In this document: one piece after another, positions 1 through 64,000 of the stretch
Position numbering within the stretch: the first letter of the stretch is position 1
Layout of the letters: each line of letters begins with the position of its first letter
Source of the DNA: Microbacteriaceae bacterium VKM Ac-2854
GTDB lineage: Bacteria; Actinomycetota; Actinomycetes; Actinomycetales; Microbacteriaceae
Assembly: GCA_013205085.1 (NCBI GenBank)
Contig: JABMLH010000002.1
Location: 437,425-501,424 of the forward strand
Direction: 5' to 3'
Length of the DNA: 64,000 nt
The notes under the pieces: model-generated
The model's database searches: none
Told to the model about the DNA's origin: nothing
What the model saw: only the letters and a program-made list of their open reading frames with translations
Made by a program: the position numbers and the translations under genes

Positions 1-1014
1 ATCCCGAGGTGACGGTGCCCTGCACCTGGGAGGCGCCGGCCAAGCCGAGCAGACCGCCCGAGATCAGCATCGCGTAGACGTACATGTTCTTCACGTTCAT
101 ACCGGCCACGCGTGCCGCGTTCGGGTTCTCACCGACGGCGCGGAACTTGAAGCCGAGGCTGGAGCGGTTCAGGATCCACCAGACCGCGACGGTGGCGATG
201 ATCGCGAAGACGAAGCCGATGTTCAGCGCGTAGTTCGAGCCGAGCAGGGACGGGAAGATGGCCGTCTCCTTCATCGCGGGCGACTTGGGATTGTTCGAGC
301 CGGGAGCCTGGAGGGCACCGGGGGTGCGCAGCAGGAAGGCGATCAGGTAGAAAGCGACGTAGTTCAGCATGATCGTGAGGATCACCTCGTGCGCACCCGT
401 GCGCGCCTTGATCACGCCGACGATGCCGCCCCAGAGGGCACCACCGATGACGCCGGCCACCGTGGCGATCAGCATGTGCACGCCCCACGGCAGGTCGAAC
501 GAGAATCCGACCCAGCCGGCGCACGCGGCCGCGATCAGCATCTGGCCGCGACCACCGATGTTGAACAGGCCGACGCGGAAGGCGAGGGCCACACCCAGTC
601 CGCCGGCGATCAGCGGCGTCGCGAACGCGAGGGTGTCGAACAGCGGCTTGATGCCGTTCGCGAAGCCGTCGCGGCGGAAGTTGTAGATCGAGCCCTGGAA
701 CAGAGAGGTGTACGCACCGGCGACGGCGTTCCACACCGCCGCGATGGTGTCGCCCGGTCGGGCGAAGAAGTAGCCGGCTGCGGCCTGCACCTTCTCGTCG
801 GTGAACGAGATCAGGATGCCGCCCGCCACCAGGGAGAGCACCACGGCCAGCACCGACATCAGCGCGCTGGAGGAGAGGATCTCGCGCAGGATGCGGTTGG
901 CCTCCGGGGCCTCCGCCGCGGGCCGCACCTCCTGCTTGGGCTTCTGGCCGGGCTCGAGGCCGGTCTTCTGCTCGGTCTCCGCGTCGGGATCGACCGGAGG
1001 GAGTTGGCTGTCGC

Positions 1015-1018
<4 letters not shown>
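1..1018 (-). CDS. BMP-type nucleoside ABC transporter permease (partial)
   Basis: Integral membrane subunit of an ABC importer of the basic-membrane-protein family, which typically takes up nucleosides. The gene runs off the left edge, so the C-terminus is missing. GTG start at 1018 gives MSDSQLPPVDPD, a hydrophilic Gln/Glu-rich N-terminal tail, then several hydrophobic segments with permease motifs such as FRVGLFNIGGRGQ and AHEVILTIMLNY. The start overlaps the stop of the upstream ATPase gene by GTGA, so the two are translationally coupled. A second permease would be expected beyond the window edge. The substrate is inferred from family and neighbours only. Confidence 0.9.
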
Positions 1019-2535
<1,517 letters not shown>

Positions 2536-2581
2536 GTCACCCAATCTACTGTCGCCGGTGCGCGGCGCCGCACAAAAGGAG

Positions 2582-2620
2582 AGGCCGGTCGGCCCGCTGT
2601 TCAAGCGGGCCGACCGGCCT
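2582..2620 (-). terminator. Hairpin between bmpA and the ATPase gene
   Basis: A perfect 17-bp stem (AGGCCGGTCGGCCCGCT pairing with its complement) with a 5-nt loop. It lies just 3' of the binding-protein gene and before the ATPase gene. It probably stops or attenuates part of the transcription, which would leave more binding protein than transporter, a common arrangement in ABC operons. There is no clear U-tract. Confidence 0.7.
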
Positions 2621-2629
2621 GGAGGAGGA

Positions 2630-3715
2630 TTACTCCGCAGCCGGAGCCGAAGGCGACTCGACGGTGATCGAGCCGTCGACGATGCCCGCCTTGATGTCGT
2701 CGAGCTCACCCGAGAGGGCGGCGTCGACCTTGGACTCGAAGTCGTGGAACGGCGCGATGCCGACTCCGTCGTTCTCCAGGGTTCCGACGAACGGCGTCGC
2801 GTCGAACGAGCCGTCGGCCGCGGCCTCGGTCACGTCCTGCACACCGACCGAGATGCCCTTGAGCACCGAGGTCAGGTAGAGGTCCTTCGCGTCCGGGTAG
2901 GTCTCGTAGAGGTCGGCGTCGACACCGATCATCGAGATCTCCTTGTTGGAGTCGCGGATCGCCTCGATGGCCGACTGGAAGATCGGGCCGCCGACGGGGA
3001 GGATGACGTCGGCGTTCTGGTCGATCAGGGCCTGAGCGGTCGACTTGGCGGCCGTACCGGCCTCGAAGCCGCCGGTGAACGAACCGGTCTGAGCGGCGAC
3101 GTCCCAGCCGACGACCTTGACGTCCTTGCTCTTCTGCTCGTTGAAGTACGCGACACCGTCCGCGAAGCCGTCCATGAAGATGGTGACGGTCGGGATCTGC
3201 ATACCGCCGAAGGTGCCGACGGTGCCGGTCTTCGAGTAGCTCGCCGCCGCGTAGCCGGCCAGGAAGGCCGCCTGCGAGGTGTCGAAGGTGATCGGCTTGA
3301 CGTTGTCAGCCGTGATCGACGAGTCGTCGATGATGGCGAAGTCGACGTCGGTGTTCGCCTCGGCCGCGGCCTTGGTCGCGTCCGCGAGCAGGAAGCCGAC
3401 GGTGACGATCAGGTTGCAGCCCTGGTCGACGAGGTTGTCGATGTTGGGGGCGAAGTCGGTGTCCGCAGCGGACTCGACCTTGATCGGCTCGACGCCGAGC
3501 GTCTTCGCCGCGGCGTCGAGGCCCTCGGAACCGAGCTGGTTGAACGACTTGTCGTCGAATCCGCCCGAGTCGGAGACCATGCAGGGCAGGAAGTCGCTGG
3601 CGCCGGCCGCGGACGAGGAATCGTCGGACGGAGCGGATGCACAACCGGCGAGAAGGGCGGTCACGCCGAGCGCGGCGAGACCGGTGAAGGTCGCCTTACG
3701 CGTGGTGATAGTCAA
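2630..3715 (-). CDS. BMP family ABC transporter substrate-binding lipoprotein
   Basis: Extracellular lipid-anchored receptor of the importer. The N-terminus is a type II signal peptide ending in lipobox LLAGC, with the acylated Cys at residue 25. The mature part starts with a Ser/Ala/Asp-rich linker and then shows BMP/PnrA features: SDSGGFDDKSFNQ near the start, LIVTVGFLLADAT, and DVILPVGGPIFQSAIEAI. 361 residues, normal for the family. The start is TTG at 3715, supported by a GGAGG ribosome-binding site 6-7 nt upstream. First gene of a minus-strand operon with the ATPase and permease. Nucleoside binding is inferred from the family. Confidence 0.92.
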   Translation of the reverse strand: MTITTRKATFTGLAALGVTALLAGCASAPSDDSSSAAGASDFLPCMVSDSGGFDDKSFNQLGSEGLDAAAKTLGVEPIKVESAADTDFAPNIDNLVDQGCNLIVTVGFLLADATKAAAEANTDVDFAIIDDSSITADNVKPITFDTSQAAFLAGYAAASYSKTGTVGTFGGMQIPTVTIFMDGFADGVAYFNEQKSKDVKVVGWDVAAQTGSFTGGFEAGTAAKSTAQALIDQNADVILPVGGPIFQSAIEAIRDSNKEISMIGVDADLYETYPDAKDLYLTSVLKGISVGVQDVTEAAADGSFDATPFVGTLENDGVGIAPFHDFESKVDAALSGELDDIKAGIVDGSITVESPSAPAAE

Positions 3716-3892
3716 GATTGTCCTCCAAGGTGCTGCCCCGCAAGGAAGGGGGCCGTGATGATCCTCACGTTACCCAATGTGACGAACGGCTCAGACGACG
3801 AGCAGCTTTCGCTCCCGAACAGTTACAAAGCCGAGGCCTCGTCGTAACGCAACCGAAACGTCGGGAGGGCGGCCTCACCGGATCGGCGTTGC

Positions 3893-3973
3893 CGAGATTC
3901 ACGTGCGCGGACGAGGTGCCCCGCCGCGGCGGGGCACCTCGTCCGTAGAGCAGAATCTCGCGAAATTTCGGGA
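3893..3973. repeat. Intergenic palindromic repeat, family A, copy 1
   Basis: Contains a perfect 38-bp palindrome at 3908-3945 (arm CGGACGAGGTGCCCCGCCG) flanked by outer inverted arms GAGATTC (left) and GAATCTCGCGAAATTTC (right). The same outer arm and a related central GGACGAG hairpin recur at 16115-16240 and 48720-48876. This copy lies 3' of manC and upstream of the BMP operon. It may work as a terminator or be a REP-like element. Confidence 0.75.
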
Positions 3974-3984
3974 GGTAGGGGGGG

Positions 3985-5118
3985 TTAGAGGACGTCGGTG
4001 CGGCCCGAGACGCGGAGGGCGTCGACGACGCCCTTGACTTTTTGGGCGTTCTCCGTGGTGGTGACGAGGAGGGCGTCGGGGGTGTCCACGACGACGATGT
4101 CCTTCACACCGATCAGCGCGATGGTGCGCTCACCGTTGGAGACGACGATGCCGGTCGCGGAGTCGGAGAGCACGCGGGCACCCTCACCGAGGATGGCGAG
4201 GTCCGACTTGAAGCCGCTGGCGTGCAGCTTGGCGATGGAGGCGAAGTCTCCCACGTCGTCCCAGCTGAAGTGCGCGGGCACCACGGCGAGCTTGCCGGCG
4301 GCGGCCGCCGGCTCGGCGACCGAGTAGTCGATGGCGATCTTGGTGAGCCCGGGCCAGATGCGGTCGACGACCGCGCCGCGCTCAGGGGTGTCCCAGGCCT
4401 CGGCCAGCTCGAGGATGCCGGCGAGCAGCGCGGGCTGCGACGTGCCGAGTTCTTCGAGCAGCCGGTCGGCGCGCGCGATGAACATGCCGGCGTTCCAGAG
4501 GTACTGGCCGCTCTTGACGTACTTGCGGGCGGTGGCGACATCGGGCTTCTCCACGAAGGAGTCGACCGCGAGGGTGTGCGGCGCGTCGTCGATGCCGAGC
4601 TCCGCGCCGGTGTGGATGTATCCGAAGCCGATCGCCGGCTCGGTCGGCGTGATGCCGATCGTCGCGATGTAGCCCGCGTCCGCGGCGATCACGGCCTCGG
4701 CCACCGCATCGCGGAACAGCTGCTGCCCGCCGATCACGTGATCGGCGGCGAAGGAGCCGATGATCACGCCCGGCTCGCGCCGTTCGAGGATGGCCGCAGC
4801 CAGACCGATCGCGGCGGAGGAGTCGCGCGGCTCGCTCTCCAGCACGACGTTCTTGTCCTCGAGCGAGGTCAGCTGCTGCTCCACCGCCGCGCGGTGCGCT
4901 CGGCCGGTGACGACCATCACCCGGTCCTCGCCCGAGATCGGCGCGAGCCGGTCCCACGTGTCGCGCAGGAGCGTCTGGCCGGAGCCGGTCAGATCGTGCA
5001 GGAATTTGGGCGCGTCCGCGCGGGACAGCGGCCAGAGGCGCGAGCCGATGCCGCCGGCGGGGATCACGCTGTAGAAGCGTTCGAGAGGGCTACGCCCGTC
5101 GGTCTGAGGTGCAGTCAT
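3985..5118 (-). CDS. manC: Mannose-1-phosphate guanylyltransferase
   Basis: Makes GDP-mannose from GTP and mannose-1-phosphate in the cytoplasm, supplying mannosyl donors for glycolipids, cell-wall glycans and protein mannosylation. The nucleotidyltransferase signature PAGGIGSRLWPLSR lies near residue 20. It is followed by FLHDLTGSGQTLLRDT, FAADHVIG and FVEKPDVATA, and by NAGMFIARAD in the second half. At 377 residues it is the single-domain form, without the C-terminal phosphomannose isomerase cupin of bifunctional enzymes. The divergently transcribed neighbour is a GT4 mannosyltransferase-like gene, which fits use of the product. Confidence 0.92.
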   Translation of the reverse strand: MTAPQTDGRSPLERFYSVIPAGGIGSRLWPLSRADAPKFLHDLTGSGQTLLRDTWDRLAPISGEDRVMVVTGRAHRAAVEQQLTSLEDKNVVLESEPRDSSAAIGLAAAILERREPGVIIGSFAADHVIGGQQLFRDAVAEAVIAADAGYIATIGITPTEPAIGFGYIHTGAELGIDDAPHTLAVDSFVEKPDVATARKYVKSGQYLWNAGMFIARADRLLEELGTSQPALLAGILELAEAWDTPERGAVVDRIWPGLTKIAIDYSVAEPAAAAGKLAVVPAHFSWDDVGDFASIAKLHASGFKSDLAILGEGARVLSDSATGIVVSNGERTIALIGVKDIVVVDTPDALLVTTTENAQKVKGVVDALRVSGRTDVL

Positions 5119-5205
5119 TCGGGCAGGATACCGGGCGAGCGCTCCGAAGCCGCCCGTTCATCCGTCTGCGCGTCGCCGTTCACCCCTGCGACCTAGCCTC
5201 CCCCT

Positions 5206-6354
5206 GTGAGAGTCGCCGTCGTCACCGAGAGTTTCCTACCCTCCCTCAACGGAGTCACCACCAGCGTGCTGCGCGTGCTCGAGCAGTTCGCCGAGCGCGG
5301 CATCGAGGCGCTCGTGCTGTGCCCGAACGCCGGCGCGCCGCGCGAATACGCCGGTCACCGCGTGATTCAGCTGCCGGCGCTCGCGTACCGCGACTTCCCC
5401 GTCGGTCTGCCCAATCCGGCGATGGCCAAGGCGCTGGCGGCGTTCCGACCCGACATCGTGCACGCGGCCTCGCCCTTCCTGCTCGGCGGGCAGGCGATCG
5501 CCGCTGCGGCACGGACGGGGGTACCCAGCGTGGCCGTCTATCAGACCGACGTCGCCCGATTCGCCGCGCGCTACGGCATCCGTGGCGCCCGTGCACTGGC
5601 GTGGAAGGTGATCGCCTCGGTGCACGCGCAGGCGACCCTGACCCTCGCGCCGTCCTCCAGCGCGATGGAGGATCTGCACGCGGCCGGCATCGAGCGGACC
5701 GCGCTCTGGGGTCGCGGCGTGCAGAGCGAGCGCTTCCACCCGCGGGCGCGGGCGAGCAGCTACGCGCAGGATGCCCGCGCCGGACTCGGCGAGGACGTGC
5801 TGGTCGGCTACATCGGTCGGCTCTCACCCGACAAGCGGGTCGAGCGGCTCGCCGCGATCGACTCGCTGCCGCGCACCCGCCTGCTCATCGGCGGCCACGG
5901 CCCGTCGGCCGGCTCGGTGCGTGCTGCGCTCGGTGCCGACACCGTCTTCACCGGGCGACTGGACGGCGAGCGCCTGCCGGCGACCTACGCGGCCCTGGAC
6001 ATCTTCGTGCACACCGGAACGGAGGAGACCTTCGGCCAGAGCATCCAGGAGGCGCACGCCTCGGGCATCCCGGTGGTCGCCCCGCACGCCGGCGGGCCCA
6101 GCGATCTGATCGAGCACGGCGTGGACGGCCTCTTCTACGCTCCGGAGAGCGACTTCGACCTCCGCCGCCAGGTCGCACGACTCGTCGCCGACTCGGTGCT
6201 GCGCGCTCGGATGGGCGAGGCCGGTCGACGCCGCGTTCTCGGCCGCACGTGGAGCGTCGTCACCGACGAGCTGCTCGCGCACTACGCCGGCGCACGGGAA
6301 CTCCCCCGGTACACCACAGGCGCAGCCCAGACCGACCGGCTAAGGCTCACCTAA
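5206..6354 (+). CDS. Glycosyltransferase family 4, probable GDP-mannose-dependent mannosyltransferase
   Basis: A GT-B fold retaining glycosyltransferase of 382 residues. It starts at GTG 5206 with the typical MRVAVVTESFLPSLNGV acceptor-site loop. The C-terminal donor domain has LVGYIGRLSPDKRVERL, a nucleotide-sugar region, and the EX7E motif in EETFGQSIQEAHASG followed by PVVAPHAGGPSDLI. It resembles mycobacterial PimB'/MgtA-type alpha-mannosyltransferases that build phosphatidylinositol mannosides or mannosyl-glucuronosyl lipids. The adjacent GDP-mannose synthase gene supports mannose as donor sugar. The acceptor is not determinable from sequence. Confidence 0.85.
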   Translation: MRVAVVTESFLPSLNGVTTSVLRVLEQFAERGIEALVLCPNAGAPREYAGHRVIQLPALAYRDFPVGLPNPAMAKALAAFRPDIVHAASPFLLGGQAIAAAARTGVPSVAVYQTDVARFAARYGIRGARALAWKVIASVHAQATLTLAPSSSAMEDLHAAGIERTALWGRGVQSERFHPRARASSYAQDARAGLGEDVLVGYIGRLSPDKRVERLAAIDSLPRTRLLIGGHGPSAGSVRAALGADTVFTGRLDGERLPATYAALDIFVHTGTEETFGQSIQEAHASGIPVVAPHAGGPSDLIEHGVDGLFYAPESDFDLRRQVARLVADSVLRARMGEAGRRRVLGRTWSVVTDELLAHYAGARELPRYTTGAAQTDRLRLT

Positions 6355-6485
6355 AGAGCGTTCGCCCCGGCTGCCCGCATACACTGATCGGGCGAGAATC
6401 GCGTCGTTCTTCCGCTGCCTTCATCCCCTCGGATGCACCATCTCCACTGCAGCGGAGGGGCGCTCACAACCAGGGAGGGTTGTTC

Positions 6486-6914
6486 GTGTCTGTTCAAACA
6501 GCAGGAACCCTCGCGGCCAAGAAGGCAGGGAAGATCCGGCGTCCGGCCGGCACCCTGTATCGCGGTCGCGAAGGCATGTGGTCGTGGGTCCTGCATCGGA
6601 TCACCGGCGTGGCGATCTTCTTCTTCCTCCTCGTGCACGTGCTCGACTCGGCGCTGATCCTGGTCAGCCCGGAGGCGTACGACGCCGTGATCGGCACCTA
6701 CAAGAACCCGATCATGGGCCTCGGCGAGACCGGCCTGGTCGGCGCGATCGCGTTCCACGCCCTCAACGGCCTGCGGATCATCCTGGTCGACTTCTGGAGC
6801 TGGGCGACGAAGAACCAGCGCGTCCTCTTCTGGGTCGTGATCGGCCTCTGGGTCGTGCTGATGCTCGGCTTCGCGCCGCGCCACCTCATCAACGTTTTCA
6901 GCGAGGGCCACTGA
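6486..6914 (+). CDS. sdhC: Succinate dehydrogenase cytochrome b556 subunit
   Basis: Membrane anchor subunit of complex II, which holds haem b and the quinone site. 142 residues with three predicted transmembrane segments. The conserved WVLHRITGV stands before helix I, and FHALNGLRIILVDFW around helix II carries the probable haem-ligand His. GTG start at 6486 follows a GGGAGG ribosome-binding site. An in-frame reading into upstream sequence is not supported. First gene of sdhCDAB; its TGA overlaps the sdhD ATG by one base. Confidence 0.93.
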   Translation: MSVQTAGTLAAKKAGKIRRPAGTLYRGREGMWSWVLHRITGVAIFFFLLVHVLDSALILVSPEAYDAVIGTYKNPIMGLGETGLVGAIAFHALNGLRIILVDFWSWATKNQRVLFWVVIGLWVVLMLGFAPRHLINVFSEGH

Positions 6915-7354
6915 TGACCACCGTCGCCGCACCCCGTACCCCCGTCACCCCGCGCAAGTCCGGCACCAACTGGGAGAAGTGGGGCTGGATCTACATGCGC
7001 GTCTCCGGCGTGCTGCTGGTCGTGCTGATCTTCGGCCACCTCATCTTCAACCTGCTCCTCGGCGACGGCATCAAGGCCATCGACTTCGGTTTCGTGGGCG
7101 GCAAGCTCGCGAATCCGTTCTGGCAGTGGTGGGACGTCCTGATGCTGTGGCTCGCCCTCATCCACGGCGGCAACGGCATGCGCACGCTGGTGAACGACTA
7201 CGCCACCTCCCCGGTGCTCGCGAAGGCGTTCAAGTTCGGCATCCTCGCCGCGGTCGTGCTGCTGATCATCCTCGGCACCTGCGCGGTCTTCCTGTTCGAC
7301 CCGTGCCCCGCCGGCGCGAACCCCGATCTCGTCGCGTCGTTCTGCAACGCGTAG
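6914..7354 (+). CDS. sdhD: Succinate dehydrogenase hydrophobic membrane anchor subunit
   Basis: Second membrane anchor of complex II, 146 residues with three transmembrane helices. YMRVSGVLLVVLIFGHLIF near residue 30 includes a probable haem-ligand His. LALIHGGNGMRTLVNDY matches the conserved loop before helix III in actinobacterial SdhD. Translation is coupled to sdhC through a TGATG junction. The Cys-containing C-terminal tail after the last helix is short. Confidence 0.9.
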   Translation: MTTVAAPRTPVTPRKSGTNWEKWGWIYMRVSGVLLVVLIFGHLIFNLLLGDGIKAIDFGFVGGKLANPFWQWWDVLMLWLALIHGGNGMRTLVNDYATSPVLAKAFKFGILAAVVLLIILGTCAVFLFDPCPAGANPDLVASFCNA

Positions 7355-7385
7355 CCTTCCCGCCTTATAACGGAGCCCGAATCTC

Positions 7386-9197
7386 GTGAGCACTACTTCC
7401 CCGGACACGTCCGCATCGACCCTCGTCGACGGCGTGCACTACCACCAGTTCGACGTCGTCATCGTGGGCGCCGGCGGCGCCGGCATGCGCGCCGCGATCG
7501 AGGCCGGCCCCCAGGCCAAGACCGCCGTGATCTCCAAGCTCTACCCCACCCGCTCCCACACGGGCGCGGCGCAGGGCGGCATGGCCGCGGCGCTCGCGAA
7601 CGTCGAGGAGGACAGCTGGGAGTGGCACACCTTCGACACGGTGAAGGGCGGCGACTACCTCGTCGACCAGGACTCCGCGGAGATCCTGGCCAAGGAGGCC
7701 ATCGATGCGGTCATCGACCTCGAGAACATGGGTCTGCCCTTCAACCGCACGGATGAGGGCAAGATCGACCAGCGCCGCTTCGGCGGTCACACCCGCGACC
7801 ACGGCAAGGCGCCCGTGCGTCGCGCCTGCTACGCGGCCGACCGCACCGGTCACATGATCCTGCAGACGCTGTTCCAGAACTGCGTCAAGCTCGGAATCAA
7901 CTTCTTCAACGAGTTCTACGTGCTCGACCTGGTGATGAGCGAGGTGGATGGTCGCCGTCAGCCCTCGGGTGTCGTCGCCTACGAGCTGTCGACCGGCGAG
8001 CTGCACGTGTTCCAGGCCAAGGCGATCATCTTCGCCACCGGCGGCTTCGGCAAGATCTACAAGACCACCTCCAACGCGCACACCCTCACCGGTGACGGCG
8101 TGGGCATCATCTGGCGCAAGGGCCTGCCGCTGGAGGACATGGAGTTCTTCCAGTTCCACCCGACCGGCCTGGCCGGCCTGGGCATTCTGCTCACGGAGGG
8201 CGCGAGAGGCGAGGGCGCGATCCTGCGCAACGCCTCCGGTGAGCGCTTCATGGAGCGCTACGCCCCCACCATCAAGGACCTCGCGCCGCGCGACATCGTC
8301 GCCCGCTGCATGGTGCAGGAGGTGGCGGAGGGCCGCGGTGCCGGACCGCACAAGGACTACGTGCTGCTGGACTGCACCCACCTCGGCGCCGAGGTGCTCG
8401 AGACCAAGCTGCCCGACATCACCGAGTTCGCGCGCACGTACCTCGGCGTCGATCCCGTCGTCGAGCCGGTACCGGTGATGCCGACCGCGCACTACGCGAT
8501 GGGCGGCATCCCCACCAACAACGACGCCCAGGTGCTCTCGGACAACGACACGATCGTGCCCGGCCTGTACGCCGCCGGCGAGTGCGCCTGCGTCTCGGTG
8601 CACGGCTCGAACCGCCTCGGCACCAACTCGCTGCTGGACATCAACGTCTTCGGCAAGCGCAGCGGCAACCACGCCGCCGCCTACTCGCAGACGGTGGAGT
8701 TCACTCCGCTGCCCGAGAACCCGGCCGGCGCGATCAAGGACATGCTCGCCCAGCTGCGCGACTCGGCCGGCACCGAGCGGATCTCCGCGATCCGCAAGGA
8801 GCTGCAGGACGAGATGGACAAGAACGCCCAGGTGTTCCGCACCGACGAGTCGCTGGAGAAGGTGACCGGCACCATCCAGCGCCTGCGCGACCGCTACCGC
8901 AACATCGCGGTGCAGGACAAGGGCAAGCGCTTCAACACCGACCTGCTCGAGGCCGTCGAGCTGGGCTTCCTGCTCGACCTCGCCGAGGTCGTCGTCTACT
9001 CTGCGCGCAACCGCAAGGAGAGCCGCGGCGGTCACATGCGCGACGACTACCCCAAGCGCGACGACGAGAACTACATGCAGCACACGATGGCGTACCTGTC
9101 GGGTGACGCGCACTCCTCCGATGCCGGCGACCACATCCGCCTGGACTGGAAGCCCGTGCGTATGACGCGATACCAGCCGATGGAGAGGAAGTACTAG
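7386..9197 (+). CDS. sdhA: Succinate dehydrogenase flavoprotein subunit
   Basis: Catalytic subunit of complex II, oxidising succinate to fumarate on the cytoplasmic side. 603 residues from GTG 7386. It has the FAD-binding [17 protein letters not shown] near residue 25. [11 protein letters not shown] carries the His expected to bind FAD covalently. [20 protein letters not shown] and the C-terminal [11 protein letters not shown] are substrate- and flavin-site motifs. Full length for the family. It sits between sdhD and sdhB with short gaps. Confidence 0.97.
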
Positions 9198-9199
9198 CC

Positions 9200-9964
9200 A
9201 TGAGCACCGCTACCCTCGAGGCCCAGCCGCCCGCCGCGTCCGACGCGCCGGAGAGCTTCACCGTCACCTTCATCATCCGTCGCTTCGACCCCGACGTGGA
9301 CGCCGAGCCGCGCTGGCAGGACTTCGACGTGCAGATGTACTCGACCGACCGCGTGCTGGACGCGCTGCACCAGATCAAGTGGGAGCAGGACGGCTCGCTG
9401 ACGTTCCGCCGCTCCTGTGCGCACGGCATCTGCGGCTCCGACGCGATGCGGATCAACGGCCGTAACCGGCTCGCCTGCAAGACGCTGATCAAGGATCTCG
9501 ACATCTCGCAGCCGATCTACATCGAGGCCATCAAGGGCCTGCCGCTGGAGAAGGACCTCGTCGTCGACATGGATCCGTTCTTCGCGTCGTTCCGCGAGGT
9601 GCAGCCGTTCCTGGTCTCGCGCACTCCCCCGGTGGGCGGCAAGGAGCGCATCCAGTCGGTCGCCGACCGCGCGCGCTTCGACGACACCACCAAGTGCATC
9701 CTCTGCGCCGCGTGCACCTCGTCGTGCCCGGTGTTCTGGACCGACGGTCAGTACTTCGGCCCGGCCGCGATCGTGAACGCGCACCGCTTCATCTTCGACT
9801 CGCGCGACGAGAACGCCGATGTGCGCCTCGACATCCTGAACGACAAGGAAGGCGTGTGGCGCTGCCGCACCACCTTCAACTGCACCGAGGCGTGCCCCCG
9901 CGGCATCCAGATCACCCAGGCGATCGCCGAGGTCAAGCAGGCGGTCATCCGCGGCAAGCGCTAG
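9200..9964 (+). CDS. sdhB: Succinate dehydrogenase iron-sulfur subunit
   Basis: Carries electrons from SdhA to the membrane quinone. 254 residues. All three clusters have their ligands: SCAHGICGSDAM plus a later Cys for [2Fe-2S], CILCAACTSSC for [4Fe-4S], and CRTTFNCTEACPRGI for [3Fe-4S]. It begins two bases after the sdhA stop. Its last 241 bp, stop codon and following terminator are repeated almost exactly at 12438-12735, on the far side of a caspase-kinase gene. This upstream copy is the intact gene. Confidence 0.97.
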   Translation: MSTATLEAQPPAASDAPESFTVTFIIRRFDPDVDAEPRWQDFDVQMYSTDRVLDALHQIKWEQDGSLTFRRSCAHGICGSDAMRINGRNRLACKTLIKDLDISQPIYIEAIKGLPLEKDLVVDMDPFFASFREVQPFLVSRTPPVGGKERIQSVADRARFDDTTKCILCAACTSSCPVFWTDGQYFGPAAIVNAHRFIFDSRDENADVRLDILNDKEGVWRCRTTFNCTEACPRGIQITQAIAEVKQAVIRGKR

Positions 9965-10021
9965 GCGCACCGCTTCGCGAACGGCCCGTCGGAACCCCGG
10001 TTCCGGCGGGCCGTTCGGCGT
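9724..10021. repeat. 298-bp direct repeat, left copy (sdhB 3' end plus terminator)
   Basis: Bases 9724-10021 recur at 12438-12735 with one difference that I could find: T at 9820 against C at 12534, a synonymous GAT/GAC change. The unit covers the end of sdhB, its stop codon and its terminator hairpin. The two copies bound a 2416-bp segment of clearly lower G+C, so they mark an insertion or duplication event. Confidence 0.95.
9978..10017 (+). terminator. sdhCDAB terminator
   Basis: Long hairpin just after the sdhB stop. An 11-bp stem CGAACGGCCCG pairs with CGGGCCGTTCG, then a T-G wobble, then a 7-bp inner stem CGGAACC, with a 2-nt loop. There is no U-tract, as is common in high-G+C actinobacteria. 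The identical hairpin occurs at 12692-12731 in the right repeat copy. Confidence 0.75.
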
Positions 10022-10142
10022 TCCGGGAGGCTGGGGCAGCATGGAACGAGACAGTCGCAAGATTCCTGCCGAAACCGGCGCCGAATATGCTCCGACGTGC
10101 GACAATCGGGCCAAACGTTTTGTCAATGCCGAGAGGATACCG

Positions 10143-12391
10143 ATGAGTGGTAACGCAAGCAACCAGGGGCGCCACGCGATCGTGATCGGGATTGATGCGT
10201 ATCAGGGCGAAAATGAACTATTCGGATGCGTCAATGACGCGAAAGAAATCGCCGACCACCTCACCCTCGAGCAATATGATTACGACGTCACTCTGCTGTT
10301 CGACCGACAAGCCACACGGGACGCCATCATGAATGCGATTGGTCGGCTTGCGTACACGATGAGGCCAACGACACCTTCCTGCTTTATTTCGCAGGGCATG
10401 GCACCCTACTGGGAAATGCTGGGCACCTGTGCACCATCGACGGAACCAACTGGAATCCAGGAATCTCCCTCGCCGACATCGCCCTCGCCATGGAGGCTGC
10501 ATCTACACACTACCGCCAAGTCGTCGCGATCATCGATTGCTGCCATTCCGGCTCTGGGATGACTTGGGTCACCGAACGCCCGTTGACGAATACTCAGTTC
10601 GAAAGCGAGATCCCCGGGATCAATACGAGCAGAGTGTTACTTGCCGCATGTCGTTCATGGGAAGAAGCTGCGGAGACCCGCACAGCACCAACTCATGGCG
10701 AGTTCACACAATCAATACTCGAGGGGCTATACGATGGCGCGGTGGACTATAACGGCAACGTGACCGCCATGGGGCTTCATGACTTTGTGTCTAAACGCAT
10801 CGACCCTAGCATTCAGGTGCCCGTCTTCAAGGGCGATTCACACGGGAGCGTAATCCTGGGCTCAGGTTTCGAGCCGCGAGTTGGAGCGCCGATTGAACGC
10901 GCGGAACTCGACCGCGTTGTCGCTAAAGCTATAGGACTGGCGGACACCTACCAGCAACTGCAGTTGCGGGAATTGGGCGAATCCAGCAACAGAGCGCGCG
11001 GAGGGCTTGTGCGCTGCTCGATCGCACTAGAGGATTCGATAAGGTGGTTCGAAGATGTTCAGAAAGACCTACCGGACATCACCCGCGACAACGAATGGCG
11101 CCGAGCGTCCGAGACGATCCTCAACGGTCAGGCAGCACTAAGCGATTTTGGGACTGGAGACGAAGTGTTTTTCGGCCAAGTTCAACGCCGAATTGGTCAG
11201 GGTGGATTCGGTAATGTATGGGAGGTAACCACGGCCAACGGCGGTACTGTCGCGATGAAAGTATTTCACGGCAGTGAACTGCACGACCCGACCAAGCCGA
11301 AACGCTTCAAGAATGGGTATTACAGCATGTCGCGGCTCGCTCACCCCCGCATAGTGCGCGTCCATCAGTTCTCAACTGCACCCCTGGCCTTCACGATGGA
11401 TTACATCGATGGTCCGGATCTACGTAGTCTGTATCTTGATCCGTCCGACGCTGCCAAGACGATTCAACTCGCTTACGAGATTGCGGACGCAGTGCGATTT
11501 GCTCACGAAGCCGGGGTCAAGCATCGCGACATAAAGCCCGAGAACGTGGTAGTACACGACAAAGACGGCCGAATTACACCCTTTTTGACTGACTTTGACT
11601 TAGCGTATATGGAAACCAACAAGACGGTAACTACCCATCTCGTTGGCGGAGTTATCAATTACGCCGCCCCCGAGCAATTCTACGCGCCGAATAGCGCAAG
11701 AGCCCGGAAAGCTACTGTTGACATCTTCTCAATGGCTCAACTAATGTACTTCCTCATCGTCGGGCAAGATCCGAGTGCTGAGAAACGCGATCGGAATCTC
11801 GCTGCACTTGGCGAGTCTCTGCGAGGATGGACGGATGATCGGGCGGCAGAGCAAATATTTGACATTTACAGAGATTCGTCAGAGCTGAATCCGGACCGCC
11901 GAACTCAGTCGATGGATGATGTGGTGAAGAGGTTAACACGAGTGCGCGCTCTAATCGAGGCAGCCGAGACAAGCGACGCAGTTCACGCGAGCGATTTCTG
12001 TCGCAGAGTTGCGTTTGTATACGCTGGCCTTGGACGCTATTCTACGATTGACGAATCCGTGCATTTCAAAAGCAACGCGGGTACCACCGATGTGGAGATA
12101 TTCGAGCGCGGAGTACCTGGCCAAAGATCAATTAGCATCCAGATGAGTCTATCCGTTTCTCACACCCTTTCGCTTCCCGGTATCAAATCTCAATCAGACG
12201 CACGTACCCGCATCAATCAGAAAATAGACAAACGGGTAAAGAATGTCGACGGCGTATCGCGGCATCCTGGAAATTCCGGTCAATATCAGACTCACTTACA
12301 CCTCGACAACCTCTCGTTGACTACCGATGGGGTTGTGAAAGCGACAGAAGTTCTAATCGCCGCACTGGGTGGCATTGAAGAATGGGATTGA
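10143..12391 (+). pseudogene. Caspase-like peptidase / Ser-Thr protein kinase fusion, interrupted by a frameshift
   Basis: The N-terminal reading frame (ATG 10143, AGAGG site upstream; an earlier ATG at 10041 is possible) encodes GRHAIVIGIDAY and GCVNDAKEIADHL, the start of a caspase fold. Homology jumps frame near 10340-10370, consistent with one missing base. It continues with FLLYFAGHG (catalytic His codon 10397) and DCCHSG (catalytic Cys codon 10541). After a helical linker comes a kinase: IGQGGFGNV, VAMKVF, HRDIKPEN near residue 460, DFD in place of DFG, APEQF. An unassigned domain of about 150 residues follows. About 749 residues if repaired. Codon use and G+C differ sharply from neighbours, indicating transfer. 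Role as an anti-phage or stress-suicide protein is inferred. It may be a true pseudogene or a sequencing error. Confidence 0.82.
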
Positions 12392-12432
12392 TGCGAGCGC
12401 GTGGCCCCTTTCGAACAGACAGTGTCACTTAG

Positions 12433-12678
12433 TTGAAGTGCCCGGTGTTCTGGACCGACGGTCAGTACTTCGGCCCGGCCGCGATCGTGAACGCGCACCG
12501 CTTCATCTTCGACTCGCGCGACGAGAACGCCGACGTGCGCCTCGACATCCTGAACGACAAGGAAGGCGTGTGGCGCTGCCGCACCACCTTCAACTGCACC
12601 GAGGCGTGCCCCCGCGGCATCCAGATCACCCAGGCGATCGCCGAGGTCAAGCAGGCGGTCATCCGCGGCAAGCGCTAG
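12433..12678 (+). pseudogene. sdhB 3' fragment (duplicated)
   Basis: An 81-codon open frame matching the last 80 codons of sdhB, from CPVFWTDGQYF to the stop. It keeps the [3Fe-4S] ligands but lacks the flavin-side clusters, so it cannot make a working subunit. The first homologous base is 12438; the few codons before belong to the insert. It is a remnant of the event that placed the caspase-kinase gene here. Confidence 0.93.
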
Positions 12679-12735
12679 GCGCACCGCTTCGCGAACGGCC
12701 CGTCGGAACCCCGGTTCCGGCGGGCCGTTCGGCGT
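12438..12735. repeat. 298-bp direct repeat, right copy
   Basis: Right-hand copy of the sdhB 3' repeat, offset 2714 bp from the left copy, with a single mismatch. It includes a second copy of the terminator hairpin at 12692-12731. Host sequence resumes immediately after it, with the TetR gene ending at 12752. Confidence 0.95.
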
Positions 12736-12751
12736 GGGATCAGGACGCTGA

Positions 12752-13369
12752 TCAGCGCGTGGACCCCGCCGGAATGATCAGGTCGAGTTTGTGCCCGAAG
12801 CATTCTGCCAGCAGCTCGCGGCCGTCCGGATCCGCTTCGTACAGCGCCGGCATCTCCAGCCCGAGCAGGGTGTTCAAGAGCATGCCGTGCGCGAGGAAGC
12901 CGCGGACCTCCTCGGGCGAGAATCCGGCCTCATCGCGCAGGAGTCGATAGGTCGACAAGAACCCCTCCCGCGCCGCCGGGCCGATCACCGGATCTGAGCC
13001 GGCGAGGAACGCCTGCATCAGCACGCGCATGATGTTGCGGTCGGCGACGAGATCGACGTAGGCATTGCCGAGTTGGTGCGACAACGCATCCCGGTCACCG
13101 TCGCTCGCCGCGACCACGGCGCGGAACCGGGTCTGCAGCGCCTCGAGCGCCCGGCCGATCGCTTCGAGGAACAGCGCCTCCTTGGTGCCGAACATGCGCA
13201 CCACGTACGGCTGGCTGATGCCGGCCGCCTTCGCGATCTGGTCCGTCGTCGTGCCGGAGAAGCCGCGCGAGCCGAAGAGTTCCGTCGCCGCGATCAGGAT
13301 GAGCTCGCGACGCTCGGCGGCGGGGATGCGTTCGCGGACGGAGGCGGATTCGGGGGCGGTCGAGGTCAC
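12752..13369 (-). CDS. TetR/AcrR family transcriptional regulator
   Basis: Probable repressor of the divergent MFS efflux gene and of itself. 205 residues. The N-terminal TetR helix-turn-helix runs from about residue 25 to 70, with TTDQIAKAAGISQPYVVRMF and GTKEALF. The rest is an all-helical ligand domain. GTG start at 13369 has no visible ribosome-binding site, and a possible -10 (GATAAC) lies about 20 nt upstream, so the message may be leaderless. Two matching operator palindromes lie in the shared intergenic region. The ligand is unknown. Confidence 0.88.
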   Translation of the reverse strand: MTSTAPESASVRERIPAAERRELILIAATELFGSRGFSGTTTDQIAKAAGISQPYVVRMFGTKEALFLEAIGRALEALQTRFRAVVAASDGDRDALSHQLGNAYVDLVADRNIMRVLMQAFLAGSDPVIGPAAREGFLSTYRLLRDEAGFSPEEVRGFLAHGMLLNTLLGLEMPALYEADPDGRELLAECFGHKLDLIIPAGSTR

Positions 13370-13371
13370 GC

Positions 13372-13429
13372 TTGACAGGTTATCAGTTGATTACTTACAG
13401 TGGCCAGGACTTAGTAATCATTCGATTAC
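13372..13429 (+). promoter_or_regulatory. Promoter with paired TetR operators for the MFS gene
   Basis: A promoter TTGACA (13372-13377), 18-bp spacer and TACAGT (13396-13401) points toward the MFS gene. Two 16-bp inverted repeats of the same 6-4-6 design overlap or follow it: GTTATC-AGTT-GATTAC at 13379-13394 and GTAATC-ATTC-GATTAC at 13414-13429, centred 35 bp apart. This is the expected layout for dimeric repressor binding that blocks both divergent genes. Confidence 0.72.
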
Positions 13430-13459
13430 AACACTCTGATCCACCCTCTCGAAGGAACG

Positions 13460-14887
13460 ATGATGACCCTGCGCCGCATCCCGGTCTGGCTGGCCGTGCT
13501 GGCTGCCTCCGTGCCCATGTTCATGGCAACGCTCGACAACCTGGTGGTCACGAGCGCCCTCCCCGTCATCCACGAAGACCTGGGCGCGAGCGTCGAGGAG
13601 CTGCAGTGGATCACCAACGCCTACACGCTCAGCTTCGCCGCCCTGATGCTCCTCGCCGTCGGGCTCGGCGATCGCTTCGGGCGCCGCTCGGTCTTCGTCG
13701 CCGGCATCGCGATCTTCACCGTCGCCTCCGCACTCTGCGCCGTGGCGGTGGACTCGACGTTCCTCGTGGCAGCGCGGGCCCTGCAGGGAGCGGGCGCTGC
13801 GGCACTGATGCCGCTCTCGCTGACCCTGCTCGTCGGATCCGTGCCGGCCGCCCGCCGAGCGCTCGCGATCGGCATCTGGGGCGGCGTCTCCGGCCTCGGC
13901 GTCGCGGTCGGTCCGCTCATCGGCGGCGCCGTCGTCGAGGGCTGGAGCTGGCAGGCGATCTTCTGGCTGAACGTGCCGATCGGCATCATCGCCATTCCGC
14001 TCGCGTTCCTGGCCCTGCCCAACAGCTTCGGTCACCGCGTCGCCGCCGACCTTCTCGGCGTCCTGCTCGCCGGAATCGGCGTGCTCGGTGTGGTCTTCGG
14101 CATCGTCCGCGGCAATGATGCGGGCTGGGACAGCGCCGAGGTGCTGGGCTCGCTCATCGGCGGCGCCGCGTTCCTCGGACTCTTCCTCTGGCGCGAGGCG
14201 CGCACCTCCGCTCCCCTCCTTCCGCTGCGACTGTTCCGCGACCGCAGTTTCTCGGCGGTCAACGTCGTCGGCGTGCTCTTCTCGTTCGGCGCCTTCGGTG
14301 CGGTCTTCATCCTGATCCAGTTCCTGCAGATCGTGCAGGGCAAGACGCCGCTGGAAGCCGGGGTCGCGACGATGCCGTGGACCCTCGCGCCGATGGTCGT
14401 CGCTCCGCTGGCCGGCGCCTTCGCCGGAAGGATCGGCACGCGCACGCTGATCGTCGCCGGGCTCGTCTCGCTCGCCGCGGGCATCGGGTGGCTCGGCCTG
14501 ACGATGACAGCCGGAGTGGAGTACGGCGTGCTGCTGCCCGGCTTCCTGCTGGCCGGTATCGGCATGGGCCTCGTCTTCGCTCCGTCGTCCACCGCGGTTC
14601 TGGCCAACATGGCGCCGAACGATCACGCGAAGGCCTCCGGTACCAACTCCACGCTGCGCGAGATCGGCGTCGCGCTCGGCATCGCCGTGTTGACCGCGGT
14701 GTTCACCGGGGCCGGCGGCGAGCTGACGCCCACCGGCTATGTGGCCGCCGCTCAGCCCGCCGTCCTGGTCGGCGCCGGCGCCGTAGCTGCAGCCGCGCTC
14801 GCCGCCCTCTTCCTCCCGGCCGGCCGCTCGCCGCGCGCCGCCGCGTCCGCCGCCGCGACGCCCGAGCCGGCCCTCGTCTCCGCGTAG
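13460..14887 (+). CDS. MFS drug efflux transporter, DHA2 (14-TM, EmrB/QacA type)
   Basis: Proton-driven exporter of small toxic molecules in the cytoplasmic membrane. 475 residues with about 14 hydrophobic segments. Family motifs are visible: motif D1 region ATLDNLVVTSALPVI, motif A LGDRFGRRSVFV, motif B-like ARALQGAGAAALMP, motif C GLGVAVGPLIGGAV. A GAAGGA site precedes a double ATG at 13460. Divergent from the TetR gene with two operators between them, so it is probably induced by its own substrate. An Ala-rich tail follows the last helix. Confidence 0.92.
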   Translation: MMTLRRIPVWLAVLAASVPMFMATLDNLVVTSALPVIHEDLGASVEELQWITNAYTLSFAALMLLAVGLGDRFGRRSVFVAGIAIFTVASALCAVAVDSTFLVAARALQGAGAAALMPLSLTLLVGSVPAARRALAIGIWGGVSGLGVAVGPLIGGAVVEGWSWQAIFWLNVPIGIIAIPLAFLALPNSFGHRVAADLLGVLLAGIGVLGVVFGIVRGNDAGWDSAEVLGSLIGGAAFLGLFLWREARTSAPLLPLRLFRDRSFSAVNVVGVLFSFGAFGAVFILIQFLQIVQGKTPLEAGVATMPWTLAPMVVAPLAGAFAGRIGTRTLIVAGLVSLAAGIGWLGLTMTAGVEYGVLLPGFLLAGIGMGLVFAPSSTAVLANMAPNDHAKASGTNSTLREIGVALGIAVLTAVFTGAGGELTPTGYVAAAQPAVLVGAGAVAAAALAALFLPAGRSPRAAASAAATPEPALVSA

Positions 14888-14992
14888 CCGACGGCGCTGT
14901 CGTACGGCGCTGTCGTTTTCGCCGCGCGCTGCCGGCATGCCACCCGCGCGCGGCGGAAAGGACAGCGTCGAGCCGCCCGTTAGGCTCGGAGG

Positions 14993-16093
14993 GTGACGGA
15001 GGCGGGGGAACGGCAGCTGCGCGGCATCCCGGCATTCGTCGAGCGGGCGCAGAAGACGCGACCGGTGCGGGTGTTCACGCACTACTCCGAGACGGGCGGA
15101 CCGCTGCTGGCCTCCGGACTCGCGTTCCAGGCACTGTTCGCCATCTTCGCGGCGCTGTTCGTCTTCTTCGCGGTCTTCGGCTTCGTGCTGCGCGACAACG
15201 TGCCACTGCGGGATTCGCTGCTGGACATGATCGAGATGTCCGTGCCGGGCCTGATCGGCGAGAAGGGCGGATCCGCGCTCGTCACCGTGGACACCCTGCT
15301 CGACTCGAGCATCCTGTCCTGGACCGGCGCGATCGCCGCAGCCGGCCTGATCTGGACCGCCCTCGGATTCCTGGGCAGCCTGCGTCAGGCGGTGCGGCTC
15401 CTGTTCGCACTGCCGGGGCCGACGACCCTCTTCGTGCTGCTGAAGCTGAAGGACGCCGCCTCCGCGATCGTGTTCGCCGTTGTGCTGATCGTGTCGGCCG
15501 CGCTGTCCGTGTTCAGCACCTCGGCGCTCGGTTGGGGCCTGGACGTCATCGGCATCGGTCGCGAATCGGTCGCCGGGACCATCGGCGTGCGCATCGTCGG
15601 TCTGATCGTGATGCTGGCTCTCGATACTGCGACGCTGGCGGGATCGTTCCGCTTCCTCTCGGGCATCCCGATCCCGTGGAAGAACCTCTGGGTCGGCTCG
15701 CTCCTCGGCGGCGTCGCGCTCGGCACACTGAAGGTGCTCGGCACCACCCTCCTCGCCGGAGCCTCCCGCAATCCGCTCTTCGCCTCCTTCGTAGTGTTCA
15801 TCGGTCTGCTGATCTGGTTCAACTTCGTCTGTCAGGCGATCCTGATCGCCGCGAGTTGGATCGCGATCGGGATGAGCGATGCCGGTATCTCCGCCCGCAA
15901 GCGCACGCCGGAGGAACTCGATCGCGAACGCGAGGACGCACTCGCGCAGGCTCGCGCCACCCTCGCCGCCGCAGAACGCACGCGCCTGGAGACAGAACTT
16001 GCGGGCGCATCCGGACTCAAACGGCGCCGCATCGAGAAGCGCTTGCAGCGCCTCGCGGACGCCGTCCCGGTTACCGCTCCACTCGAGCGCTGA
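14993..16093 (+). CDS. YihY/UPF0761 family inner membrane protein
   Basis: A member of the YihY/virulence factor BrkB family, formerly misnamed RNase BN. Molecular function is unsettled. 366 residues with about six transmembrane helices. LLASGLAFQALFAIFAALFV near residue 40 and FNFVCQAILIAASW in the last helix are typical. The C-terminal cytoplasmic tail (about 70 residues) is highly charged, with RTPEELDREREDAL, and probably forms a coiled coil. GTG start at 14993. Stand-alone gene followed by a family A repeat. Confidence 0.85.
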   Translation: MTEAGERQLRGIPAFVERAQKTRPVRVFTHYSETGGPLLASGLAFQALFAIFAALFVFFAVFGFVLRDNVPLRDSLLDMIEMSVPGLIGEKGGSALVTVDTLLDSSILSWTGAIAAAGLIWTALGFLGSLRQAVRLLFALPGPTTLFVLLKLKDAASAIVFAVVLIVSAALSVFSTSALGWGLDVIGIGRESVAGTIGVRIVGLIVMLALDTATLAGSFRFLSGIPIPWKNLWVGSLLGGVALGTLKVLGTTLLAGASRNPLFASFVVFIGLLIWFNFVCQAILIAASWIAIGMSDAGISARKRTPEELDREREDALAQARATLAAAERTRLETELAGASGLKRRRIEKRLQRLADAVPVTAPLER

Positions 16094-16114
16094 CCCCATC
16101 CCGCTCGCGAGGTG

Positions 16115-16240
16115 TCCGCGAAATTTCGCGAGATTCGCTGCTACGGCGAGACGCTATCGAGATCCCGTCCTGCGGACGAGGTGGCCCGCCGCGGCGCGGT
16201 ACGTCGTCCGTGCCACCGAATCTCGCGAAATTTCGCGAGG
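16115..16240. repeat. Intergenic palindromic repeat, family A, copy 2
   Basis: Outer inverted arms of about 21 bp: CGCGAAATTTCGCGAGATTC at 16117-16136 and its complement at 16217-16236. Between them is a GCGGACGAGGTGG / CGTCGTCCGTGCC partial hairpin. It lies 3' of the YihY gene and before the fructose promoter. Together with the promoter it accounts for the 345-bp gap 16094-16438, which holds no gene. Confidence 0.78.
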
Positions 16241-16301
16241 TCCGCGTGAGCGCTGGGGCGGCGCGCCCCGAAGGTGGGTCATAAGTGGATGTTTGTTTGT
16301 G

Positions 16302-16330
16302 TTGACTGCGGACATAAACGGGGGTAAAAA
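16302..16330 (+). promoter_or_regulatory. Fructose operon promoter
   Basis: TTGACT at 16302-16307, a 17-bp spacer and TAAAAA at 16325-16330 give a good housekeeping-sigma promoter about 110 nt before the DeoR gene. The GTTTGTTTGTG stretch immediately upstream and GACATAAAC in the spacer are candidate contacts for the DeoR-family regulator encoded downstream. The operator assignment is a guess. Confidence 0.55.
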
Positions 16331-16438
16331 GTACTCAGCGCAGATTCGATCGACCTGAGGCGACAGAAGTACACCGGTTGTCAGGGTCGAATCGCGCGCG
16401 GAGCATCAACACCAACGCACGAAGACAACGGAGTTTCC

Positions 16439-17200
16439 ATGTACGCACCCGAGCGCCATCAGGCGATCCTGGAGCGAGCGCGCGTCGACGGACGCGTCGA
16501 GGTGCGCGAGTTGGCCGAGCACCTGGCCGTGACGCCCGAGACCATCCGGCGCGACCTCACCAGCCTCGAACGTCGCGGCCTGCTGCGCCGCGCGCACGGC
16601 GGCGCGATCCCCGTCGAACGCCTCGGCATCGAGCCGGAGGTCGCCGCCCGCGAGGGCCACCTCGCCGCCGAGAAAGACCGCATCGCCACCGCCGCCCTGG
16701 CCGAAGTGCCGGATGCCGGCTCCATCATCCTCGACGCCGGCACCACGACGGTGCGCCTGGCCGAGCTTCTCCCCCTCGATCGCCGGCTGACGGTCGTCAC
16801 GCACTCGCTGCCCGTCGCGACGGTGCTCGCCGGCCGCCCCAACATCGACCTGCACCTCATCGGCGGTCACCTCCGCGGCGTCACGCTCGCGGCGGTCGGC
16901 CCGTGGGTGCAGCAGGTGCTGCCGAGCGTCTCCGTCGACGTCGCCTTCATCGGCACGAACGGCATCAGCCGCGAGCGCGGCCTGACCACCCCCGATCTGG
17001 ACGAGGCCGCCGTCAAGGCCGCCCTGATCCGCACCGCCCGCCGCGTCGTTGTGCTCGCCGACAACTCGAAGTTCGGACGGCAGGACTTCGGCTTCGTCGC
17101 CCCGCTCTCCGCGATCGACACCGTCGTCACGGATACGGATGTGGACGAGGACATCGCCGCCGAGATCGAGGCCGCCGGCCCCGAGGTGGTGCGCGCATGA
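16439..17200 (+). CDS. fruR: DeoR/GlpR family transcriptional regulator of fructose use
   Basis: Probable repressor of its own operon, relieved by a phosphorylated sugar such as fructose 1-phosphate. 253 residues. The N-terminal winged helix has ERHQAILERARVDGRVEVRE and LAVTPETIRRDL, with HGGAIPV after it. The C-terminal sugar-isomerase-like domain has DAGTTTVRLAELL, TNGI and the conserved VVVLADNSKFG. ATG 16439 follows a GGAG site. The stop overlaps the 1-phosphofructokinase ATG. The name is by context and not by direct recognition of the subfamily. Confidence 0.85.
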   Translation: MYAPERHQAILERARVDGRVEVRELAEHLAVTPETIRRDLTSLERRGLLRRAHGGAIPVERLGIEPEVAAREGHLAAEKDRIATAALAEVPDAGSIILDAGTTTVRLAELLPLDRRLTVVTHSLPVATVLAGRPNIDLHLIGGHLRGVTLAAVGPWVQQVLPSVSVDVAFIGTNGISRERGLTTPDLDEAAVKAALIRTARRVVVLADNSKFGRQDFGFVAPLSAIDTVVTDTDVDEDIAAEIEAAGPEVVRA

Positions 17201-18156
17201 TCGTTACCGTCACCGCGAACCCGTCGATCGACGTCACGCTGACCACGAGCGGATTCGAGCTCGGCGAGGTCAATCGCGCGCACGCCGTCCGCCGCGATCC
17301 CGCAGGCAAAGGGGTCAACGTCGCGCGCGCCCTCGCGCTGAACGGCGTCGCGGCCACCGCGCTCTTCCCCGCGGATGCGGCCACCGGCGCCGACCTGACC
17401 GCGATGCTCGCCGCGCAGGGCGTCACTGCGGCGAGCGCCGCCATCGCGCAGCCGATCCGCACCAACATCACCGTTGTGGACGACGCCTCCGGGCGCACCA
17501 CCAAGATCAACGAGCCGGGCCCGATCGTCTCCGTCGCTGAAGCGAAGGCGTTCTCGGACCTCGTCTCGGACCATGTCGTCGCCGGGCCCACCTGGCTCGT
17601 CGCCTGTGGCAGCATCCCGCCCGGGCTCGGCGACGATTTCTACGCGAGCCTGGGGCGCCTGGCGACCCACTTCGGCATCCCGCTCGCCGTGGACACCTCG
17701 GGGGCACCGCTCGCGTCGATCATCGCCGCCGGCACGGCCACCCTGGTGAAGCCCAACCTCGAGGAGCTCGAAGAGCTGCTCGGCCGCACCCTCCCGACGG
17801 TCGGAGCCGTCGTCGACGGGGCCCGCGAACTGCTGAGACTGCCCGACGCGCGAGCGCTGGTCAGCCTCGGCGAGCACGGCGCCCTGCTGGTCACCGCGAC
17901 GCAGTCGTGGTGGGCGGGCGCCCCCTCGGTCACCCCGGTCTCGACCGTGGGCGCCGGGGACTCCACCCTGGCCGGCTACCTCTCCGTCGCCAGCGACGAC
18001 GAGAGAGAGCGCCTCGCCACGGCGGTCGCCTGGGGCACCGCCGCCGTGCTGCTCCCCGGCAGCAAGGCCCCCGGGCCCGACACCATCTCCCGCGAGACCG
18101 TCACGGTCGTCGCGGAACCCGCACCAGAATCCCCGATTGGAGAACTCAACGCATGA
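17197..18156 (+). CDS. fruK: 1-phosphofructokinase
   Basis: Phosphorylates fructose 1-phosphate, the product of the PTS permease encoded next, to fructose 1,6-bisphosphate. 319 residues of the PfkB/ribokinase fold. MIVTVTANPSIDVTL at the N-terminus and DPAGKGVNVARAL form the substrate site. The anion-hole motif VGAGDSTLAGYL carries the catalytic Asp near residue 250. ATGA overlaps couple it to the regulator upstream and to the IIA gene downstream. Confidence 0.93.
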   Translation: MIVTVTANPSIDVTLTTSGFELGEVNRAHAVRRDPAGKGVNVARALALNGVAATALFPADAATGADLTAMLAAQGVTAASAAIAQPIRTNITVVDDASGRTTKINEPGPIVSVAEAKAFSDLVSDHVVAGPTWLVACGSIPPGLGDDFYASLGRLATHFGIPLAVDTSGAPLASIIAAGTATLVKPNLEELEELLGRTLPTVGAVVDGARELLRLPDARALVSLGEHGALLVTATQSWWAGAPSVTPVSTVGAGDSTLAGYLSVASDDERERLATAVAWGTAAVLLPGSKAPGPDTISRETVTVVAEPAPESPIGELNA

Positions 18157-18602
18157 GTGCACTCACCGAGGCCTCGACGGTCATCATCGACCTGCAGGCC
18201 GGCACCAAGGACGATGCCATCAAGCAGCTCGCGCAGACCCTCGCCGACGCCGGCCGCGTCACGGATGTCGACGGCTTCCTCGTCGACGTCCGCGACCGCG
18301 AAGCGCAGATGGCGACGGGGCTGCCCGGCGGCATCGGCATCCCCCACGCCCGCTCCGCGCACGTCTCGGAGCCGAGCGTCGCGGTGGGCGTGGCCCCGAG
18401 CGGCGTCGACTTCGGCGCTCCGGACGGCCCGGCGAACCTGATCTTCCTGATCGCAGCGCCCGACGGAGCCGACCAGGATCACCTCAAGATCCTGGCCAAG
18501 CTCGCGCGCAAGCTGATCAGCGAGGAGTTCACCGGAGAACTCCGCGCCGCGCGCGACGGCGAGACCGTGGCCGCCATCATCGCGAGGGACGTGGTCCTGT
18601 GA
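18153..18602 (+). CDS. PTS fructose-type IIA component
   Basis: Cytoplasmic phosphocarrier that takes phosphate from HPr and passes it to IIB. 149 residues of the IIA-fructose/mannitol family. The active-site His lies in GGIGIPHARSAH near residue 65, and LIFLIAAPDGADQDHLKIL is a conserved family block. It is a separate protein here and is not fused to an HPr-like FPr domain. The TGA is overlapped by the GTG of fruA. Confidence 0.92.
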   Translation: MSALTEASTVIIDLQAGTKDDAIKQLAQTLADAGRVTDVDGFLVDVRDREAQMATGLPGGIGIPHARSAHVSEPSVAVGVAPSGVDFGAPDGPANLIFLIAAPDGADQDHLKILAKLARKLISEEFTGELRAARDGETVAAIIARDVVL

Positions 18603-20428
18603 AGATCGTCGCCGTCACCAGCTGCATCGCGGGCATCGCCCACACCTACATGGCCGCCGAGGCTCTCGAGCAGGCCGCCAAGAAGAAGGGCTACGACATC
18701 CTGGTGGAGACCCAGGGTGCCGCCGGCTCCGACCCGATGACCCAGGCCGACATCGACTCGGCCGACGTCGTCATCCTCGCCGCCGACCTCGAGGTCCGCG
18801 GCCGCGAGCGCTTCGCCGGCAAGCCGACCCTGCAGGTCGGCGTCGCCGAGGCGCTGTCGAAGGCGCCGGACGTCCTCGACCAGGCCACATCGCTGGTCTC
18901 GGCCGCTCCGGCCGCGGCCCCGGTGTCCGACTCCGTGCGCTTCGTCGCGGTGACCGGCTGCATCGCCGGCATCGCGCACACCTACATGGCTGCCGAGGCC
19001 TTGGAGCAGGCGGCGAAGAAGCGCGGCTACGGGATGCAGGTCGAGACGCAGGGCGCCGCCGGCTCGGACGAGATGACCGCTGCCGACATCGCCGCGGCCG
19101 ACGTCGTCATCCTCGCCGCCGACCTCGAGGTGCGCGGTCGCGAGCGCTTCGCCGGCAAGCCGATCCTCGAGGTCGGCGTCGCGGAGGCGCTGTCGAAGCC
19201 CGACGAGATCCTCGATCAGGCCCTCGCGCTGCGCTCGGCTCGTCCCGCCGCCACCGCCACGGCCGCTCCCGCCGCGGCTCCGGCCCCGCGGCCCGCACCG
19301 AAGAAGGTCGGCGTCGGCACCCGGATCCGGCAGAACCTGATGACCGGCGTCTCGTACATGATCCCGTTCGTGGCGGCGGGCGGTCTGCTGATCGCGCTGT
19401 CGTTCATCATCGGCGGCTACGAGATCGTCTCGTTCACGCCGCAGCAGATCATCGACAACGGCTTCAACGCGTTCTCGGCTCAGGACTGGGCCGGCGTGAT
19501 GTTCCTGATCGGTGGCGCGACATTCGGCTTCCTGGTTCCGGTGCTGTCGGGCTTCATCGCCTTCGGGATCGCCGATCGCCCCGGCATCGCGCCCGGCTTC
19601 CTCGGCGGCGCCGTCGCCGTGACGGTGGGCGCCGGCTTCCTCGGTGGCCTGGTCTCCGGCTTCATCGCCGGCTACGCGGCACTGTACATCTCGCGGATCA
19701 AACTGCCGGCGGCGTTCAAGTCGCTGATGCCGGTGGTGATCATCCCGCTGATCGCCACCTTCATCACGGGCTTCCTGATGTTCGTGGTGCTGGGTACTCC
19801 GCTGCGTGCACTGAGCGAGGGTCTGTCCTCGTGGCTGTCGGGCCTGTCCGGCGGCAACCTGATCATCCTGGGCATCATCCTCGGCCTGATGATGGCGTTC
19901 GATATGGGCGGACCGGTGAACAAGGTGGCCTACGCCTTCGCGACGACCGGACTCGCGGCCGTCGGCACGGACGGCGACCCGAACTCCGTGCAGTTCAAGG
20001 TGATGGCGATCGTGATGGCGGCCGGCATGACGCCGCCGCTGGGTCTCGCCCTCGCGACGGTGCTGCGCAAGAAGCTCTTCACGGATGCGGAACGCCAGAA
20101 CGGCAAGGCCGCGTGGCTGCTGGGTGCCTCCTTCATCTCCGAAGGCGCCATCCCGTTCGCCGCGGTCGACCCGCTGCGCGTGATCCCGGCCTGCATGATC
20201 GGCTCGGCGACGACCGGCGCCCTGGTCGCGCTGTTCGGATCGACGCTGCGGGCTCCGCACGGCGGGATCTGGGTGACTCCGCTGGTCGGGCAGCCGCTGC
20301 TGTACCTGCTGGCCGTGATCATCGGCACGGTGGTCACCGGCCTCGCCGTGATCGTCGCGAAGAACATCAAGCGCGCCCCGATCCCGGCCGACGTGCCCGA
20401 GGCTCCGGTCGCGACCGTCGCGGCCTAG
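18599..20428 (+). CDS. fruA: PTS fructose permease IIB-IIB-IIC
   Basis: Membrane permease that imports fructose and phosphorylates it to fructose 1-phosphate. 609 residues. Two IIB domains in tandem (about residues 1-105 and 115-215) are nearly identical: TSCIAGIAHTYMAAEALEQA and TGCIAGIAHTYMAAEALEQA, both with the phosphorylatable Cys. An Ala/Pro-rich linker follows. The IIC domain has about ten helices, with GVSYMIPFVAAGGLLIA, DMGGPVNKVAYAF and FISEGAIPFAA. GTG start at 18599 overlaps the IIA stop. The last gene before a strong terminator. Confidence 0.94.
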   Translation: MKIVAVTSCIAGIAHTYMAAEALEQAAKKKGYDILVETQGAAGSDPMTQADIDSADVVILAADLEVRGRERFAGKPTLQVGVAEALSKAPDVLDQATSLVSAAPAAAPVSDSVRFVAVTGCIAGIAHTYMAAEALEQAAKKRGYGMQVETQGAAGSDEMTAADIAAADVVILAADLEVRGRERFAGKPILEVGVAEALSKPDEILDQALALRSARPAATATAAPAAAPAPRPAPKKVGVGTRIRQNLMTGVSYMIPFVAAGGLLIALSFIIGGYEIVSFTPQQIIDNGFNAFSAQDWAGVMFLIGGATFGFLVPVLSGFIAFGIADRPGIAPGFLGGAVAVTVGAGFLGGLVSGFIAGYAALYISRIKLPAAFKSLMPVVIIPLIATFITGFLMFVVLGTPLRALSEGLSSWLSGLSGGNLIILGIILGLMMAFDMGGPVNKVAYAFATTGLAAVGTDGDPNSVQFKVMAIVMAAGMTPPLGLALATVLRKKLFTDAERQNGKAAWLLGASFISEGAIPFAAVDPLRVIPACMIGSATTGALVALFGSTLRAPHGGIWVTPLVGQPLLYLLAVIIGTVVTGLAVIVAKNIKRAPIPADVPEAPVATVAA

Positions 20429-20449
20429 CCTCCACCCGGCCCCTGCTAG

Positions 20450-20500
20450 AAAAGGGTTGTCACTTCGTCGGTGAGTCTCCGACAAAGTGACAACCCTTTT
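20450..20500. terminator. fru operon terminator (palindrome family C, copy 1)
   Basis: Inverted repeat with arms AAAAGGGTTGTCACTT and AAGTGACAACCCTTTT and an inner CGTCGG / CTCCGAC stem with loop. It lies 22 bp after fruA, so it is the likely operon terminator. Its arm shares GGGTTGTCACT with the hairpin at 35769-35826. Confidence 0.8.
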
Positions 20501-20515
20501 CCCCTTGGAGAGACC

Positions 20516-21316
20516 ATGCTGAACAAGGACACCACGCTCTGCATCTCGCTGGCGGCGCGGCCGAGCAACTTCGGCACGCGATTCCACAACTACCTCTACG
20601 CCGAGTTCGGGCTCGACTTCGTCTACAAGGCGATGACGACCACCGACATCGCGGCGGCGATCGGCGGCGTGCGGGCCCTGGGCATCCGCGGCTGCTCCGT
20701 GTCGATGCCGTTCAAGGAGGAGGTGATCGCCCTGGTCGACGAGGTGGACGCCTCCGCCACCGCGATCGCCTCGGTGAACACCATCGTCAACGACGCCGGG
20801 TTCCTGCGCGCGTCGAACACCGATTACATCGCCGCCGAGACGCTGATCCGCGACCTGGACCCGTCGACGCCCCTGCTGCTGCGCGGCAGCGGCGGGATGG
20901 CGAAGGCGGTCGGTGCCGCCTTCCGCGACTCCGGCTTCGCGAACGGCACGCTGATCGCGCGCAACGAGACGAGCGGACGCGCGCTGGCGGCCGAGCTGGG
21001 CTGGAGCTGGGCCGCCGCACCGGACGGACTCGAGGCGCCGCTCATCGTGAACGTGACGCCCCTGGGTATGGCCGGAGCGGATGCGGACGAGCTCGCCTAC
21101 TCGGAGGGCGCGATCGCGGCGGCCGACACCGTCTTCGACGTGGTCGCCCTGCCGGCCGAGACGCCGCTGATCCGCGCCGCCCGCGCCTCGGGCAAGACGG
21201 TGATCACGGGCGCCGAGGTGATCGCGCTGCAGGCCGCCGAGCAGTTCGAGCGCTACACCGGCGTGCGCCCGAGCGCGGAGCAGGTCGCCGCGGCGGCCGC
21301 GCACGCGCGGGGGTAG
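20516..21316 (+). CDS. Shikimate 5-dehydrogenase-like protein
   Basis: NAD(P)-dependent oxidoreductase of the AroE/YdiB family, 266 residues. The N-terminal substrate domain has CISLAARPSNFGTRFHNYLY and GCSVSMPFKEEVIAL, where the Lys is the usual catalytic residue. NTIVNDAGFLRASNTDYIA follows. The NAD domain has LLRGSGGMAKAVGAAF and NVTPLGMAG. The normal SxS shikimate-binding motif is changed to SLAARPS, so this is probably a catabolic or paralogous member and not the biosynthetic AroE. ATG 20516 follows TTGGAG. Confidence 0.82.
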   Translation: MLNKDTTLCISLAARPSNFGTRFHNYLYAEFGLDFVYKAMTTTDIAAAIGGVRALGIRGCSVSMPFKEEVIALVDEVDASATAIASVNTIVNDAGFLRASNTDYIAAETLIRDLDPSTPLLLRGSGGMAKAVGAAFRDSGFANGTLIARNETSGRALAAELGWSWAAAPDGLEAPLIVNVTPLGMAGADADELAYSEGAIAAADTVFDVVALPAETPLIRAARASGKTVITGAEVIALQAAEQFERYTGVRPSAEQVAAAAAHARG

Positions 21317-21383
21317 ATCCTCCGCGCGGAGCCCGGTCGCTACGTCCCCCATTGCAGCCCCGCACGGGAGGTGCGACTCTAGA

Positions 21384-21399
21384 CGCATCGAATGATGCG
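21384..21399. promoter_or_regulatory. Probable VapBC operator
   Basis: Inverted repeat CGCATC-GAAT-GATGCG ends 21 bp before the antitoxin ATG. A third half-site GATGCG follows within 10 bp. Position and symmetry fit autorepression by the VapB-VapC complex. Confidence 0.55.
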
Positions 21400-21420
21400 A
21401 CTATTGATGCGGAGCCAGCG

Positions 21421-21618
21421 ATGCGGACCACGGTGACGATCGACGACGAACTCGTCGAGCAAGCTGGTGAACTGACCGGAATCACGGAGCGATCGGCACT
21501 GTTCCGGGCCGGACTCGAAGCTCTGATTCGGATCGAGAGCGCACGCCGCTTGGCCGCCTTGGGAGGCTCGGATCCTGATGCGACCTCCGCGCCGAGAACC
21601 CGGGGCGAGGCTGCGTGA
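21421..21618 (+). CDS. VapB-type antitoxin
   Basis: Type II antitoxin, 65 residues. The N-terminal ribbon-helix-helix MRTTVTIDDELVEQAGELTG is followed by ERSALFRAGLEALIRIESAR. This is the DNA-binding and dimerisation part of a VapB protein that represses its own operon. The C-terminal tail (GGSDPDATSAPRTRGEAA) should bind and block the toxin. The TGA overlaps the GTG of the toxin gene, a normal toxin-antitoxin layout. Confidence 0.87.
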   Translation: MRTTVTIDDELVEQAGELTGITERSALFRAGLEALIRIESARRLAALGGSDPDATSAPRTRGEAA

Positions 21619-21989
21619 TCCTGGTCGACACCTCGGTGTGGATCGATCATCTGCACTCCACCGAGCCCCGGCTGCAGGAGTTCCTGGTCGCGGATGTGGT
21701 CGCCACCCATGACGGGATCATCGAAGAACTCGCGCTGGGCTCGATCCGTGGTCGCGAAGAAGTCATCGGGCGGCTCGAAGCCCTGCGTCGCGCGCCCCGG
21801 CTGACGCACGACGAGCTGCTGACGTTCGTCGAGCGCAATGATCTGTGGGGACGCGGTCTGAGTGTGATCGACGTCCATCTCCTCGGTTCGGCTCGGCTGT
21901 CCTGGGCCGTCGTGTGGAGTCGTGACAAGAGACTCCTCGCCGCCGCAAGATTTCTCGACATCGTCACCATCGTCGATCCGGCAGCCTGA
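21615..21989 (+). CDS. VapC-type PIN-domain toxin
   Basis: PIN-domain ribonuclease, 124 residues, starting at GTG 21615. The acidic metal-binding residues are present: Asp in MILVDTSVWIDHL, Glu in EELALGSI, Asp in LSVIDVHLLGSA, and a further Asp in SRDKRLLAAA. Intact in length and motifs, so probably active, cleaving tRNA or rRNA when the antitoxin is degraded. The target is unknown. Confidence 0.88.
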   Translation: MILVDTSVWIDHLHSTEPRLQEFLVADVVATHDGIIEELALGSIRGREEVIGRLEALRRAPRLTHDELLTFVERNDLWGRGLSVIDVHLLGSARLSWAVVWSRDKRLLAAARFLDIVTIVDPAA

Positions 21990-22126
21990 GTGTTCGACGT
22001 CCACCGAGAAATCCCCCTGCGTTCCAGACCCCCAGCCACAACCGGGGGTCCCGCACGCATCGGGGTGTCCCGCCCATCCGGCGCCTCGGCGCATCCGGTG
22101 TCGGAGGTCATCCGTAGACTTATCGG

Positions 22127-24007
<1,881 letters not shown>

Positions 24008-24008
<1 letters not shown>

Positions 24009-24568
24009 TGCAGCCGATCGCGCTCGAGACGGAGCGGCTGGTGCTCAGCGCGCCGGTCGAATCCGACATCGACGCGATCACCGCGGCCTGCCAAGACCCG
24101 CTGTTCGAGAGTTTTATGACCACGCCGTGGCCGTACGAACGCCGGCACGCGGAGTGGTTCGTGCGCGAGCACGTGCCCGAGGGGTGGCGCGACGAGACCG
24201 AGCTGACGTGGGCGTTGCGGCGAAGCCCGGACGGTGTCGCCTTCGGGATGCTCGGCACCCGCACGTACCCGGACGGCGTCGTCGATCTCGGCTACTGGCT
24301 CACGGCCTCAGCCCGCGGCGCGGGCCTGATGACCGAGGCGGTTCGCGCCGTGATCGACTGGCTGCAGCACGAGCGCGGCGTCGACGAGATCCTCTGGGAG
24401 GCTTTCCCCGGCAACATCGCCTCCGCCGCGGTCGCCCGGCGCAGCGGCTTCTCGTACGCCGGGCTGCATCCCTCGCGGGTGCGCCCGCGCGAGGGCGCCG
24501 CACCGCTGGCGTGGCACGGCACCTGGCGCGCGGGCACCGAGGCGACCGGATGGGAGGCGCTGCCGTGA
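24008..24568 (+). CDS. GNAT family N-acetyltransferase (RimJ/RimL-like)
   Basis: Acetyl-CoA-dependent acetyltransferase, 186 residues. ALETERLVLSAP at the N-terminus, GYWLTASARGAGLMTEAV as the acetyl-CoA pyrophosphate loop, and NIASAAVARRSGFSYAG are typical of the RimJ/RimL branch, which often modifies N-termini or small amines. The substrate is unknown. GTG start overlaps the trpS stop, and its own stop overlaps the next GTG. Confidence 0.85.
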
Positions 24569-25263
24569 TCACCGTCGCGCTATTCGACCTCGACGACACG
24601 CTCTTCGCACACCGCGAGGCGGTGCAGGCGGGCATCCGCGCGCACGCCCGAGCGCTCGGCTACCCCGGCGATCCGGCCCGCAACGGCCGGCTCTGGTACG
24701 AGCTGGAGGAGCGGCACTACCACCGCTACCTTGCGGGCGAGCTCGGCTTCGAGCAGCAGCGGCGCGCCCGAGCCGTGGACTTCGCGGCCGCGAACGGCGT
24801 GCAGCTGGACGACGAGGCGGCCGGCCACTGGTTCGCCGAGTACTTCGAGCACTACGTCGACAGCTGGATGCTGCATCCGGATGCGCTGCCGCTGCTGGAC
24901 GAACTCGCCCGGCGCGGCATCCGCATCGGCGTGATCACGAACGGTGAGCTCGACTTCCAGCTGCGCAAGATCCGCGCGGTCGGGCTCGAGGAGCGAGTGG
25001 AGCACGTGATCGCGTCCGGTGACGTCGGCGTCGTGAAGCCGGAGGCGCGGATCTTCAAGATCGCGTGCGAGCGGTTCGGCGTTCCGGTGTCGGAGGCGCT
25101 CTACGTGGGCGACCGGTTGGCGACGGATGCGGTCGGCGCGGCGGAGGCGGGGCTCACGGGGGTGTTCCTCGACCGTGTCGGTGCGCCGGGGCACGGCGGC
25201 GCGGTGCCGGCCGGGGTGACGCGGATCACGTCGTTGGCGGAGTTGCCGGGGCTACTGGGCTGA
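24565..25263 (+). CDS. HAD family hydrolase
   Basis: Haloacid-dehalogenase-type phosphatase, 232 residues, subfamily IA with an alpha-helical cap. Motif I LFDLDDTLF has both Asp residues; motif II is VITNGEL; motif III Lys lies in GVVKPEARIF; motif IV is YVGDRLATDAVGA. A small-molecule phosphatase is expected but the substrate is unknown. Last gene of the xth-trpS-GNAT-HAD run. Confidence 0.87.
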   Translation: MITVALFDLDDTLFAHREAVQAGIRAHARALGYPGDPARNGRLWYELEERHYHRYLAGELGFEQQRRARAVDFAAANGVQLDDEAAGHWFAEYFEHYVDSWMLHPDALPLLDELARRGIRIGVITNGELDFQLRKIRAVGLEERVEHVIASGDVGVVKPEARIFKIACERFGVPVSEALYVGDRLATDAVGAAEAGLTGVFLDRVGAPGHGGAVPAGVTRITSLAELPGLLG

Positions 25264-25555
25264 ACGGACGTTCTTCTGCCTCGCGCTCGGCGAGGCGGTC
25301 GCGTTCCCACGCCCGCTGCTCGATGACGATGCGACGCCAACGAATGACGCCCTGCACAGCCAGCACCGTGCCGGCGAGGGCGACGACGATCGCCACAACG
25401 CCGAGGTACGCCTCGTCCGCGCGACCGGAGAAGCCGTTCAGCGCGGCGTTCGCAGAAAGGACGAGTCCGAGGACCAGCTGCGGGAACACCCGCTCACGCA
25501 ACCGCGCCTTCGGAGGCTCCGGCTGCGACGCGGGATCGATTCGCTCTTCGATCAT
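25226..25555 (-). CDS. Small membrane protein, unknown
   Basis: 109 residues with two predicted transmembrane segments: FPQLVLGLVLSANAALNGF and AYLGVVAIVVALAGTVLAV. A charged C-terminal tail (RAWERDRLAEREAEER) follows. I do not recognise the family. The stop overlaps the 3' end of the convergent HAD gene by 38 bp. ATG 25555 is used; an ATG three codons further upstream is equally possible, and no clear ribosome-binding site separates them. Confidence 0.6.
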   Translation of the reverse strand: MIEERIDPASQPEPPKARLRERVFPQLVLGLVLSANAALNGFSGRADEAYLGVVAIVVALAGTVLAVQGVIRWRRIVIEQRAWERDRLAEREAEERPFSPVAPATPPTT

Positions 25556-25645
25556 GGGGTGCATCCGTTCGTCTCGGCCTGCCCCCAGGTCGCGTCGATC
25601 TCCCGACTCCATCGATTCTGCCTCGCGGCCGACCGGTGCGCCAGC

Positions 25646-25921
25646 TCACCGTCCGGGCTGTGGATAACCGTCCGTTCGGGCGACCGCCCTGGTCCCGAAC
25701 AACGATTCGGCGTCAGCGAAGTGCAAGCGACCCGACCGATCCAGGCGCCCGGGCGGGAGCAGAATCGCCGGTTCCGCTCGATCAGTGACGCCCGAACGGA
25801 CCGCACGGATGACCGACGCGACGAAGGAGCCGGGTTCCGCAGCGACAGCGGCGGCGGGGTGCACCGGATCTCGTCGTCGGACGGGTCGGCGCGCCTCGTC
25901 GCCAATGGAAACGGTCGGCAC
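25646..25921 (-). CDS. Possible small hypothetical protein
   Basis: An open frame of 91 codons from GTG 25921, with a GAAGG site 7 nt upstream. It reads with mostly G or C in the third position and contains GSFVASVIRAVRSGV and GRLHFADAESLF. It matches nothing I recognise. It fills the gap between two small membrane-protein genes on the same strand. Low confidence that it is real. Confidence 0.3.
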   Translation of the reverse strand: MPTVSIGDEARRPVRRRDPVHPAAAVAAEPGSFVASVIRAVRSGVTDRAEPAILLPPGRLDRSGRLHFADAESLFGTRAVARTDGYPQPGR

Positions 25922-25955
25922 GCGGCGGCCTTCGACGCGAGCCCGCCTCCGCCTC

Positions 25956-26180
25956 TCATCGACGAGGTGGGCGCGATCGGTTCGACTCGGCGCGATGCGC
26001 CCGCTTCGTCTCGATGACGAACAGGACGGCCATGGTGACGGCGACGACGGCTGACACCATGATGCCGACAACGCGATCGGGCGCGGGATCGTCGATCACC
26101 CGGGCGGCCGAGATCACGAGTTGAGCGAGGGAACCAACGCCGATCACGGCGAAGACGATGCGGTTGAGACGAGTGTCCAC
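25956..26180 (-). CDS. Small membrane protein, unknown
   Basis: 74 residues from GTG 26180, with an AAAGGA site upstream. Two transmembrane segments: IVFAVIGVGSLAQLVISAA and GIMVSAVVAVTMAVLFVI, then a basic tail. Transcribed away from the daptide cluster whose first gene starts 160 bp further on. No family recognised. An immunity role is conceivable but nothing in the sequence proves it. The gap 26181-26340 holds no gene and probably the divergent promoters. Confidence 0.55.
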   Translation of the reverse strand: MDTRLNRIVFAVIGVGSLAQLVISAARVIDDPAPDRVVGIMVSAVVAVTMAVLFVIETKRAHRAESNRSRPPRR

Positions 26181-26340
26181 GGAGTCCTTTCCGACGACGG
26201 TCCGGTGAGCCGGCTCGACTTGACAGTGACGAGCGAACGTGTCCTATCGTACCCCATACGGGTGTGATCGAACGGTTCGATCAGAGGTCGGTGGTCCGGA
26301 TATCGGGACCGGCGCCGCCCGCCAGCGGAAGCCGAGGCCG

Positions 26341-27396
26341 ATGAGCGAGACCCCTGCCAACGATGCCGTCCCGACGAGCGTGCGCGGTCGCCGCCTCGTG
26401 TCCGACGCCGTGCTCCAGTGGGCGACGGGCGAGCCCGTGCAGCGCCCGGGTCTCGCGGACACGACTCGCATCGTCGCCAGGATCGTCGACCCACGGCACG
26501 AGGAGGGTATCGCCGCGCTCCTCGACGCGCGGGACGTGCTCCTGCACCCGTCGAACTCCGACACCCGTGCCCGCCCCGACGGCGGTCCGCTTCGAATCGA
26601 CTACGACGGTCGCCTGGAAGAGCCGGGCGACGTGGCCTGGATCAGCGGCATGAAGGTGCAACTCCAGGACTACGCGTCGATCCCCTTCCTGCCGTTGTCC
26701 GGCGCGACCATTGCTCGCATCCGGGACGCCACCGGCTGGTCGGCGTTCCTCGAGGACGCCGACGCCGCCCGCGCGAGCGGCGTCCTCGTGCCGCAACTTC
26801 TCGGCTCAGCCGTCGCGATCGGCGGGCTCCCTGCCCGGCCGAGCGGCGACGGTCGCGTCGCCGCGGTCGAGATCGACGGAGACGGCGTCGCACGACTGGG
26901 TGTCGACGGCGCGATCCTCGGTGGCCTCGCCGATCCGGCCGAACTCGGCTCGGCCCTCGACAGGAGCCGGCCTGCTCTCGACCGGCTCGCGGCTATCGGG
27001 GGCGACCTCGTCGGTGACGTCGGCCGCCGCCCCTGGCTCGGTCTCTATCGGGCGGCGCTCGCCTTCGCCGGCCCCGACGCGAGCGGCCGGTCGTGGTCGG
27101 TCTCCGGACTCGGTGGCTCGCTGCATCCGGATGGCGACGCGACCGAGGTCACCCGTGATGACCTGCTCCTGCTCCATCGGGATAGTGAGCGGGTCCTGGT
27201 CGAGCCGCGAACGCTCCGGCGATTCTCCCTCTCCCCCGCCACGGCTCTCGTCGTCGAATGCGTCCTCGCCACCGCGAACGACGAGGCTGCGGTCGAGCGG
27301 CTCGCGTCGAGCGGCACGGCAGCGGATGCCACCGTGATCGCGCGCCTGGTCGACCGTCTCAGGCTCGACGGCATCACCTTGCGGTCGGCGGCATGA
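26341..27396 (+). CDS. mpaB: Daptide biosynthesis RiPP recognition protein (MpaB-like)
   Basis: First gene of the RiPP operon, 351 residues, no transmembrane segments. Assigned mainly by position and by the family set of daptide clusters, in which a recognition-element protein binds the precursor leader and aids the oxidative step. Visible features are GDVAWISGMKVQLQDYASIP, GLGGSLHPDGD, and a C-terminal FSLSPATALVVECVLA / VIARLVDRLRLDGITL region that looks like a small winged-helix fold. ATG 26341 is preferred because the reading before it crosses the promoter region. The stop overlaps the aminotransferase ATG. Confidence 0.68.
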   Translation: MSETPANDAVPTSVRGRRLVSDAVLQWATGEPVQRPGLADTTRIVARIVDPRHEEGIAALLDARDVLLHPSNSDTRARPDGGPLRIDYDGRLEEPGDVAWISGMKVQLQDYASIPFLPLSGATIARIRDATGWSAFLEDADAARASGVLVPQLLGSAVAIGGLPARPSGDGRVAAVEIDGDGVARLGVDGAILGGLADPAELGSALDRSRPALDRLAAIGGDLVGDVGRRPWLGLYRAALAFAGPDASGRSWSVSGLGGSLHPDGDATEVTRDDLLLLHRDSERVLVEPRTLRRFSLSPATALVVECVLATANDEAAVERLASSGTAADATVIARLVDRLRLDGITLRSAA

Positions 27397-28604
27397 TCGA
27401 CTCACCTCTCCTTATCCCGCTCGTGCCCCCGTCTCGCTGGGACGCTCCGCAGGCGATCTCGGCCAACGGAACCCGGGTGCGATTCTCGGACGACGTCGAG
27501 GCGATCGATCTCACCAGCGGTCTCTGGAACGTTCCGTACGGCTACGGGCGCCCCGAGTTCGCCTCCGCGATCTCCGACGCGATGCGGGACACGTCCTACC
27601 TGTCCCTCTTCCGGCGCGGCCACCCCCGCGCGGTAGAGGCGTCGCGCGCACTGCTCGGCGCAGCGGGCGGCGCCTTCGTCCGGGTGTTCCTGACAACCTC
27701 GGGCGGCACGGCGAACGACGCCGTGATGAAGCTGCTCCGACACCGAGCGGCCCTGCTCGGTCGGCCCGAGCGCCGCATCGTCGTCGGACTCACGGGCAGT
27801 TACCACGGCCTGAGCTACGGCGCCCACGCCCTCAGCGGCGACGACCTCGGACAGGACCTCTACGGCACGGACCGATCGGGCGTGCGGCACGTGCCCCACA
27901 ACGACCCGGAGGCCTTGGAGCGACTGCTGCGACGAGAGGGCGAGCGGATCTGCGGGTTCGTGGTTGAGCCGGTTCTCGGTTCGGGCGCCCTCGCGCCGAC
28001 ACCGGAACTGCTCGAGGTGCTGGGCCGGGCGGCGGCGGGAGGTATCCCCATCGTGGCGGATGAGGTGGCGACCGGATTCGGCCGGACCGGCCCGTTCCTC
28101 GCCTCCGAGCGCTGGCCCTTCACGCCGGACGCGGTCATTCTGTCGAAGGCCTTGACCAACGGAACGCTCGCGGCGGCGGCTGTGCTCCTCGGCGAGCGGA
28201 TGGTCCGCGACTTCGATCGAGCGGATGCCGCGTTCGTGCACGCCGAGACCCAGGCCGGCACCCCCGCCGTGTGCGCGGCGATCCTGCAGAGCGTCGCGCT
28301 GCTCCCGGAACTCCTCGGGCCCGACGGCTTCCCCCGCGTGTCCACCGCCCTGCACCGGCTCATCGGAGTGATCGCCCGCCACCCGCGGGTCACGGCTGTG
28401 CACGGCCACGGGTCCTTCCGCGCCATCCGTCTCGACGGCGCGGGAGAACCCGAGCAGGTGCTGGACCTCGTCGAGCGGATCCGGCGCGGCGGCGCCGTCG
28501 TGCACCCCGCCCCCGGCGGCATCCAGTTCCTTCCCGCCGCGGTCCTGTCCGATGCGGAGATCGCGTCGGCCGCCGGCATCGTGCTCGAGGCCCTCGCCTC
28601 ATGA
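27393..28604 (+). CDS. mpaD: Class III PLP aminotransferase of daptide synthesis (MpaD-like)
   Basis: Predicted to transaminate the C-terminal ketone left after oxidative decarboxylation of the precursor Thr. 403 residues. PLP-fold landmarks: TTSGGTANDAVMKLLRHR for the phosphate site, TGSYHGLSYGAHALSG, ADEVATGFGRTGPF with the pyridine-binding Asp, and SKALTNG with the Schiff-base Lys. Class III aminotransferases are usually 420-460 residues, so this one is slightly short. ATGA overlaps couple it to both neighbours. Confidence 0.85.
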   Translation: MIDSPLLIPLVPPSRWDAPQAISANGTRVRFSDDVEAIDLTSGLWNVPYGYGRPEFASAISDAMRDTSYLSLFRRGHPRAVEASRALLGAAGGAFVRVFLTTSGGTANDAVMKLLRHRAALLGRPERRIVVGLTGSYHGLSYGAHALSGDDLGQDLYGTDRSGVRHVPHNDPEALERLLRREGERICGFVVEPVLGSGALAPTPELLEVLGRAAAGGIPIVADEVATGFGRTGPFLASERWPFTPDAVILSKALTNGTLAAAAVLLGERMVRDFDRADAAFVHAETQAGTPAVCAAILQSVALLPELLGPDGFPRVSTALHRLIGVIARHPRVTAVHGHGSFRAIRLDGAGEPEQVLDLVERIRRGGAVVHPAPGGIQFLPAAVLSDAEIASAAGIVLEALAS

Positions 28605-29755
28605 GCATCGTCATGGGCTCGCTTCCCGAGCGTGTGTTCCAGGACGCCCCGACGGCCCGCACGCTGTTCGTCGTCGATGTCGCGGTGCGCCGGCAAGCGG
28701 CCGTCGCCGTGACGGCGGCGAACGGCCCGGTCGTGATCGTCGACCCCGAGGACGAGCAGGACACGTCGCTCGACGCCGTCACGGCCGCGATCGAGGCGCA
28801 CCGACCGGAGCGGATCGTCGGCATCGGCGGCGGACGGGTGCACGACACGACGGCGCTCGCGCGACTGTTCGACGCGGAACCCACACTGCGCCGTCGAGTG
28901 GACGCACTCGTCGCGGACCACGGCGGGATCATTGCGCCCGCACCTCGCCGGGGCGCCCTGCCGCGGCTGGCACTCGTCCCGACCACGATCGGTCCCGGCA
29001 GCGAGACCAGTTCGGCGGCGTGCCGCGAACACGGCGGATTCCGCAGCGTCCTCGTCGGCTCCGGGCTGCGAGCGGACTCGGCGATCCTCGATCCCGGATT
29101 GACGGCGACCCTGACGAGGACGTCCGTGCTCGAAGGAGCGGCGGAAGCGGTCCTGCGTCTGCTCGGGGCCCGTGGCGGCTCGCCGTCCGAGGAACGCGCG
29201 GATGCCGAGACGGCCGGGCTCCTGACGATCCTCGCTCAGGCGGGTGCGCGCGTCGCCCGCTGCGCGGAACCGGTGGACCGGGTGGCTCGCGCAGCCCTGG
29301 CGCACGCGAGCGCAGCCAGCCATGAGACGATCCGGGTGCGCGATGCGGCGCCGTTCGCTGCGACCCCCTGGTACTTCGCGAACGAGCTCAGCAGCCGAAC
29401 CGGTCTCCGCAAAGTCGTCGCCACCGTGCCGCTCCTTCCCGTCCTCTGGCGACGGGAGTCGGCGCCCCGCCGTGCACGCCGACGAGATGTCTGGCGCCCG
29501 TTCGCGACCGCCCTGGGGGTGGACCTCGATCCGCTCGTCGGCGTCGTCGAGTGGGCGCGGCGTTGGGGCTTCGACGCGCCGGCCGTGCTCGACACGGAAC
29601 TCTCGGACGCTGCCGACGCGATCGAACGGCGGTGGGGTGGCACCCATGCCGCCTTGCCCGGGCTGGACGCCGACGACGCTTTCCGCATTCTGCGCTCGGC
29701 GTTCGCGTCGGCGCAGGACACATCCGCATCCATCCGAAAGGAGGTGAACACATGA
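28601..29755 (+). CDS. mpaC: Iron-containing alcohol dehydrogenase-like protein of daptide synthesis (MpaC-like)
   Basis: Predicted oxidant of the precursor C-terminal Thr side chain, leading to decarboxylation. 384 residues. The nucleotide-binding half has IVGIGGGRVHDTTALAR and the family block VPTTIGPGSETSSAA. At the place where Fe-ADH enzymes have an Asp-X3-His metal pair (DALTHAIEA), this protein reads SVLEGAAEAV, so both ligands appear lost. Later His residues are in ALAHASAASHE. It may therefore not be a classical metal-dependent dehydrogenase. The stop overlaps the first precursor ATG. Confidence 0.75.
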   Translation: MSIVMGSLPERVFQDAPTARTLFVVDVAVRRQAAVAVTAANGPVVIVDPEDEQDTSLDAVTAAIEAHRPERIVGIGGGRVHDTTALARLFDAEPTLRRRVDALVADHGGIIAPAPRRGALPRLALVPTTIGPGSETSSAACREHGGFRSVLVGSGLRADSAILDPGLTATLTRTSVLEGAAEAVLRLLGARGGSPSEERADAETAGLLTILAQAGARVARCAEPVDRVARAALAHASAASHETIRVRDAAPFAATPWYFANELSSRTGLRKVVATVPLLPVLWRRESAPRRARRRDVWRPFATALGVDLDPLVGVVEWARRWGFDAPAVLDTELSDAADAIERRWGGTHAALPGLDADDAFRILRSAFASAQDTSASIRKEVNT

Positions 29756-29880
29756 CGACAGACGCGCTGCTCGCTTTCGAGGAGATCGAGCCGGCCATCG
29801 CCCCGGATTGGGAGTCGGCAGGACAAGGATTTCTGACCGGCCTCGGGGTCGCGGCCCTGTTCCTCGGCTTCCTCACCTGA
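29752..29880 (+). CDS. Daptide precursor peptide 1
   Basis: 42 residues. Leader block LLAFEEIEPAIAPDW, then a Gly/Ala/Leu-rich hydrophobic core TGLGVAALFLGFLT ending in Thr. Preceded by AAAGGAGGTGA, a full-strength ribosome-binding site, 5 nt before ATG 29752. The C-terminal Thr is the residue known to be converted in daptides. The two following genes encode paralogues with the same leader block and end. Confidence 0.88.
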   Translation: MTTDALLAFEEIEPAIAPDWESAGQGFLTGLGVAALFLGFLT

Positions 29881-29916
29881 TCCGAACGATCACCGACACC
29901 CCGGAAGGAGGTGCAC

Positions 29917-30045
29917 ATGCTGCCCAGCAACGACCTGCGGTTCGAGGAGATCGAATCCATGGAGGCTCCGGATTCCGACTGGTACATCTTCACGAAGCTC
30001 GGGATCGTCGTCGGACTCGGTCTCGGCGTCGCGATCCTGACCTGA
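29917..30045 (+). CDS. Daptide precursor peptide 2
   Basis: 42 residues. Leader block LRFEEIESMEAPDSDW, core YIFTKLGIVVGLGLGVAILT, again with terminal Thr. It has one Lys in the core, and a GxxxGxGxG pattern that would suit a membrane helix. AAGGAGGTG ribosome-binding site. Intergenic spacing to precursors 1 and 3 is 36 and 50 bp. Confidence 0.88.
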   Translation: MLPSNDLRFEEIESMEAPDSDWYIFTKLGIVVGLGLGVAILT

Positions 30046-30095
30046 CTCCGACCGACCGCGAACTCCGGTCCGAACCTCGAGAGGAGGTGAACATC

Positions 30096-30227
30096 ATGAA
30101 TTCGGCACCAACGCTCCTGTTCGAGGAGATCGAGCCGGCCGAGGCCCCCGCCGACGGATGGCAGGTGGCCAACTACAGTCTGCAGGTCCTGGTCGCGCTC
30201 GGCGGGATCGTCCTCCTGGCCACCTGA
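30096..30227 (+). CDS. Daptide precursor peptide 3
   Basis: 43 residues. Leader block LLFEEIEPAEAPADGW, core QVANYSLQVLVALGGIVLLAT, terminal Thr. The core has no charged residue. GAGGAGGTGA ribosome-binding site 7 nt before ATG 30096. A perfect hairpin follows 21 bp after the stop, which separates the precursors from the remaining enzyme genes. Confidence 0.88.
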   Translation: MNSAPTLLFEEIEPAEAPADGWQVANYSLQVLVALGGIVLLAT

Positions 30228-30248
30228 TCGGTGGCCTGAGCCCTCCCC

Positions 30249-30277
30249 GGTCCCGGGCGGTCGAACCGCCCGGGACC
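30249..30277 (+). terminator. Attenuator hairpin after the precursor genes
   Basis: Perfect 12-bp stem GGTCCCGGGCGG with its complement and loop TCGAA. Inside a same-strand operon, between the precursor block and the methyltransferase gene, it probably lets only part of the transcription through and stabilises the precursor message. Confidence 0.75.
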
Positions 30278-30311
30278 ACTACCCCTCCCCCTCGACCTTC
30301 AGGAGATCTCC

Positions 30312-31139
30312 GTGCATCCCCGTCTCGAAACCGCTGGCCTCACCGCGGCGAGCGCCGCGCTCGTGGGCGCGCTCGATCCCGCAGCTCCCCCGCCATCCGA
30401 TCTGTACAGTCCGGAAGGTGCCGCGGTCTACGAGCACTTCACTTCTGTCGACCACAGCGAGATCGCGCCGCTCACCGCCGCCGCGCGTCAGACGACAGGT
30501 ACCATCCTCGAGTTGGCGTCGGGTGGCGGACGGGTCACGGTGCCGCTGCTCAGCCTCGGTCGCCCGGTGGTAGCCCTCGACCTTTCGCCGACGATGGTGG
30601 AGACGCTGCGCGCACGCATCCGCTCTCTTCCCGCCGCGCGGATCGCCTCCGGAACCCGAGCCGTCGAAGGCGACATGACGGCCTTCCGGCTGCCCGAGCG
30701 TTTCGGCGTGGTCGTCCTCGCCGCGACGTCGGTGGCCCTGCTCGATGCGCCGGGCAGGCGCGCGCTGTTCGATTCGGTTCGCGGGCACCTGGTGCCGGAT
30801 GGGACGTTCCTCATCAGCGCGTCGAGCCCGGGCCACCACTACCGACCCGGGTGGCAGGATTCCCGGATGCGGGCCGTGCCCGGGCCCGCGGGAGGATCCG
30901 GTGCGGCCGTCGTGACCACCGCTGTCGATGCGGACGGCCGGCGGCGTAGCGTGGAGGTCGTCCACGTCGGTCTCGACCCGGCCGGGCGCCCGGTCGTCCG
31001 GACGTACCGATCACGCGTGAACGTCATCGACGCCGACGCGCTCGCGGCCGAGGCCGAGCGGGCGGGCTTCCGCGTCGCGGGGCGGTCGGTGCTCCCCGAG
31101 GCCGAAGAGACCACCCTGCTCGAATTGGCGATCCGGTGA
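30312..31139 (+). CDS. mpaM: SAM-dependent methyltransferase of daptide synthesis (MpaM-like)
   Basis: Predicted to dimethylate the new C-terminal amine. 275 residues. Class I fold: motif I ILELASGGGRVTVPL (GxGxG degenerate as ASGGGR), motif II VVALDLSPTMVETL, acidic GDMTAF, then VVVLAATSVALLD. The first 40 residues resemble a small helical extension. GTG start at 30312 follows AGGAGAT. The stop overlaps the protease GTG. Function comes from the cluster set and not from motif detail. Confidence 0.82.
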   Translation: MHPRLETAGLTAASAALVGALDPAAPPPSDLYSPEGAAVYEHFTSVDHSEIAPLTAAARQTTGTILELASGGGRVTVPLLSLGRPVVALDLSPTMVETLRARIRSLPAARIASGTRAVEGDMTAFRLPERFGVVVLAATSVALLDAPGRRALFDSVRGHLVPDGTFLISASSPGHHYRPGWQDSRMRAVPGPAGGSGAAVVTTAVDADGRRRSVEVVHVGLDPAGRPVVRTYRSRVNVIDADALAAEAERAGFRVAGRSVLPEAEETTLLELAIR

Positions 31140-32743
31140 GGACGACGACCTGGTCGGACCCACCGCGACTGTCGGACGCGGTCACGATCGACGAGCCGCG
31201 CTCCGTCGGGGATCCCTGGATCCTCTCCTTCGGCGGCGTACCTCGCGCGCGGGTCGGCCGCGATGCGGCGAGCTTCGCAGCCCTCCTGGACGGACGACTC
31301 AGCATCCGCGCCGCGGCGGCTGCGGCCCGTCCACCGCTCAACACCGACCGAGCAGAATCATTGGTCGTGTCGCTTGCAGCCGCCGGGCTGCTCGACGGCG
31401 CGGAACGTCGAGAGAAGCGCTGGCGGCGCCTGCACTACCGACGCCCGATGAGCCTGCAGCTCACGCTGATCGACGCGACACGGCCGGCGACCGCAATCGC
31501 GCGCGCGATGCGTGCGCGGCCCGTGCGGATCGTCGGCGGGGGTATCGCCGTCGCAATCGTCATCCTCGGTGGGATCAGTGCCGGCGTGCACGGGGCGGAG
31601 ATCGCGAAGGTGGGAACCGAGCCCCTTCCCTTCGCCGCTCTGCTCGCCGTCGGACTCGCTTTCGTCCTTGCCGGCGCCGTCCACGAGGCGGGGCACGCTG
31701 TCGCGCTCGCAGCGTACGGCGGACGCCCTCATCGAGCGGGCGTGATGCTGTTCTACTTCGCGCCGGCTTTCTTCTGCGATGTGACGGATGGCTGGCGTCT
31801 CGGCGATCGGCGCGCCCGCCTCGTCATCGCCCTGGCCGGCCCATCCGTTCATCTGGTACTCGCCGGGGGCGCCGTGATCGCACTGTCCGTGGCAGAACCG
31901 GGCGAGGGACGCTCGGCGCTCGCCTGCTTCGCCGTCGTCGCCGCCGTGAATGCCGCCACGAACCTGACGCCCTTCATCAAGCTCGACGGGTACCTCGCCC
32001 TGGTCGCCGTGCTCGATCGACCGTTCCTGCGGGATGCGGCGATGCGAGCCGTGCGGGACGCCGCGCTCCGTGTGCTGGGCGCGAACGTTCCGCGACCGTC
32101 CGCGGCACTGTTCGCCTTCGGGGTCGGCTGCCGGATGCTTCCCGTGCTCCTGCTCGGCTGGGGCTTCGTCCGGGCGGCACCGTTGTTGACGATCACCGTT
32201 CCGGGCGCCGTCGTGGCACTCGTCCTGGCGGCCGGACTGCTCGCTCTGCTGGTGGCGACGGCGGCTCGCTTCGCCCGAGCCGCCCGCGCGGCACGAATCC
32301 GACCGCTCCGTCTCGTCGTCGCCGGATTCCTCGCAGTGGGCCTGCTCAGCGCCGTGGCGCTGACGCCGGCGAGCGACCGGGTCGAGGGCGGCTACGTCGT
32401 GCGCGACGGCCAGGTGTTCGTCGTCCGACTCGAACAGGATCAACCCGTCGCTATCGGAGCCGAGGTCGACCTGCACAGCAACGGCATCCTGATGCACCGG
32501 TCGCAGTCCGACGCGACGGTCGCGGGTCCCCCCGTCACCTTCACCGTCCCGGCAGCGGCCTTCGTCCCCCTCACCGGCCTGGGCGACACGGAGGCCGTGG
32601 GCTACCGACTCGACGTCGACGAACCCGGCGCTCTGGATCCCGTCGGCGCAGCGTCCATCCTCGAGGGGCCGACCACTCTCGGTGCACGGGCGCTCGACCT
32701 CTTCATGAACGACGCGCTCGCCCGGCTGGGGATCGGCCGGTGA
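31136..32743 (+). CDS. mpaP: Intramembrane zinc metalloprotease, M50-like (daptide MpaP-like)
   Basis: Predicted leader peptidase for the modified precursors. 535 residues. A cytoplasmic N-terminal domain of about 130 residues is followed by several helices. The zinc site is VHEAGHAVALAAYGG, an HExxH motif in a membrane segment, with the third ligand in FIKLDGYLALV. FYFAPAFFCDVTDGW is the substrate-side loop of this peptide-export protease group. After the last helix comes an extracytoplasmic beta-rich domain with EGGYVVRDGQVFVVRLEQ. GTG 31136 overlaps mpaM. Confidence 0.83.
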   Translation: MRTTTWSDPPRLSDAVTIDEPRSVGDPWILSFGGVPRARVGRDAASFAALLDGRLSIRAAAAAARPPLNTDRAESLVVSLAAAGLLDGAERREKRWRRLHYRRPMSLQLTLIDATRPATAIARAMRARPVRIVGGGIAVAIVILGGISAGVHGAEIAKVGTEPLPFAALLAVGLAFVLAGAVHEAGHAVALAAYGGRPHRAGVMLFYFAPAFFCDVTDGWRLGDRRARLVIALAGPSVHLVLAGGAVIALSVAEPGEGRSALACFAVVAAVNAATNLTPFIKLDGYLALVAVLDRPFLRDAAMRAVRDAALRVLGANVPRPSAALFAFGVGCRMLPVLLLGWGFVRAAPLLTITVPGAVVALVLAAGLLALLVATAARFARAARAARIRPLRLVVAGFLAVGLLSAVALTPASDRVEGGYVVRDGQVFVVRLEQDQPVAIGAEVDLHSNGILMHRSQSDATVAGPPVTFTVPAAAFVPLTGLGDTEAVGYRLDVDEPGALDPVGAASILEGPTTLGARALDLFMNDALARLGIGR

Positions 32744-33591
32744 ACGGTTCCGACGTCCTGACCCGAGCGGCCGGACGCGCGCGGCGCGTCTTCGCCGTGG
32801 CGGAGGACGGGCCCGGCGTCGCGGGGTGGAGGGGCCGCACCCTGTCCGGGCCTGTCCGGCGAGGAGGTGAGGCGCTCTGGCTCCGGGTCGTGCTCGCTCC
32901 ATCGGCCCTCGCGCGCGGGTTCTGGTGGACGGGCACGGCCGATTGCGCCGTCCTGTCCGGCCTGCCCAAGCCACGGCTGGTCGCGGTCGAAGAATGGAAC
33001 GCGCCGGATCTCCCTGGCTATCGGATCCGCGCCGAGCTGATGAGCCGGCTGCGTGGCCGGCCGCTCTCCTCGACGCCGGAACTGCGTGCCGATGCAGAGA
33101 TCGATCCGACCGCCTGGGTAGCCCTGGGCCGAGCGCTCGATGTTCTCGCCCCGGTTCCGACACCGCGCGAATCCACCGTGCCCGCCATGGTCGATCGACT
33201 GGTCCACAGCTTCTTCGGTGACCGCTTCCCGCGCAGCTCCACACAGTGGAGTACGGCCCACGGTGATCTCCATCCGGCCAACCTGCTCGTCGAGCCCTTC
33301 GGCATCGTCGACTGGGAGGGCTGGGGCCGCGCACCGGCGCACTTCGACCTCGCCACGCTCTACGTCCACTGCCTCGCCGCTCCGGACGCCCGCCGCACGC
33401 TCGTGGACGCGTTCGGTGAGGAACTGTACGCGGACGCCGCGCGACCGGCCCTGGCGTTCGTCGCGGCGAAAGTGCTCGGCCGCTCCGTCTCTGGAGACTA
33501 CCCCTCGCTGATCGACCCCGTCCACCGACTCCTGGACCAGCTCGACGCCCGCGGCGTCGCGGCGGGCGGCGTGACCGCGCGCCGTCGCTGA
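32740..33591 (+). CDS. Aminoglycoside phosphotransferase-fold kinase in the daptide cluster
   Basis: 283 residues of the APH/choline-kinase fold. Brenner motif THGDLHPANLLV carries the catalytic Asp and Asn, and IVDWEGWGRAPAHFDLA has the metal-binding Asp and the usual acidic follow-up. GTG overlap with the protease gene and a short gap to the ABC genes place it firmly in the operon. Possible roles are phosphorylation of a peptide or intermediate, self-protection, or regulation. I know of no such step in described daptides. The N-terminal lobe is shorter and less conserved than in true resistance enzymes. Confidence 0.78.
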   Translation: MNGSDVLTRAAGRARRVFAVAEDGPGVAGWRGRTLSGPVRRGGEALWLRVVLAPSALARGFWWTGTADCAVLSGLPKPRLVAVEEWNAPDLPGYRIRAELMSRLRGRPLSSTPELRADAEIDPTAWVALGRALDVLAPVPTPRESTVPAMVDRLVHSFFGDRFPRSSTQWSTAHGDLHPANLLVEPFGIVDWEGWGRAPAHFDLATLYVHCLAAPDARRTLVDAFGEELYADAARPALAFVAAKVLGRSVSGDYPSLIDPVHRLLDQLDARGVAAGGVTARRR

Positions 33592-33624
33592 TCACCCGTC
33601 CCTCCCCCTGAAAGGCGCGTTTGC

Positions 33625-34341
33625 ATGACGACAACAATCGAATTCTGCCGGTTCACGAAGAGCTTCGGCGGGCCCCCGGTCGTCGAAGACCTCGACTTCG
33701 CCGTCGAGCGGGGCACCGTCGTGGGGCTCCTCGGACCGAACGGGGCCGGAAAGAGCACGGCCATGCGCGGGCTGGTCGGCTTGCTCCGCCCCGATTCCGG
33801 GCAGGCACTGATCAACGCTCGACCGTTCGGTGAGCTCCGCGATCCCGCCCGAGTGATCGGGGTTCATCTCGACGGGCTCGGTTTCGAGAACGGCATCACC
33901 GGATACCGCCATCTCGCCATCGTCTTCCGAGCCCTCGGACTGCCTCTGCACCGCATCGACGATCTGCTCGATCGCGTGGGACTCGCGGAGGCCGGCCGGG
34001 TGCGCGTCCGCTCCTACTCGACCGGGATGCGTCAGCGGCTGGGGCTCGCGACCGCCCTCGCGGGCGACCCGGAAATCCTGCTCCTCGATGAGCCGGCGAA
34101 CGGGCTCGATCCCGAGGGCATCCGGTGGCTGCGCCGACTCATCCGGGAGGAGGCCGAGGCGGGACGCACCGTCCTGGTCTCGAGCCACCAGTTGGCCGAA
34201 CTCGAGCACACCGTCGATGAGGTGGTCGTGATGCGGCGACGCCTGCTTTTCCACGGTCGGCTCGACGCCATCACCCGATCCGGGGATCAGAGCCTCGAAG
34301 ACGGCTACTTCGACCTCGTCGACAAGGCGGCGGTTCGATGA
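33625..34341 (+). CDS. ABC exporter ATP-binding protein (daptide export or immunity)
   Basis: 238 residues, single ABC domain. Walker A GLLGPNGAGKSTAMRGL near residue 43, signature YSTGMRQRLGLATAL, Walker B ILLLDEPANGLDPEG, and switch His in LVSSHQLAELE. It resembles the lantibiotic-immunity/DrrA group. ATG follows GAAAGG. The stop overlaps the first permease ATG, so ATPase and two permeases form one complex. Confidence 0.9.
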   Translation: MTTTIEFCRFTKSFGGPPVVEDLDFAVERGTVVGLLGPNGAGKSTAMRGLVGLLRPDSGQALINARPFGELRDPARVIGVHLDGLGFENGITGYRHLAIVFRALGLPLHRIDDLLDRVGLAEAGRVRVRSYSTGMRQRLGLATALAGDPEILLLDEPANGLDPEGIRWLRRLIREEAEAGRTVLVSSHQLAELEHTVDEVVVMRRRLLFHGRLDAITRSGDQSLEDGYFDLVDKAAVR

Positions 34342-35072
34342 ACGGCTTCGGAAGGCTGACCCGCGGAGAACTCCTCCGCGCCCGCAGCGGCTCGTCGTTC
34401 CCTCTCCTGCTCAGCTACGCGGTGATCGTCCCGCTCATGGCCTTGATGATGTCGGGCACGATCGACGGCCTGGACGCGCTCGCGGACGCGGCGGCGACCC
34501 GGTCGGTCTTCGCCTTCGTCGCCAGCGTCGCGATCGGCGCGTGCTTCTACGGCGCGTACGCGTACACCCGCGAGACCTACTACCACTCGCTTGATCGCAC
34601 CCTCCTGTTGGGCACCCGTGCGGCGGTGTTCGCGGCCAAGGCCGCGGCGGGCGCGTATTCCGGAGCGATCTTCGGCGTCGTCGGGTTGGCGTGCTGGGCC
34701 GTCGTCACCCCGATCGTGCTGGCCGCTTCGGGACGGGCCATCGCTCTGCATCCGGTGCTCGTCGCCACGGCGCTGGGCGCCCTCCTCGCCAGCGTCCTGT
34801 GCGGCATGATCGGTGTCGCGCTCGGATACGCCCTGCGCAACTACTACCTGGGGATCCCCGTGATCCTCGTCCTGCCGGCCGTCCTCGCCGGCCCGATGCT
34901 CACGAACGCGCGTCCGGTCGAACGGTACCTACCCATCGGCGCGGTGGCCGGTGCGACGGCGGCACCGCTGGACGGGCTTTTGCCCGCTCCGCTGGCGCTG
35001 CTGGTCCTCCTGGGGTGGACGGCGGCGGCGGTCGGCGCGGCGCGATGGATCGACGGGCGGCGATCGGCGTGA
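34338..35072 (+). CDS. ABC exporter permease 1
   Basis: 244 residues with six predicted transmembrane helices. No ABC-2 signature strong enough to name a subfamily, but the hydropathy and the position directly behind the ATPase are typical of bacteriocin export or immunity permeases. YTRETYYHSLDRTLLLGTRA is a cytoplasmic coupling-helix candidate. The stop is overlapped by the GTG of the second permease. Confidence 0.82.
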   Translation: MNGFGRLTRGELLRARSGSSFPLLLSYAVIVPLMALMMSGTIDGLDALADAAATRSVFAFVASVAIGACFYGAYAYTRETYYHSLDRTLLLGTRAAVFAAKAAAGAYSGAIFGVVGLACWAVVTPIVLAASGRAIALHPVLVATALGALLASVLCGMIGVALGYALRNYYLGIPVILVLPAVLAGPMLTNARPVERYLPIGAVAGATAAPLDGLLPAPLALLVLLGWTAAAVGAARWIDGRRSA

Positions 35073-35761
35073 TGGCCGCCGTCCGGTCGGAGCTGGGTCG
35101 GATGCTCCGCGACCCGAGCCTGCGGTGGTTCTTCCTCGCCTGCGCGCTGCCTGCTGCGTCGTTCGCGCTCGCGCTCCCGCCGGGAGGGAGCCTGGCCGCA
35201 GCGGCACCCGCGCTCGATGGAGCAGCCGCCCACGCGCTCCTGCAGAGCGGCATCTCCCTCTCGGCTGCAGCCGGCGCACTGCGGATGTCCAACGCGCTCA
35301 GCAGCGGCGTGTTCGCGCGGGACGTGCTCTCGCTCGGCATCCGGCGCACCGTCCTCGCCCGGTTCACCGGAGCCGCCGCCGGCGGCGCCGCTCTCGCCCT
35401 CGTGGCCGGTGCCATCGGCGTCGTCGCGATCGGTGCGTTCACCGGAGGCCGCATCGCGCCGGATGGGATCACCTTCGTGGCCGCGATCCCGGCCGGGATC
35501 TGGGGCGGCGTGTGGGGAGCGTTGATGGGGACGATCGTCCGCGCTCCGCTGCTGGTGATCTTCGCCGCGGTGGCGCCGCTGCTCGGCCTCGCTCTCGTCA
35601 CCGCGGACAGGCTGGGCGAGGCGATGCCGGTCGCCGCCGTGACCAGGACGCTGGGCGTCGGAACCGAGCCCTCGCTCGGATCCGCCGGCGTCGCGATCGC
35701 GTGGCTCGCGCTGCTCTCCGTGGTCGCCGGATGGTCCGGGCGGTTCCGCCCCCTGCTCTGA
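35069..35761 (+). CDS. ABC exporter permease 2
   Basis: 230 residues, six predicted helices. GVFARDVLSLGIRRTVLARF resembles the coupling region of permease 1 (RETYYHSLDRTLLLG), so the two probably form a heterodimer. Starts at GTG 35069, or at the ATG right after it. Last gene of the daptide operon, followed by a perfect terminator palindrome. Confidence 0.8.
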   Translation: MMAAVRSELGRMLRDPSLRWFFLACALPAASFALALPPGGSLAAAAPALDGAAAHALLQSGISLSAAAGALRMSNALSSGVFARDVLSLGIRRTVLARFTGAAAGGAALALVAGAIGVVAIGAFTGGRIAPDGITFVAAIPAGIWGGVWGALMGTIVRAPLLVIFAAVAPLLGLALVTADRLGEAMPVAAVTRTLGVGTEPSLGSAGVAIAWLALLSVVAGWSGRFRPLL

Positions 35762-35768
35762 GGTACGA

Positions 35769-35826
35769 AGAAGGGGGTTGTCACTCCGTCCCACCCTGCG
35801 GCGGGACGGAGTGACAACCCCCTTCT
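35769..35826. terminator. Bidirectional terminator (palindrome family C, copy 2)
   Basis: Perfect 24-bp inverted repeat (outer arm AGAAGGGGGTTGTCACTCCG) with a 10-nt loop, between the convergent ABC permease and glpK genes. Same GGGTTGTCACT arm as the fru terminator at 20450. Confidence 0.85.
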
Positions 35827-35835
35827 CAGCGAGCG

Positions 35836-37350
35836 CTACTTCGTGTCTTCGTCGACCCAGTCGAAGGTCTTGGTGACGGCCTTCTTCCAGTTGCGGTACT
35901 GGCGGGCGGCCTCGTCCTCATCCATCGACGGGGTCCAGCGCGAGTCCTCCTGCCAGTTCGCGCGCAGGTCGTCCAGGTTCTCCCAGAAGCCCACAGCGAG
36001 ACCGGCCGCGTAGGCCGCGCCGAGCGCCGTGGTCTCGGCGACGACCGGACGCACCACCGGTACGCCGAGGATGTCGGCCTGGAACTGCATCAGCAAATTG
36101 TTGGCGATCATGCCGCCGTCGACTTTCAGCTCCGTCAGCGGCACGCCGGAGTCGGCGTTGACCGCGTCCAGCACCTCGCGGGTCTGGAAGGCGGTCGCCT
36201 CCAGGGCGGCGCGGGCGATGTGGCCCTTGTTCACGTAGCGCGTGAGTCCGACCAGCGCACCGCGCGCATCCGAGCGCCAGTACGGCGCGAAGAGCCCGGA
36301 GAACGCCGGCACGAAGTACGCGCCGCCGTTGTCCTCGACGGAGGCGGCGAGCGTCTCGACCTCGGGGGCCGAGCCGATCAGGCCCAGGTTGTCGCGCAGC
36401 CACTGGATCAGCGAGCCGGAGACCGCGATCGAACCCTCGAGGGCGTAGTGGATCTCGCCGTCGCCGAGCTTGTAGCCGATGGTGGTGAGCAGCCCGTTCT
36501 TCGAGTGCACGATCTCGGTGCCCGTGTTGAAGATCAGGAAGTTACCGGTGCCGTAGGTGTTCTTCGCCTCGCCGGCGTCGAACGCCGCCTGGCCGAAGGT
36601 CGCCGCCTGCTGGTCGCCCAGGATGCCCGCGATGGGTACCTCGCGCAGCAGCGACGAGTTCTCCACGACTCCGTAGACCTCGGAGGACGACGCGACCTTC
36701 GGCAGCATCGACTTCGGCACGCCGAACGCCTCGAGGATGTCGTCGCGCCACTCGAGCGTCTCGAGGTCGAGGAAGAGCGTGCGGGAGGCGTTGGTGACGT
36801 CGGTGACGTGCACCCCGCCGTCGACGCCGCCGGTCAGGTTCCAGAGCACCCAGGTGTCGGTCGTGCCGAAGAGCAGGTCGCCCGCCTCGGCCGCCTCGCG
36901 GGCGCCCTCGACGTTCTCCAGGATCCAGACGATCTTCGTGCCCGAGAAGTAGGTCGCCAGCGGCAGGCCGACGATCGGCTTGAAGCGCTCGACGCCGCCG
37001 TCCGCCGCGAGGCGGTCGACGATGTCCTGCGTGCGGGTGTCCTGCCAGACGATCGCGTTGTAGACGGCCTTGCCCGTCTTCTTGTTCCAGACCACCGCGG
37101 TCTCGCGCTGATTGGTGATGCCGACAGCGGCGATGTCGTGGCGGGTCAGATCGGCGCGGCTGAGCGCCTGACCGATCACCTCGCGGACGTTGTCCCAGAT
37201 CTCGGCCGGGTCGTGCTCGACCCATCCCGCCTTCGGGAAGATCTGCTCGTGCTCCTTCTGCCCGGTCGAGATGATCGAGCCCTTCTTGTCGAAGATGATG
37301 GCGCGGGACGACGTCGTCCCCTGATCGATAGCGATCACGTAGTCAGCCAT
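35836..37350 (-). CDS. glpK: Glycerol kinase
   Basis: Phosphorylates glycerol entering through GlpF to sn-glycerol 3-phosphate. 504 residues of the FGGY family. [18 protein letters not shown] at the N-terminus, [24 protein letters not shown] for the phosphate site, and the FGGY signature [23 protein letters not shown] 37350 follows AAGGGAG. Second gene of glpFK, 54 bp after glpF. Confidence 0.97.
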
Positions 37351-37404
37351 GTGGCGTTACTCCCTTGTAATGGATTCAGTGGCAGGTGATGAAGCGGAGC
37401 GTGC

Positions 37405-38163
37405 TCAGGCGGCGAGCAGCGGCAGCAGGGGGCCGGAGAGCACACCGGCCAGCACACCACCGATGATCGGGCCGACGACGGGGACCCACGAGTAGCCCCA
37501 GTCGGAGGAGCCCTTGCCCTTGATGGGCAGGAAGGCGTGCGCCAGGCGCGGGCCGAGGTCACGGGCCGGGTTGATCGCGTAGCCGGTCGGGCCACCGAGG
37601 GAGGCACCGATACCGACGACCAGCAGAGCGACGGGCAGGGCGCCGAGCGCGGCGAGGCCGGCGGGGACCCCGAGCGTGCCGTCACCGACGCGACCGAAGC
37701 CGATCACGACGAAGACCAGCACGAAGGTACCGATGATCTCCGTGACGAGGTTCCAGCCGTAGGAGCGGATCGCCGGTCCGGTCGAGAAGACGCCGAGCTT
37801 GTTGGCCGGGTCCGGCTCGTCGTCGAAGTGCTGCTTGTAGGCGGCCCAGGCCAGCACGGCGCCGATGATCGCACCGATCAGCTGGGCGAGGATGTAGATC
37901 AACACGTCCAGCGCGTTGAGTCCGGAGTTGCCGGTAGCCCAGAGGCCGAGGGTGACGGCCGGGTTCAGGTGAGCGCCCGACGAGTACGAGACGGTGACAC
38001 CGGCGAAGACCGCGAGGCCCCAGCCGAAGTTGACCATCAGGAATCCGCCGTTGAAGCCCTTGTTCTTGACGAGCGCGACGTTGGCGACGACGCCGCAGCC
38101 GAGCAGCACCAGCATGGCCGTGCCGACCAGCTCGCTCAGGAAGATTGTTCCGAGATTGTCCAC
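37405..38163 (-). CDS. glpF: Glycerol facilitator (aquaglyceroporin)
   Basis: Channel for glycerol uptake in the cytoplasmic membrane. 252 residues, six helices plus two half-helices. The two NPA boxes are HLNPAVTLG and INPARDLGPR. The Asp after NPAR is typical of glycerol-conducting members rather than water-only channels. GTG 38163 after GGAGGAAAAGG is preferred over a longer reading from 38196. Upstream of glpK in the same operon. Confidence 0.93.
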   Translation of the reverse strand: MDNLGTIFLSELVGTAMLVLLGCGVVANVALVKNKGFNGGFLMVNFGWGLAVFAGVTVSYSSGAHLNPAVTLGLWATGNSGLNALDVLIYILAQLIGAIIGAVLAWAAYKQHFDDEPDPANKLGVFSTGPAIRSYGWNLVTEIIGTFVLVFVVIGFGRVGDGTLGVPAGLAALGALPVALLVVGIGASLGGPTGYAINPARDLGPRLAHAFLPIKGKGSSDWGYSWVPVVGPIIGGVLAGVLSGPLLPLLAA

Positions 38164-38310
38164 GTTGACCTTTTCCTCCGTTGGAACCGGGCACATGCGG
38201 GTGCCCGGGGTGGGCGTCGATGCCCGTGTTTGTGAAGCTATCGCCGGATGGCCGCGCTCTCAATGACCGACGCGTGCACATCCGTTCGTGTTTGCATCCG
38301 CTCACCCCTG

Positions 38311-38367
38311 CGAGATGCCTCTTCTGCACGCGACACGCCGGTCAGGGCGTGCAGAAGAGGCATCTCG
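38311..38367. terminator. Palindrome family B, copy 1 (3' of glpD)
   Basis: Perfect 21-bp inverted repeat: left arm 38311-38331, right arm 38347-38367, core sequence GATGCCTCTTCTGCACGC, 15-nt spacer. It lies just downstream of the glpD stop and upstream of glpF. Related copies are at 41528 and 42561. It probably terminates glpD transcription. Confidence 0.75.
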
Positions 38368-38381
38368 CGGGGAGGAGTGGG

Positions 38382-40121
38382 CTAGACCTTGGCGTCGACC
38401 GGCGCGTTCACCACGGGCGAGCCGAAGTCGACGCCGTTGAACTCGGTGAGGTGCGCCATGGTGGCCGCGACCTCCTCGGCGCGCTTCTCCTCGCTCCAGC
38501 CGAGGACCTCGCCGGTGTGCTGGGCGAGCTCGTCCAGCAGCTCCTTCGAGAGACCGCCGGTGAAGGCGTGGTTGGTGCGGCGCATCACGAGGTCGATCAG
38601 GTGCACCACGTTCTCGTGCGTCGCGAGGTAGCGGATCTCGCCGGTCGTGTAGTCCTTGTCGAGGTCCAGCGGCTCGTCGTGGCCGTCGGCCAAGGCGTCG
38701 ATCACAACGGAGGCGCGGGTGCCGTAGCGCTCCAGCAGCTGGCCGGTGCGGGCCGAGGAGAGTCCGGAGCGGTTCTTCTCGATCCACTGCGCCCGCGAGG
38801 CCTCGGTGCGCGGGTAGGCCTTGCCGCCACCGATCGCGAGCTTCGACGTGAACACCTTGCGGGTCACGCCGATGCGCTTGAACACCTCGTTGGACATGTG
38901 CTCGGACAGGGCGCGGAAGGTGGTCCACTTGCCACCCACCAGCGACAGCACCGCGGTCTGCGGACGCTGCGGCAGCGTGGAGGGCTCGATGCGGTAGTCG
39001 CGGGAGACGAACCCGGGCGCCTCGTCGTCGTGGCGCGGCAGCGGGCGGATGCCCGAGAAGCGGAACACGATCTGGTCGCGGTCGACCTTGATGGTCGGGA
39101 AGACGTGGTTGACCAGCTCGAAGAAGTAGTCGACCTCCTCCTCCGTGCAGACGACGGGCTTGGACGGATCGGCGTCGATGTCGGTGGTGCCCACCATCAC
39201 GCGGCCCTTGAGCGGGTAGATCAGCACGATGCGGCCGTCGCTGTGCTCGAAGAACATCTCGCGGCCCTCGCAGGCCTCGACCAGCTCGGGATTGTCGAGC
39301 ACGATGTGCGAGCCCTTGGTGCCGCCCATGTACTTCGTCGCCTTGCCGAGCGCGGTGTTGGTGAAGTCGGTCCAGGATCCGGACACGTTCACCACGACGT
39401 CGGCGGTGAAGGTGAACTCCTCGCCGGTCTCGCGGTCGCGCAGCACCACGCCGTCCTTGTCGGCGCCGACGGCCTCGACGTAGTTGGCCGCGCGGGCCTT
39501 GCCCGTGGCGAGCGCGTCGCCGAGCACATCGAGCGCGAGGCGCTCCGGCTCGTGCACCGAGGCGTCGAAGTAGGTCGCCGTGTACTTGATGTGCGGGTCG
39601 AGCTTGGGCAGCGTGTGCAGCGAGCGCTTGCGACCGTGGAACTGGTGGCGCGGAACCGTGCCGCCGTCGCGCGAGAAGAAGTCGTACAGGGTCAGGCCGA
39701 CCTTGATCAGCAGCGCGCCGCGCTCCTGCGGCTTGCCGGACTTGTGGGTCAGGAAGCGCAGCGGGGCCGCGACGATGCCCGAGAAGGTGCTGTAGATCGG
39801 GATGGTGGTCTGCAACGGCTTCACGTAATGCGGCGCGATCTTCAGCAGGCCGTTGCGCTCGTGCACACCCTCGTTCACCAGTCGGAACTCGCCGTTCTCG
39901 AGGTAGCGGATGCCGCCGTGGATCATGTGGCTCGACGCGCTGGAGGCGCCGGAGACGTAGTCACCCCGCTCCACCAGGGCGACGTCGACGCCGTTCAGCG
40001 CGAGTTCGCGGAACGTGCCGATGCCGTTGATCCCACCGCCGATCACGAGGACCTTCGCCCGGGGGTTGTCGCGTAGTGCCTGGACGGACGTGCGCGTCGT
40101 CGAATCGCTCGATGTGGCCAC
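38382..40121 (-). CDS. glpD: Aerobic glycerol-3-phosphate dehydrogenase
   Basis: Membrane-associated FAD enzyme that oxidises glycerol 3-phosphate to dihydroxyacetone phosphate and passes electrons to quinone. About 579 residues from GTG 40121. FAD-binding VLVIGGGINGIGTFRELAL near residue 25, VERGDYVSGASSASSHMIHG, and VVNVSGSWTDFTN are typical. The C-terminal helical domain is present (YPRTEASRAQWIEKN). A longer frame from ATG 40232 has a plausible GAAGG site, so the start is not certain. Separate from glpFK by a family B palindrome. Confidence 0.94.
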   Translation of the reverse strand: MATSSDSTTRTSVQALRDNPRAKVLVIGGGINGIGTFRELALNGVDVALVERGDYVSGASSASSHMIHGGIRYLENGEFRLVNEGVHERNGLLKIAPHYVKPLQTTIPIYSTFSGIVAAPLRFLTHKSGKPQERGALLIKVGLTLYDFFSRDGGTVPRHQFHGRKRSLHTLPKLDPHIKYTATYFDASVHEPERLALDVLGDALATGKARAANYVEAVGADKDGVVLRDRETGEEFTFTADVVVNVSGSWTDFTNTALGKATKYMGGTKGSHIVLDNPELVEACEGREMFFEHSDGRIVLIYPLKGRVMVGTTDIDADPSKPVVCTEEEVDYFFELVNHVFPTIKVDRDQIVFRFSGIRPLPRHDDEAPGFVSRDYRIEPSTLPQRPQTAVLSLVGGKWTTFRALSEHMSNEVFKRIGVTRKVFTSKLAIGGGKAYPRTEASRAQWIEKNRSGLSSARTGQLLERYGTRASVVIDALADGHDEPLDLDKDYTTGEIRYLATHENVVHLIDLVMRRTNHAFTGGLSKELLDELAQHTGEVLGWSEEKRAEEVAATMAHLTEFNGVDFGSPVVNAPVDAKV

Positions 40122-40316
40122 TTCGTACTCGCCTTCGTGTCGTTGGTGTGTGCCGGGGGCACCGTCGTCGGCGACCCGGGGGCCATTCGTCGACGGTGCG
40201 CGGTGCCAGTCGCGACCATCGTTCTCCGCCATCGTTCCCTTCGGAAGTGAACGGCGGTCGTCGCAGCTGACGGGACCATCCTTCGCCGCTCGTCACATGC
40301 GCGCAAGCCCGATGGG

Positions 40317-40466
40317 AATACGTGCACGCGGGTCGGCTGCCGGGTCGTTTTCGGGGCGCGAGAAGCCCGGAACGGCGCGGATCGACCCCCGATTGCATTC
40401 GGTCCGGAATCGCGCGATCCTTGACCCACCGTCACGTTCGGTCAGGGCGACTGAAAATACGTGCAC
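40317..40466. promoter_or_regulatory. Repeated AATACGTGCAC elements in the glpD-regulator intergenic region
   Basis: The 11-mer AATACGTGCAC occurs at 40317-40327 and 40456-40466 in the 387-bp divergent gap 40122-40508. CGTGCAC occurs again upstream of glpF near 38275. They are candidate binding sites for the adjacent SorC-family regulator. The rest of the gap shows no gene. Confidence 0.4.
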
Positions 40467-40508
40467 CACCCGAATGCAGCCATCGCGCTCCGTACGAAAG
40501 GACAGGAC

Positions 40509-41507
40509 ATGCCTCCGGTCCGGCCGGTCGTCGAACTCGACGAATCCACCCACGCCACGCATCCCGACAAGACCCGGGACGCCTTGCGCGCGGCGCAGCT
40601 CTACTACATGCAGGACCTCACGATGGATGCCATCGCGCACGAGCTGCACACCTCCCGCTCCTCCGTGTCGCGGCTGCTCTCGCACGCTCGCGCGACCGGG
40701 CTGGTCGACATCCAGATCCGCTCCCCGCTCGACCGAGCGAGCGCCCTCGCCGCTGAGGTGCGGGCGAAGTACGACATCACCGTGCACATCGTGCCGGTGC
40801 CCGATCACACCAGCGAGGTCGACCGCCTGGAGCGGGTGGCGTTGTCGGCAGCGCGCATCCTCGGCCAGTTCATCGATTCGAACATGATCGTCGGCATCGC
40901 CTGGGGCTCGACGATGAGCGCCATCAGCCGACACCTGATCGCCAAGGAGACGCACAACACCCAGATCGTGCAGCTCAATGGCGCCGGCAACACCGAGACC
41001 ACGGGCATCAACTACTCCAGTGAGATCCTGCGCCGCTTCGGCGACGCGTACGCAGCGAAGGTGCAGCAGTTCCCGGTGCCCGCGTTCTTCGACGACCCGA
41101 TGACCAAGAAGGCCGTCTGGCGCGAGCGCTCCACCACGCGCGTCCTCGAGTTGCAGCAGCGGATGGACGTGGCGCTGTTCGGCCTCGGCTCGCCGTTCTC
41201 AGCGGTGCCGTCGAAGGTGTACATCGGCGGCTACCTGGAACCGTCGGACTTCTCCTCGCTCAGCGCCTCCGGCGTCGTCGGCGACGTCGCGACCGTGTTC
41301 TATCGCTCCGACGGCAGCTGGGACGACATCCCGATGAACGAACGGGCGAGCGGCCCCGACCTCTCCACCGTCGCGCGCGCCTCCCGCCGCATCTGTGTCG
41401 TCGCCGGCGCCTCCAAGCTCCCTGGCCTGCGCGGCGCTCTCGCCGCCGGCCTCGTCACCGACCTCATCCTCGACGAAGGCACCGCCCGGGCGCTGGTCAC
41501 CGGCTAG
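40509..41507 (+). CDS. SorC/DeoR-type sugar-binding transcriptional regulator
   Basis: 332 residues. The N-terminal helix-turn-helix has YYMQDLTMDAIAHELHTSRS and SVSRLLSHARATGLVDI. The C-terminal effector domain has IVGIAWGSTMSAISRHL and QLNGAGNTETTGINYSS, as in SorC/CggR proteins that sense phosphorylated sugars. Divergent from glpD and near glpFK, so glycerol 3-phosphate or a related effector is likely, but this is inference. ATG 40509 follows AAAGGACAGGA. Confidence 0.87.
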   Translation: MPPVRPVVELDESTHATHPDKTRDALRAAQLYYMQDLTMDAIAHELHTSRSSVSRLLSHARATGLVDIQIRSPLDRASALAAEVRAKYDITVHIVPVPDHTSEVDRLERVALSAARILGQFIDSNMIVGIAWGSTMSAISRHLIAKETHNTQIVQLNGAGNTETTGINYSSEILRRFGDAYAAKVQQFPVPAFFDDPMTKKAVWRERSTTRVLELQQRMDVALFGLGSPFSAVPSKVYIGGYLEPSDFSSLSASGVVGDVATVFYRSDGSWDDIPMNERASGPDLSTVARASRRICVVAGASKLPGLRGALAAGLVTDLILDEGTARALVTG

Positions 41508-41527
41508 GCACCCTCCCGCCCTCCCCA

Positions 41528-41583
41528 CGAGATGCCACTTCTGTACGCGTTTCGCGGCGTGTCGCGTATACAAGTGGCATGCC
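41528..41583. terminator. Palindrome family B, copy 2
   Basis: Imperfect inverted repeat GCCACTTCTGTACGCG / CGCGTATACAAGTGGC between two convergent genes (SorC regulator and endonuclease-like protein). Probable bidirectional terminator. Confidence 0.7.
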
Positions 41584-41598
41584 AGCGACTTCCTCGCG

Positions 41599-42504
41599 TC
41601 ACCCGGACCAGCCGCCGCGGCGCAGGGCGAGCTGGATCTCGTGAATCGTCGCGTCGGGTTTCTCGAAGACGCCCGCATCGCGGACCCGGATCACCCGCTT
41701 ACCGAGCGCCTGGATCGCGGCGACGCGGGTGAGGTCGCGTTCGTTCTGATGCTTGCTACTGCGATGCTGGTCGCCGTCGTATTCGACGACGGTGTCGAAC
41801 TGCTTGTAGTACAGGTCGGCGCGCGCGACGAAGGTACCGTCCGCATCGAAAAGGTCCACGTTCAACGCCGGCTCGGGCAGACCGCGCCGAACGATCAACA
41901 GCCGCAGCAGCGACTCCATTCGAGACTCCGCGCCCTCGCGCACGAGCGCCGCGGCTTCGCGCGCCCGACGCCCGCCACGGCCCCGGAAATACGTCGCGCG
42001 TTCGACGAGTTCATCGAGCGTGGCGAACGGACGTGGGTCATCGGGCGCCGGATACCGCGGGCGCAACACGATCGAATCGCCGACCGCGACCAGATCGTCC
42101 AACGACAGCCCATCACCGAGTTGGCAGAAGGTTGACAGCGCGTCGGTGACAGGCAGCCCATCGATCACGTCGATCCGAACCTTCTCGTCCCAGAGATGGT
42201 GCGACTTCACCCCGACGCGCCGCATCGCTCTGGCCGGTGGATGCACCGAGACGTGCAACCGTTCGAGATCGGACGGCGCCGGGATCTGCAATCCACGGAT
42301 CACCGCGGCAGTCGTGTGGCTGAAGAAGTCCGCGTCCCGGAACGCGGCGCTCAGCGCTTCCGCCCGTTCCCGGTAGGTGATCGGCTCGAACTCCGATCGC
42401 AGCCCGCGGAACGGGCGGGCGAGGCCGTCGAAAGCTCGGCGGCTCATCTCGCCGTCGCGCACGATGGAGCTGGTGAGGATACGGCTCGGATCTAATTCGT
42501 TCAT
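41599..42504 (-). CDS. DUF559-like endonuclease-domain protein
   Basis: 301 residues. The C-terminal 110 residues look like a very-short-patch/DUF559 nuclease fold: RMESLLRLLIVRRGLPEPAL has the first Glu, FVARADLYYKQFDTVVEYDG has a D-x-ExD-like pair, and LTRVAAIQALGKRVIRVRD follows. The N-terminal part has FFSHTTAAVIRGLQIP, as in actinobacterial proteins with an AbiEi-like winged helix. Such genes are frequent in Microbacteriaceae with unknown role. Flanked on both sides by family B palindromes. Confidence 0.75.
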   Translation of the reverse strand: MNELDPSRILTSSIVRDGEMSRRAFDGLARPFRGLRSEFEPITYRERAEALSAAFRDADFFSHTTAAVIRGLQIPAPSDLERLHVSVHPPARAMRRVGVKSHHLWDEKVRIDVIDGLPVTDALSTFCQLGDGLSLDDLVAVGDSIVLRPRYPAPDDPRPFATLDELVERATYFRGRGGRRAREAAALVREGAESRMESLLRLLIVRRGLPEPALNVDLFDADGTFVARADLYYKQFDTVVEYDGDQHRSSKHQNERDLTRVAAIQALGKRVIRVRDAGVFEKPDATIHEIQLALRRGGWSG

Positions 42505-42550
42505 CCCCTCATCCTGCGCATCCCGACGCGGACCCGCAGAAGTTATCCAC

Positions 42551-42629
42551 AGGCTCCCAGCGGCATGCCACTTCTGTACGCGACACGCCGCAGAGGGCGT
42601 ACAGAAGAGGCATCTCGCAGGGAGCCTGG
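42551..42629. terminator. Palindrome family B, copy 3
   Basis: Nested inverted repeats. Outer arms AGGCTCCC / GGGAGCCT lie at 42551-42558 and 42620-42627. An inner GCCACTTCTGTACGC / GCGTACAGAAGAGGC stem with two mismatches lies inside. Located 3' of the RamB-like gene and 5' of the endonuclease-like gene; probable terminator of the former. Confidence 0.75.
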
Positions 42630-42630
42630 G

Positions 42631-44082
42631 TCACGCCTCCTGGGCGTGGGCGTCGAGGAAGGCGTAGACCTCGGCGTCGTCGATACCCGGGAAGGTGCCG
42701 CTGGGCAGCGGGGCGAGGATGTGCGCGTGCAGGCGCGCGGACGGCCACGCGTTGCCGTCCCACCGGGCGGCGAGCTCGGACGGAGCGCGGCGGCAGCAGG
42801 ACTCGTCGGGGCAGCGCGACTGCTCGCGGCGGTCGGTGTCGCGACCGCGGAACCACTTCGCGTCCGCGAACGGCACCCCGACCGTGATCGAGAACTCCTC
42901 GGTCGCCGTGGTGCCCGTCTGCGACGCCGACCAGAAGGTACCGGCGGGAGTATCGACGTACTGGTAGTACTCCGTGGTGCGGTTGGTGCGCGAGAACGCC
43001 GAGCGCGCCGACCAGTACTTGCACACCAACTGCCCCTCCACCGCGCCGGTCACGTCGGTCGGCAACGGGATGCCGTCGTTCTCGTACGCCTTCTGGATGG
43101 ACCCGTCGCCCAGAACGCGCAGGAAGTGCATCCGGATATCGAGGTGTGAGGTGAGCAGGTTCGTGAAGCGCAGCGCCGCCGCCTCGTGGGTGACGCCGAA
43201 GCCGTCGCGGAAGTCCTCCACCGAGATGTCGCGGTTCTTCTTCGCCTCCAGGAGGAAGTCGACCGCCGGGTCCAGCGGCATCAGGCACGCGGCGGCGAAG
43301 TAGTTGATCTCGAGCCGCTGCCGCAGGAAGTCGGCGTAGGTCTCGGGGCGCTCGTGACCGAGCAGCCGGTGCGCCATGGCCTGCAGCGCCAGGGCACGCA
43401 GACCGTGGCCGCCCGGGATGGAGGCGGGCGGCAAGTAGATCCGCCCGTTCGCCAGGTCGATCACCGAACGAGCGGAGTGCGGCAGGTCGCCGACGTGGAT
43501 GATCTCGAAACCGAGGTGGCGCGCCATCCGGGACACCGAGCTGTGCGTGAGGGCGCCGCCGCGGTGCCCGACGATGCGCAGCATGTCGCCGGCCATGGCC
43601 TCGATCTCGGGCAGGTACGAGTTCTTCTCGCGCAGTTCGTGCCGCTGCTGGGTGTTCGCCCGTCGCGCCTCCTCCGGCGTCGCGCTGGCCTCGTTCTTGC
43701 GACGCGCGAGCTCGCGGTACACGCCGAGGAACGCCTCCAGCACCGGTGTCGGCAGCCCCTTGTTCACCTTGAACTCCGCCAGCCCGAGGGAGCGGTACAG
43801 CGAGCCCTTCTGCACCCGCGCCAGCTCGATCTCCAGGGCCGCGCGCTCGGTCGGCGGCTCGTCCGAGAGCAATTGCGCCAGCTCGATGCCCAGCCCGTTC
43901 GCGATCGCCTGCATCAGCGACAGGCGCGGCTCGCGGCGACCGGTCTCGACCAACGAGAGCTGGCTGCCGGAGACGCCCACCCGCGTCGCGAGCTGGCCCA
44001 GCGTCAGTCCGCGCTGGGTGCGGAAGTGGCGGATGCGCTGCCCCAGCAGCGCCGCATCGGTTCCAGTCGGGCTGTCGCTCAC
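42631..44082 (-). CDS. ramB: RamB-like XRE transcriptional regulator with IrrE-type domain
   Basis: 483 residues. N-terminal XRE helix-turn-helix: IRHFRTQRGLTLGQLATRVG, then SGSQLSLVETGRREP. The middle region has the ImmA/IrrE-like LRALALQAMAHRLLGHE, with the metal-binding HExxH degenerate (MAHRLLGHE), followed by INYFAAACLMPL. A C-terminal Cys-rich part (SRCPDESCCRR) fits the short-chain fatty-acyl regulator family. Same architecture as corynebacterial RamB, which controls acetate, glyoxylate and PEP carboxykinase genes. Divergent from pckG, which supports the assignment. GTG 44082 after AGGAGG. Confidence 0.83.
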   Translation of the reverse strand: MSDSPTGTDAALLGQRIRHFRTQRGLTLGQLATRVGVSGSQLSLVETGRREPRLSLMQAIANGLGIELAQLLSDEPPTERAALEIELARVQKGSLYRSLGLAEFKVNKGLPTPVLEAFLGVYRELARRKNEASATPEEARRANTQQRHELREKNSYLPEIEAMAGDMLRIVGHRGGALTHSSVSRMARHLGFEIIHVGDLPHSARSVIDLANGRIYLPPASIPGGHGLRALALQAMAHRLLGHERPETYADFLRQRLEINYFAAACLMPLDPAVDFLLEAKKNRDISVEDFRDGFGVTHEAAALRFTNLLTSHLDIRMHFLRVLGDGSIQKAYENDGIPLPTDVTGAVEGQLVCKYWSARSAFSRTNRTTEYYQYVDTPAGTFWSASQTGTTATEEFSITVGVPFADAKWFRGRDTDRREQSRCPDESCCRRAPSELAARWDGNAWPSARLHAHILAPLPSGTFPGIDDAEVYAFLDAHAQEA

Positions 44083-44263
44083 TTCGGGCCTCCTCGCCTG
44101 ATCTGTGACACATCCGAAAATATGCGAGTTTTTTACACGGCATCCCCGCAAATTTCCCCTTCACTCTGCCGCATTCTTGTCGCAGAAGCCAGTTCTTCCC
44201 TCCGAGAGCCGGCCACCACTCCCCACCGTCGATGTCGACAGAGCAGAAAGAGGAGCGCGCGCA
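44083..44263. promoter_or_regulatory. ramB-pckG divergent control region
   Basis: 181 bp, locally A+T-rich for this genome. It contains CCGCAAATTTCCCC at 44146-44159, which read on the other strand resembles the A-rich/TTTGC core described for RamB sites, and ATATGCGAGTTTTTTACAC just before it. Autoregulation of ramB and control of pckG from here are plausible but unproven. Confidence 0.4.
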
Positions 44264-46153
44264 ATGACCATCTTTAACAACATCACCGAGCTCGAGCCCA
44301 GCACCATGACCGCTCCGATCCCCGTACCGGCCGGCTTGCAGCCGGCGAACGTGCCGGCTCCCCTGCTGGCCTGGGTCGCCGAGCAGGCCGCCGTGCTGCA
44401 GCCCGACGCGATCGAGTGGGCCGACGGCTCGCCCGCCGAGTGGTACCGACTCACCGACCGGATGGTCGCCGCCGGCAAACTCATCCGCCTGAACTCCGAA
44501 TGGCGCCCCGGCTCCTTCCTGGCCCGCACCGACCCGAGCGACGTCGCCCGGGTCGAGGACCGCACCTTCATCTGCACCACCGACGAGGCGGATGCCGGCC
44601 CCACGAACAACTGGCGCGAGGCCGCTGAGATGAAGGCCGAACTCGCCCCGTACTTCGACGGCGCGATGCGCGGACGCACGATGTACGTCGTGCCGTTCTC
44701 GATGGGCCCCGTCGGCGGACCGCTCTCGCAGCTGGGCGTCCAGCTGACCGACTCCGAGTACGCGGTGCTGAACATGCGGATCATGGCCCGCGTCGGCACC
44801 GAACCGCTCGCCGCGTTCACCGACGAGACCGCCTACGTCCGCGGCGTGCACTCCGTCGGCTTCCCCCTGCGCGACGCGGACGGAACAACCCGCGCCGACG
44901 TCGCCTGGCCCTGCAACCCGACGAAGTACATCACCCAGTTCCCCGAGACCCGCGAAATCTACTCCTACGGCTCCGGCTACGGCGGCAACGCCCTCCTCGC
45001 CAAGAAGTGTTTCGCCCTACGGATCGCCTCGACCATGGGCCGCGAAGAGGGCTGGCTCGCCGAGCACATGCTGCTCATCCGCATCGTCTCCCCCGAGGGC
45101 CGGAGATTCCACCTCGCCGCAGCGTTCCCCTCCGCCTGCGGCAAGACCAACCTCGCGATGATGCAACCCACTCTGCCGGGCTGGCGGGTCGAGACCCTCG
45201 GCGACGACATCACCTGGATGAAGAAGGGAACGGACGGCAGGCTCTGGGCGATGAACCCCGAAACCGGATTCTTCGGCGTCGCGCCCGGCACCGGCGAACT
45301 CTCCAACCCCAACGCCGTGCAGACCCTCTGGGGCAACACCATCTTCACCAACGTCGCCCTCCGCGACGACGGCGACGTCTGGTGGGAAGGCCTCACCGAG
45401 GAGAAACCCGCCCACCTGATCGACTGGCAGGGCAACGACTGGACGCCGGCGTCCGGGCGCCCCGCCGTGCATCCGAACGCCCGGTTCACCGCTCCCGCCC
45501 AGCAGTGCCCCACCCTCTCCGACGACTGGGACGCGTTCGAAGGGGTGCCGCTGGACGCGATCGTCTTCGGTGGCCGCCGCGCCTCGAACGTACCGCTGGT
45601 CGCCCAGGCGAACAGCTGGGAGCACGGCGTCTTCCTCGGCGCAACCATCGCCTCCGAGCAGACCGCCGCGGCCGAAGGCGTCGTCGGCGAACTGCGCCGC
45701 GACCCGTTCGCGATGCTGCCGTTCTGCGGCTACAACATGGCCGACTACTTCCAGCACTGGCTCGACATCGGCGCCGACCTCGACGAGAACGCGCCCGCGA
45801 TCTTCCAGGTGAACTGGTTCCGCAAGAACGCCGCCGGTAAATTCCTGTGGCCGGGCTTCGGCGAGAACTCCCGCGTCATCCAGTGGATCGTGCGACGGCT
45901 CGAAGGATCCGCCGGCGCCGTCGAGACGCCCATCGGCCAGCTGCCGGTTGCACTGAACGTGCACGGCTTGAACCTCTCGGAGCAGGCCGTCGCCGAGCTG
46001 TTCGACGTGCCGGTGGACGCCTGGCTGGCCGAATGCGACTCGACGGAGGTCTTCTTCAACCGCTTCGGCGAGAAGCTGCCGGCCGAGCTGCGGCAGCAAC
46101 TGTGGGAGCTGCAGATGCGCCTGCGGCTGGGCCGGGGCAGCATCGCCGCCTAG
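44264..46153 (+). CDS. pckG: Phosphoenolpyruvate carboxykinase (GTP)
   Basis: Converts oxaloacetate and GTP to PEP, the entry to gluconeogenesis. 629 residues. PEPCK-GTP motifs: [20 protein letters not shown] for PEP/metal binding, [16 protein letters not shown] with the kinase P-loop and reactive Cys, GDDITWMK as kinase-2, and [11 protein letters not shown]. The N-terminus ([18 protein letters not shown]) is about 15 residues longer than usual; a second ATG exists at codon 15. ATG 44264 follows AGAGGAG. Confidence 0.96.
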
Positions 46154-46291
46154 CTATTGTTCTGACAAAGTTTGTGCCACGATGCGGTAACCCGCAGCGG
46201 CACGCACGACCGTGAGCCTCGCGGGTGGCTTCATCCCCCTTTCTCGCACGCCATCCGCGAGGCCACGTACCCCTGGAACCCGAGGCAGCCC

Positions 46292-47227
46292 ATGAACGAC
46301 CGGATCACCCTCCGCTTCCTCGCCGCTCCCGGCGACGCCACCGCCGACGGCAGCAGCGTGCAGGCCGGGCGGGTTCTGGAGTGGATCGACAAGGCCGGGT
46401 ACGCCTGCGCCGTGGGCTGGAGCGGCGCCTACTGCGTCACCGCCTACGTGGGCAACGTGCACTTCACCCAGCCGATCACGGTGGGCAGCCTGATCGAAGC
46501 CCATGCTCGGATCATCCACACCGGGCGTTCGAGCATGCACGTGCTGGTGCGGGTCTCGCAGGCGGATCCGCGCGACGGCGCCTACCGGCTGGCGACGCAC
46601 TGCCTGCTGATCTTCGTCGCCGTGGACGAGGAGAAGAAGCCCCGCGCCGTGCCGGCGTGGGCCCCCGCTTCGCCCGAGGATCACGCCCTCGCCGACGGCG
46701 CCACCGCACGGATCCAGTCGCGACGCGCGATCCACGACGTGATGCGCACCCAGCGCTACACCACGCAGGGCACCGGGCCGCGAACGGTGTTCCGCTTCCT
46801 CGCCTCCCCCGGCGACGTGAACTGGGGCGGCAACGCCCACGGCGGCATCGTGATGCGCTGGATCGATGAGGCCGCGAACACGGTCGCGATGCGCTGGTCG
46901 GGTCAGGATGCCGTCGCCGTCTACTCCGGCGGCATCCACTTCTACCGGCCCGTGCGGATCGGGCATCTTGTCGAAGTCGAGGCGCGACTCATCCACACCG
47001 GTTCGCGCAGCATGCACCTCGCCGTGCACGTGCGATCCGGCGATCCGAAGACCGGCGAGCTCGAGCTGACGATCCAGTGCATGAGCGTGTTCGTGGTGCG
47101 CGGCGCCGACGGCACCGCCCAGCCGATCGGCGCGATGCCGATCGTGTCGGAGGAGGATGCGCGACTGGACGCCCACGCGCGCGACCTGATCACGATGCGC
47201 GCGGCGCTGCCGCTGCTGCCGGTGTGA
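46292..47227 (+). CDS. Acyl-CoA thioesterase, tandem hotdog domains
   Basis: Hydrolyses fatty acyl-CoA thioesters. 311 residues made of two hotdog domains, each with the same signature. First: GSSVQAGRVLEWIDKAGYAC; second: NWGGNAHGGIVMRWIDEAAN. This is the Acot7/YciA-like arrangement. Catalytic Asp/Asn positions are in the helix start of each domain and differ between halves (SSVQAG against NAHGG), so probably only one half is fully active. ATG 46292 is chosen because the first hotdog begins at once. Confidence 0.86.
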   Translation: MNDRITLRFLAAPGDATADGSSVQAGRVLEWIDKAGYACAVGWSGAYCVTAYVGNVHFTQPITVGSLIEAHARIIHTGRSSMHVLVRVSQADPRDGAYRLATHCLLIFVAVDEEKKPRAVPAWAPASPEDHALADGATARIQSRRAIHDVMRTQRYTTQGTGPRTVFRFLASPGDVNWGGNAHGGIVMRWIDEAANTVAMRWSGQDAVAVYSGGIHFYRPVRIGHLVEVEARLIHTGSRSMHLAVHVRSGDPKTGELELTIQCMSVFVVRGADGTAQPIGAMPIVSEEDARLDAHARDLITMRAALPLLPV

Positions 47228-47380
47228 GCAGGATCATCAGCTCCGCCGTGGCTGAGGGCTGCTCCAACGGAGAACGCACTCCTTCGAAGCGACCGAGAAC
47301 CCCGGAATGACGCGGATCGTCGAGGCGGTCCTGGGGGTACGGTTCGTTTCGAGCAGCCCTGGCGCACACCACTCCCCGCC

Positions 47381-47854
47381 ATGACCCTTCCCGATAGTCT
47401 CGACCCCGTGAACGCTGCCCCGATCCTCGTCGTCAACGGCCCGAACCTGAACCTGCTCGGCACGCGCGAGCCCGCCCTGTACGGCTCCGACACCCTCGCC
47501 GATGTGGAACGCGTCGTGTCTGCCCGCGCCGCCGCGCTGGGCCGCGAGGTCGAGTTCTTCCAGTCCAACCACGAGGGCGCGATCATCGACCGGCTGCACG
47601 CGGCGCGCGGCGTCGCGGCCGGCGTTGTGATCAATGCGGGCGCGTACACGCACACCTCCGTCGCGATCCGGGATGCGCTGCTCGCGGTCGAGCTGCCACT
47701 GGTCGAGGTGCACGTCAGCAACGTGCACAAGCGCGAGCCGTTCCGGCAGCACTCCTACCTCTCCGACATCGCGATAGCGGTCATCGTCGGCGCGGGCGTC
47801 GCGGGGTACGTGTACGGCCTCGAGGTGCTCGATCGGACCCTCGCCGACTCCTGA
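47381..47854 (+). CDS. aroQ: 3-dehydroquinate dehydratase, type II
   Basis: Third step of the shikimate pathway. 157 residues (148 if the GTG at 47408 is the start). All type II motifs are present: [15 protein letters not shown] with the active-site Asn and Arg region, [26 protein letters not shown] (NA in place of the usual NP), [18 protein letters not shown]. Normal length. Compact spacing to the next gene (21 bp). Confidence 0.93.
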
Positions 47855-47875
47855 GCGCGGGCGTAGCCTCGGGGC

Positions 47876-48679
47876 ATGAGTACCCGCGACCCGCACCTCG
47901 CCCTCTCCTTCGGCGCGTCGGTCGACGCCTACGAACACGGGCGTCCCGGCTATCCCGACGATGCCGTCGATTGGCTACTCGCGCACGCACCCGATCGCGC
48001 CGGTGCCGCCCGTGTGCCGGAACGCGCCAGAGCCGCGGGAGTGCCCGCATCCGGTCGCTCTCGCGTGGTCGACGTCGGCGCCGGGACGGGCAAGTTCACC
48101 CGCTCGCTGCAGCGCCGCGAGCTGGAGGTGACGGCCGTCGAACCCGACGAGCAGATGCGGGCGCGACTGTCCGTGGAACTGCCCGAGGTCACCGCCCTGG
48201 CCGGTTCGGCCGAGGGCCTGCCGCTGCCCGCTGCGTCCGCCGAGGTGGTGACCTTCGCGCAGGCGTGGCACTGGGTGGATCCGCCCGTCGCGACCGCCGA
48301 GATCGCCCGCATCCTGGTACCGGACGGGGTGCTCGGCCTGGTGTGGAACATCCGCGATGAAAGCGTCGACTGGGTCCGCCGACTCGGCGCGATCGTGGGC
48401 TCATCGGAGGCGGAACGCTACGACACGGTGCACCCGACGCTGGGCGCAGAGCTGGAACGGCACGCCCACGCCGAGTTCTGCTGGGCGAATTCACTCACCC
48501 GCGAACAGCTGCACGCGATGGTGACCTCGCGCAGCTACATGATCGTGAAGTCCGAGGCCGAGCGGGCGGCCGTGCTCGCCGAGATCGACGCACTGCTCGA
48601 TACCCACCCGGACCTCGCCGCGCGCGACGTCTACGACGTGCCGTACCTCACCCGCGTCACGATCGCGACCCGCACCTAG
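47876..48679 (+). CDS. Class I SAM-dependent methyltransferase
   Basis: 267 residues. SFGASVDAYEHGRPGYPDDA at the N-terminus, motif I VVDVGAGTGKFTRSL, motif II VTAVEPDEQMRARL, and WHWVDPPVATAEIARIL as post-III are those of the ubiE/trans-aconitate-like group. An Arg/Ala-rich insertion before motif I (GAARVPERARAAGVPASG) makes it slightly longer than its relatives. Substrate unknown. Confidence 0.84.
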   Translation: MSTRDPHLALSFGASVDAYEHGRPGYPDDAVDWLLAHAPDRAGAARVPERARAAGVPASGRSRVVDVGAGTGKFTRSLQRRELEVTAVEPDEQMRARLSVELPEVTALAGSAEGLPLPAASAEVVTFAQAWHWVDPPVATAEIARILVPDGVLGLVWNIRDESVDWVRRLGAIVGSSEAERYDTVHPTLGAELERHAHAEFCWANSLTREQLHAMVTSRSYMIVKSEAERAAVLAEIDALLDTHPDLAARDVYDVPYLTRVTIATRT

Positions 48680-48719
48680 CCCGGCTGGTGCCCGGCCGGC
48701 CCGGCCCCGCGCGCCCGCG

Positions 48720-48876
48720 TCCGCGAAATTTCGCGAGATTCGATGTCACGGACGAGATGCACTGCCGCGGCCGGGCATCTCGTCCGAAGCACCGCACGTC
48801 GCGGGAGCGCCTGCGCCATCTCGTCCACACGGCCGGATCTCGTCCGCCGCAGCAAATCTCGCGAAATTTCGCGAAG
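48720..48876. repeat. Intergenic palindromic repeat, family A, copy 3
   Basis: Outer arms TCGCGAAATTTCGCGA-type at 48720-48742 and 48854-48876 enclose two GACGAGATG / CATCTCGTC hairpins, including CGGACGAGATGC / GCATCTCGTCCG at 48749-48787. It fills the convergent gap between the methyltransferase and aldo/keto reductase genes and probably serves as a bidirectional terminator. Confidence 0.75.
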
Positions 48877-48906
48877 CACGGGCGGGGCGGGGTGGGGCGG
48901 GGCGGG

Positions 48907-50427
<1,521 letters not shown>

Positions 50428-50436
50428 CCGGCGAAC

Positions 50437-51135
50437 CTAGCCGGCGAGCTGGGCGTACAGCTCGGCCGGATCAGCGGCCAGGCCGGCCTTGACGGTGCGG
50501 CTGAGACCGTCCGCGACGACCTCGACGGCACCCGACTCGATACCGTCGAGCGCGGCGCGAGCGACGTCGCGCGGGTCGTTCTTCGCGGCGGTCACGGCCG
50601 CAACCAACTCGGTGTCGATGTAGCCGACGTGCAGGCCGAGCACCTGGGTGCCCTGCGGAGCGAGCTCGAGGCGGATGCTGTTGGTCGCCGCCCACAGCGC
50701 CGCCTTCGCCACGCTGTAGGAGCCGGCGAGGTGCGCCCAGGACAGCACGGAATGCACGTTCAGGATCGCGCCGCCGCCGTTCGCAGCGAGCACCGGAGCG
50801 AGCGCTCGGGTCACCAGGAGCGGCCCGAAGAGGTCGACCTCGAGGTCGCGGCGGATGCTCGTCAGCTCGCCGGATACCAGCGGCGCGGATTCGGCGATGC
50901 CGGCGTTGTTGATCAGCACCGTCACATCGCTCAGCCCCGCCAGGCGCTGCACGGAGTCGGCGTCCGTCACCTCGAGCGCGAGCGGTACGACGCGCGGATC
51001 GTCGGAGTCGACGGCCACCCGCGAGGTCGCGTAGACCTTCGCCGCCCCACGGGCCAGCGCCTCCGACACGAATGCGGCGCCCAGCCCGCGGTTGCCGCCG
51101 GTGACGAGCACGACCTGTCCATCGATCGAGACCAT
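50437..51135 (-). CDS. SDR family oxidoreductase
   Basis: 232 residues, classical short-chain dehydrogenase. TGGNRGLGAAFV cofactor loop near residue 11, NNAGIA, and the catalytic triad Ser in LNVHSVLSWAHLAGSYSVAKAAL with YxxxK present. Divergent from a TetR gene with shared operators, so it is probably under its control. GGAGGAGAAC site before ATG 51135. Substrate unknown. Confidence 0.9.
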   Translation of the reverse strand: MVSIDGQVVLVTGGNRGLGAAFVSEALARGAAKVYATSRVAVDSDDPRVVPLALEVTDADSVQRLAGLSDVTVLINNAGIAESAPLVSGELTSIRRDLEVDLFGPLLVTRALAPVLAANGGGAILNVHSVLSWAHLAGSYSVAKAALWAATNSIRLELAPQGTQVLGLHVGYIDTELVAAVTAAKNDPRDVARAALDGIESGAVEVVADGLSRTVKAGLAADPAELYAQLAG

Positions 51136-51180
51136 GATGTTCTCCTCCGTCCGCCGGCGGCGAGCGGGTCGCTCGCGATG

Positions 51181-51219
51181 TACACCGATCGGTTTCCATC
51201 ACCATACACCGATCTGTGT
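51181..51219. promoter_or_regulatory. TetR operators between SDR and TetR genes
   Basis: TACACCGATC occurs at 51181-51190 and 51205-51214, 24 bp apart. Each copy lies in a palindrome: ACCGATCGGT (perfect) and ACACCGATCTGTGT (one mismatched pair). The second overlaps the possible GTG 51216, which argues for ATG 51231 as the TetR start. Confidence 0.65.
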
Positions 51220-51230
51220 ACACTCGAACC

Positions 51231-51770
51231 ATGACCACACGCGATCGGATCCTGGACGCGGCGACGACGCTCTTCTACACGGAGGGGATCACCGCGGTCG
51301 GCGTCGACCGGATCAGCGCCGCAGCCGGGGTCTCCAAGCGCTCGCTGTACCAGCACTTCGGCACGAAGGAGAATCTGGCCGGCGAGGTCTTCGGCCGCGA
51401 CGATCCGCGGTTCGCCGTCCTGGACGCCGCAGCGCCGATCGAGGACCCGGCGGAGCGGATCCGCGCCGTCTTCGCCGATCTGGTCGCCCGATCCACGAGT
51501 TCGGGCTTTCACGGCTGCCCGTACGTCAACGCCACGGCGGAGCTGCACGACCCGCAGACCCCCGCTGCGCGCTCGTCACTGCAACGTAAACTGCGCCTGA
51601 CGGCCTTCTTCCGCGACAACGCCCGGACGGCCGGCGCGGCGGATCCGGACGCCCTCGCCGCACAGCTCACGATGCTCTACGACGGCGCCGCGGCCTGGAG
51701 CGTGATGCGCGCGGAGGCACCCCCGGCGGCGCTGCTCGCCGGCGTGGATGCGCTCCTCGCGGCGCGCTGA
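51231..51770 (+). CDS. TetR family transcriptional regulator
   Basis: 179 residues. Helix-turn-helix MTTRDRILDAATTLFYTEGI and SAAAGVSKRSLYQHFGTKE. The ligand domain has HGCPYVNATAEL, typical of regulators near oxidoreductases that sense electrophiles. Divergent from the SDR gene with two operator palindromes between. No ribosome-binding site before ATG 51231, so a leaderless message is possible. Confidence 0.88.
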   Translation: MTTRDRILDAATTLFYTEGITAVGVDRISAAAGVSKRSLYQHFGTKENLAGEVFGRDDPRFAVLDAAAPIEDPAERIRAVFADLVARSTSSGFHGCPYVNATAELHDPQTPAARSSLQRKLRLTAFFRDNARTAGAADPDALAAQLTMLYDGAAAWSVMRAEAPPAALLAGVDALLAAR

Positions 51771-51835
51771 CGATTCGCTCCGAGTCGCCGGCGCGGTCGA
51801 GCGAAGATGACAGCGTCGAGAGTGGAGGTCTAGTC

Positions 51836-52207
51836 ATGTCTCGAACGAAAACCGGCGATCTCGTCGTGACCATCGTCCTGCTCGTCGTTCAGGCGCTGCT
51901 GATCCCGATCACGCTCGGCGTCCGACTGATCCTGCTGTTCGCCGCGGACGCCTGCGCCGGCGAAGACGGTCCGCAGTGCAACTACGCCCTGATGGATTTC
52001 GGGCAGTGGCTCGGGCCGATCGTCGCCGTTATCGCCTTCGTGGTCGCGCTGATCGCCGTCCTGCGACGCTCCGGAACCGGCGCTCGAGCGGGAGGCACCC
52101 GCTTCTGGATCCCGCTGGTGGGGACCGCCGTCACCGCAATCGCCGCGATCGCCGGCTTCCTGATCGTCGACCTCGCCGTACCCAACCGCGGTATCACGCT
52201 GTTCTGA
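51836..52207 (+). CDS. Small multi-pass membrane protein, unknown
   Basis: 123 residues with three or four hydrophobic segments: VVTIVLLVVQALLIPITLGV, GPIVAVIAFVVALIAVL, and GTAVTAIAAIAGFLIVDLAV. A Cys pair lies in the first loop (ACAGEDGPQCNY). Family not recognised. Sits alone between the TetR gene and rnhA. Confidence 0.65.
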   Translation: MSRTKTGDLVVTIVLLVVQALLIPITLGVRLILLFAADACAGEDGPQCNYALMDFGQWLGPIVAVIAFVVALIAVLRRSGTGARAGGTRFWIPLVGTAVTAIAAIAGFLIVDLAVPNRGITLF

Positions 52208-52254
52208 GCCGCACGACGCTACCCTCGGATGGCACTCGACTGAAGGAGCACCAC

Positions 52255-52782
52255 GTGACGATCATCGCCGCCGCAGACGGATCCGCCCTCGGCAACCCCG
52301 GCCCCGCCGGCTGGGCGTGGTACGTGGACGACGAGCGCTGGGCCGCGGGCGGCTGGCCGCACGGCACCAACAACATCGGCGAGCTCACGGCGGTGCTGGA
52401 ACTGCTGCGCGCGACGGCGCATGAGACCGAACCGGTGCACATCCTCTGCGACTCGCAGTACGCGATCAAGGCGTGCACCGAATGGATGGCCGGCTGGAAG
52501 CGGAAGGGCTGGCGCAAGGCCGACGGCAAGCCGGTGATGAACGTCGAGATCATCAAGGCGCTCGACGAGGCGCTGCAGGGCCGGAAGGTCACGTTCGAGT
52601 GGGTCAAAGGTCACGCGAACCACCGGATGAACGAGGCGGCCGACGAGCGCGCCCGCGGCGCCGCGACCGCCTACCAGCGCCGGCAGCCCGCGAACGAGGG
52701 GCCCGGCTGGCCGACCGCCGCCGTCCGACCCGCCCCGGCGGCGGCTCCGATGACGACGGAGTCCTCGAACACGCTCTTCTAG
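52255..52782 (+). CDS. rnhA: Ribonuclease HI
   Basis: Degrades RNA in RNA-DNA hybrids. 175 residues. The four acidic catalytic residues are visible: Asp in AAADGSALGNPGPAGW, Glu in NIGELTAVLELL, Asp in ILCDSQYAIK, Asp in NEAADERARGAA; VKGHANHRMNE has the usual His. A 30-residue Ala/Pro-rich C-terminal tail is extra. GTG 52255 after GAAGGAG. Confidence 0.93.
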   Translation: MTIIAAADGSALGNPGPAGWAWYVDDERWAAGGWPHGTNNIGELTAVLELLRATAHETEPVHILCDSQYAIKACTEWMAGWKRKGWRKADGKPVMNVEIIKALDEALQGRKVTFEWVKGHANHRMNEAADERARGAATAYQRRQPANEGPGWPTAAVRPAPAAAPMTTESSNTLF

Positions 52783-52860
52783 GCGGTCGCGGACCGACTG
52801 CCGGACGGCCGGATCGACATGATCGACCGTCGAACCGGAGGTGCGCGGCGCAGCTGAACA

Positions 52861-52969
52861 TGTGGGCTGGCGTGAGCGAACCGCACCCTCTCACGGAGGA
52901 CCGCGATCCGCGGGATTGCGCGGATCACTGTCGCCGCGAGTGGGGTACCGCTCGCTCACGTCAGCCCAC
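52861..52969. repeat. Spaced inverted repeat downstream of rnhA
   Basis: GTGGGCTGGCGTGAGCGA at 52861-52878 and TCGCTCACGTCAGCCCAC at about 52952-52969 are complementary with one mismatch, about 73 bp apart. It lies in the 586-bp region 52783-53368, in which I find no gene. Function unknown; it may be a transcription end or a small mobile remnant. Confidence 0.5.
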
Positions 52970-53148
52970 GTGTTCGCTCACGACAGTGACACCCGGTGCG
53001 GGCCCGGCGATGCCCCCCGCCGGCGCCGCGTCGACTCCGCCCACCGTTCCGCAGCCCCATCCGACCACCACTCGACTCGGCCGCGGAAATGCAGGGAGCG
53101 CGGTGAAGATCGCGCTCTCTTCCGCATCCTTCGCCCTCATTCCCATCC

Positions 53149-53222
53149 CCGCCCTGCATTTCCGTCCCGGCCCTGCATTTCCGTCCCCGCCCTGCATTTC
53201 CGTCCCGGCCCTGCATTCCCGA
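53149..53222 (+). repeat. Four tandem copies of a 19-bp unit
   Basis: Units of the form CCCGGCCCTGCATTTCCGT repeat four times with small changes. The last copy diverges to CATTCCCG. The reverse complement of the core (CGGAAATGCAGGG) also stands at about 53082-53094. Located upstream of the DedA gene. Confidence 0.8.
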
Positions 53223-53368
53223 ATCAGGGTCGCGGCGACCGGATCCGACCTGTGGCGCCATAACCGCACTGAACCGAACGGGTGCCGTGCGGTAGCGCAT
53301 TCGACGTGAAATGATCCTCGGATTCCGCGCTTTCCCCGGCGCGGACTCCCGACACAGCAAGGCGTTCG

Positions 53369-54196
53369 ATGCTTTCCTCACTCCCGCTCGCGGTCCGCAC
53401 CGCCGACTGGTTCTTCGACCCCGAGATCTACATGCACTGGCTCGGTCCGTTCGTGCTGCTGGGCGTGGCGATCGTGATCTTCGCCGAATCCGGCCTGGTC
53501 GTCGCCGCCTTCCTCCCCGGCGACACGATGCTGTTCACCTTCGGACTGCTCACGGCGACCGGATTCATCCAGGTGCCGATCTGGATCAGCGTCCCCGTGC
53601 TGTTCCTCTGCGCGTTCCTGGGCGATCAGACCGGTTACGCGATCGGCCGCAAGCTGGGCCCGCCGGTCTTCAGCCGGGAGAAGAGCCGCATCTTCAACCC
53701 CGCGAACATCGGCCGCACCAGCGCGTTCTTCGACCGGCACGGGCCCAAGGCGGTCATCCTCGCCCGTTTCATCCCGTACATCCGCACCTTCGTGCCGGTC
53801 TCCGCCGGCGTCGGCAAGATGCCGTACCGCCGCTTCGTGCTCTACAACCTCATCGGTGCCCTGCTCTGGGCCGTCGGCATCACCCTGATCGGCTACTTCT
53901 TCGGCAGCATCCCCGCCGTCGCGAAGTACTCCGAGCTCGCGATCCTCGCGATCACCTTCGCCTCGTTGCTGCCGCTGCTGATCGAGTGGATCCGCGGTTC
54001 GGTCGAGAAACGCCGCCGCCGTGCCACCTCGACGGCGCGCACCGCATCGACGCCCGCCGAATCGGCGCCGACCTTCTCGGATGCGGCCGGAGCGGATGTG
54101 GCCCGAGCAGATGCGGCCGGAGCAGATGCGGCCGGAGCAGATGCGGCCGGAGCGGATTCGGCCGGAGCAGACGCCGAACGACAGATACGACACTGA
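53369..54196 (+). CDS. DedA family membrane protein
   Basis: 275 residues. DedA/VTT domain with VVAAFLPGDTMLFTFGLL near residue 50, GDQTGYAIGRKLG, and the signature ARFIPYIRTFVPVSAGVGKM. Family members act as lipid-carrier transporters or in membrane homeostasis; the exact role here is unknown. The C-terminal 40 residues are an alanine-aspartate repeat (GADAAGADAAGADAA) with no family counterpart. Confidence 0.88.
   Translation: MLSSLPLAVRTADWFFDPEIYMHWLGPFVLLGVAIVIFAESGLVVAAFLPGDTMLFTFGLLTATGFIQVPIWISVPVLFLCAFLGDQTGYAIGRKLGPPVFSREKSRIFNPANIGRTSAFFDRHGPKAVILARFIPYIRTFVPVSAGVGKMPYRRFVLYNLIGALLWAVGITLIGYFFGSIPAVAKYSELAILAITFASLLPLLIEWIRGSVEKRRRRATSTARTASTPAESAPTFSDAAGADVARADAAGADAAGADAAGADSAGADAERQIRH
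54097..54176 (+). repeat. 15-bp tandem repeats inside the DedA gene
   Basis: About five units of GATGCGGCCGGAGCA or close variants (some with GAGCG, one with GATTCG). They encode the repeated DAAGA peptide at the DedA C-terminus. The unit length of 15 keeps the frame. Confidence 0.8.
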
Positions 54197-54241
54197 CGAA
54201 AGCCTCGACTACCAGCCGCCAAATGATGCGAAATAGCCTCG

Positions 54242-55186
54242 GTGATCGTGATCGATCAGCCGCAGCCGGACCCCGTCGGCCCGTCCATCCATGAGTTCCG
54301 CGGCCCGAGCGGCCTGGCAGTGCTGTCCGCGCGGCGGCACTCGATCCACGCGCCCGAGCCGGCATCCTTCCGGGCGACGGTGCACGTCGTCCCGCTGGTA
54401 CGCGCTCGGGTGATCAGCTTCCGCGCCGGAGCGCACACCGGAACGTGGGGCGACGGCGGTTCGGCGGAGGCTATGCGATTCGGCTTCGTCGTCGCCGGCG
54501 AGGTGCACACGCTCCTCGGCGAAATGGAGCAGCCGGACCTCCTCGGCGGCGTACGGATCCTCCGCCCCGGGCAGCCCGTGCCCTACCGATCACTCGGCGA
54601 GTCGCACGTGATCACGATCGAGTTGCCGACCACCGCGATGCCGGCCGGCAGCGACGCTCTCGTCCGCGCGGCGACACCGATGCTGATCGGCCCGACATCG
54701 CTCACACGGGCCGCGATCGCCTTCGTCACCAGCGTCTTCGCCCTGCCGCCCCGACCCGACTCCGATGACGCGCATCATCTCGAACGCACGATCGTCTCGC
54801 TGATCTACGCCGTGCTCGCCGAGTCGCTCGCCGTCACGGGCGAGCGCGAGGACATCGACGACGTGCTGTACGCCCGCGCGGTTCAGCTCATCGTCAACGA
54901 ACTCGCCAGCTCCGAGCTGGCCGTGGAGACGCTCGCCGCGTCCCTGGGCACGAGCCCGCGCCGGCTGCAGCGGGTGTTCCAGAACCGCGGCACAACCGTC
55001 TCCGCCGAGATCCGCGACCGTCGGCTCGAAGCGATCGCGGCGGCGATCCGCACCGGCCCGCTCCCTGGCGGCTTCTCGGCCCTCGTCGCGGGCTACGGAT
55101 TCACCGGGCTGGACTACGTGGGTCGCGCATTCCGCACCCGATTCGGCATGACCATGAGCGCGTACCGCAGCCGCCACGGCCGCTGA
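54242..55186 (+). CDS. AraC family transcriptional regulator
   Basis: 314 residues. C-terminal AraC DNA-binding domain with ELAVETLAASLGTSPRRLQR, and VAGYGFTGLDYVGRAFRTRF as the second helix-turn-helix. The N-terminal half resembles the AraC-ligand-binding cupin (SFRAGAHTGTWGDGG, FGFVVAGEVHTLL). GTG 54242 gives MIVIDQPQPD. Target genes are not evident. Confidence 0.87.
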   Translation: MIVIDQPQPDPVGPSIHEFRGPSGLAVLSARRHSIHAPEPASFRATVHVVPLVRARVISFRAGAHTGTWGDGGSAEAMRFGFVVAGEVHTLLGEMEQPDLLGGVRILRPGQPVPYRSLGESHVITIELPTTAMPAGSDALVRAATPMLIGPTSLTRAAIAFVTSVFALPPRPDSDDAHHLERTIVSLIYAVLAESLAVTGEREDIDDVLYARAVQLIVNELASSELAVETLAASLGTSPRRLQRVFQNRGTTVSAEIRDRRLEAIAAAIRTGPLPGGFSALVAGYGFTGLDYVGRAFRTRFGMTMSAYRSRHGR

Positions 55187-55272
55187 ATCCGCGCCAGCTT
55201 CCGCTCACCGCGGCGCCAAGATCGCGTGGTCGGCACCCCGGGGCCTCGCGGACGTGGCAGAAAGGAAGCCGT

Positions 55273-55312
55273 CCTCCTCTCCTGCCCGACCCGGTAGGTG
55301 CAGGAGAGGAGG
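55273..55312. terminator. Bidirectional terminator between AraC and mfd
   Basis: Perfect 13-bp stem CCTCCTCTCCTGC and complement with a 14-nt loop, between two convergent genes. The 205-bp gap 55187-55391 also has GACCCGCGGACC-type short repeats and no gene. Confidence 0.75.
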
Positions 55313-55391
55313 GTGCCCGGGCCACGCAACCCGCGGACCCGCGACCCGCGGACCGCAGACCCGCAGACCCGCCGGACCGCAGTCCCGCGCC

Positions 55392-58300
55392 TCAGCCGGC
55401 GGCGACCACCGGCTCCGGGAACAGCGCATCCAGCAGCGTGCCGACCCAGTCGATCAGCGCGCGATCCTCCAGCGGAGCCCCGTCGACGACCGGCATCTGC
55501 ACCACGACCGCGGAGGCGGCCTGCAGGTACTTCGCGTTCGGGTACATCCGCCGCAGCCTGACCTGGATCGAGTCGGGCAGCTGGGCCGGAGCCACGCGCA
55601 CGTTCGAGCCCATCGCCACCACATCCGAGAGCCCGGCCCGCTGGGCCCGCAGCCGCAGCCGCGAGACCGCGATCAGGTTCTCCACGGCCGTCGGCAGCTC
55701 GCCGTAGCGATCCGTGAGCTCCTCGATCACGAGGTCGATGCTGCCCGGCTTCGCGTTCAGCCCCGATGCCGTCGAGAGCTTCTGATACGCCTCCAGCCGC
55801 AAGCGCTCGCTGTCGACGTATTCCTCCGGAATTCGCGCATCCACCGGCAGTTCCAGGCGCAGCTCCGTCTGCCCCTCCGCCACGTCGCCGCGGAAGGTGT
55901 CGACGGCCTCGCCGATCATCCGCAGGTAGAGGTCGAAGCCGACGCCCGCGATGTGGCCGGACTGTTCGCCGCCGAGCAGGTTGCCGGCGCCGCGGATCTC
56001 GAGGTCCTTCAGCGCGATCTGCATCCCGCCGCCGAGGTCGGTGTTCGCCGCGAGGGTCTGCAGCCGGTCGTGCGCCGTCTCACTCAGCGGCTTGAGCTCG
56101 TCGTAGAGCAGGTAGGCGTAGGCGCGCTCGCGGCCTCGGCCGACGCGTCCGCGCAGCTGGTGCAGCTGCGAGAGCCCGTACTTGTCGGCGCGGTCCACGA
56201 TCAGGGTGTTCGCGTTGGGGATGTCCAGGCCGGTCTCGACGATGGTCGTCGAGACCAGCACGTCGAACTTGCGCTCCCAAAAGTCGACGATGATCCGCTC
56301 CAGCTGGGTCTCGCTGAGCTTGCCGTGGGCGACCGCGATGCGCGCCTCCGGCACCAGTTCGGCGATCTGCGCCGCGACGCGGTTGATCGACGCGACGCGG
56401 TTGTGCACGAAGAACACCTGCCCCTCGCGCAGCAGCTCGCGCCGGATCGCGGCGGCGACCTGCTTCTCCGAGTACGGGCCGACGAAGGTCAGGATGGGGT
56501 GGCGCTCCTCGGGCGGGGTCGCCAGCGTCGACATCTCGCGGATGCCGGTGACCGCCATCTCCAGCGTGCGCGGGATGGGCGTGGCGCTCATCGAAAGGAT
56601 GTCGACGTTCTTCTTCAGCGCCTTGAGCTTGTCCTTGTGCTCGACGCCGAAGCGCTGCTCCTCGTCGATCACGAGCAGCCCGAGATCCTTGAACACGATG
56701 TTGTCGCTGAGCAGGCGGTGCGTCGCGATCACCATGTCGACGGTGCCGTCGGCCAGGCCCGCGATCGTCTCGCGCGCCTCCTTGTCGGTCTGGAAGCGAC
56801 TGAGGGCACGCAGATGCACCGGGAAACCGGCGAAGCGCTCCTGGAAGGTCTCGAGGTGCTGGCGCACCAGCAGCGTCGTCGGCACCAGCATCGCGACCTG
56901 CTTGCCGTCCTGGATCGCCTTGAACGCAGCCCGCACCGCGACCTCGGTCTTGCCGAAGCCGACGTCGCCCGAGAGCAGCCGGTCCATCGGGATCGGCCGC
57001 TCCATGTCGGCCTTCACTTCATCGATCACGGTCAATTGATCGGGGGTCTCCGCGAACGGGAACGCCTCCTCCAGTTCGCGCTGCCACGGGGTGTCCGGCG
57101 CGAAGGAGTGCCCGCGCGAGGCCATCCGCGCCGAGTACAGCTTGACCAGCTCGACCGCGATGTCGCGCACGGCCTTGCGCGCCTTCGACTTCGCCGAGGC
57201 CCAATCGCTGCCGCCCATCTTGGACAGCTGCGGCGCCTCGCCGCCGACGTAGCGCGAGAGCAGGTCGAGCTGATCGGTCGGCACCAGCAGCTTGTCGCCG
57301 GGGAAGCCGCGCTTGGAGGGCGCGTACTCGAGCACGAGGTACTCGCGCTTGGTCTTGACCGGGTTGCGACCGCCGCTGGAGACCTCGCGCTGGCTGAGTT
57401 CGACGAAGCGGCCGATGCCGTGGGTGGCGTGCACGACGTAGTCGCCGGCCTTGAGCTGGATCGGGTCGACCACGTTCTTGCGCCGGCTGGCCAGCTTCTT
57501 CACCGCGCGCGAGTCGTAGCCGGCGCTGCGGCCGTAGAACTCGGTGTCCGTGATCAGTGCGAGCTTCGCCTCCGGCGCCTCGAAACCGTGGTCGACGGAG
57601 GCCTGCAGCACGTAGGCGAGGCCGGGCTCGGGATCCGCGGGGAACTCGGTCGCCACGCGCGCGGCGACCTCGGCCTCGGCGAGAACCTGATCGGCGCGGT
57701 CGACGATGCCGGCGCCGGGCGCGGTGATCGCGACGCTCCAGCCCTGGGCGAGCAGGTGCCGCACGTGTTCGATCGCGCCGTCGACGCTGCCGCCGAAGCC
57801 GGGCACCGGATCCGCCTCGATCCGCACCGCGAGGATCTCGTCGATGCCGAGTTCCTCCGGCAACACCTCGGGCCCGTCGGTGGCGGGGCCCTGCTGGAAG
57901 GTCGAGAGCGTCCACCACGGATGATCGGGGTGCGGCGAGCCGGGAGCGCTGAACTGCACGGCGTCGCGCAGGCGCCCGAGCGAGATGAACTCGCCGCTGG
58001 CCAGGTCGATCGGCGCCTCGGCGCCGGCGGTCGCGGCGCTCCAAGCGGCCTGCAGGAACTCGCGGTTGGTCTCGGCCAGGCTGATCGCGCGGCTGGCGAC
58101 CCGCTCGGGCGAGATCACGGCGACGGCTGCGCCGTCGGGCAGGTAGTGCGAAATCGGCACCAACCGGTCCAACAGGGCGGGCGCGAGCGACTCCATCCCC
58201 TCCACCGGAATGCCCTCGGCGATCTTCGCCAGCATCGCCGAGAGGCTCGGGAACTCGTGCTGCATCTCGCGGGCGCGCTGGCGCACGGCCGGCACCAGCA

Positions 58301-59009
58301 GCAGCTCGCGGCTCGGCGGCAGGCTCACGGAGGCGCGCTCGCCGTCCAGCGAGCGCTGGTCGGCCACGGAGAAGGCACGGATGGAGTCCACCTCGTCGCC
58401 GAAGAAGTCGACGCGGCTCGGGTGCTCGGCGGTGGGCGGGAAGACGTCGAGGATGCCGCCGCGCACGGCGAACTCGCCGCGCCGGGTGACCATGTCGACG
58501 CGGGCGTAGGCGAGGTCGACCAGTTCCGCGGCGATGCGGGCGAGGTCGTAGCCCCGCGCGCCCTTGACCAGCTCGATCGGCGCGATGTCGGCGAGGTTGT
58601 CGGCTACGGGTTGGAGGGCGGCGCGGACGGAGGCGACCACGATCAGCGGCGCGGCTCCGGTCCAGGTGCGCATCCGGCGCAGCGCATCCAGCCGTCGACC
58701 GACGATCTCGGCGCTCGGGCTGAGCCGCTCGTGCGGCAGCGTCTCCCACGCCGGGAATTCGACGATCTCGGCGTCGGGCAGCGTCGCCTCGAGCGTGGCG
58801 CGCAGGCTCTCGGACTCGCGGCCGGTCGCGGTGACCACCAGCGCGGCCTGCGGCTTCTCGAGCCGCCCGCGCTGCGCGAGCAGACCGGCGATCAGCGGCG
58901 CGCGGAGTCCGTCGGTGAGCGAGAAGTCGGCGTTTCGGGCGGCGTACGCAAGAGCGTCGTCGAACGTGGAGGCGCGCGAAAGCGCCGTGATCAAGCCCTG
59001 AAGTATCAC
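55392..59009 (-). CDS. mfd: Transcription-repair coupling factor
   Basis: Removes RNA polymerase stalled at DNA damage and recruits UvrA. 1205 residues, full length. UvrB-like N-terminal part, RNA-polymerase interaction domain (KAGDYVVHATHGIGRFVE), then an SF2 helicase: Walker A-region GDVGFGKTEVAVRAAFKA, DEEQRFGVEHKD, ATPIPRTLEMA, VHNRVASI and QLRGRVGRG. The C-terminal TRCF domain is present. GTG 59009. Stands alone. Confidence 0.96.
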   Translation of the reverse strand: MILQGLITALSRASTFDDALAYAARNADFSLTDGLRAPLIAGLLAQRGRLEKPQAALVVTATGRESESLRATLEATLPDAEIVEFPAWETLPHERLSPSAEIVGRRLDALRRMRTWTGAAPLIVVASVRAALQPVADNLADIAPIELVKGARGYDLARIAAELVDLAYARVDMVTRRGEFAVRGGILDVFPPTAEHPSRVDFFGDEVDSIRAFSVADQRSLDGERASVSLPPSRELLLVPAVRQRAREMQHEFPSLSAMLAKIAEGIPVEGMESLAPALLDRLVPISHYLPDGAAVAVISPERVASRAISLAETNREFLQAAWSAATAGAEAPIDLASGEFISLGRLRDAVQFSAPGSPHPDHPWWTLSTFQQGPATDGPEVLPEELGIDEILAVRIEADPVPGFGGSVDGAIEHVRHLLAQGWSVAITAPGAGIVDRADQVLAEAEVAARVATEFPADPEPGLAYVLQASVDHGFEAPEAKLALITDTEFYGRSAGYDSRAVKKLASRRKNVVDPIQLKAGDYVVHATHGIGRFVELSQREVSSGGRNPVKTKREYLVLEYAPSKRGFPGDKLLVPTDQLDLLSRYVGGEAPQLSKMGGSDWASAKSKARKAVRDIAVELVKLYSARMASRGHSFAPDTPWQRELEEAFPFAETPDQLTVIDEVKADMERPIPMDRLLSGDVGFGKTEVAVRAAFKAIQDGKQVAMLVPTTLLVRQHLETFQERFAGFPVHLRALSRFQTDKEARETIAGLADGTVDMVIATHRLLSDNIVFKDLGLLVIDEEQRFGVEHKDKLKALKKNVDILSMSATPIPRTLEMAVTGIREMSTLATPPEERHPILTFVGPYSEKQVAAAIRRELLREGQVFFVHNRVASINRVAAQIAELVPEARIAVAHGKLSETQLERIIVDFWERKFDVLVSTTIVETGLDIPNANTLIVDRADKYGLSQLHQLRGRVGRGRERAYAYLLYDELKPLSETAHDRLQTLAANTDLGGGMQIALKDLEIRGAGNLLGGEQSGHIAGVGFDLYLRMIGEAVDTFRGDVAEGQTELRLELPVDARIPEEYVDSERLRLEAYQKLSTASGLNAKPGSIDLVIEELTDRYGELPTAVENLIAVSRLRLRAQRAGLSDVVAMGSNVRVAPAQLPDSIQVRLRRMYPNAKYLQAASAVVVQMPVVDGAPLEDRALIDWVGTLLDALFPEPVVAAG

Positions 59010-59024
59010 CGGAGAAGTCTACGC

Positions 59025-59104
59025 GGGGCGTCGTCACGAAGTGGCGACGTCCCGCCACGAAGGCGGCACGGGGCGTCGTCACGAAGTGGCGACGTCCCGC
59101 CACG
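59025..59104 (+). repeat. 35-bp direct repeat, two copies 45 bp apart
   Basis: GGGGCGTCGTCACGAAGTGG and the following 15 bases are identical at 59025-59059 and 59070-59104. They lie just upstream of the mfd start, within the 371-bp gap 59010-59380. Possibly a duplicated control element or a local expansion. Confidence 0.8.
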
Positions 59105-59125
59105 CGGAGTTCGACCCTGGGACGG

Positions 59126-59261
59126 GGTTGTCCGTTCGTGTGCGAGCCCTGGCGAGCATTCGAACTGACAACCCAGAACCTCCCGAGCTCGGGCGTCCGA
59201 CGATGCTCGGGGTGAGGATAAGGGTTGTCACTTTCTCCGCTCGCTTGGGCTCGCGGAGAAA
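59126..59261. repeat. Palindrome family C, copy 3 (two damaged hairpins)
   Basis: GGTTGTCCGTTCG (59126-59138) pairs with CGAACTGACAACC (59161-59173), one mismatch. A second partial copy has AGGGTTGTCACT at 59221-59232 followed by a TTTCTCCGC / GCGGAGAAA stem. Same GGGTTGTCACT arm as the terminators at 20450 and 35769. Confidence 0.6.
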
Positions 59262-59326
59262 ATGAAGGCGGCACGGTCGGGGTCCGACACCGAGTGCAGC
59301 ACCGACACCCGGCGGGCGCAACGACA

Positions 59327-59359
59327 CGGCCCGCCGGATCGTAATGATCCGACGGGCCG
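59327..59359 (-). terminator. Terminator of the Tat-exported protein gene
   Basis: CGGCCCG-C-CGGATC pairs with GATCCG-A-CGGGCCG around loop GTAAT; 13 paired bases and one mismatch. Located 22 bp 3' of the gene on the minus strand. Confidence 0.75.
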
Positions 59360-59380
59360 AGGGCGCGACGTGCCGACGCG

Positions 59381-60085
59381 TCAGGCGGTCCAACTCGCGG
59401 TGAGTACCTGCGACAGCGTAACGGTCGTGCCGGCCGGCGCGACGGACGCCGTGTAGTTCATCGTGAACGTGGCCGTGTAGGTCTGTCCGCTCACCCAGGT
59501 GCCGCTCCCGGTGTCCCACGGGTTGCCCGGATCGCGCGGGCCCTTCACGACCCAGCTGAGCACGGTGCTGTCACCCGTGGACCAGTCGGATTCGGTGTAC
59601 AGGCCGTCGCCGTTCGCATCAGCGAGCACCTCACCCGGGGCGAGGAGATAGGTCGACGTGTTGTAGAAGTGCACCGAGGTCGAGGTGTCGGACTCGGAGA
59701 TGATGTAGCTCCCCTGGCCGTTGTTGCCACCGGACTCAGACGAGCCGCCGGGGTATCCGGGCGGCCACGTGTCGTCGTCCGTGGGGTCCGACGGCTGGGG
59801 GCCGTCGGGGCTGTAGTTGTACGACGCTGCCTCCCAGTCGTACTCGACGTCGATCGTGAGCGAGGTTACGGTCAGCGTCGAGATCGCGCTGGAGTTCTTG
59901 AAGCTCAGATCGAACTCGCTGTCGGAGAACTGCAGCCCCCACATCACCAAGTAGGAGTCGACCGGCTCGGGGGTGGAGGCGGAGGCGGCCGGCGCGGCCA
60001 CCGCGATCGCGACGGCGGGGGTGGCCCACGCGCCGGCGCGCACAACGGAGCGACGACTCAGGGACGGGCGGATCTCTTCGGGCAT
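59381..60085 (-). CDS. Tat-exported protein of unknown function
   Basis: 234 residues. N-terminus with a twin-arginine signal: SRRSVVRAGAW and a hydrophobic TPAVAIAVAAPAASAS with a likely signal-peptidase site after ASA. The mature part is rich in Ser, Thr and Asp, with a low-complexity stretch (PDGPQPSDPTDDDTWPPGYP) and beta-sheet-like repeats such as VTSLTIDVEYDW. Probably a wall-associated or secreted beta-sandwich. Family not recognised. Confidence 0.75.
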   Translation of the reverse strand: MPEEIRPSLSRRSVVRAGAWATPAVAIAVAAPAASASTPEPVDSYLVMWGLQFSDSEFDLSFKNSSAISTLTVTSLTIDVEYDWEAASYNYSPDGPQPSDPTDDDTWPPGYPGGSSESGGNNGQGSYIISESDTSTSVHFYNTSTYLLAPGEVLADANGDGLYTESDWSTGDSTVLSWVVKGPRDPGNPWDTGSGTWVSGQTYTATFTMNYTASVAPAGTTVTLSQVLTASWTA

Positions 60086-60394
60086 GGGGGCTCCAGTGGG
60101 CGTTCAACCGCGTGAGTGCGGATTCGGGTGGCCGTCGACGACGCCGTCCAACGATTGCAGCGAAAGTAACAGCATCCTCACCTTCCGCTGTGGCCCCCGG
60201 TCGAGGGAACCGAGGCGCATCGGGGTACAACCTCGCCGTCCCCTCGCGCACCGACGCGGCGCGGCCTCCGCATTCGGGGGACAACGTAACGCGAACGAGG
60301 GCCAAACCGGATCCACAACTCTGTCGCGTGAGTGCGGATCCAGCTCGGCCGCCCGGTTCACGCCGCCCGTCGACCGCGGCGCCCGGGAACGACG

Positions 60395-60433
60395 AACGGC
60401 CCCGATCCCCGGTTTCCCGGGGACGGGGCCGTT
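60395..60433 (-). terminator. Terminator of the LAxTG protein gene
   Basis: Arms AACGGCCCCGATCCCCGG and CCGGGGACGGGGCCGTT with a short TTTC loop give an 17-bp stem with one mismatch. It lies 16 bp 3' of the gene. The rest of the gap 60086-60394 has two copies of CGCGTGAGTGCGGAT (about 60109 and 60326) and no gene. Confidence 0.75.
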
Positions 60434-60448
60434 GCCGTTACGGCCGGG

Positions 60449-62095
60449 TCAGTGGCCGGAGGCGTTGCGGCGGCGGCGGATCGCCACCACACTCAACAAG
60501 CCGAACCCGGCGAGCAGGGCTGCCGCCGATCCGAACGCCAGCGGCGCGACATCCGTGACGCCGGTCGAGGCGAGGTGCTTCTTCGGCGGCAGCGGGGTGC
60601 TGGTCGGCGCCGTCGGCACGACCGTCGCCGTCGCCGTGGGCGTCGGGGTCGGGGTGGGCGTCGGGGTCGACGGGGCCGTCACCGTGAGCGTCACGGTGGC
60701 CGCCGCGGAGCTGGCCGAACCGTTCGACGCGATGTAGGTGAACGTATCCGTGCCGGTGTAGCCCGCGGTGGGCGTGTAGACGAACGATCCGTCGGCAGCG
60801 AGCACCACGGTGCCGTGCGTCGGGGCGGTCGCGACGGCGGCCGTCAACGTGCCGGTCGCCGTCGTGTCGTTCGCCAGGACGCCGGGGGCGGCCACGGTGA
60901 GGGAGGTTCCGGTGACAGCATAGGCGTCGTCGGTCGCGACCGGCGGCGTCGGGCCGGTACCCGCGGGAACCACGTCGGCGATCACCGAGCGCTGCACCGC
61001 CTGCAGGCCCAGCTGATCCTGCGCGGTCAACACCAGGATGGTCGAGCCGAGCGCCGTGGGCGTCCACGAGAAGGTGCCGGTGCCGGGGTTGCCAGGGGTC
61101 ACCGTGAAGGTGGCGCCGGTCGGCGTCGAGACCAGGGCGGGCGTCACCGTGTCGGCGGCGTCCGCGTCGACCGCACTCACCGAGAAGGTCGCCGGGTCGC
61201 CGAGTTCGACGGTGAGGGTCGTTCCGTCCGCGGGGGTCGGCGCCTGGAAGACCGGAGCCTGATTGGTCGTGCCCGTTCCGAGCCGGATGAAGAAGTCGAC
61301 GGCCACGCTCGAGACGATGGATCCGCCCACGCTCTCCTCGATGATCACCTGCGTGGAGTAGAAGGTGGAGCCGCCGGTGGCGTCCTCGGTGCTGAGCGTC
61401 GCACCCGTGGTGTTCCACGTGTACGCGCCACTGGACGGGTCGATCGACGCGTTGTTCGGCGCGTACGGGGCCCCGGGCTGATTGGTGATGCCCGACTCGG
61501 CCGCCGTCGCGAAGCGGTACGACACGCTCGAACCGGCGGTGCCGCGCACGACGGGGACGACGAAGGAGCACGTCGCGTTCTTCGGGCAGTCGACGATGGG
61601 CGAGATCGCGCTCTCGGGGCTGGCGGTCGCCTTGCTCAGGTCGACCGTGGTGACGACCGAGATGTCCGCATCCGGGTTGTTGATGTGGGCCGGGCCGCTC
61701 AATCGGCAGCAGTCCGAGAAGATCACGGAGTAAGGACCGGTGCCGGGATAGGTGTGCGTCACGTGCGCCTCACCCGTGACGACGTCGTTCGCGGCGTCGT
61801 AGCTGCTCGAGGTGAACGTGGGGCTCTCGAAGCTGCCGTCGCCGAGGTCCAGCGTGCCGGCACCGAACGTCTCCCCCGCGCCGGTGACGCCGAAGTAGCT
61901 CGCACGGAAGGACGCGTTGATGTGGAATTCGACGGTGGTGCCGGAGTCGAGGTGCCAGGTCAGCTGGTCGGCACGATAGTGCGTGGCCTGCGCGGGAGCG
62001 GCGACGAACAGGACGCTCGTCAGGGCGAGAACGGCGGCGCCGAGGATGGCGAACAGCCGCGGTACGGATCGGCGGGGTCGGCTTGGTGAAGTCAC
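60449..62095 (-). CDS. Surface protein with LAxTG wall anchor
   Basis: 548 residues. Signal peptide at the N-terminus (LFAILGAAVLALTSVLFVAA, cleavage after AQA). Ig-like/putative-cadherin type regions follow: a domain with FFIRLGTGTTNQAPVFQAP, then GDPATFSVSAVDADAADTV, and a VCBS/cadherin-like repeat with DDAYAVTG, GVLANDT, DGSFVYTPTAGYTGTDTFTY. A Thr/Pro-rich spacer (TPTPTPTPTATATV) leads to the sorting signal LASTG, a hydrophobic helix and the tail RRRRNASGH. LAxTG is the motif of class E sortases in high-G+C actinobacteria. No sortase gene is in the window. Adhesion role inferred. Confidence 0.85.
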   Translation of the reverse strand: MTSPSRPRRSVPRLFAILGAAVLALTSVLFVAAPAQATHYRADQLTWHLDSGTTVEFHINASFRASYFGVTGAGETFGAGTLDLGDGSFESPTFTSSSYDAANDVVTGEAHVTHTYPGTGPYSVIFSDCCRLSGPAHINNPDADISVVTTVDLSKATASPESAISPIVDCPKNATCSFVVPVVRGTAGSSVSYRFATAAESGITNQPGAPYAPNNASIDPSSGAYTWNTTGATLSTEDATGGSTFYSTQVIIEESVGGSIVSSVAVDFFIRLGTGTTNQAPVFQAPTPADGTTLTVELGDPATFSVSAVDADAADTVTPALVSTPTGATFTVTPGNPGTGTFSWTPTALGSTILVLTAQDQLGLQAVQRSVIADVVPAGTGPTPPVATDDAYAVTGTSLTVAAPGVLANDTTATGTLTAAVATAPTHGTVVLAADGSFVYTPTAGYTGTDTFTYIASNGSASSAAATVTLTVTAPSTPTPTPTPTPTATATVVPTAPTSTPLPPKKHLASTGVTDVAPLAFGSAAALLAGFGLLSVVAIRRRRNASGH

Positions 62096-62170
62096 AACGC
62101 TGTGCTCATTTCATCGGTGGTCAATCGGTGCGCCCAAGCTAGCGCTTATACACCGACCGGCGCGAGTGCA

Positions 62171-62205
62171 AGAACGGGGTGGGACTGTGAATCCCGCCCC
62201 GTTCT
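62171..62205 (-). terminator. Terminator of the Gfo/Idh oxidoreductase gene
   Basis: AGAACGGGGTGGGA pairs with TCCCGCCCCGTTCT (one T-G pair), loop of 7 nt, 49 bp 3' of the gene. Confidence 0.75.
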
Positions 62206-62253
62206 GGGGGCGAAGAGCGATAATCCGCATCATCGCCGCGACACCGGCGTCGC

Positions 62254-63423
62254 TCAGGCGACGGAGTGCCAGCGCCCATCCGCCACCGACGCTTCGGCCG
62301 CGTCCACCACGCGGGCCGCCGCGAGCGCATCCGCCACCGACGGCGCGACCTGCTCGCCCGTCGTCACCGAGGTCAAGAACTGCCATGCCTCGACGACTTT
62401 CAGCTCGTCGAAGCCGGTCGGCTGCCCGGGGCCCGGCTGGAAGCGGGCGAACTCGCCGTCGCCGGGCTTAGCGAGCACCGTGGTGTAGCCGTGCAGGTCT
62501 CCCCCGGTGCCGATGCAGACCTCGAGCTCGTTCATCCGCGCGTAGCTCCAGCGCAGCGAGCCGGTGGTGCCGAAGATCTCGATGGCGTAGTCGGCGCGCG
62601 GCCCGACGGCCACTCGGGATGCCTCGAGGAAGCCGACGGCGCGGGAGCCGCCGCCGAAGCGCACCAGCATCGACGCGTAGTCCTCGTTCTCGACCGTCTT
62701 CTTCGGGTCGTCGGCGGATGCCGTCGTGTGGCCGACCGTCGCGCCACTGGGCACGGGCCGCTCGGTGATCACCGTCTGCGTCAGCGCCGTGACCTCCTCG
62801 ATCGGGGCGACGAGGTAGGTGGCGAGGTCGATGCCGTGCGAGAGCAGATCGCCGAGCACGCCGGATCCGGCGCGGGCTCGCTCGTAACGCCAGGTGAAGG
62901 CGCCGAGGGGGTCGGCCGAGTAGTCGGCGAGCAGCGAGACCTTGACGTTGGTGATCTCGCCGAGCTCACCGCTCGCGATCAGGGTGCGCGCATGCTGCAC
63001 GGCCGGGGCATGCCGGTAGTTGAAGCCGACGGCCGTGGCGACACCGGCGGCCTCGGCGGCGGCGACGATCTCCGCCGTCTCGGCGGAGTTGCGACCGGTG
63101 GGCTTCTCGATCCAGAACGGCTTGCCGGCGGCCGCGGCCGCGAGCGCGAACTCGCGGTGCAGGAAGTTCGGGGCGCAGATCGAGACCACGTCGACCTCGG
63201 GGTCTGCGAGCACCTCGCGGTAGTCGAGGGTGCCGCGCTCGTAGCCGAGCACGTCCACGGCGTAGTCGATGTTCGCCGGCACGGCGTCGGCGGCGATCAC
63301 GAGACGGGGCGCGAACTCGGCCTCGGGATACGCGTACCGGAGGGAGGAGTAGGCGCGCGAATGCAGTCGCCCCATCCATCCGACGCTGATGAGTCCGACT
63401 CCGATGCTGCGACGTGTGGTCAT
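62254..63423 (-). CDS. Gfo/Idh/MocA family oxidoreductase
   Basis: NAD(P)-dependent sugar or polyol dehydrogenase, 389 residues. Rossmann N-terminus GVGLISVGWMGRLHSRAY, then VDVVSICAPNFLHREFAL and the catalytic-site EKPTGRN with the conserved Lys. The C-terminal half has SGVLGDLLSHGIDLATYLV with the active-site Asp and His. Typical of inositol/sugar catabolic paralogues; substrate unknown. ATG 63423 follows GAAGGAG and is preferred to the longer reading from 63489. Confidence 0.9.
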   Translation of the reverse strand: MTTRRSIGVGLISVGWMGRLHSRAYSSLRYAYPEAEFAPRLVIAADAVPANIDYAVDVLGYERGTLDYREVLADPEVDVVSICAPNFLHREFALAAAAAGKPFWIEKPTGRNSAETAEIVAAAEAAGVATAVGFNYRHAPAVQHARTLIASGELGEITNVKVSLLADYSADPLGAFTWRYERARAGSGVLGDLLSHGIDLATYLVAPIEEVTALTQTVITERPVPSGATVGHTTASADDPKKTVENEDYASMLVRFGGGSRAVGFLEASRVAVGPRADYAIEIFGTTGSLRWSYARMNELEVCIGTGGDLHGYTTVLAKPGDGEFARFQPGPGQPTGFDELKVVEAWQFLTSVTTGEQVAPSVADALAAARVVDAAEASVADGRWHSVA

Positions 63424-63472
63424 GGTGACCGATCTCCTTCGACCTGGTGCGTCCGACCCCTCCGAACGTGGG

Positions 63473-63513
63473 TCGAATCGATTCGACACTGCAGTTTAGC
63501 CGAATATGTTCGG
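63473..63513 (-). promoter_or_regulatory. Operator palindromes and promoter of the oxidoreductase gene
   Basis: Perfect 14-bp palindrome TCGAATCGATTCGA at 63473-63486, and CCGAA-TATG-TTCGG at 63500-63513. The latter lies in the spacer of a candidate minus-strand promoter, TTGTAT, 18 bp, TAAACT. The layout suggests a LacI- or ROK-type repressor that is not encoded in the window. Confidence 0.6.
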
Positions 63514-63551
63514 ACAATACAACTTGATTGGCGTAGGCGTTGCGACCCAAT

Positions 63552-63607
63552 CTCGGCTGAGAGTCGCTCTCGGCCGCGATGATGGCTGACGAACGATCTC
63601 AGCCGAG
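63552..63607. terminator. Inverted repeat 3' of pth
   Basis: CTCGGCTGAGA (63552-63562) and TCTCAGCCGAG (63597-63607) are exact complements, 34 bp apart. They stand immediately after the pth stop on the minus strand. Probable terminator or processing site. Confidence 0.6.
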
Positions 63608-63615
63608 GTTACGCA

Positions 63616-64000
63616 TCAGCCGGTCGTGTGCACCTTCAGCTGAGCGGCCGTGAGGCCCTGCTCCGCGATCAGCTCGACGGCATCCGCGGCGTCGCCGATC
63701 AGGATGGGCAGGGTCTCGCGCTCGGTGCCGGCAAAGTCCTTCAGGACGTAGTCCGCGGCGTCCTGCCGACCGGGCGGACGGCCGACACCCACGCGCACGC
63801 GGAGGAAGTCGCCGCCACCGGTCGCGGCGATGATGTCGCGGATGCCGTTGTGGCCGCCGTGGCCGCCACCCTGCTTGAGTTTGAGGGTGTCGAACGGGAT
63901 GTCGAGTTCGTCGTGGAGCACGATCAGTTGCTCGGGCGGCAGCGAATAGAACTTCAACAGCTGCGAGGTCGGACCGCCGGAGAGGTTCATGAAGCTGTTC
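63616..64000 (-). CDS. pth: Peptidyl-tRNA hydrolase (partial)
   Basis: Recycles peptidyl-tRNA released from stalled ribosomes. The gene runs off the right edge; only the C-terminal 127 codons are present. SFMNLSGG matches the conserved TFMNLSG block, LIVLHDELDIPFDTLKLKQG has the active-site Asp, and GGHGGHNGIRDI and RVRVGVGRPPGRQDAADYVL complete the family pattern. Ends normally at 63616. Confidence 0.95.
   Translation of the reverse strand, partial: NSFMNLSGGPTSQLLKFYSLPPEQLIVLHDELDIPFDTLKLKQGGGHGGHNGIRDIIAATGGGDFLRVRVGVGRPPGRQDAADYVLKDFAGTERETLPILIGDAADAVELIAEQGLTAAQLKVHTTG

What the first reader, a model, noticed from the sequence alone, without database searches (positions are those of the whole stretch)
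10143..12391. Caspase-like protease fused to a Ser/Thr kinase: possible single-gene defence or cell-death protein
One reading (after a one-base repair) encodes a caspase-fold domain with the His (YFAGHG) and Cys (DCCHSG) dyad, a helical linker, a eukaryote-type kinase with HRDIKPEN and APE, and about 150 C-terminal residues I cannot assign. Caspase-like effectors and kinases are each known in bacterial anti-phage systems. A direct fusion in one polypeptide suggests the kinase senses or licenses protease activation. No partner gene is present in the insert, so it may be a complete one-gene system.
Basis: partly seen in the sequence, partly recalled or inferred. Interest (0 to 1): 0.85.

Follow-up and report, generated by a model that had tools for sequence, protein, structure and literature searches.

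The report
Single-gene caspase-kinase immune protein, broken copy
A foreign one-gene insert behind a respiration gene carries the broken remains of a rare bacterial protein in which a self-destruct protease, an unusual kinase and a possible peptide-sensing domain are joined in one chain; intact relatives suggest a compact anti-virus suicide switch that still has to be tested.

Summary
The gene at 10143-12391 encodes a caspase domain, helical linker, Ser/Thr kinase and a C-terminal domain of about 145 residues, but its frame changes once near codon 70: this copy is broken. I searched its pieces apart and did not mend it. Five relatives share the architecture (four complete, one cut by a contig end) and keep the protease dyad and kinase catalytic motifs. 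The family is rare: 2 of 394 class genomes, own included. Its caspase aligns over 250 columns (E 3.7e-45) with caspases of TIR+caspase operons, the type IV Thoeris layout, but no TIR gene lies in the relatives' loci or the window. The kinase is atypical: DFD for DFG, Gly for the alphaC Glu, in 6 of 6. The C-terminal domain folds like type III secretion/YbjN chaperones (fold only). Here the gene is a low-GC insert between two 298-bp copies of the sdhB 3' end. Best reading: a one-protein abortive-infection switch, the chaperone-like sensor controlling the protease through the kinase. Function is inferred, not shown.

The parts
9200..9964 (+). sdhB (succinate dehydrogenase iron-sulfur subunit), the core gene behind which the insert sits
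   Evidence: ORF list, name recalled from the sequence; the stretch is found in 14 of 14 congeners
9724..10021 (+). first copy of the 298-bp direct repeat: last 241 bp of sdhB plus its terminator-like tail
   Evidence: one mismatch between copies, 9820/12534
10022..12437 (+). foreign insert, 2416 bp, G+C 0.544 against 0.68-0.70 in the flanks
   Evidence: congener G010 has sdhB running straight into the right-flank TetR gene without insert
10143..10357 (+). N-terminal part of the caspase domain, first reading frame (frame change lies near its end)
   Evidence: PF00656 E 7.4e-8; 58% identical to the G501 relative
10358..10885 (+). rest of the caspase domain, second reading frame, with YFAGHG and DCCHSG
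   Evidence: end estimated from the alignment with relatives
10886..11165 (+). helical linker between caspase and kinase (three long helices in the model of the Streptomyces relative)
   Evidence: limits estimated
11166..11960 (+). atypical eukaryote-like Ser/Thr kinase domain: A-K, HRDIKPEN, DFD, Gly at the alphaC Glu position
   Evidence: PF00069 E 1.5e-29; fold of the relative
11963..12388 (+). C-terminal domain, predicted fold of class I type III secretion chaperones / YbjN
12438..12735 (+). second copy of the 298-bp repeat (sdhB 3' end without the rest of the gene)
12752..13369 (-). TetR-type regulator ORF, native right flank
   Evidence: name recalled from the sequence, no family scan made; flank matches G010

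Best explanation
The gene is a broken member of a rare actinobacterial family of one-protein abortive-infection switches that moves as a single-gene insert. In intact members an N-terminal caspase-like protease, related to the effectors of TIR+caspase (type IV Thoeris) operons, is held inactive through a helical linker by a kinase module and a C-terminal peptide-binding (type III chaperone/YbjN-like) domain. Capture of an extended phage or stress-exposed polypeptide by that C-terminal domain changes the kinase, by autophosphorylation or by a change of shape, and this frees or dimerises the caspase, which then cuts host proteins and stops phage multiplication. Shown: architecture, conserved catalytic residues, kinship, absence of a nearby TIR gene, patchy distribution, foreign insert. 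Inferred: sensing, the order of events, the protease as killer, phage as trigger, mobility as one gene. In this genome the frame change should silence the protease unless the assembled sequence is wrong.
For: Same four-part architecture in 5 of 5 relatives, all with YFAGHG, LDCCHSG, the A-x-K lysine, HRDIKPEN and LTDFDLA. Profile match to TIR-operon caspases: probability 100, E 3.7e-45, 250 columns. Of 11 such plasmid loci that I chose and read (from the best hits; one search found 131 records), 10 have a TIR/ThsB gene immediately upstream (9 annotated, 1 by PF08937) and 1 a RyR-like gene below Pfam's cut-off. A TIR profile finds none in 5 fused loci and the window. Type IV Thoeris caspases are reported to degrade cell proteins and block phage (PMC12847820, passages). 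C-terminal model: 17 of the first 19 structural rows are type III secretion chaperones or YbjN/AmyR/DR_1245, by title or by recall of the named protein; such domains were predicted as peptide-binding chaperones in immune loci (PMC9503650, passages). Rare: 2 of 394 class and 1 of 396 phylum genomes, own included. The gene has low G+C against its surroundings in 6 of 6 loci. Neighbours: DUF6338 in 1 relative and Mrr_cat in 2, one of them just under the cut-off; DUF6338 is also annotated in 3 of the 11 TIR-caspase stretches.
Confidence: 0.42

Rival explanations
1. The kinase is a pseudokinase scaffold: it binds ATP or nothing, does not phosphorylate, and only couples the C-terminal sensor to the caspase as a mechanical switch.
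For: alphaC Glu is Gly in 6 of 6 and DFG is DFD in 6 of 6, against Glu in 10 of 10 and DFG in 9 of 10 readable comparators. Kaur et al. report that most kinase domains in related actinobacterial conflict systems have disrupted catalytic residues (PMC7159879, passages).
Against: The lysine of A-x-K, the HRD Asp, the Asn of HRDIKPEN and the metal-binding Asp of DFD are all kept in 5 of 5 relatives and the window; full pseudokinases usually lose some of these (established knowledge).
Confidence: 0.35
2. It works in regulated cell death or development of multicellular actinobacteria (differentiation, stress), not specifically against phage.
For: Relatives include Streptomyces, Catenuloplanes and Sphaerisporangium, filamentous genera (recalled); metacaspases are abundant in groups with complex morphology (PMC3501461, passages).
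Against: Very patchy: absent from 34 of 35 genomes of G501's family; in the rows listed for 398 genomes of the window's family, all but the own copy match over the kinase only; low G+C; repeat-bounded inserts in two loci.
Confidence: 0.2
3. It protects a mobile element (competition between elements or addiction) rather than the host; the window copy is a decaying cargo relic.
For: Insert bounded by 298-bp repeats here, by exact 64-bp repeats of the tRNA-Val 3' end in Catenuloplanes, transposase genes nearby in L068, L070, L071; window copy frame-changed.
Against: No integrase, antitoxin-like gene or other element gene in the window insert; not found full length on plasmids.
Confidence: 0.2
4. 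The frame change is an error of the assembly, or a programmed frameshift, and the protein is made.
For: No stop in the second frame from 10280 to 12391; repeat copies differ at 1 of 298 positions, so the insert may be recent.
Against: 5 of 5 relatives read through in one frame, so no conserved recoding; no homopolymer of 4 or more at 10300-10420, so the commonest type of read error is unlikely. Reads are not available.
Confidence: 0.25

Closest known systems
Type IV Thoeris (TIR ThsB + caspase-like effector; Rousset et al. 2025, cited through PMC12847820 and PMC13373217, passages)
   Same: Caspase module alike over 250 aligned columns, E 3.7e-45, with TIR-operon caspases that I take for this type by layout; His/Cys dyad kept.
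   Different: No TIR gene near; the conserved C-terminal part of those caspases has no counterpart (alignment ends at column 258 of 327); instead linker, kinase and chaperone-like domain in the same chain.
EACC1-caspase two-gene systems of actinobacteria (Kaur et al. 2020, PMC7159879, passages)
   Same: Actinobacterial protein with N-terminal caspase and a C-terminal partner; their list of up to 50 partner domains includes 'signaling enzymes', so kinases may be among them (figure not seen).
   Different: NF047832 (EACC1-type caspase) 74-77 bits against a cut-off of 140 in 3 relatives scanned; in the tree 12 EACC1-type caspases over the cut-off are outside (99/96); no second gene in the insert.
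MAD6 kinase of MADS, and PD-T4-6 single-gene kinase defence
   Same: Kinase domain similar to these defence kinases (PADLOC).
   Different: NF047741 102.7-112 bits against 460; no caspase in those proteins as far as recalled.
TY-chaperones (T3SS/YbjN peptide-binding superfamily) in predicted immune loci (PMC9503650, passages)
   Same: Predicted fold of the C-terminal domain.
   Different: No sequence match over a cut-off to such a family; fused to kinase and caspase.
MaOC1 orthocaspase of Microcystis (PMC7935541, search listing only)
   Same: Caspase homologue in a locus with direct repeats.
   Different: There the repeats flank a toxin-antitoxin module beside the caspase gene; no kinase fusion mentioned.

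Membership tests
Peptidase C14 / orthocaspase | PF00656 above gathering score, His/Cys dyad | tested here: met
   67-75 bits against 21.4 in 5 of 5 relatives; window N piece 32.8 bits; dyad in 5 of 5
Eukaryote-like Ser/Thr kinase | PF00069 above gathering score; catalytic Lys, HRD, metal-binding Asp | tested here: met
   84-109 bits against 31.7, window 103.7; residues
Eukaryote-like Ser/Thr kinase | alphaC Glu and DFG of canonical active kinases | tested here: not met
   Gly at the Glu position and DFD in 6 of 6
Type IV Thoeris | caspase effector of this lineage | tested here: inconclusive
   strong profile match; sister position weak (85/58) or unresolved
Type IV Thoeris | TIR gene in the same operon | tested here: not met
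   TIR profile: 0 of 5 fused loci and window (L069 seen on one side only)
Type IV Thoeris | activation by N7-cADPR | not testable with these tools
   needs biochemistry; founding paper not held
EACC1-caspase system | NF047832 above cut-off | tested here: not met
   74-77 bits against 140 in 3 of 3 relatives scanned; window 65.1
EACC1-caspase system | EACC1 gene upstream | tested here: inconclusive
   window insert has room for no second gene of size upstream; neighbours of the relatives were scanned only in part, without an EACC1 hit
MADS MAD6 | NF047741 above cut-off | tested here: not met
   102.7-112 bits against 460 in 3 of 3 relatives scanned
PD-T4-6 | single-gene defence kinase | tested here: inconclusive
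   best PADLOC scores 109-132 bits in the window and 4 relatives scanned; no curated cut-off
T3SS/YbjN (TY) chaperone fold | alpha-beta3-alpha-beta2-alpha fold, peptide binding | tested here: inconclusive

The most novel reading that the evidence does not exclude
A complete immune pathway in one polypeptide and one mobile gene: a chaperone-like peptide sensor, an atypical kinase switch and a caspase executioner. A caspase of the Thoeris type has exchanged its nucleotide messenger and TIR partner for a fused phospho- or conformational switch, so that it senses invaders by trapping extended polypeptide.
Probability: 0.28. Interest if true: 0.82.

Novelty: new variant of a known kind. Interest (0 to 1): 0.62.

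Why it matters
Bacterial caspases are known to be switched by nucleotide messengers or by partner proteins. A caspase that carries its own kinase and a possible peptide sensor would be a prokaryotic parallel of kinase-caspase signalling in animal cell death, in one testable protein of about 740 residues. Intact relatives exist, so dependence on each active site, on the C-terminal domain, and on phage can be tested directly.

Tried and rejected
Whole-protein genome search was swamped by ordinary kinases: all 398 family genomes match; in the rows listed (the list was cut) only the own copy is more than a kinase match. Single-protein scans of viral and genome collections found nothing; the two-sequence profile scan of genome contigs used only two short patterns and gave 35 loci, of which 4 match full length and 31 match only part of the query, so the family is under-sampled. 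Viral scan with the same profile: none. The C-terminal domain: no plasmid match; PDB profile search gave only E 0.35 and 0.92. Structural comparison of the full model listed only kinases, so caspase and linker were not tested by fold. Foldseek searches of the PDB and viral libraries were never run. An alignment of unoriented sdhB loci was useless and was replaced by a blastn. In one search five of eight PknB-type rows were on the wrong strand and are left out of the count. Five long-branch rows were dropped between the trees; with them and without EACC1 rows the fused clade joins the TIR clade (85/58), without them and with EACC1 rows that join is unresolved. The caspase paralogue in the same genome (L001) has a different architecture and lies far off in the tree. 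'EACC1 system', 'MAD6' and 'member of Thoeris' were considered and not accepted on the tests listed.

Literature: ten searches and passages of PMC3501461, PMC7517822, PMC10907252, PMC12847820, PMC13373217, PMC4933709, PMC6426788, PMC8866957, PMC7159879, PMC8195603 and PMC9503650 showed no described caspase-linker-kinase-chaperone fusion. Passages shown were a part of those texts; figures and supplements, and most subscription papers, were not seen. Kaur et al. 2020 mention up to 50 domains, 'signaling enzymes' among them, fused behind EACC1-type caspases, so some caspase-kinase fusion may already be listed there.

Full report
WHAT IS THERE. sdhB ends at 9964. Behind its terminator-like tail comes a 2416-bp insert (10022-12437, G+C 0.544 against 0.68-0.70 in the flanks), then a second copy of the last 241 bp of sdhB with its tail (12438-12735), then the native right flank with a TetR-type ORF. 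The two 298-bp repeat copies differ at one position. Each of the 14 congeners searched has one long sdhB match; only the own genome has two. In 1 of the 14, G010, sdhB runs straight into the same right flank without insert; in the other 13 fetched loci the right flank did not match. The insert holds one gene.

THE GENE. The gene spans 10143-12391 in two frames. Frame one gives the first 70 or so residues (PF00656, E 7.4e-8), frame two the rest (PF00069, E 1.5e-29). The second frame is open 10280-12391, without a start codon before 10490; the dyad motifs lie at about 10385 and 10535, so a restart product would lack the His. No homopolymer of four or more lies at 10300-10420. As assembled, this copy should make no active protease. 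I read the pieces apart and did not mend it.

INTACT RELATIVES. A search with the C-terminal domain found one relative among the other 393 class genomes (G501); its open frame (745 residues) has the whole architecture. A scan of genome contigs with a two-row profile gave 35 loci, of which four match full length: Streptomyces torulosus (L068), a Rhodoglobus MAG (L069, cut by the contig end), Catenuloplanes japonicus (L070) and Sphaerisporangium album (L071). All five keep YFAGHG, LDCCHSG, the A-x-K lysine, HRDIKPEN and LTDFDLA. Pfam sees caspase (67-75 bits, cut-off 21.4) and kinase (84-109 bits, cut-off 31.7) in 5 of 5, and nothing in linker or C-terminus that passes a cut-off. The family is rare: C-terminal domain in 2 of 394 class genomes, own included, 1 of 35 genomes of G501's family and of its order (the same genomes), 1 of 396 phylum genomes, the own one.

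ATYPICAL KINASE. The alignment has six fused kinases and ten readable comparators (three PknB-like, seven others). The alphaC position is Gly in 6 of 6 fused (RF..G[YF]) and Glu in 10 of 10 comparators; the DFG motif is DFD in 6 of 6 fused and DFG in 9 of 10 comparators. The lysine, HRD Asp, Asn and metal Asp remain. Activity is therefore open: atypical but possible.

CASPASE KIN. Among plasmid records, the listed caspase matches, at about 32-40% identity, are mostly stand-alone 'caspase family' proteins (114 and 131 records in all). I read 11 loci chosen from the best hits. In 9 an annotated TIR gene lies immediately upstream, in 1 a 'hypothetical' that matches ThsB_TIR (PF08937, over its cut-off), in 1 a RyR-like gene (E 0.00044, below cut-off) with two TIR genes farther up. 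This is the layout of type IV Thoeris, whose caspase-like protease is activated by N7-cADPR and degrades cell proteins (PMC12847820, passages; the founding paper is not held). Profile against profile, the fused family and these 11 align over 250 columns at E 3.7e-45; the last 70 or so columns of those caspases have no counterpart in the fusion. A TIR profile built from ten of those partners finds no TIR in the five fused loci, in the window, or in 13 other caspase loci (its hits in the loci it was built from are by construction). The own genome does have one TIR_2 gene on another contig. Trees: the six fused caspases are one clade (90/89; 92/91); the TIR/RyR group is another (100/99 in both). 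Their join is weak (85/58) or unresolved when EACC1-type caspases are added; 12 of those are outside (99/96). So kinship with the Thoeris type is close, sisterhood is not shown.

CONTEXT AND MOBILITY. In 6 of 6 loci the gene has lower G+C than its surroundings (0.51-0.60 against 0.67-0.73), in a block of about 2.1-3.2 kb by the rule; the 500-bp profile shows that in S. torulosus the low stretch goes on over the DUF6338 gene. In Catenuloplanes an exact 64-bp repeat made of the tRNA-Val 3' end and tail (5676-5739, 10522-10585) brackets the gene and a DDE transposase (ISAs1-type by DNA match). In the Rhodoglobus MAG the gene directly follows a long ORF that reads as SMC (the name is recalled from the sequence). 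Neighbours: DUF6338 in S. torulosus, a family also annotated in three of the 11 TIR-caspase stretches (L103, L108, L114); a 703-residue Mrr_cat protein in Sphaerisporangium; an Mrr_cat match just under the family cut-off (20 against 21 bits) in G501. No integrase lies in the window insert; how a one-gene piece came to sit between 298-bp copies of a core gene's end is unexplained (single crossover of a circle carrying the sdhB end, or mobilisation in trans, are candidates).

MECHANISM. Most likely: the sensor domain traps an extended polypeptide during infection, the kinase module switches, the linker frees or pairs the caspase, cell proteins are cut, infection aborts. The architecture and residues are shown; everything from 'traps' on is inference. 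Rivals are a pseudokinase scaffold, a developmental death factor, element-versus-element conflict, and, for this copy, a sequence error.

VERDICT. Observation confirmed. Interpretation partly supported and sharpened: a caspase close to the Thoeris type, without TIR nearby, fused to an atypical kinase and a probable chaperone-like sensor. New variant of a known kind; no printed description found in the searches listed under Tried and rejected.

Noticed in passing
window 9724-10021 and 12438-12735: 298-bp direct duplication (one mismatch) of the sdhB 3' end and terminator-like tail around a one-gene insert with no integrase; the mode of insertion is unexplained.
   Followed up: partly
L070 5676-5739 and 10522-10585: Exact 64-bp repeat of the tRNA-Val 3' end brackets the Catenuloplanes relative and a DDE transposase, like attachment sites of an element without integrase.
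   Followed up: partly
L069 4306-7997: In the Rhodoglobus MAG the relative directly follows a long SMC-like ORF; whether the smc end is duplicated cannot be seen because the contig stops inside the gene.
   Followed up: no
L001 1279-3549 (G000:C1, about 209 kb): Second caspase gene of the same genome: 756 residues, N-terminal hydrolase-like part (recalled motif) followed by a caspase domain, next to an ORF that looks like an AAA-type ATPase; far from the fusion in the tree.
   Followed up: no
L068 10395-11096; L103 4737-5321; L108 4636-5364; L114 1844-2518: DUF6338 genes recur near caspases, both fused and TIR-paired; a possible unrecognised accessory gene.
   Followed up: partly
L116 2374-2781: A RyR-like gene (below Pfam's cut-off) sits in the place of the TIR gene immediately upstream of a Thoeris-type caspase in Rhizobium rhizogenes, with two TIR genes just upstream on the other strand.
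   Followed up: no
records AP014688.1 and NZ_CP086139.1 (hits H99, H100): Caspase match under a gene annotated as helicase in Bradyrhizobium plasmids: maybe another fusion of a related caspase.
   Followed up: no
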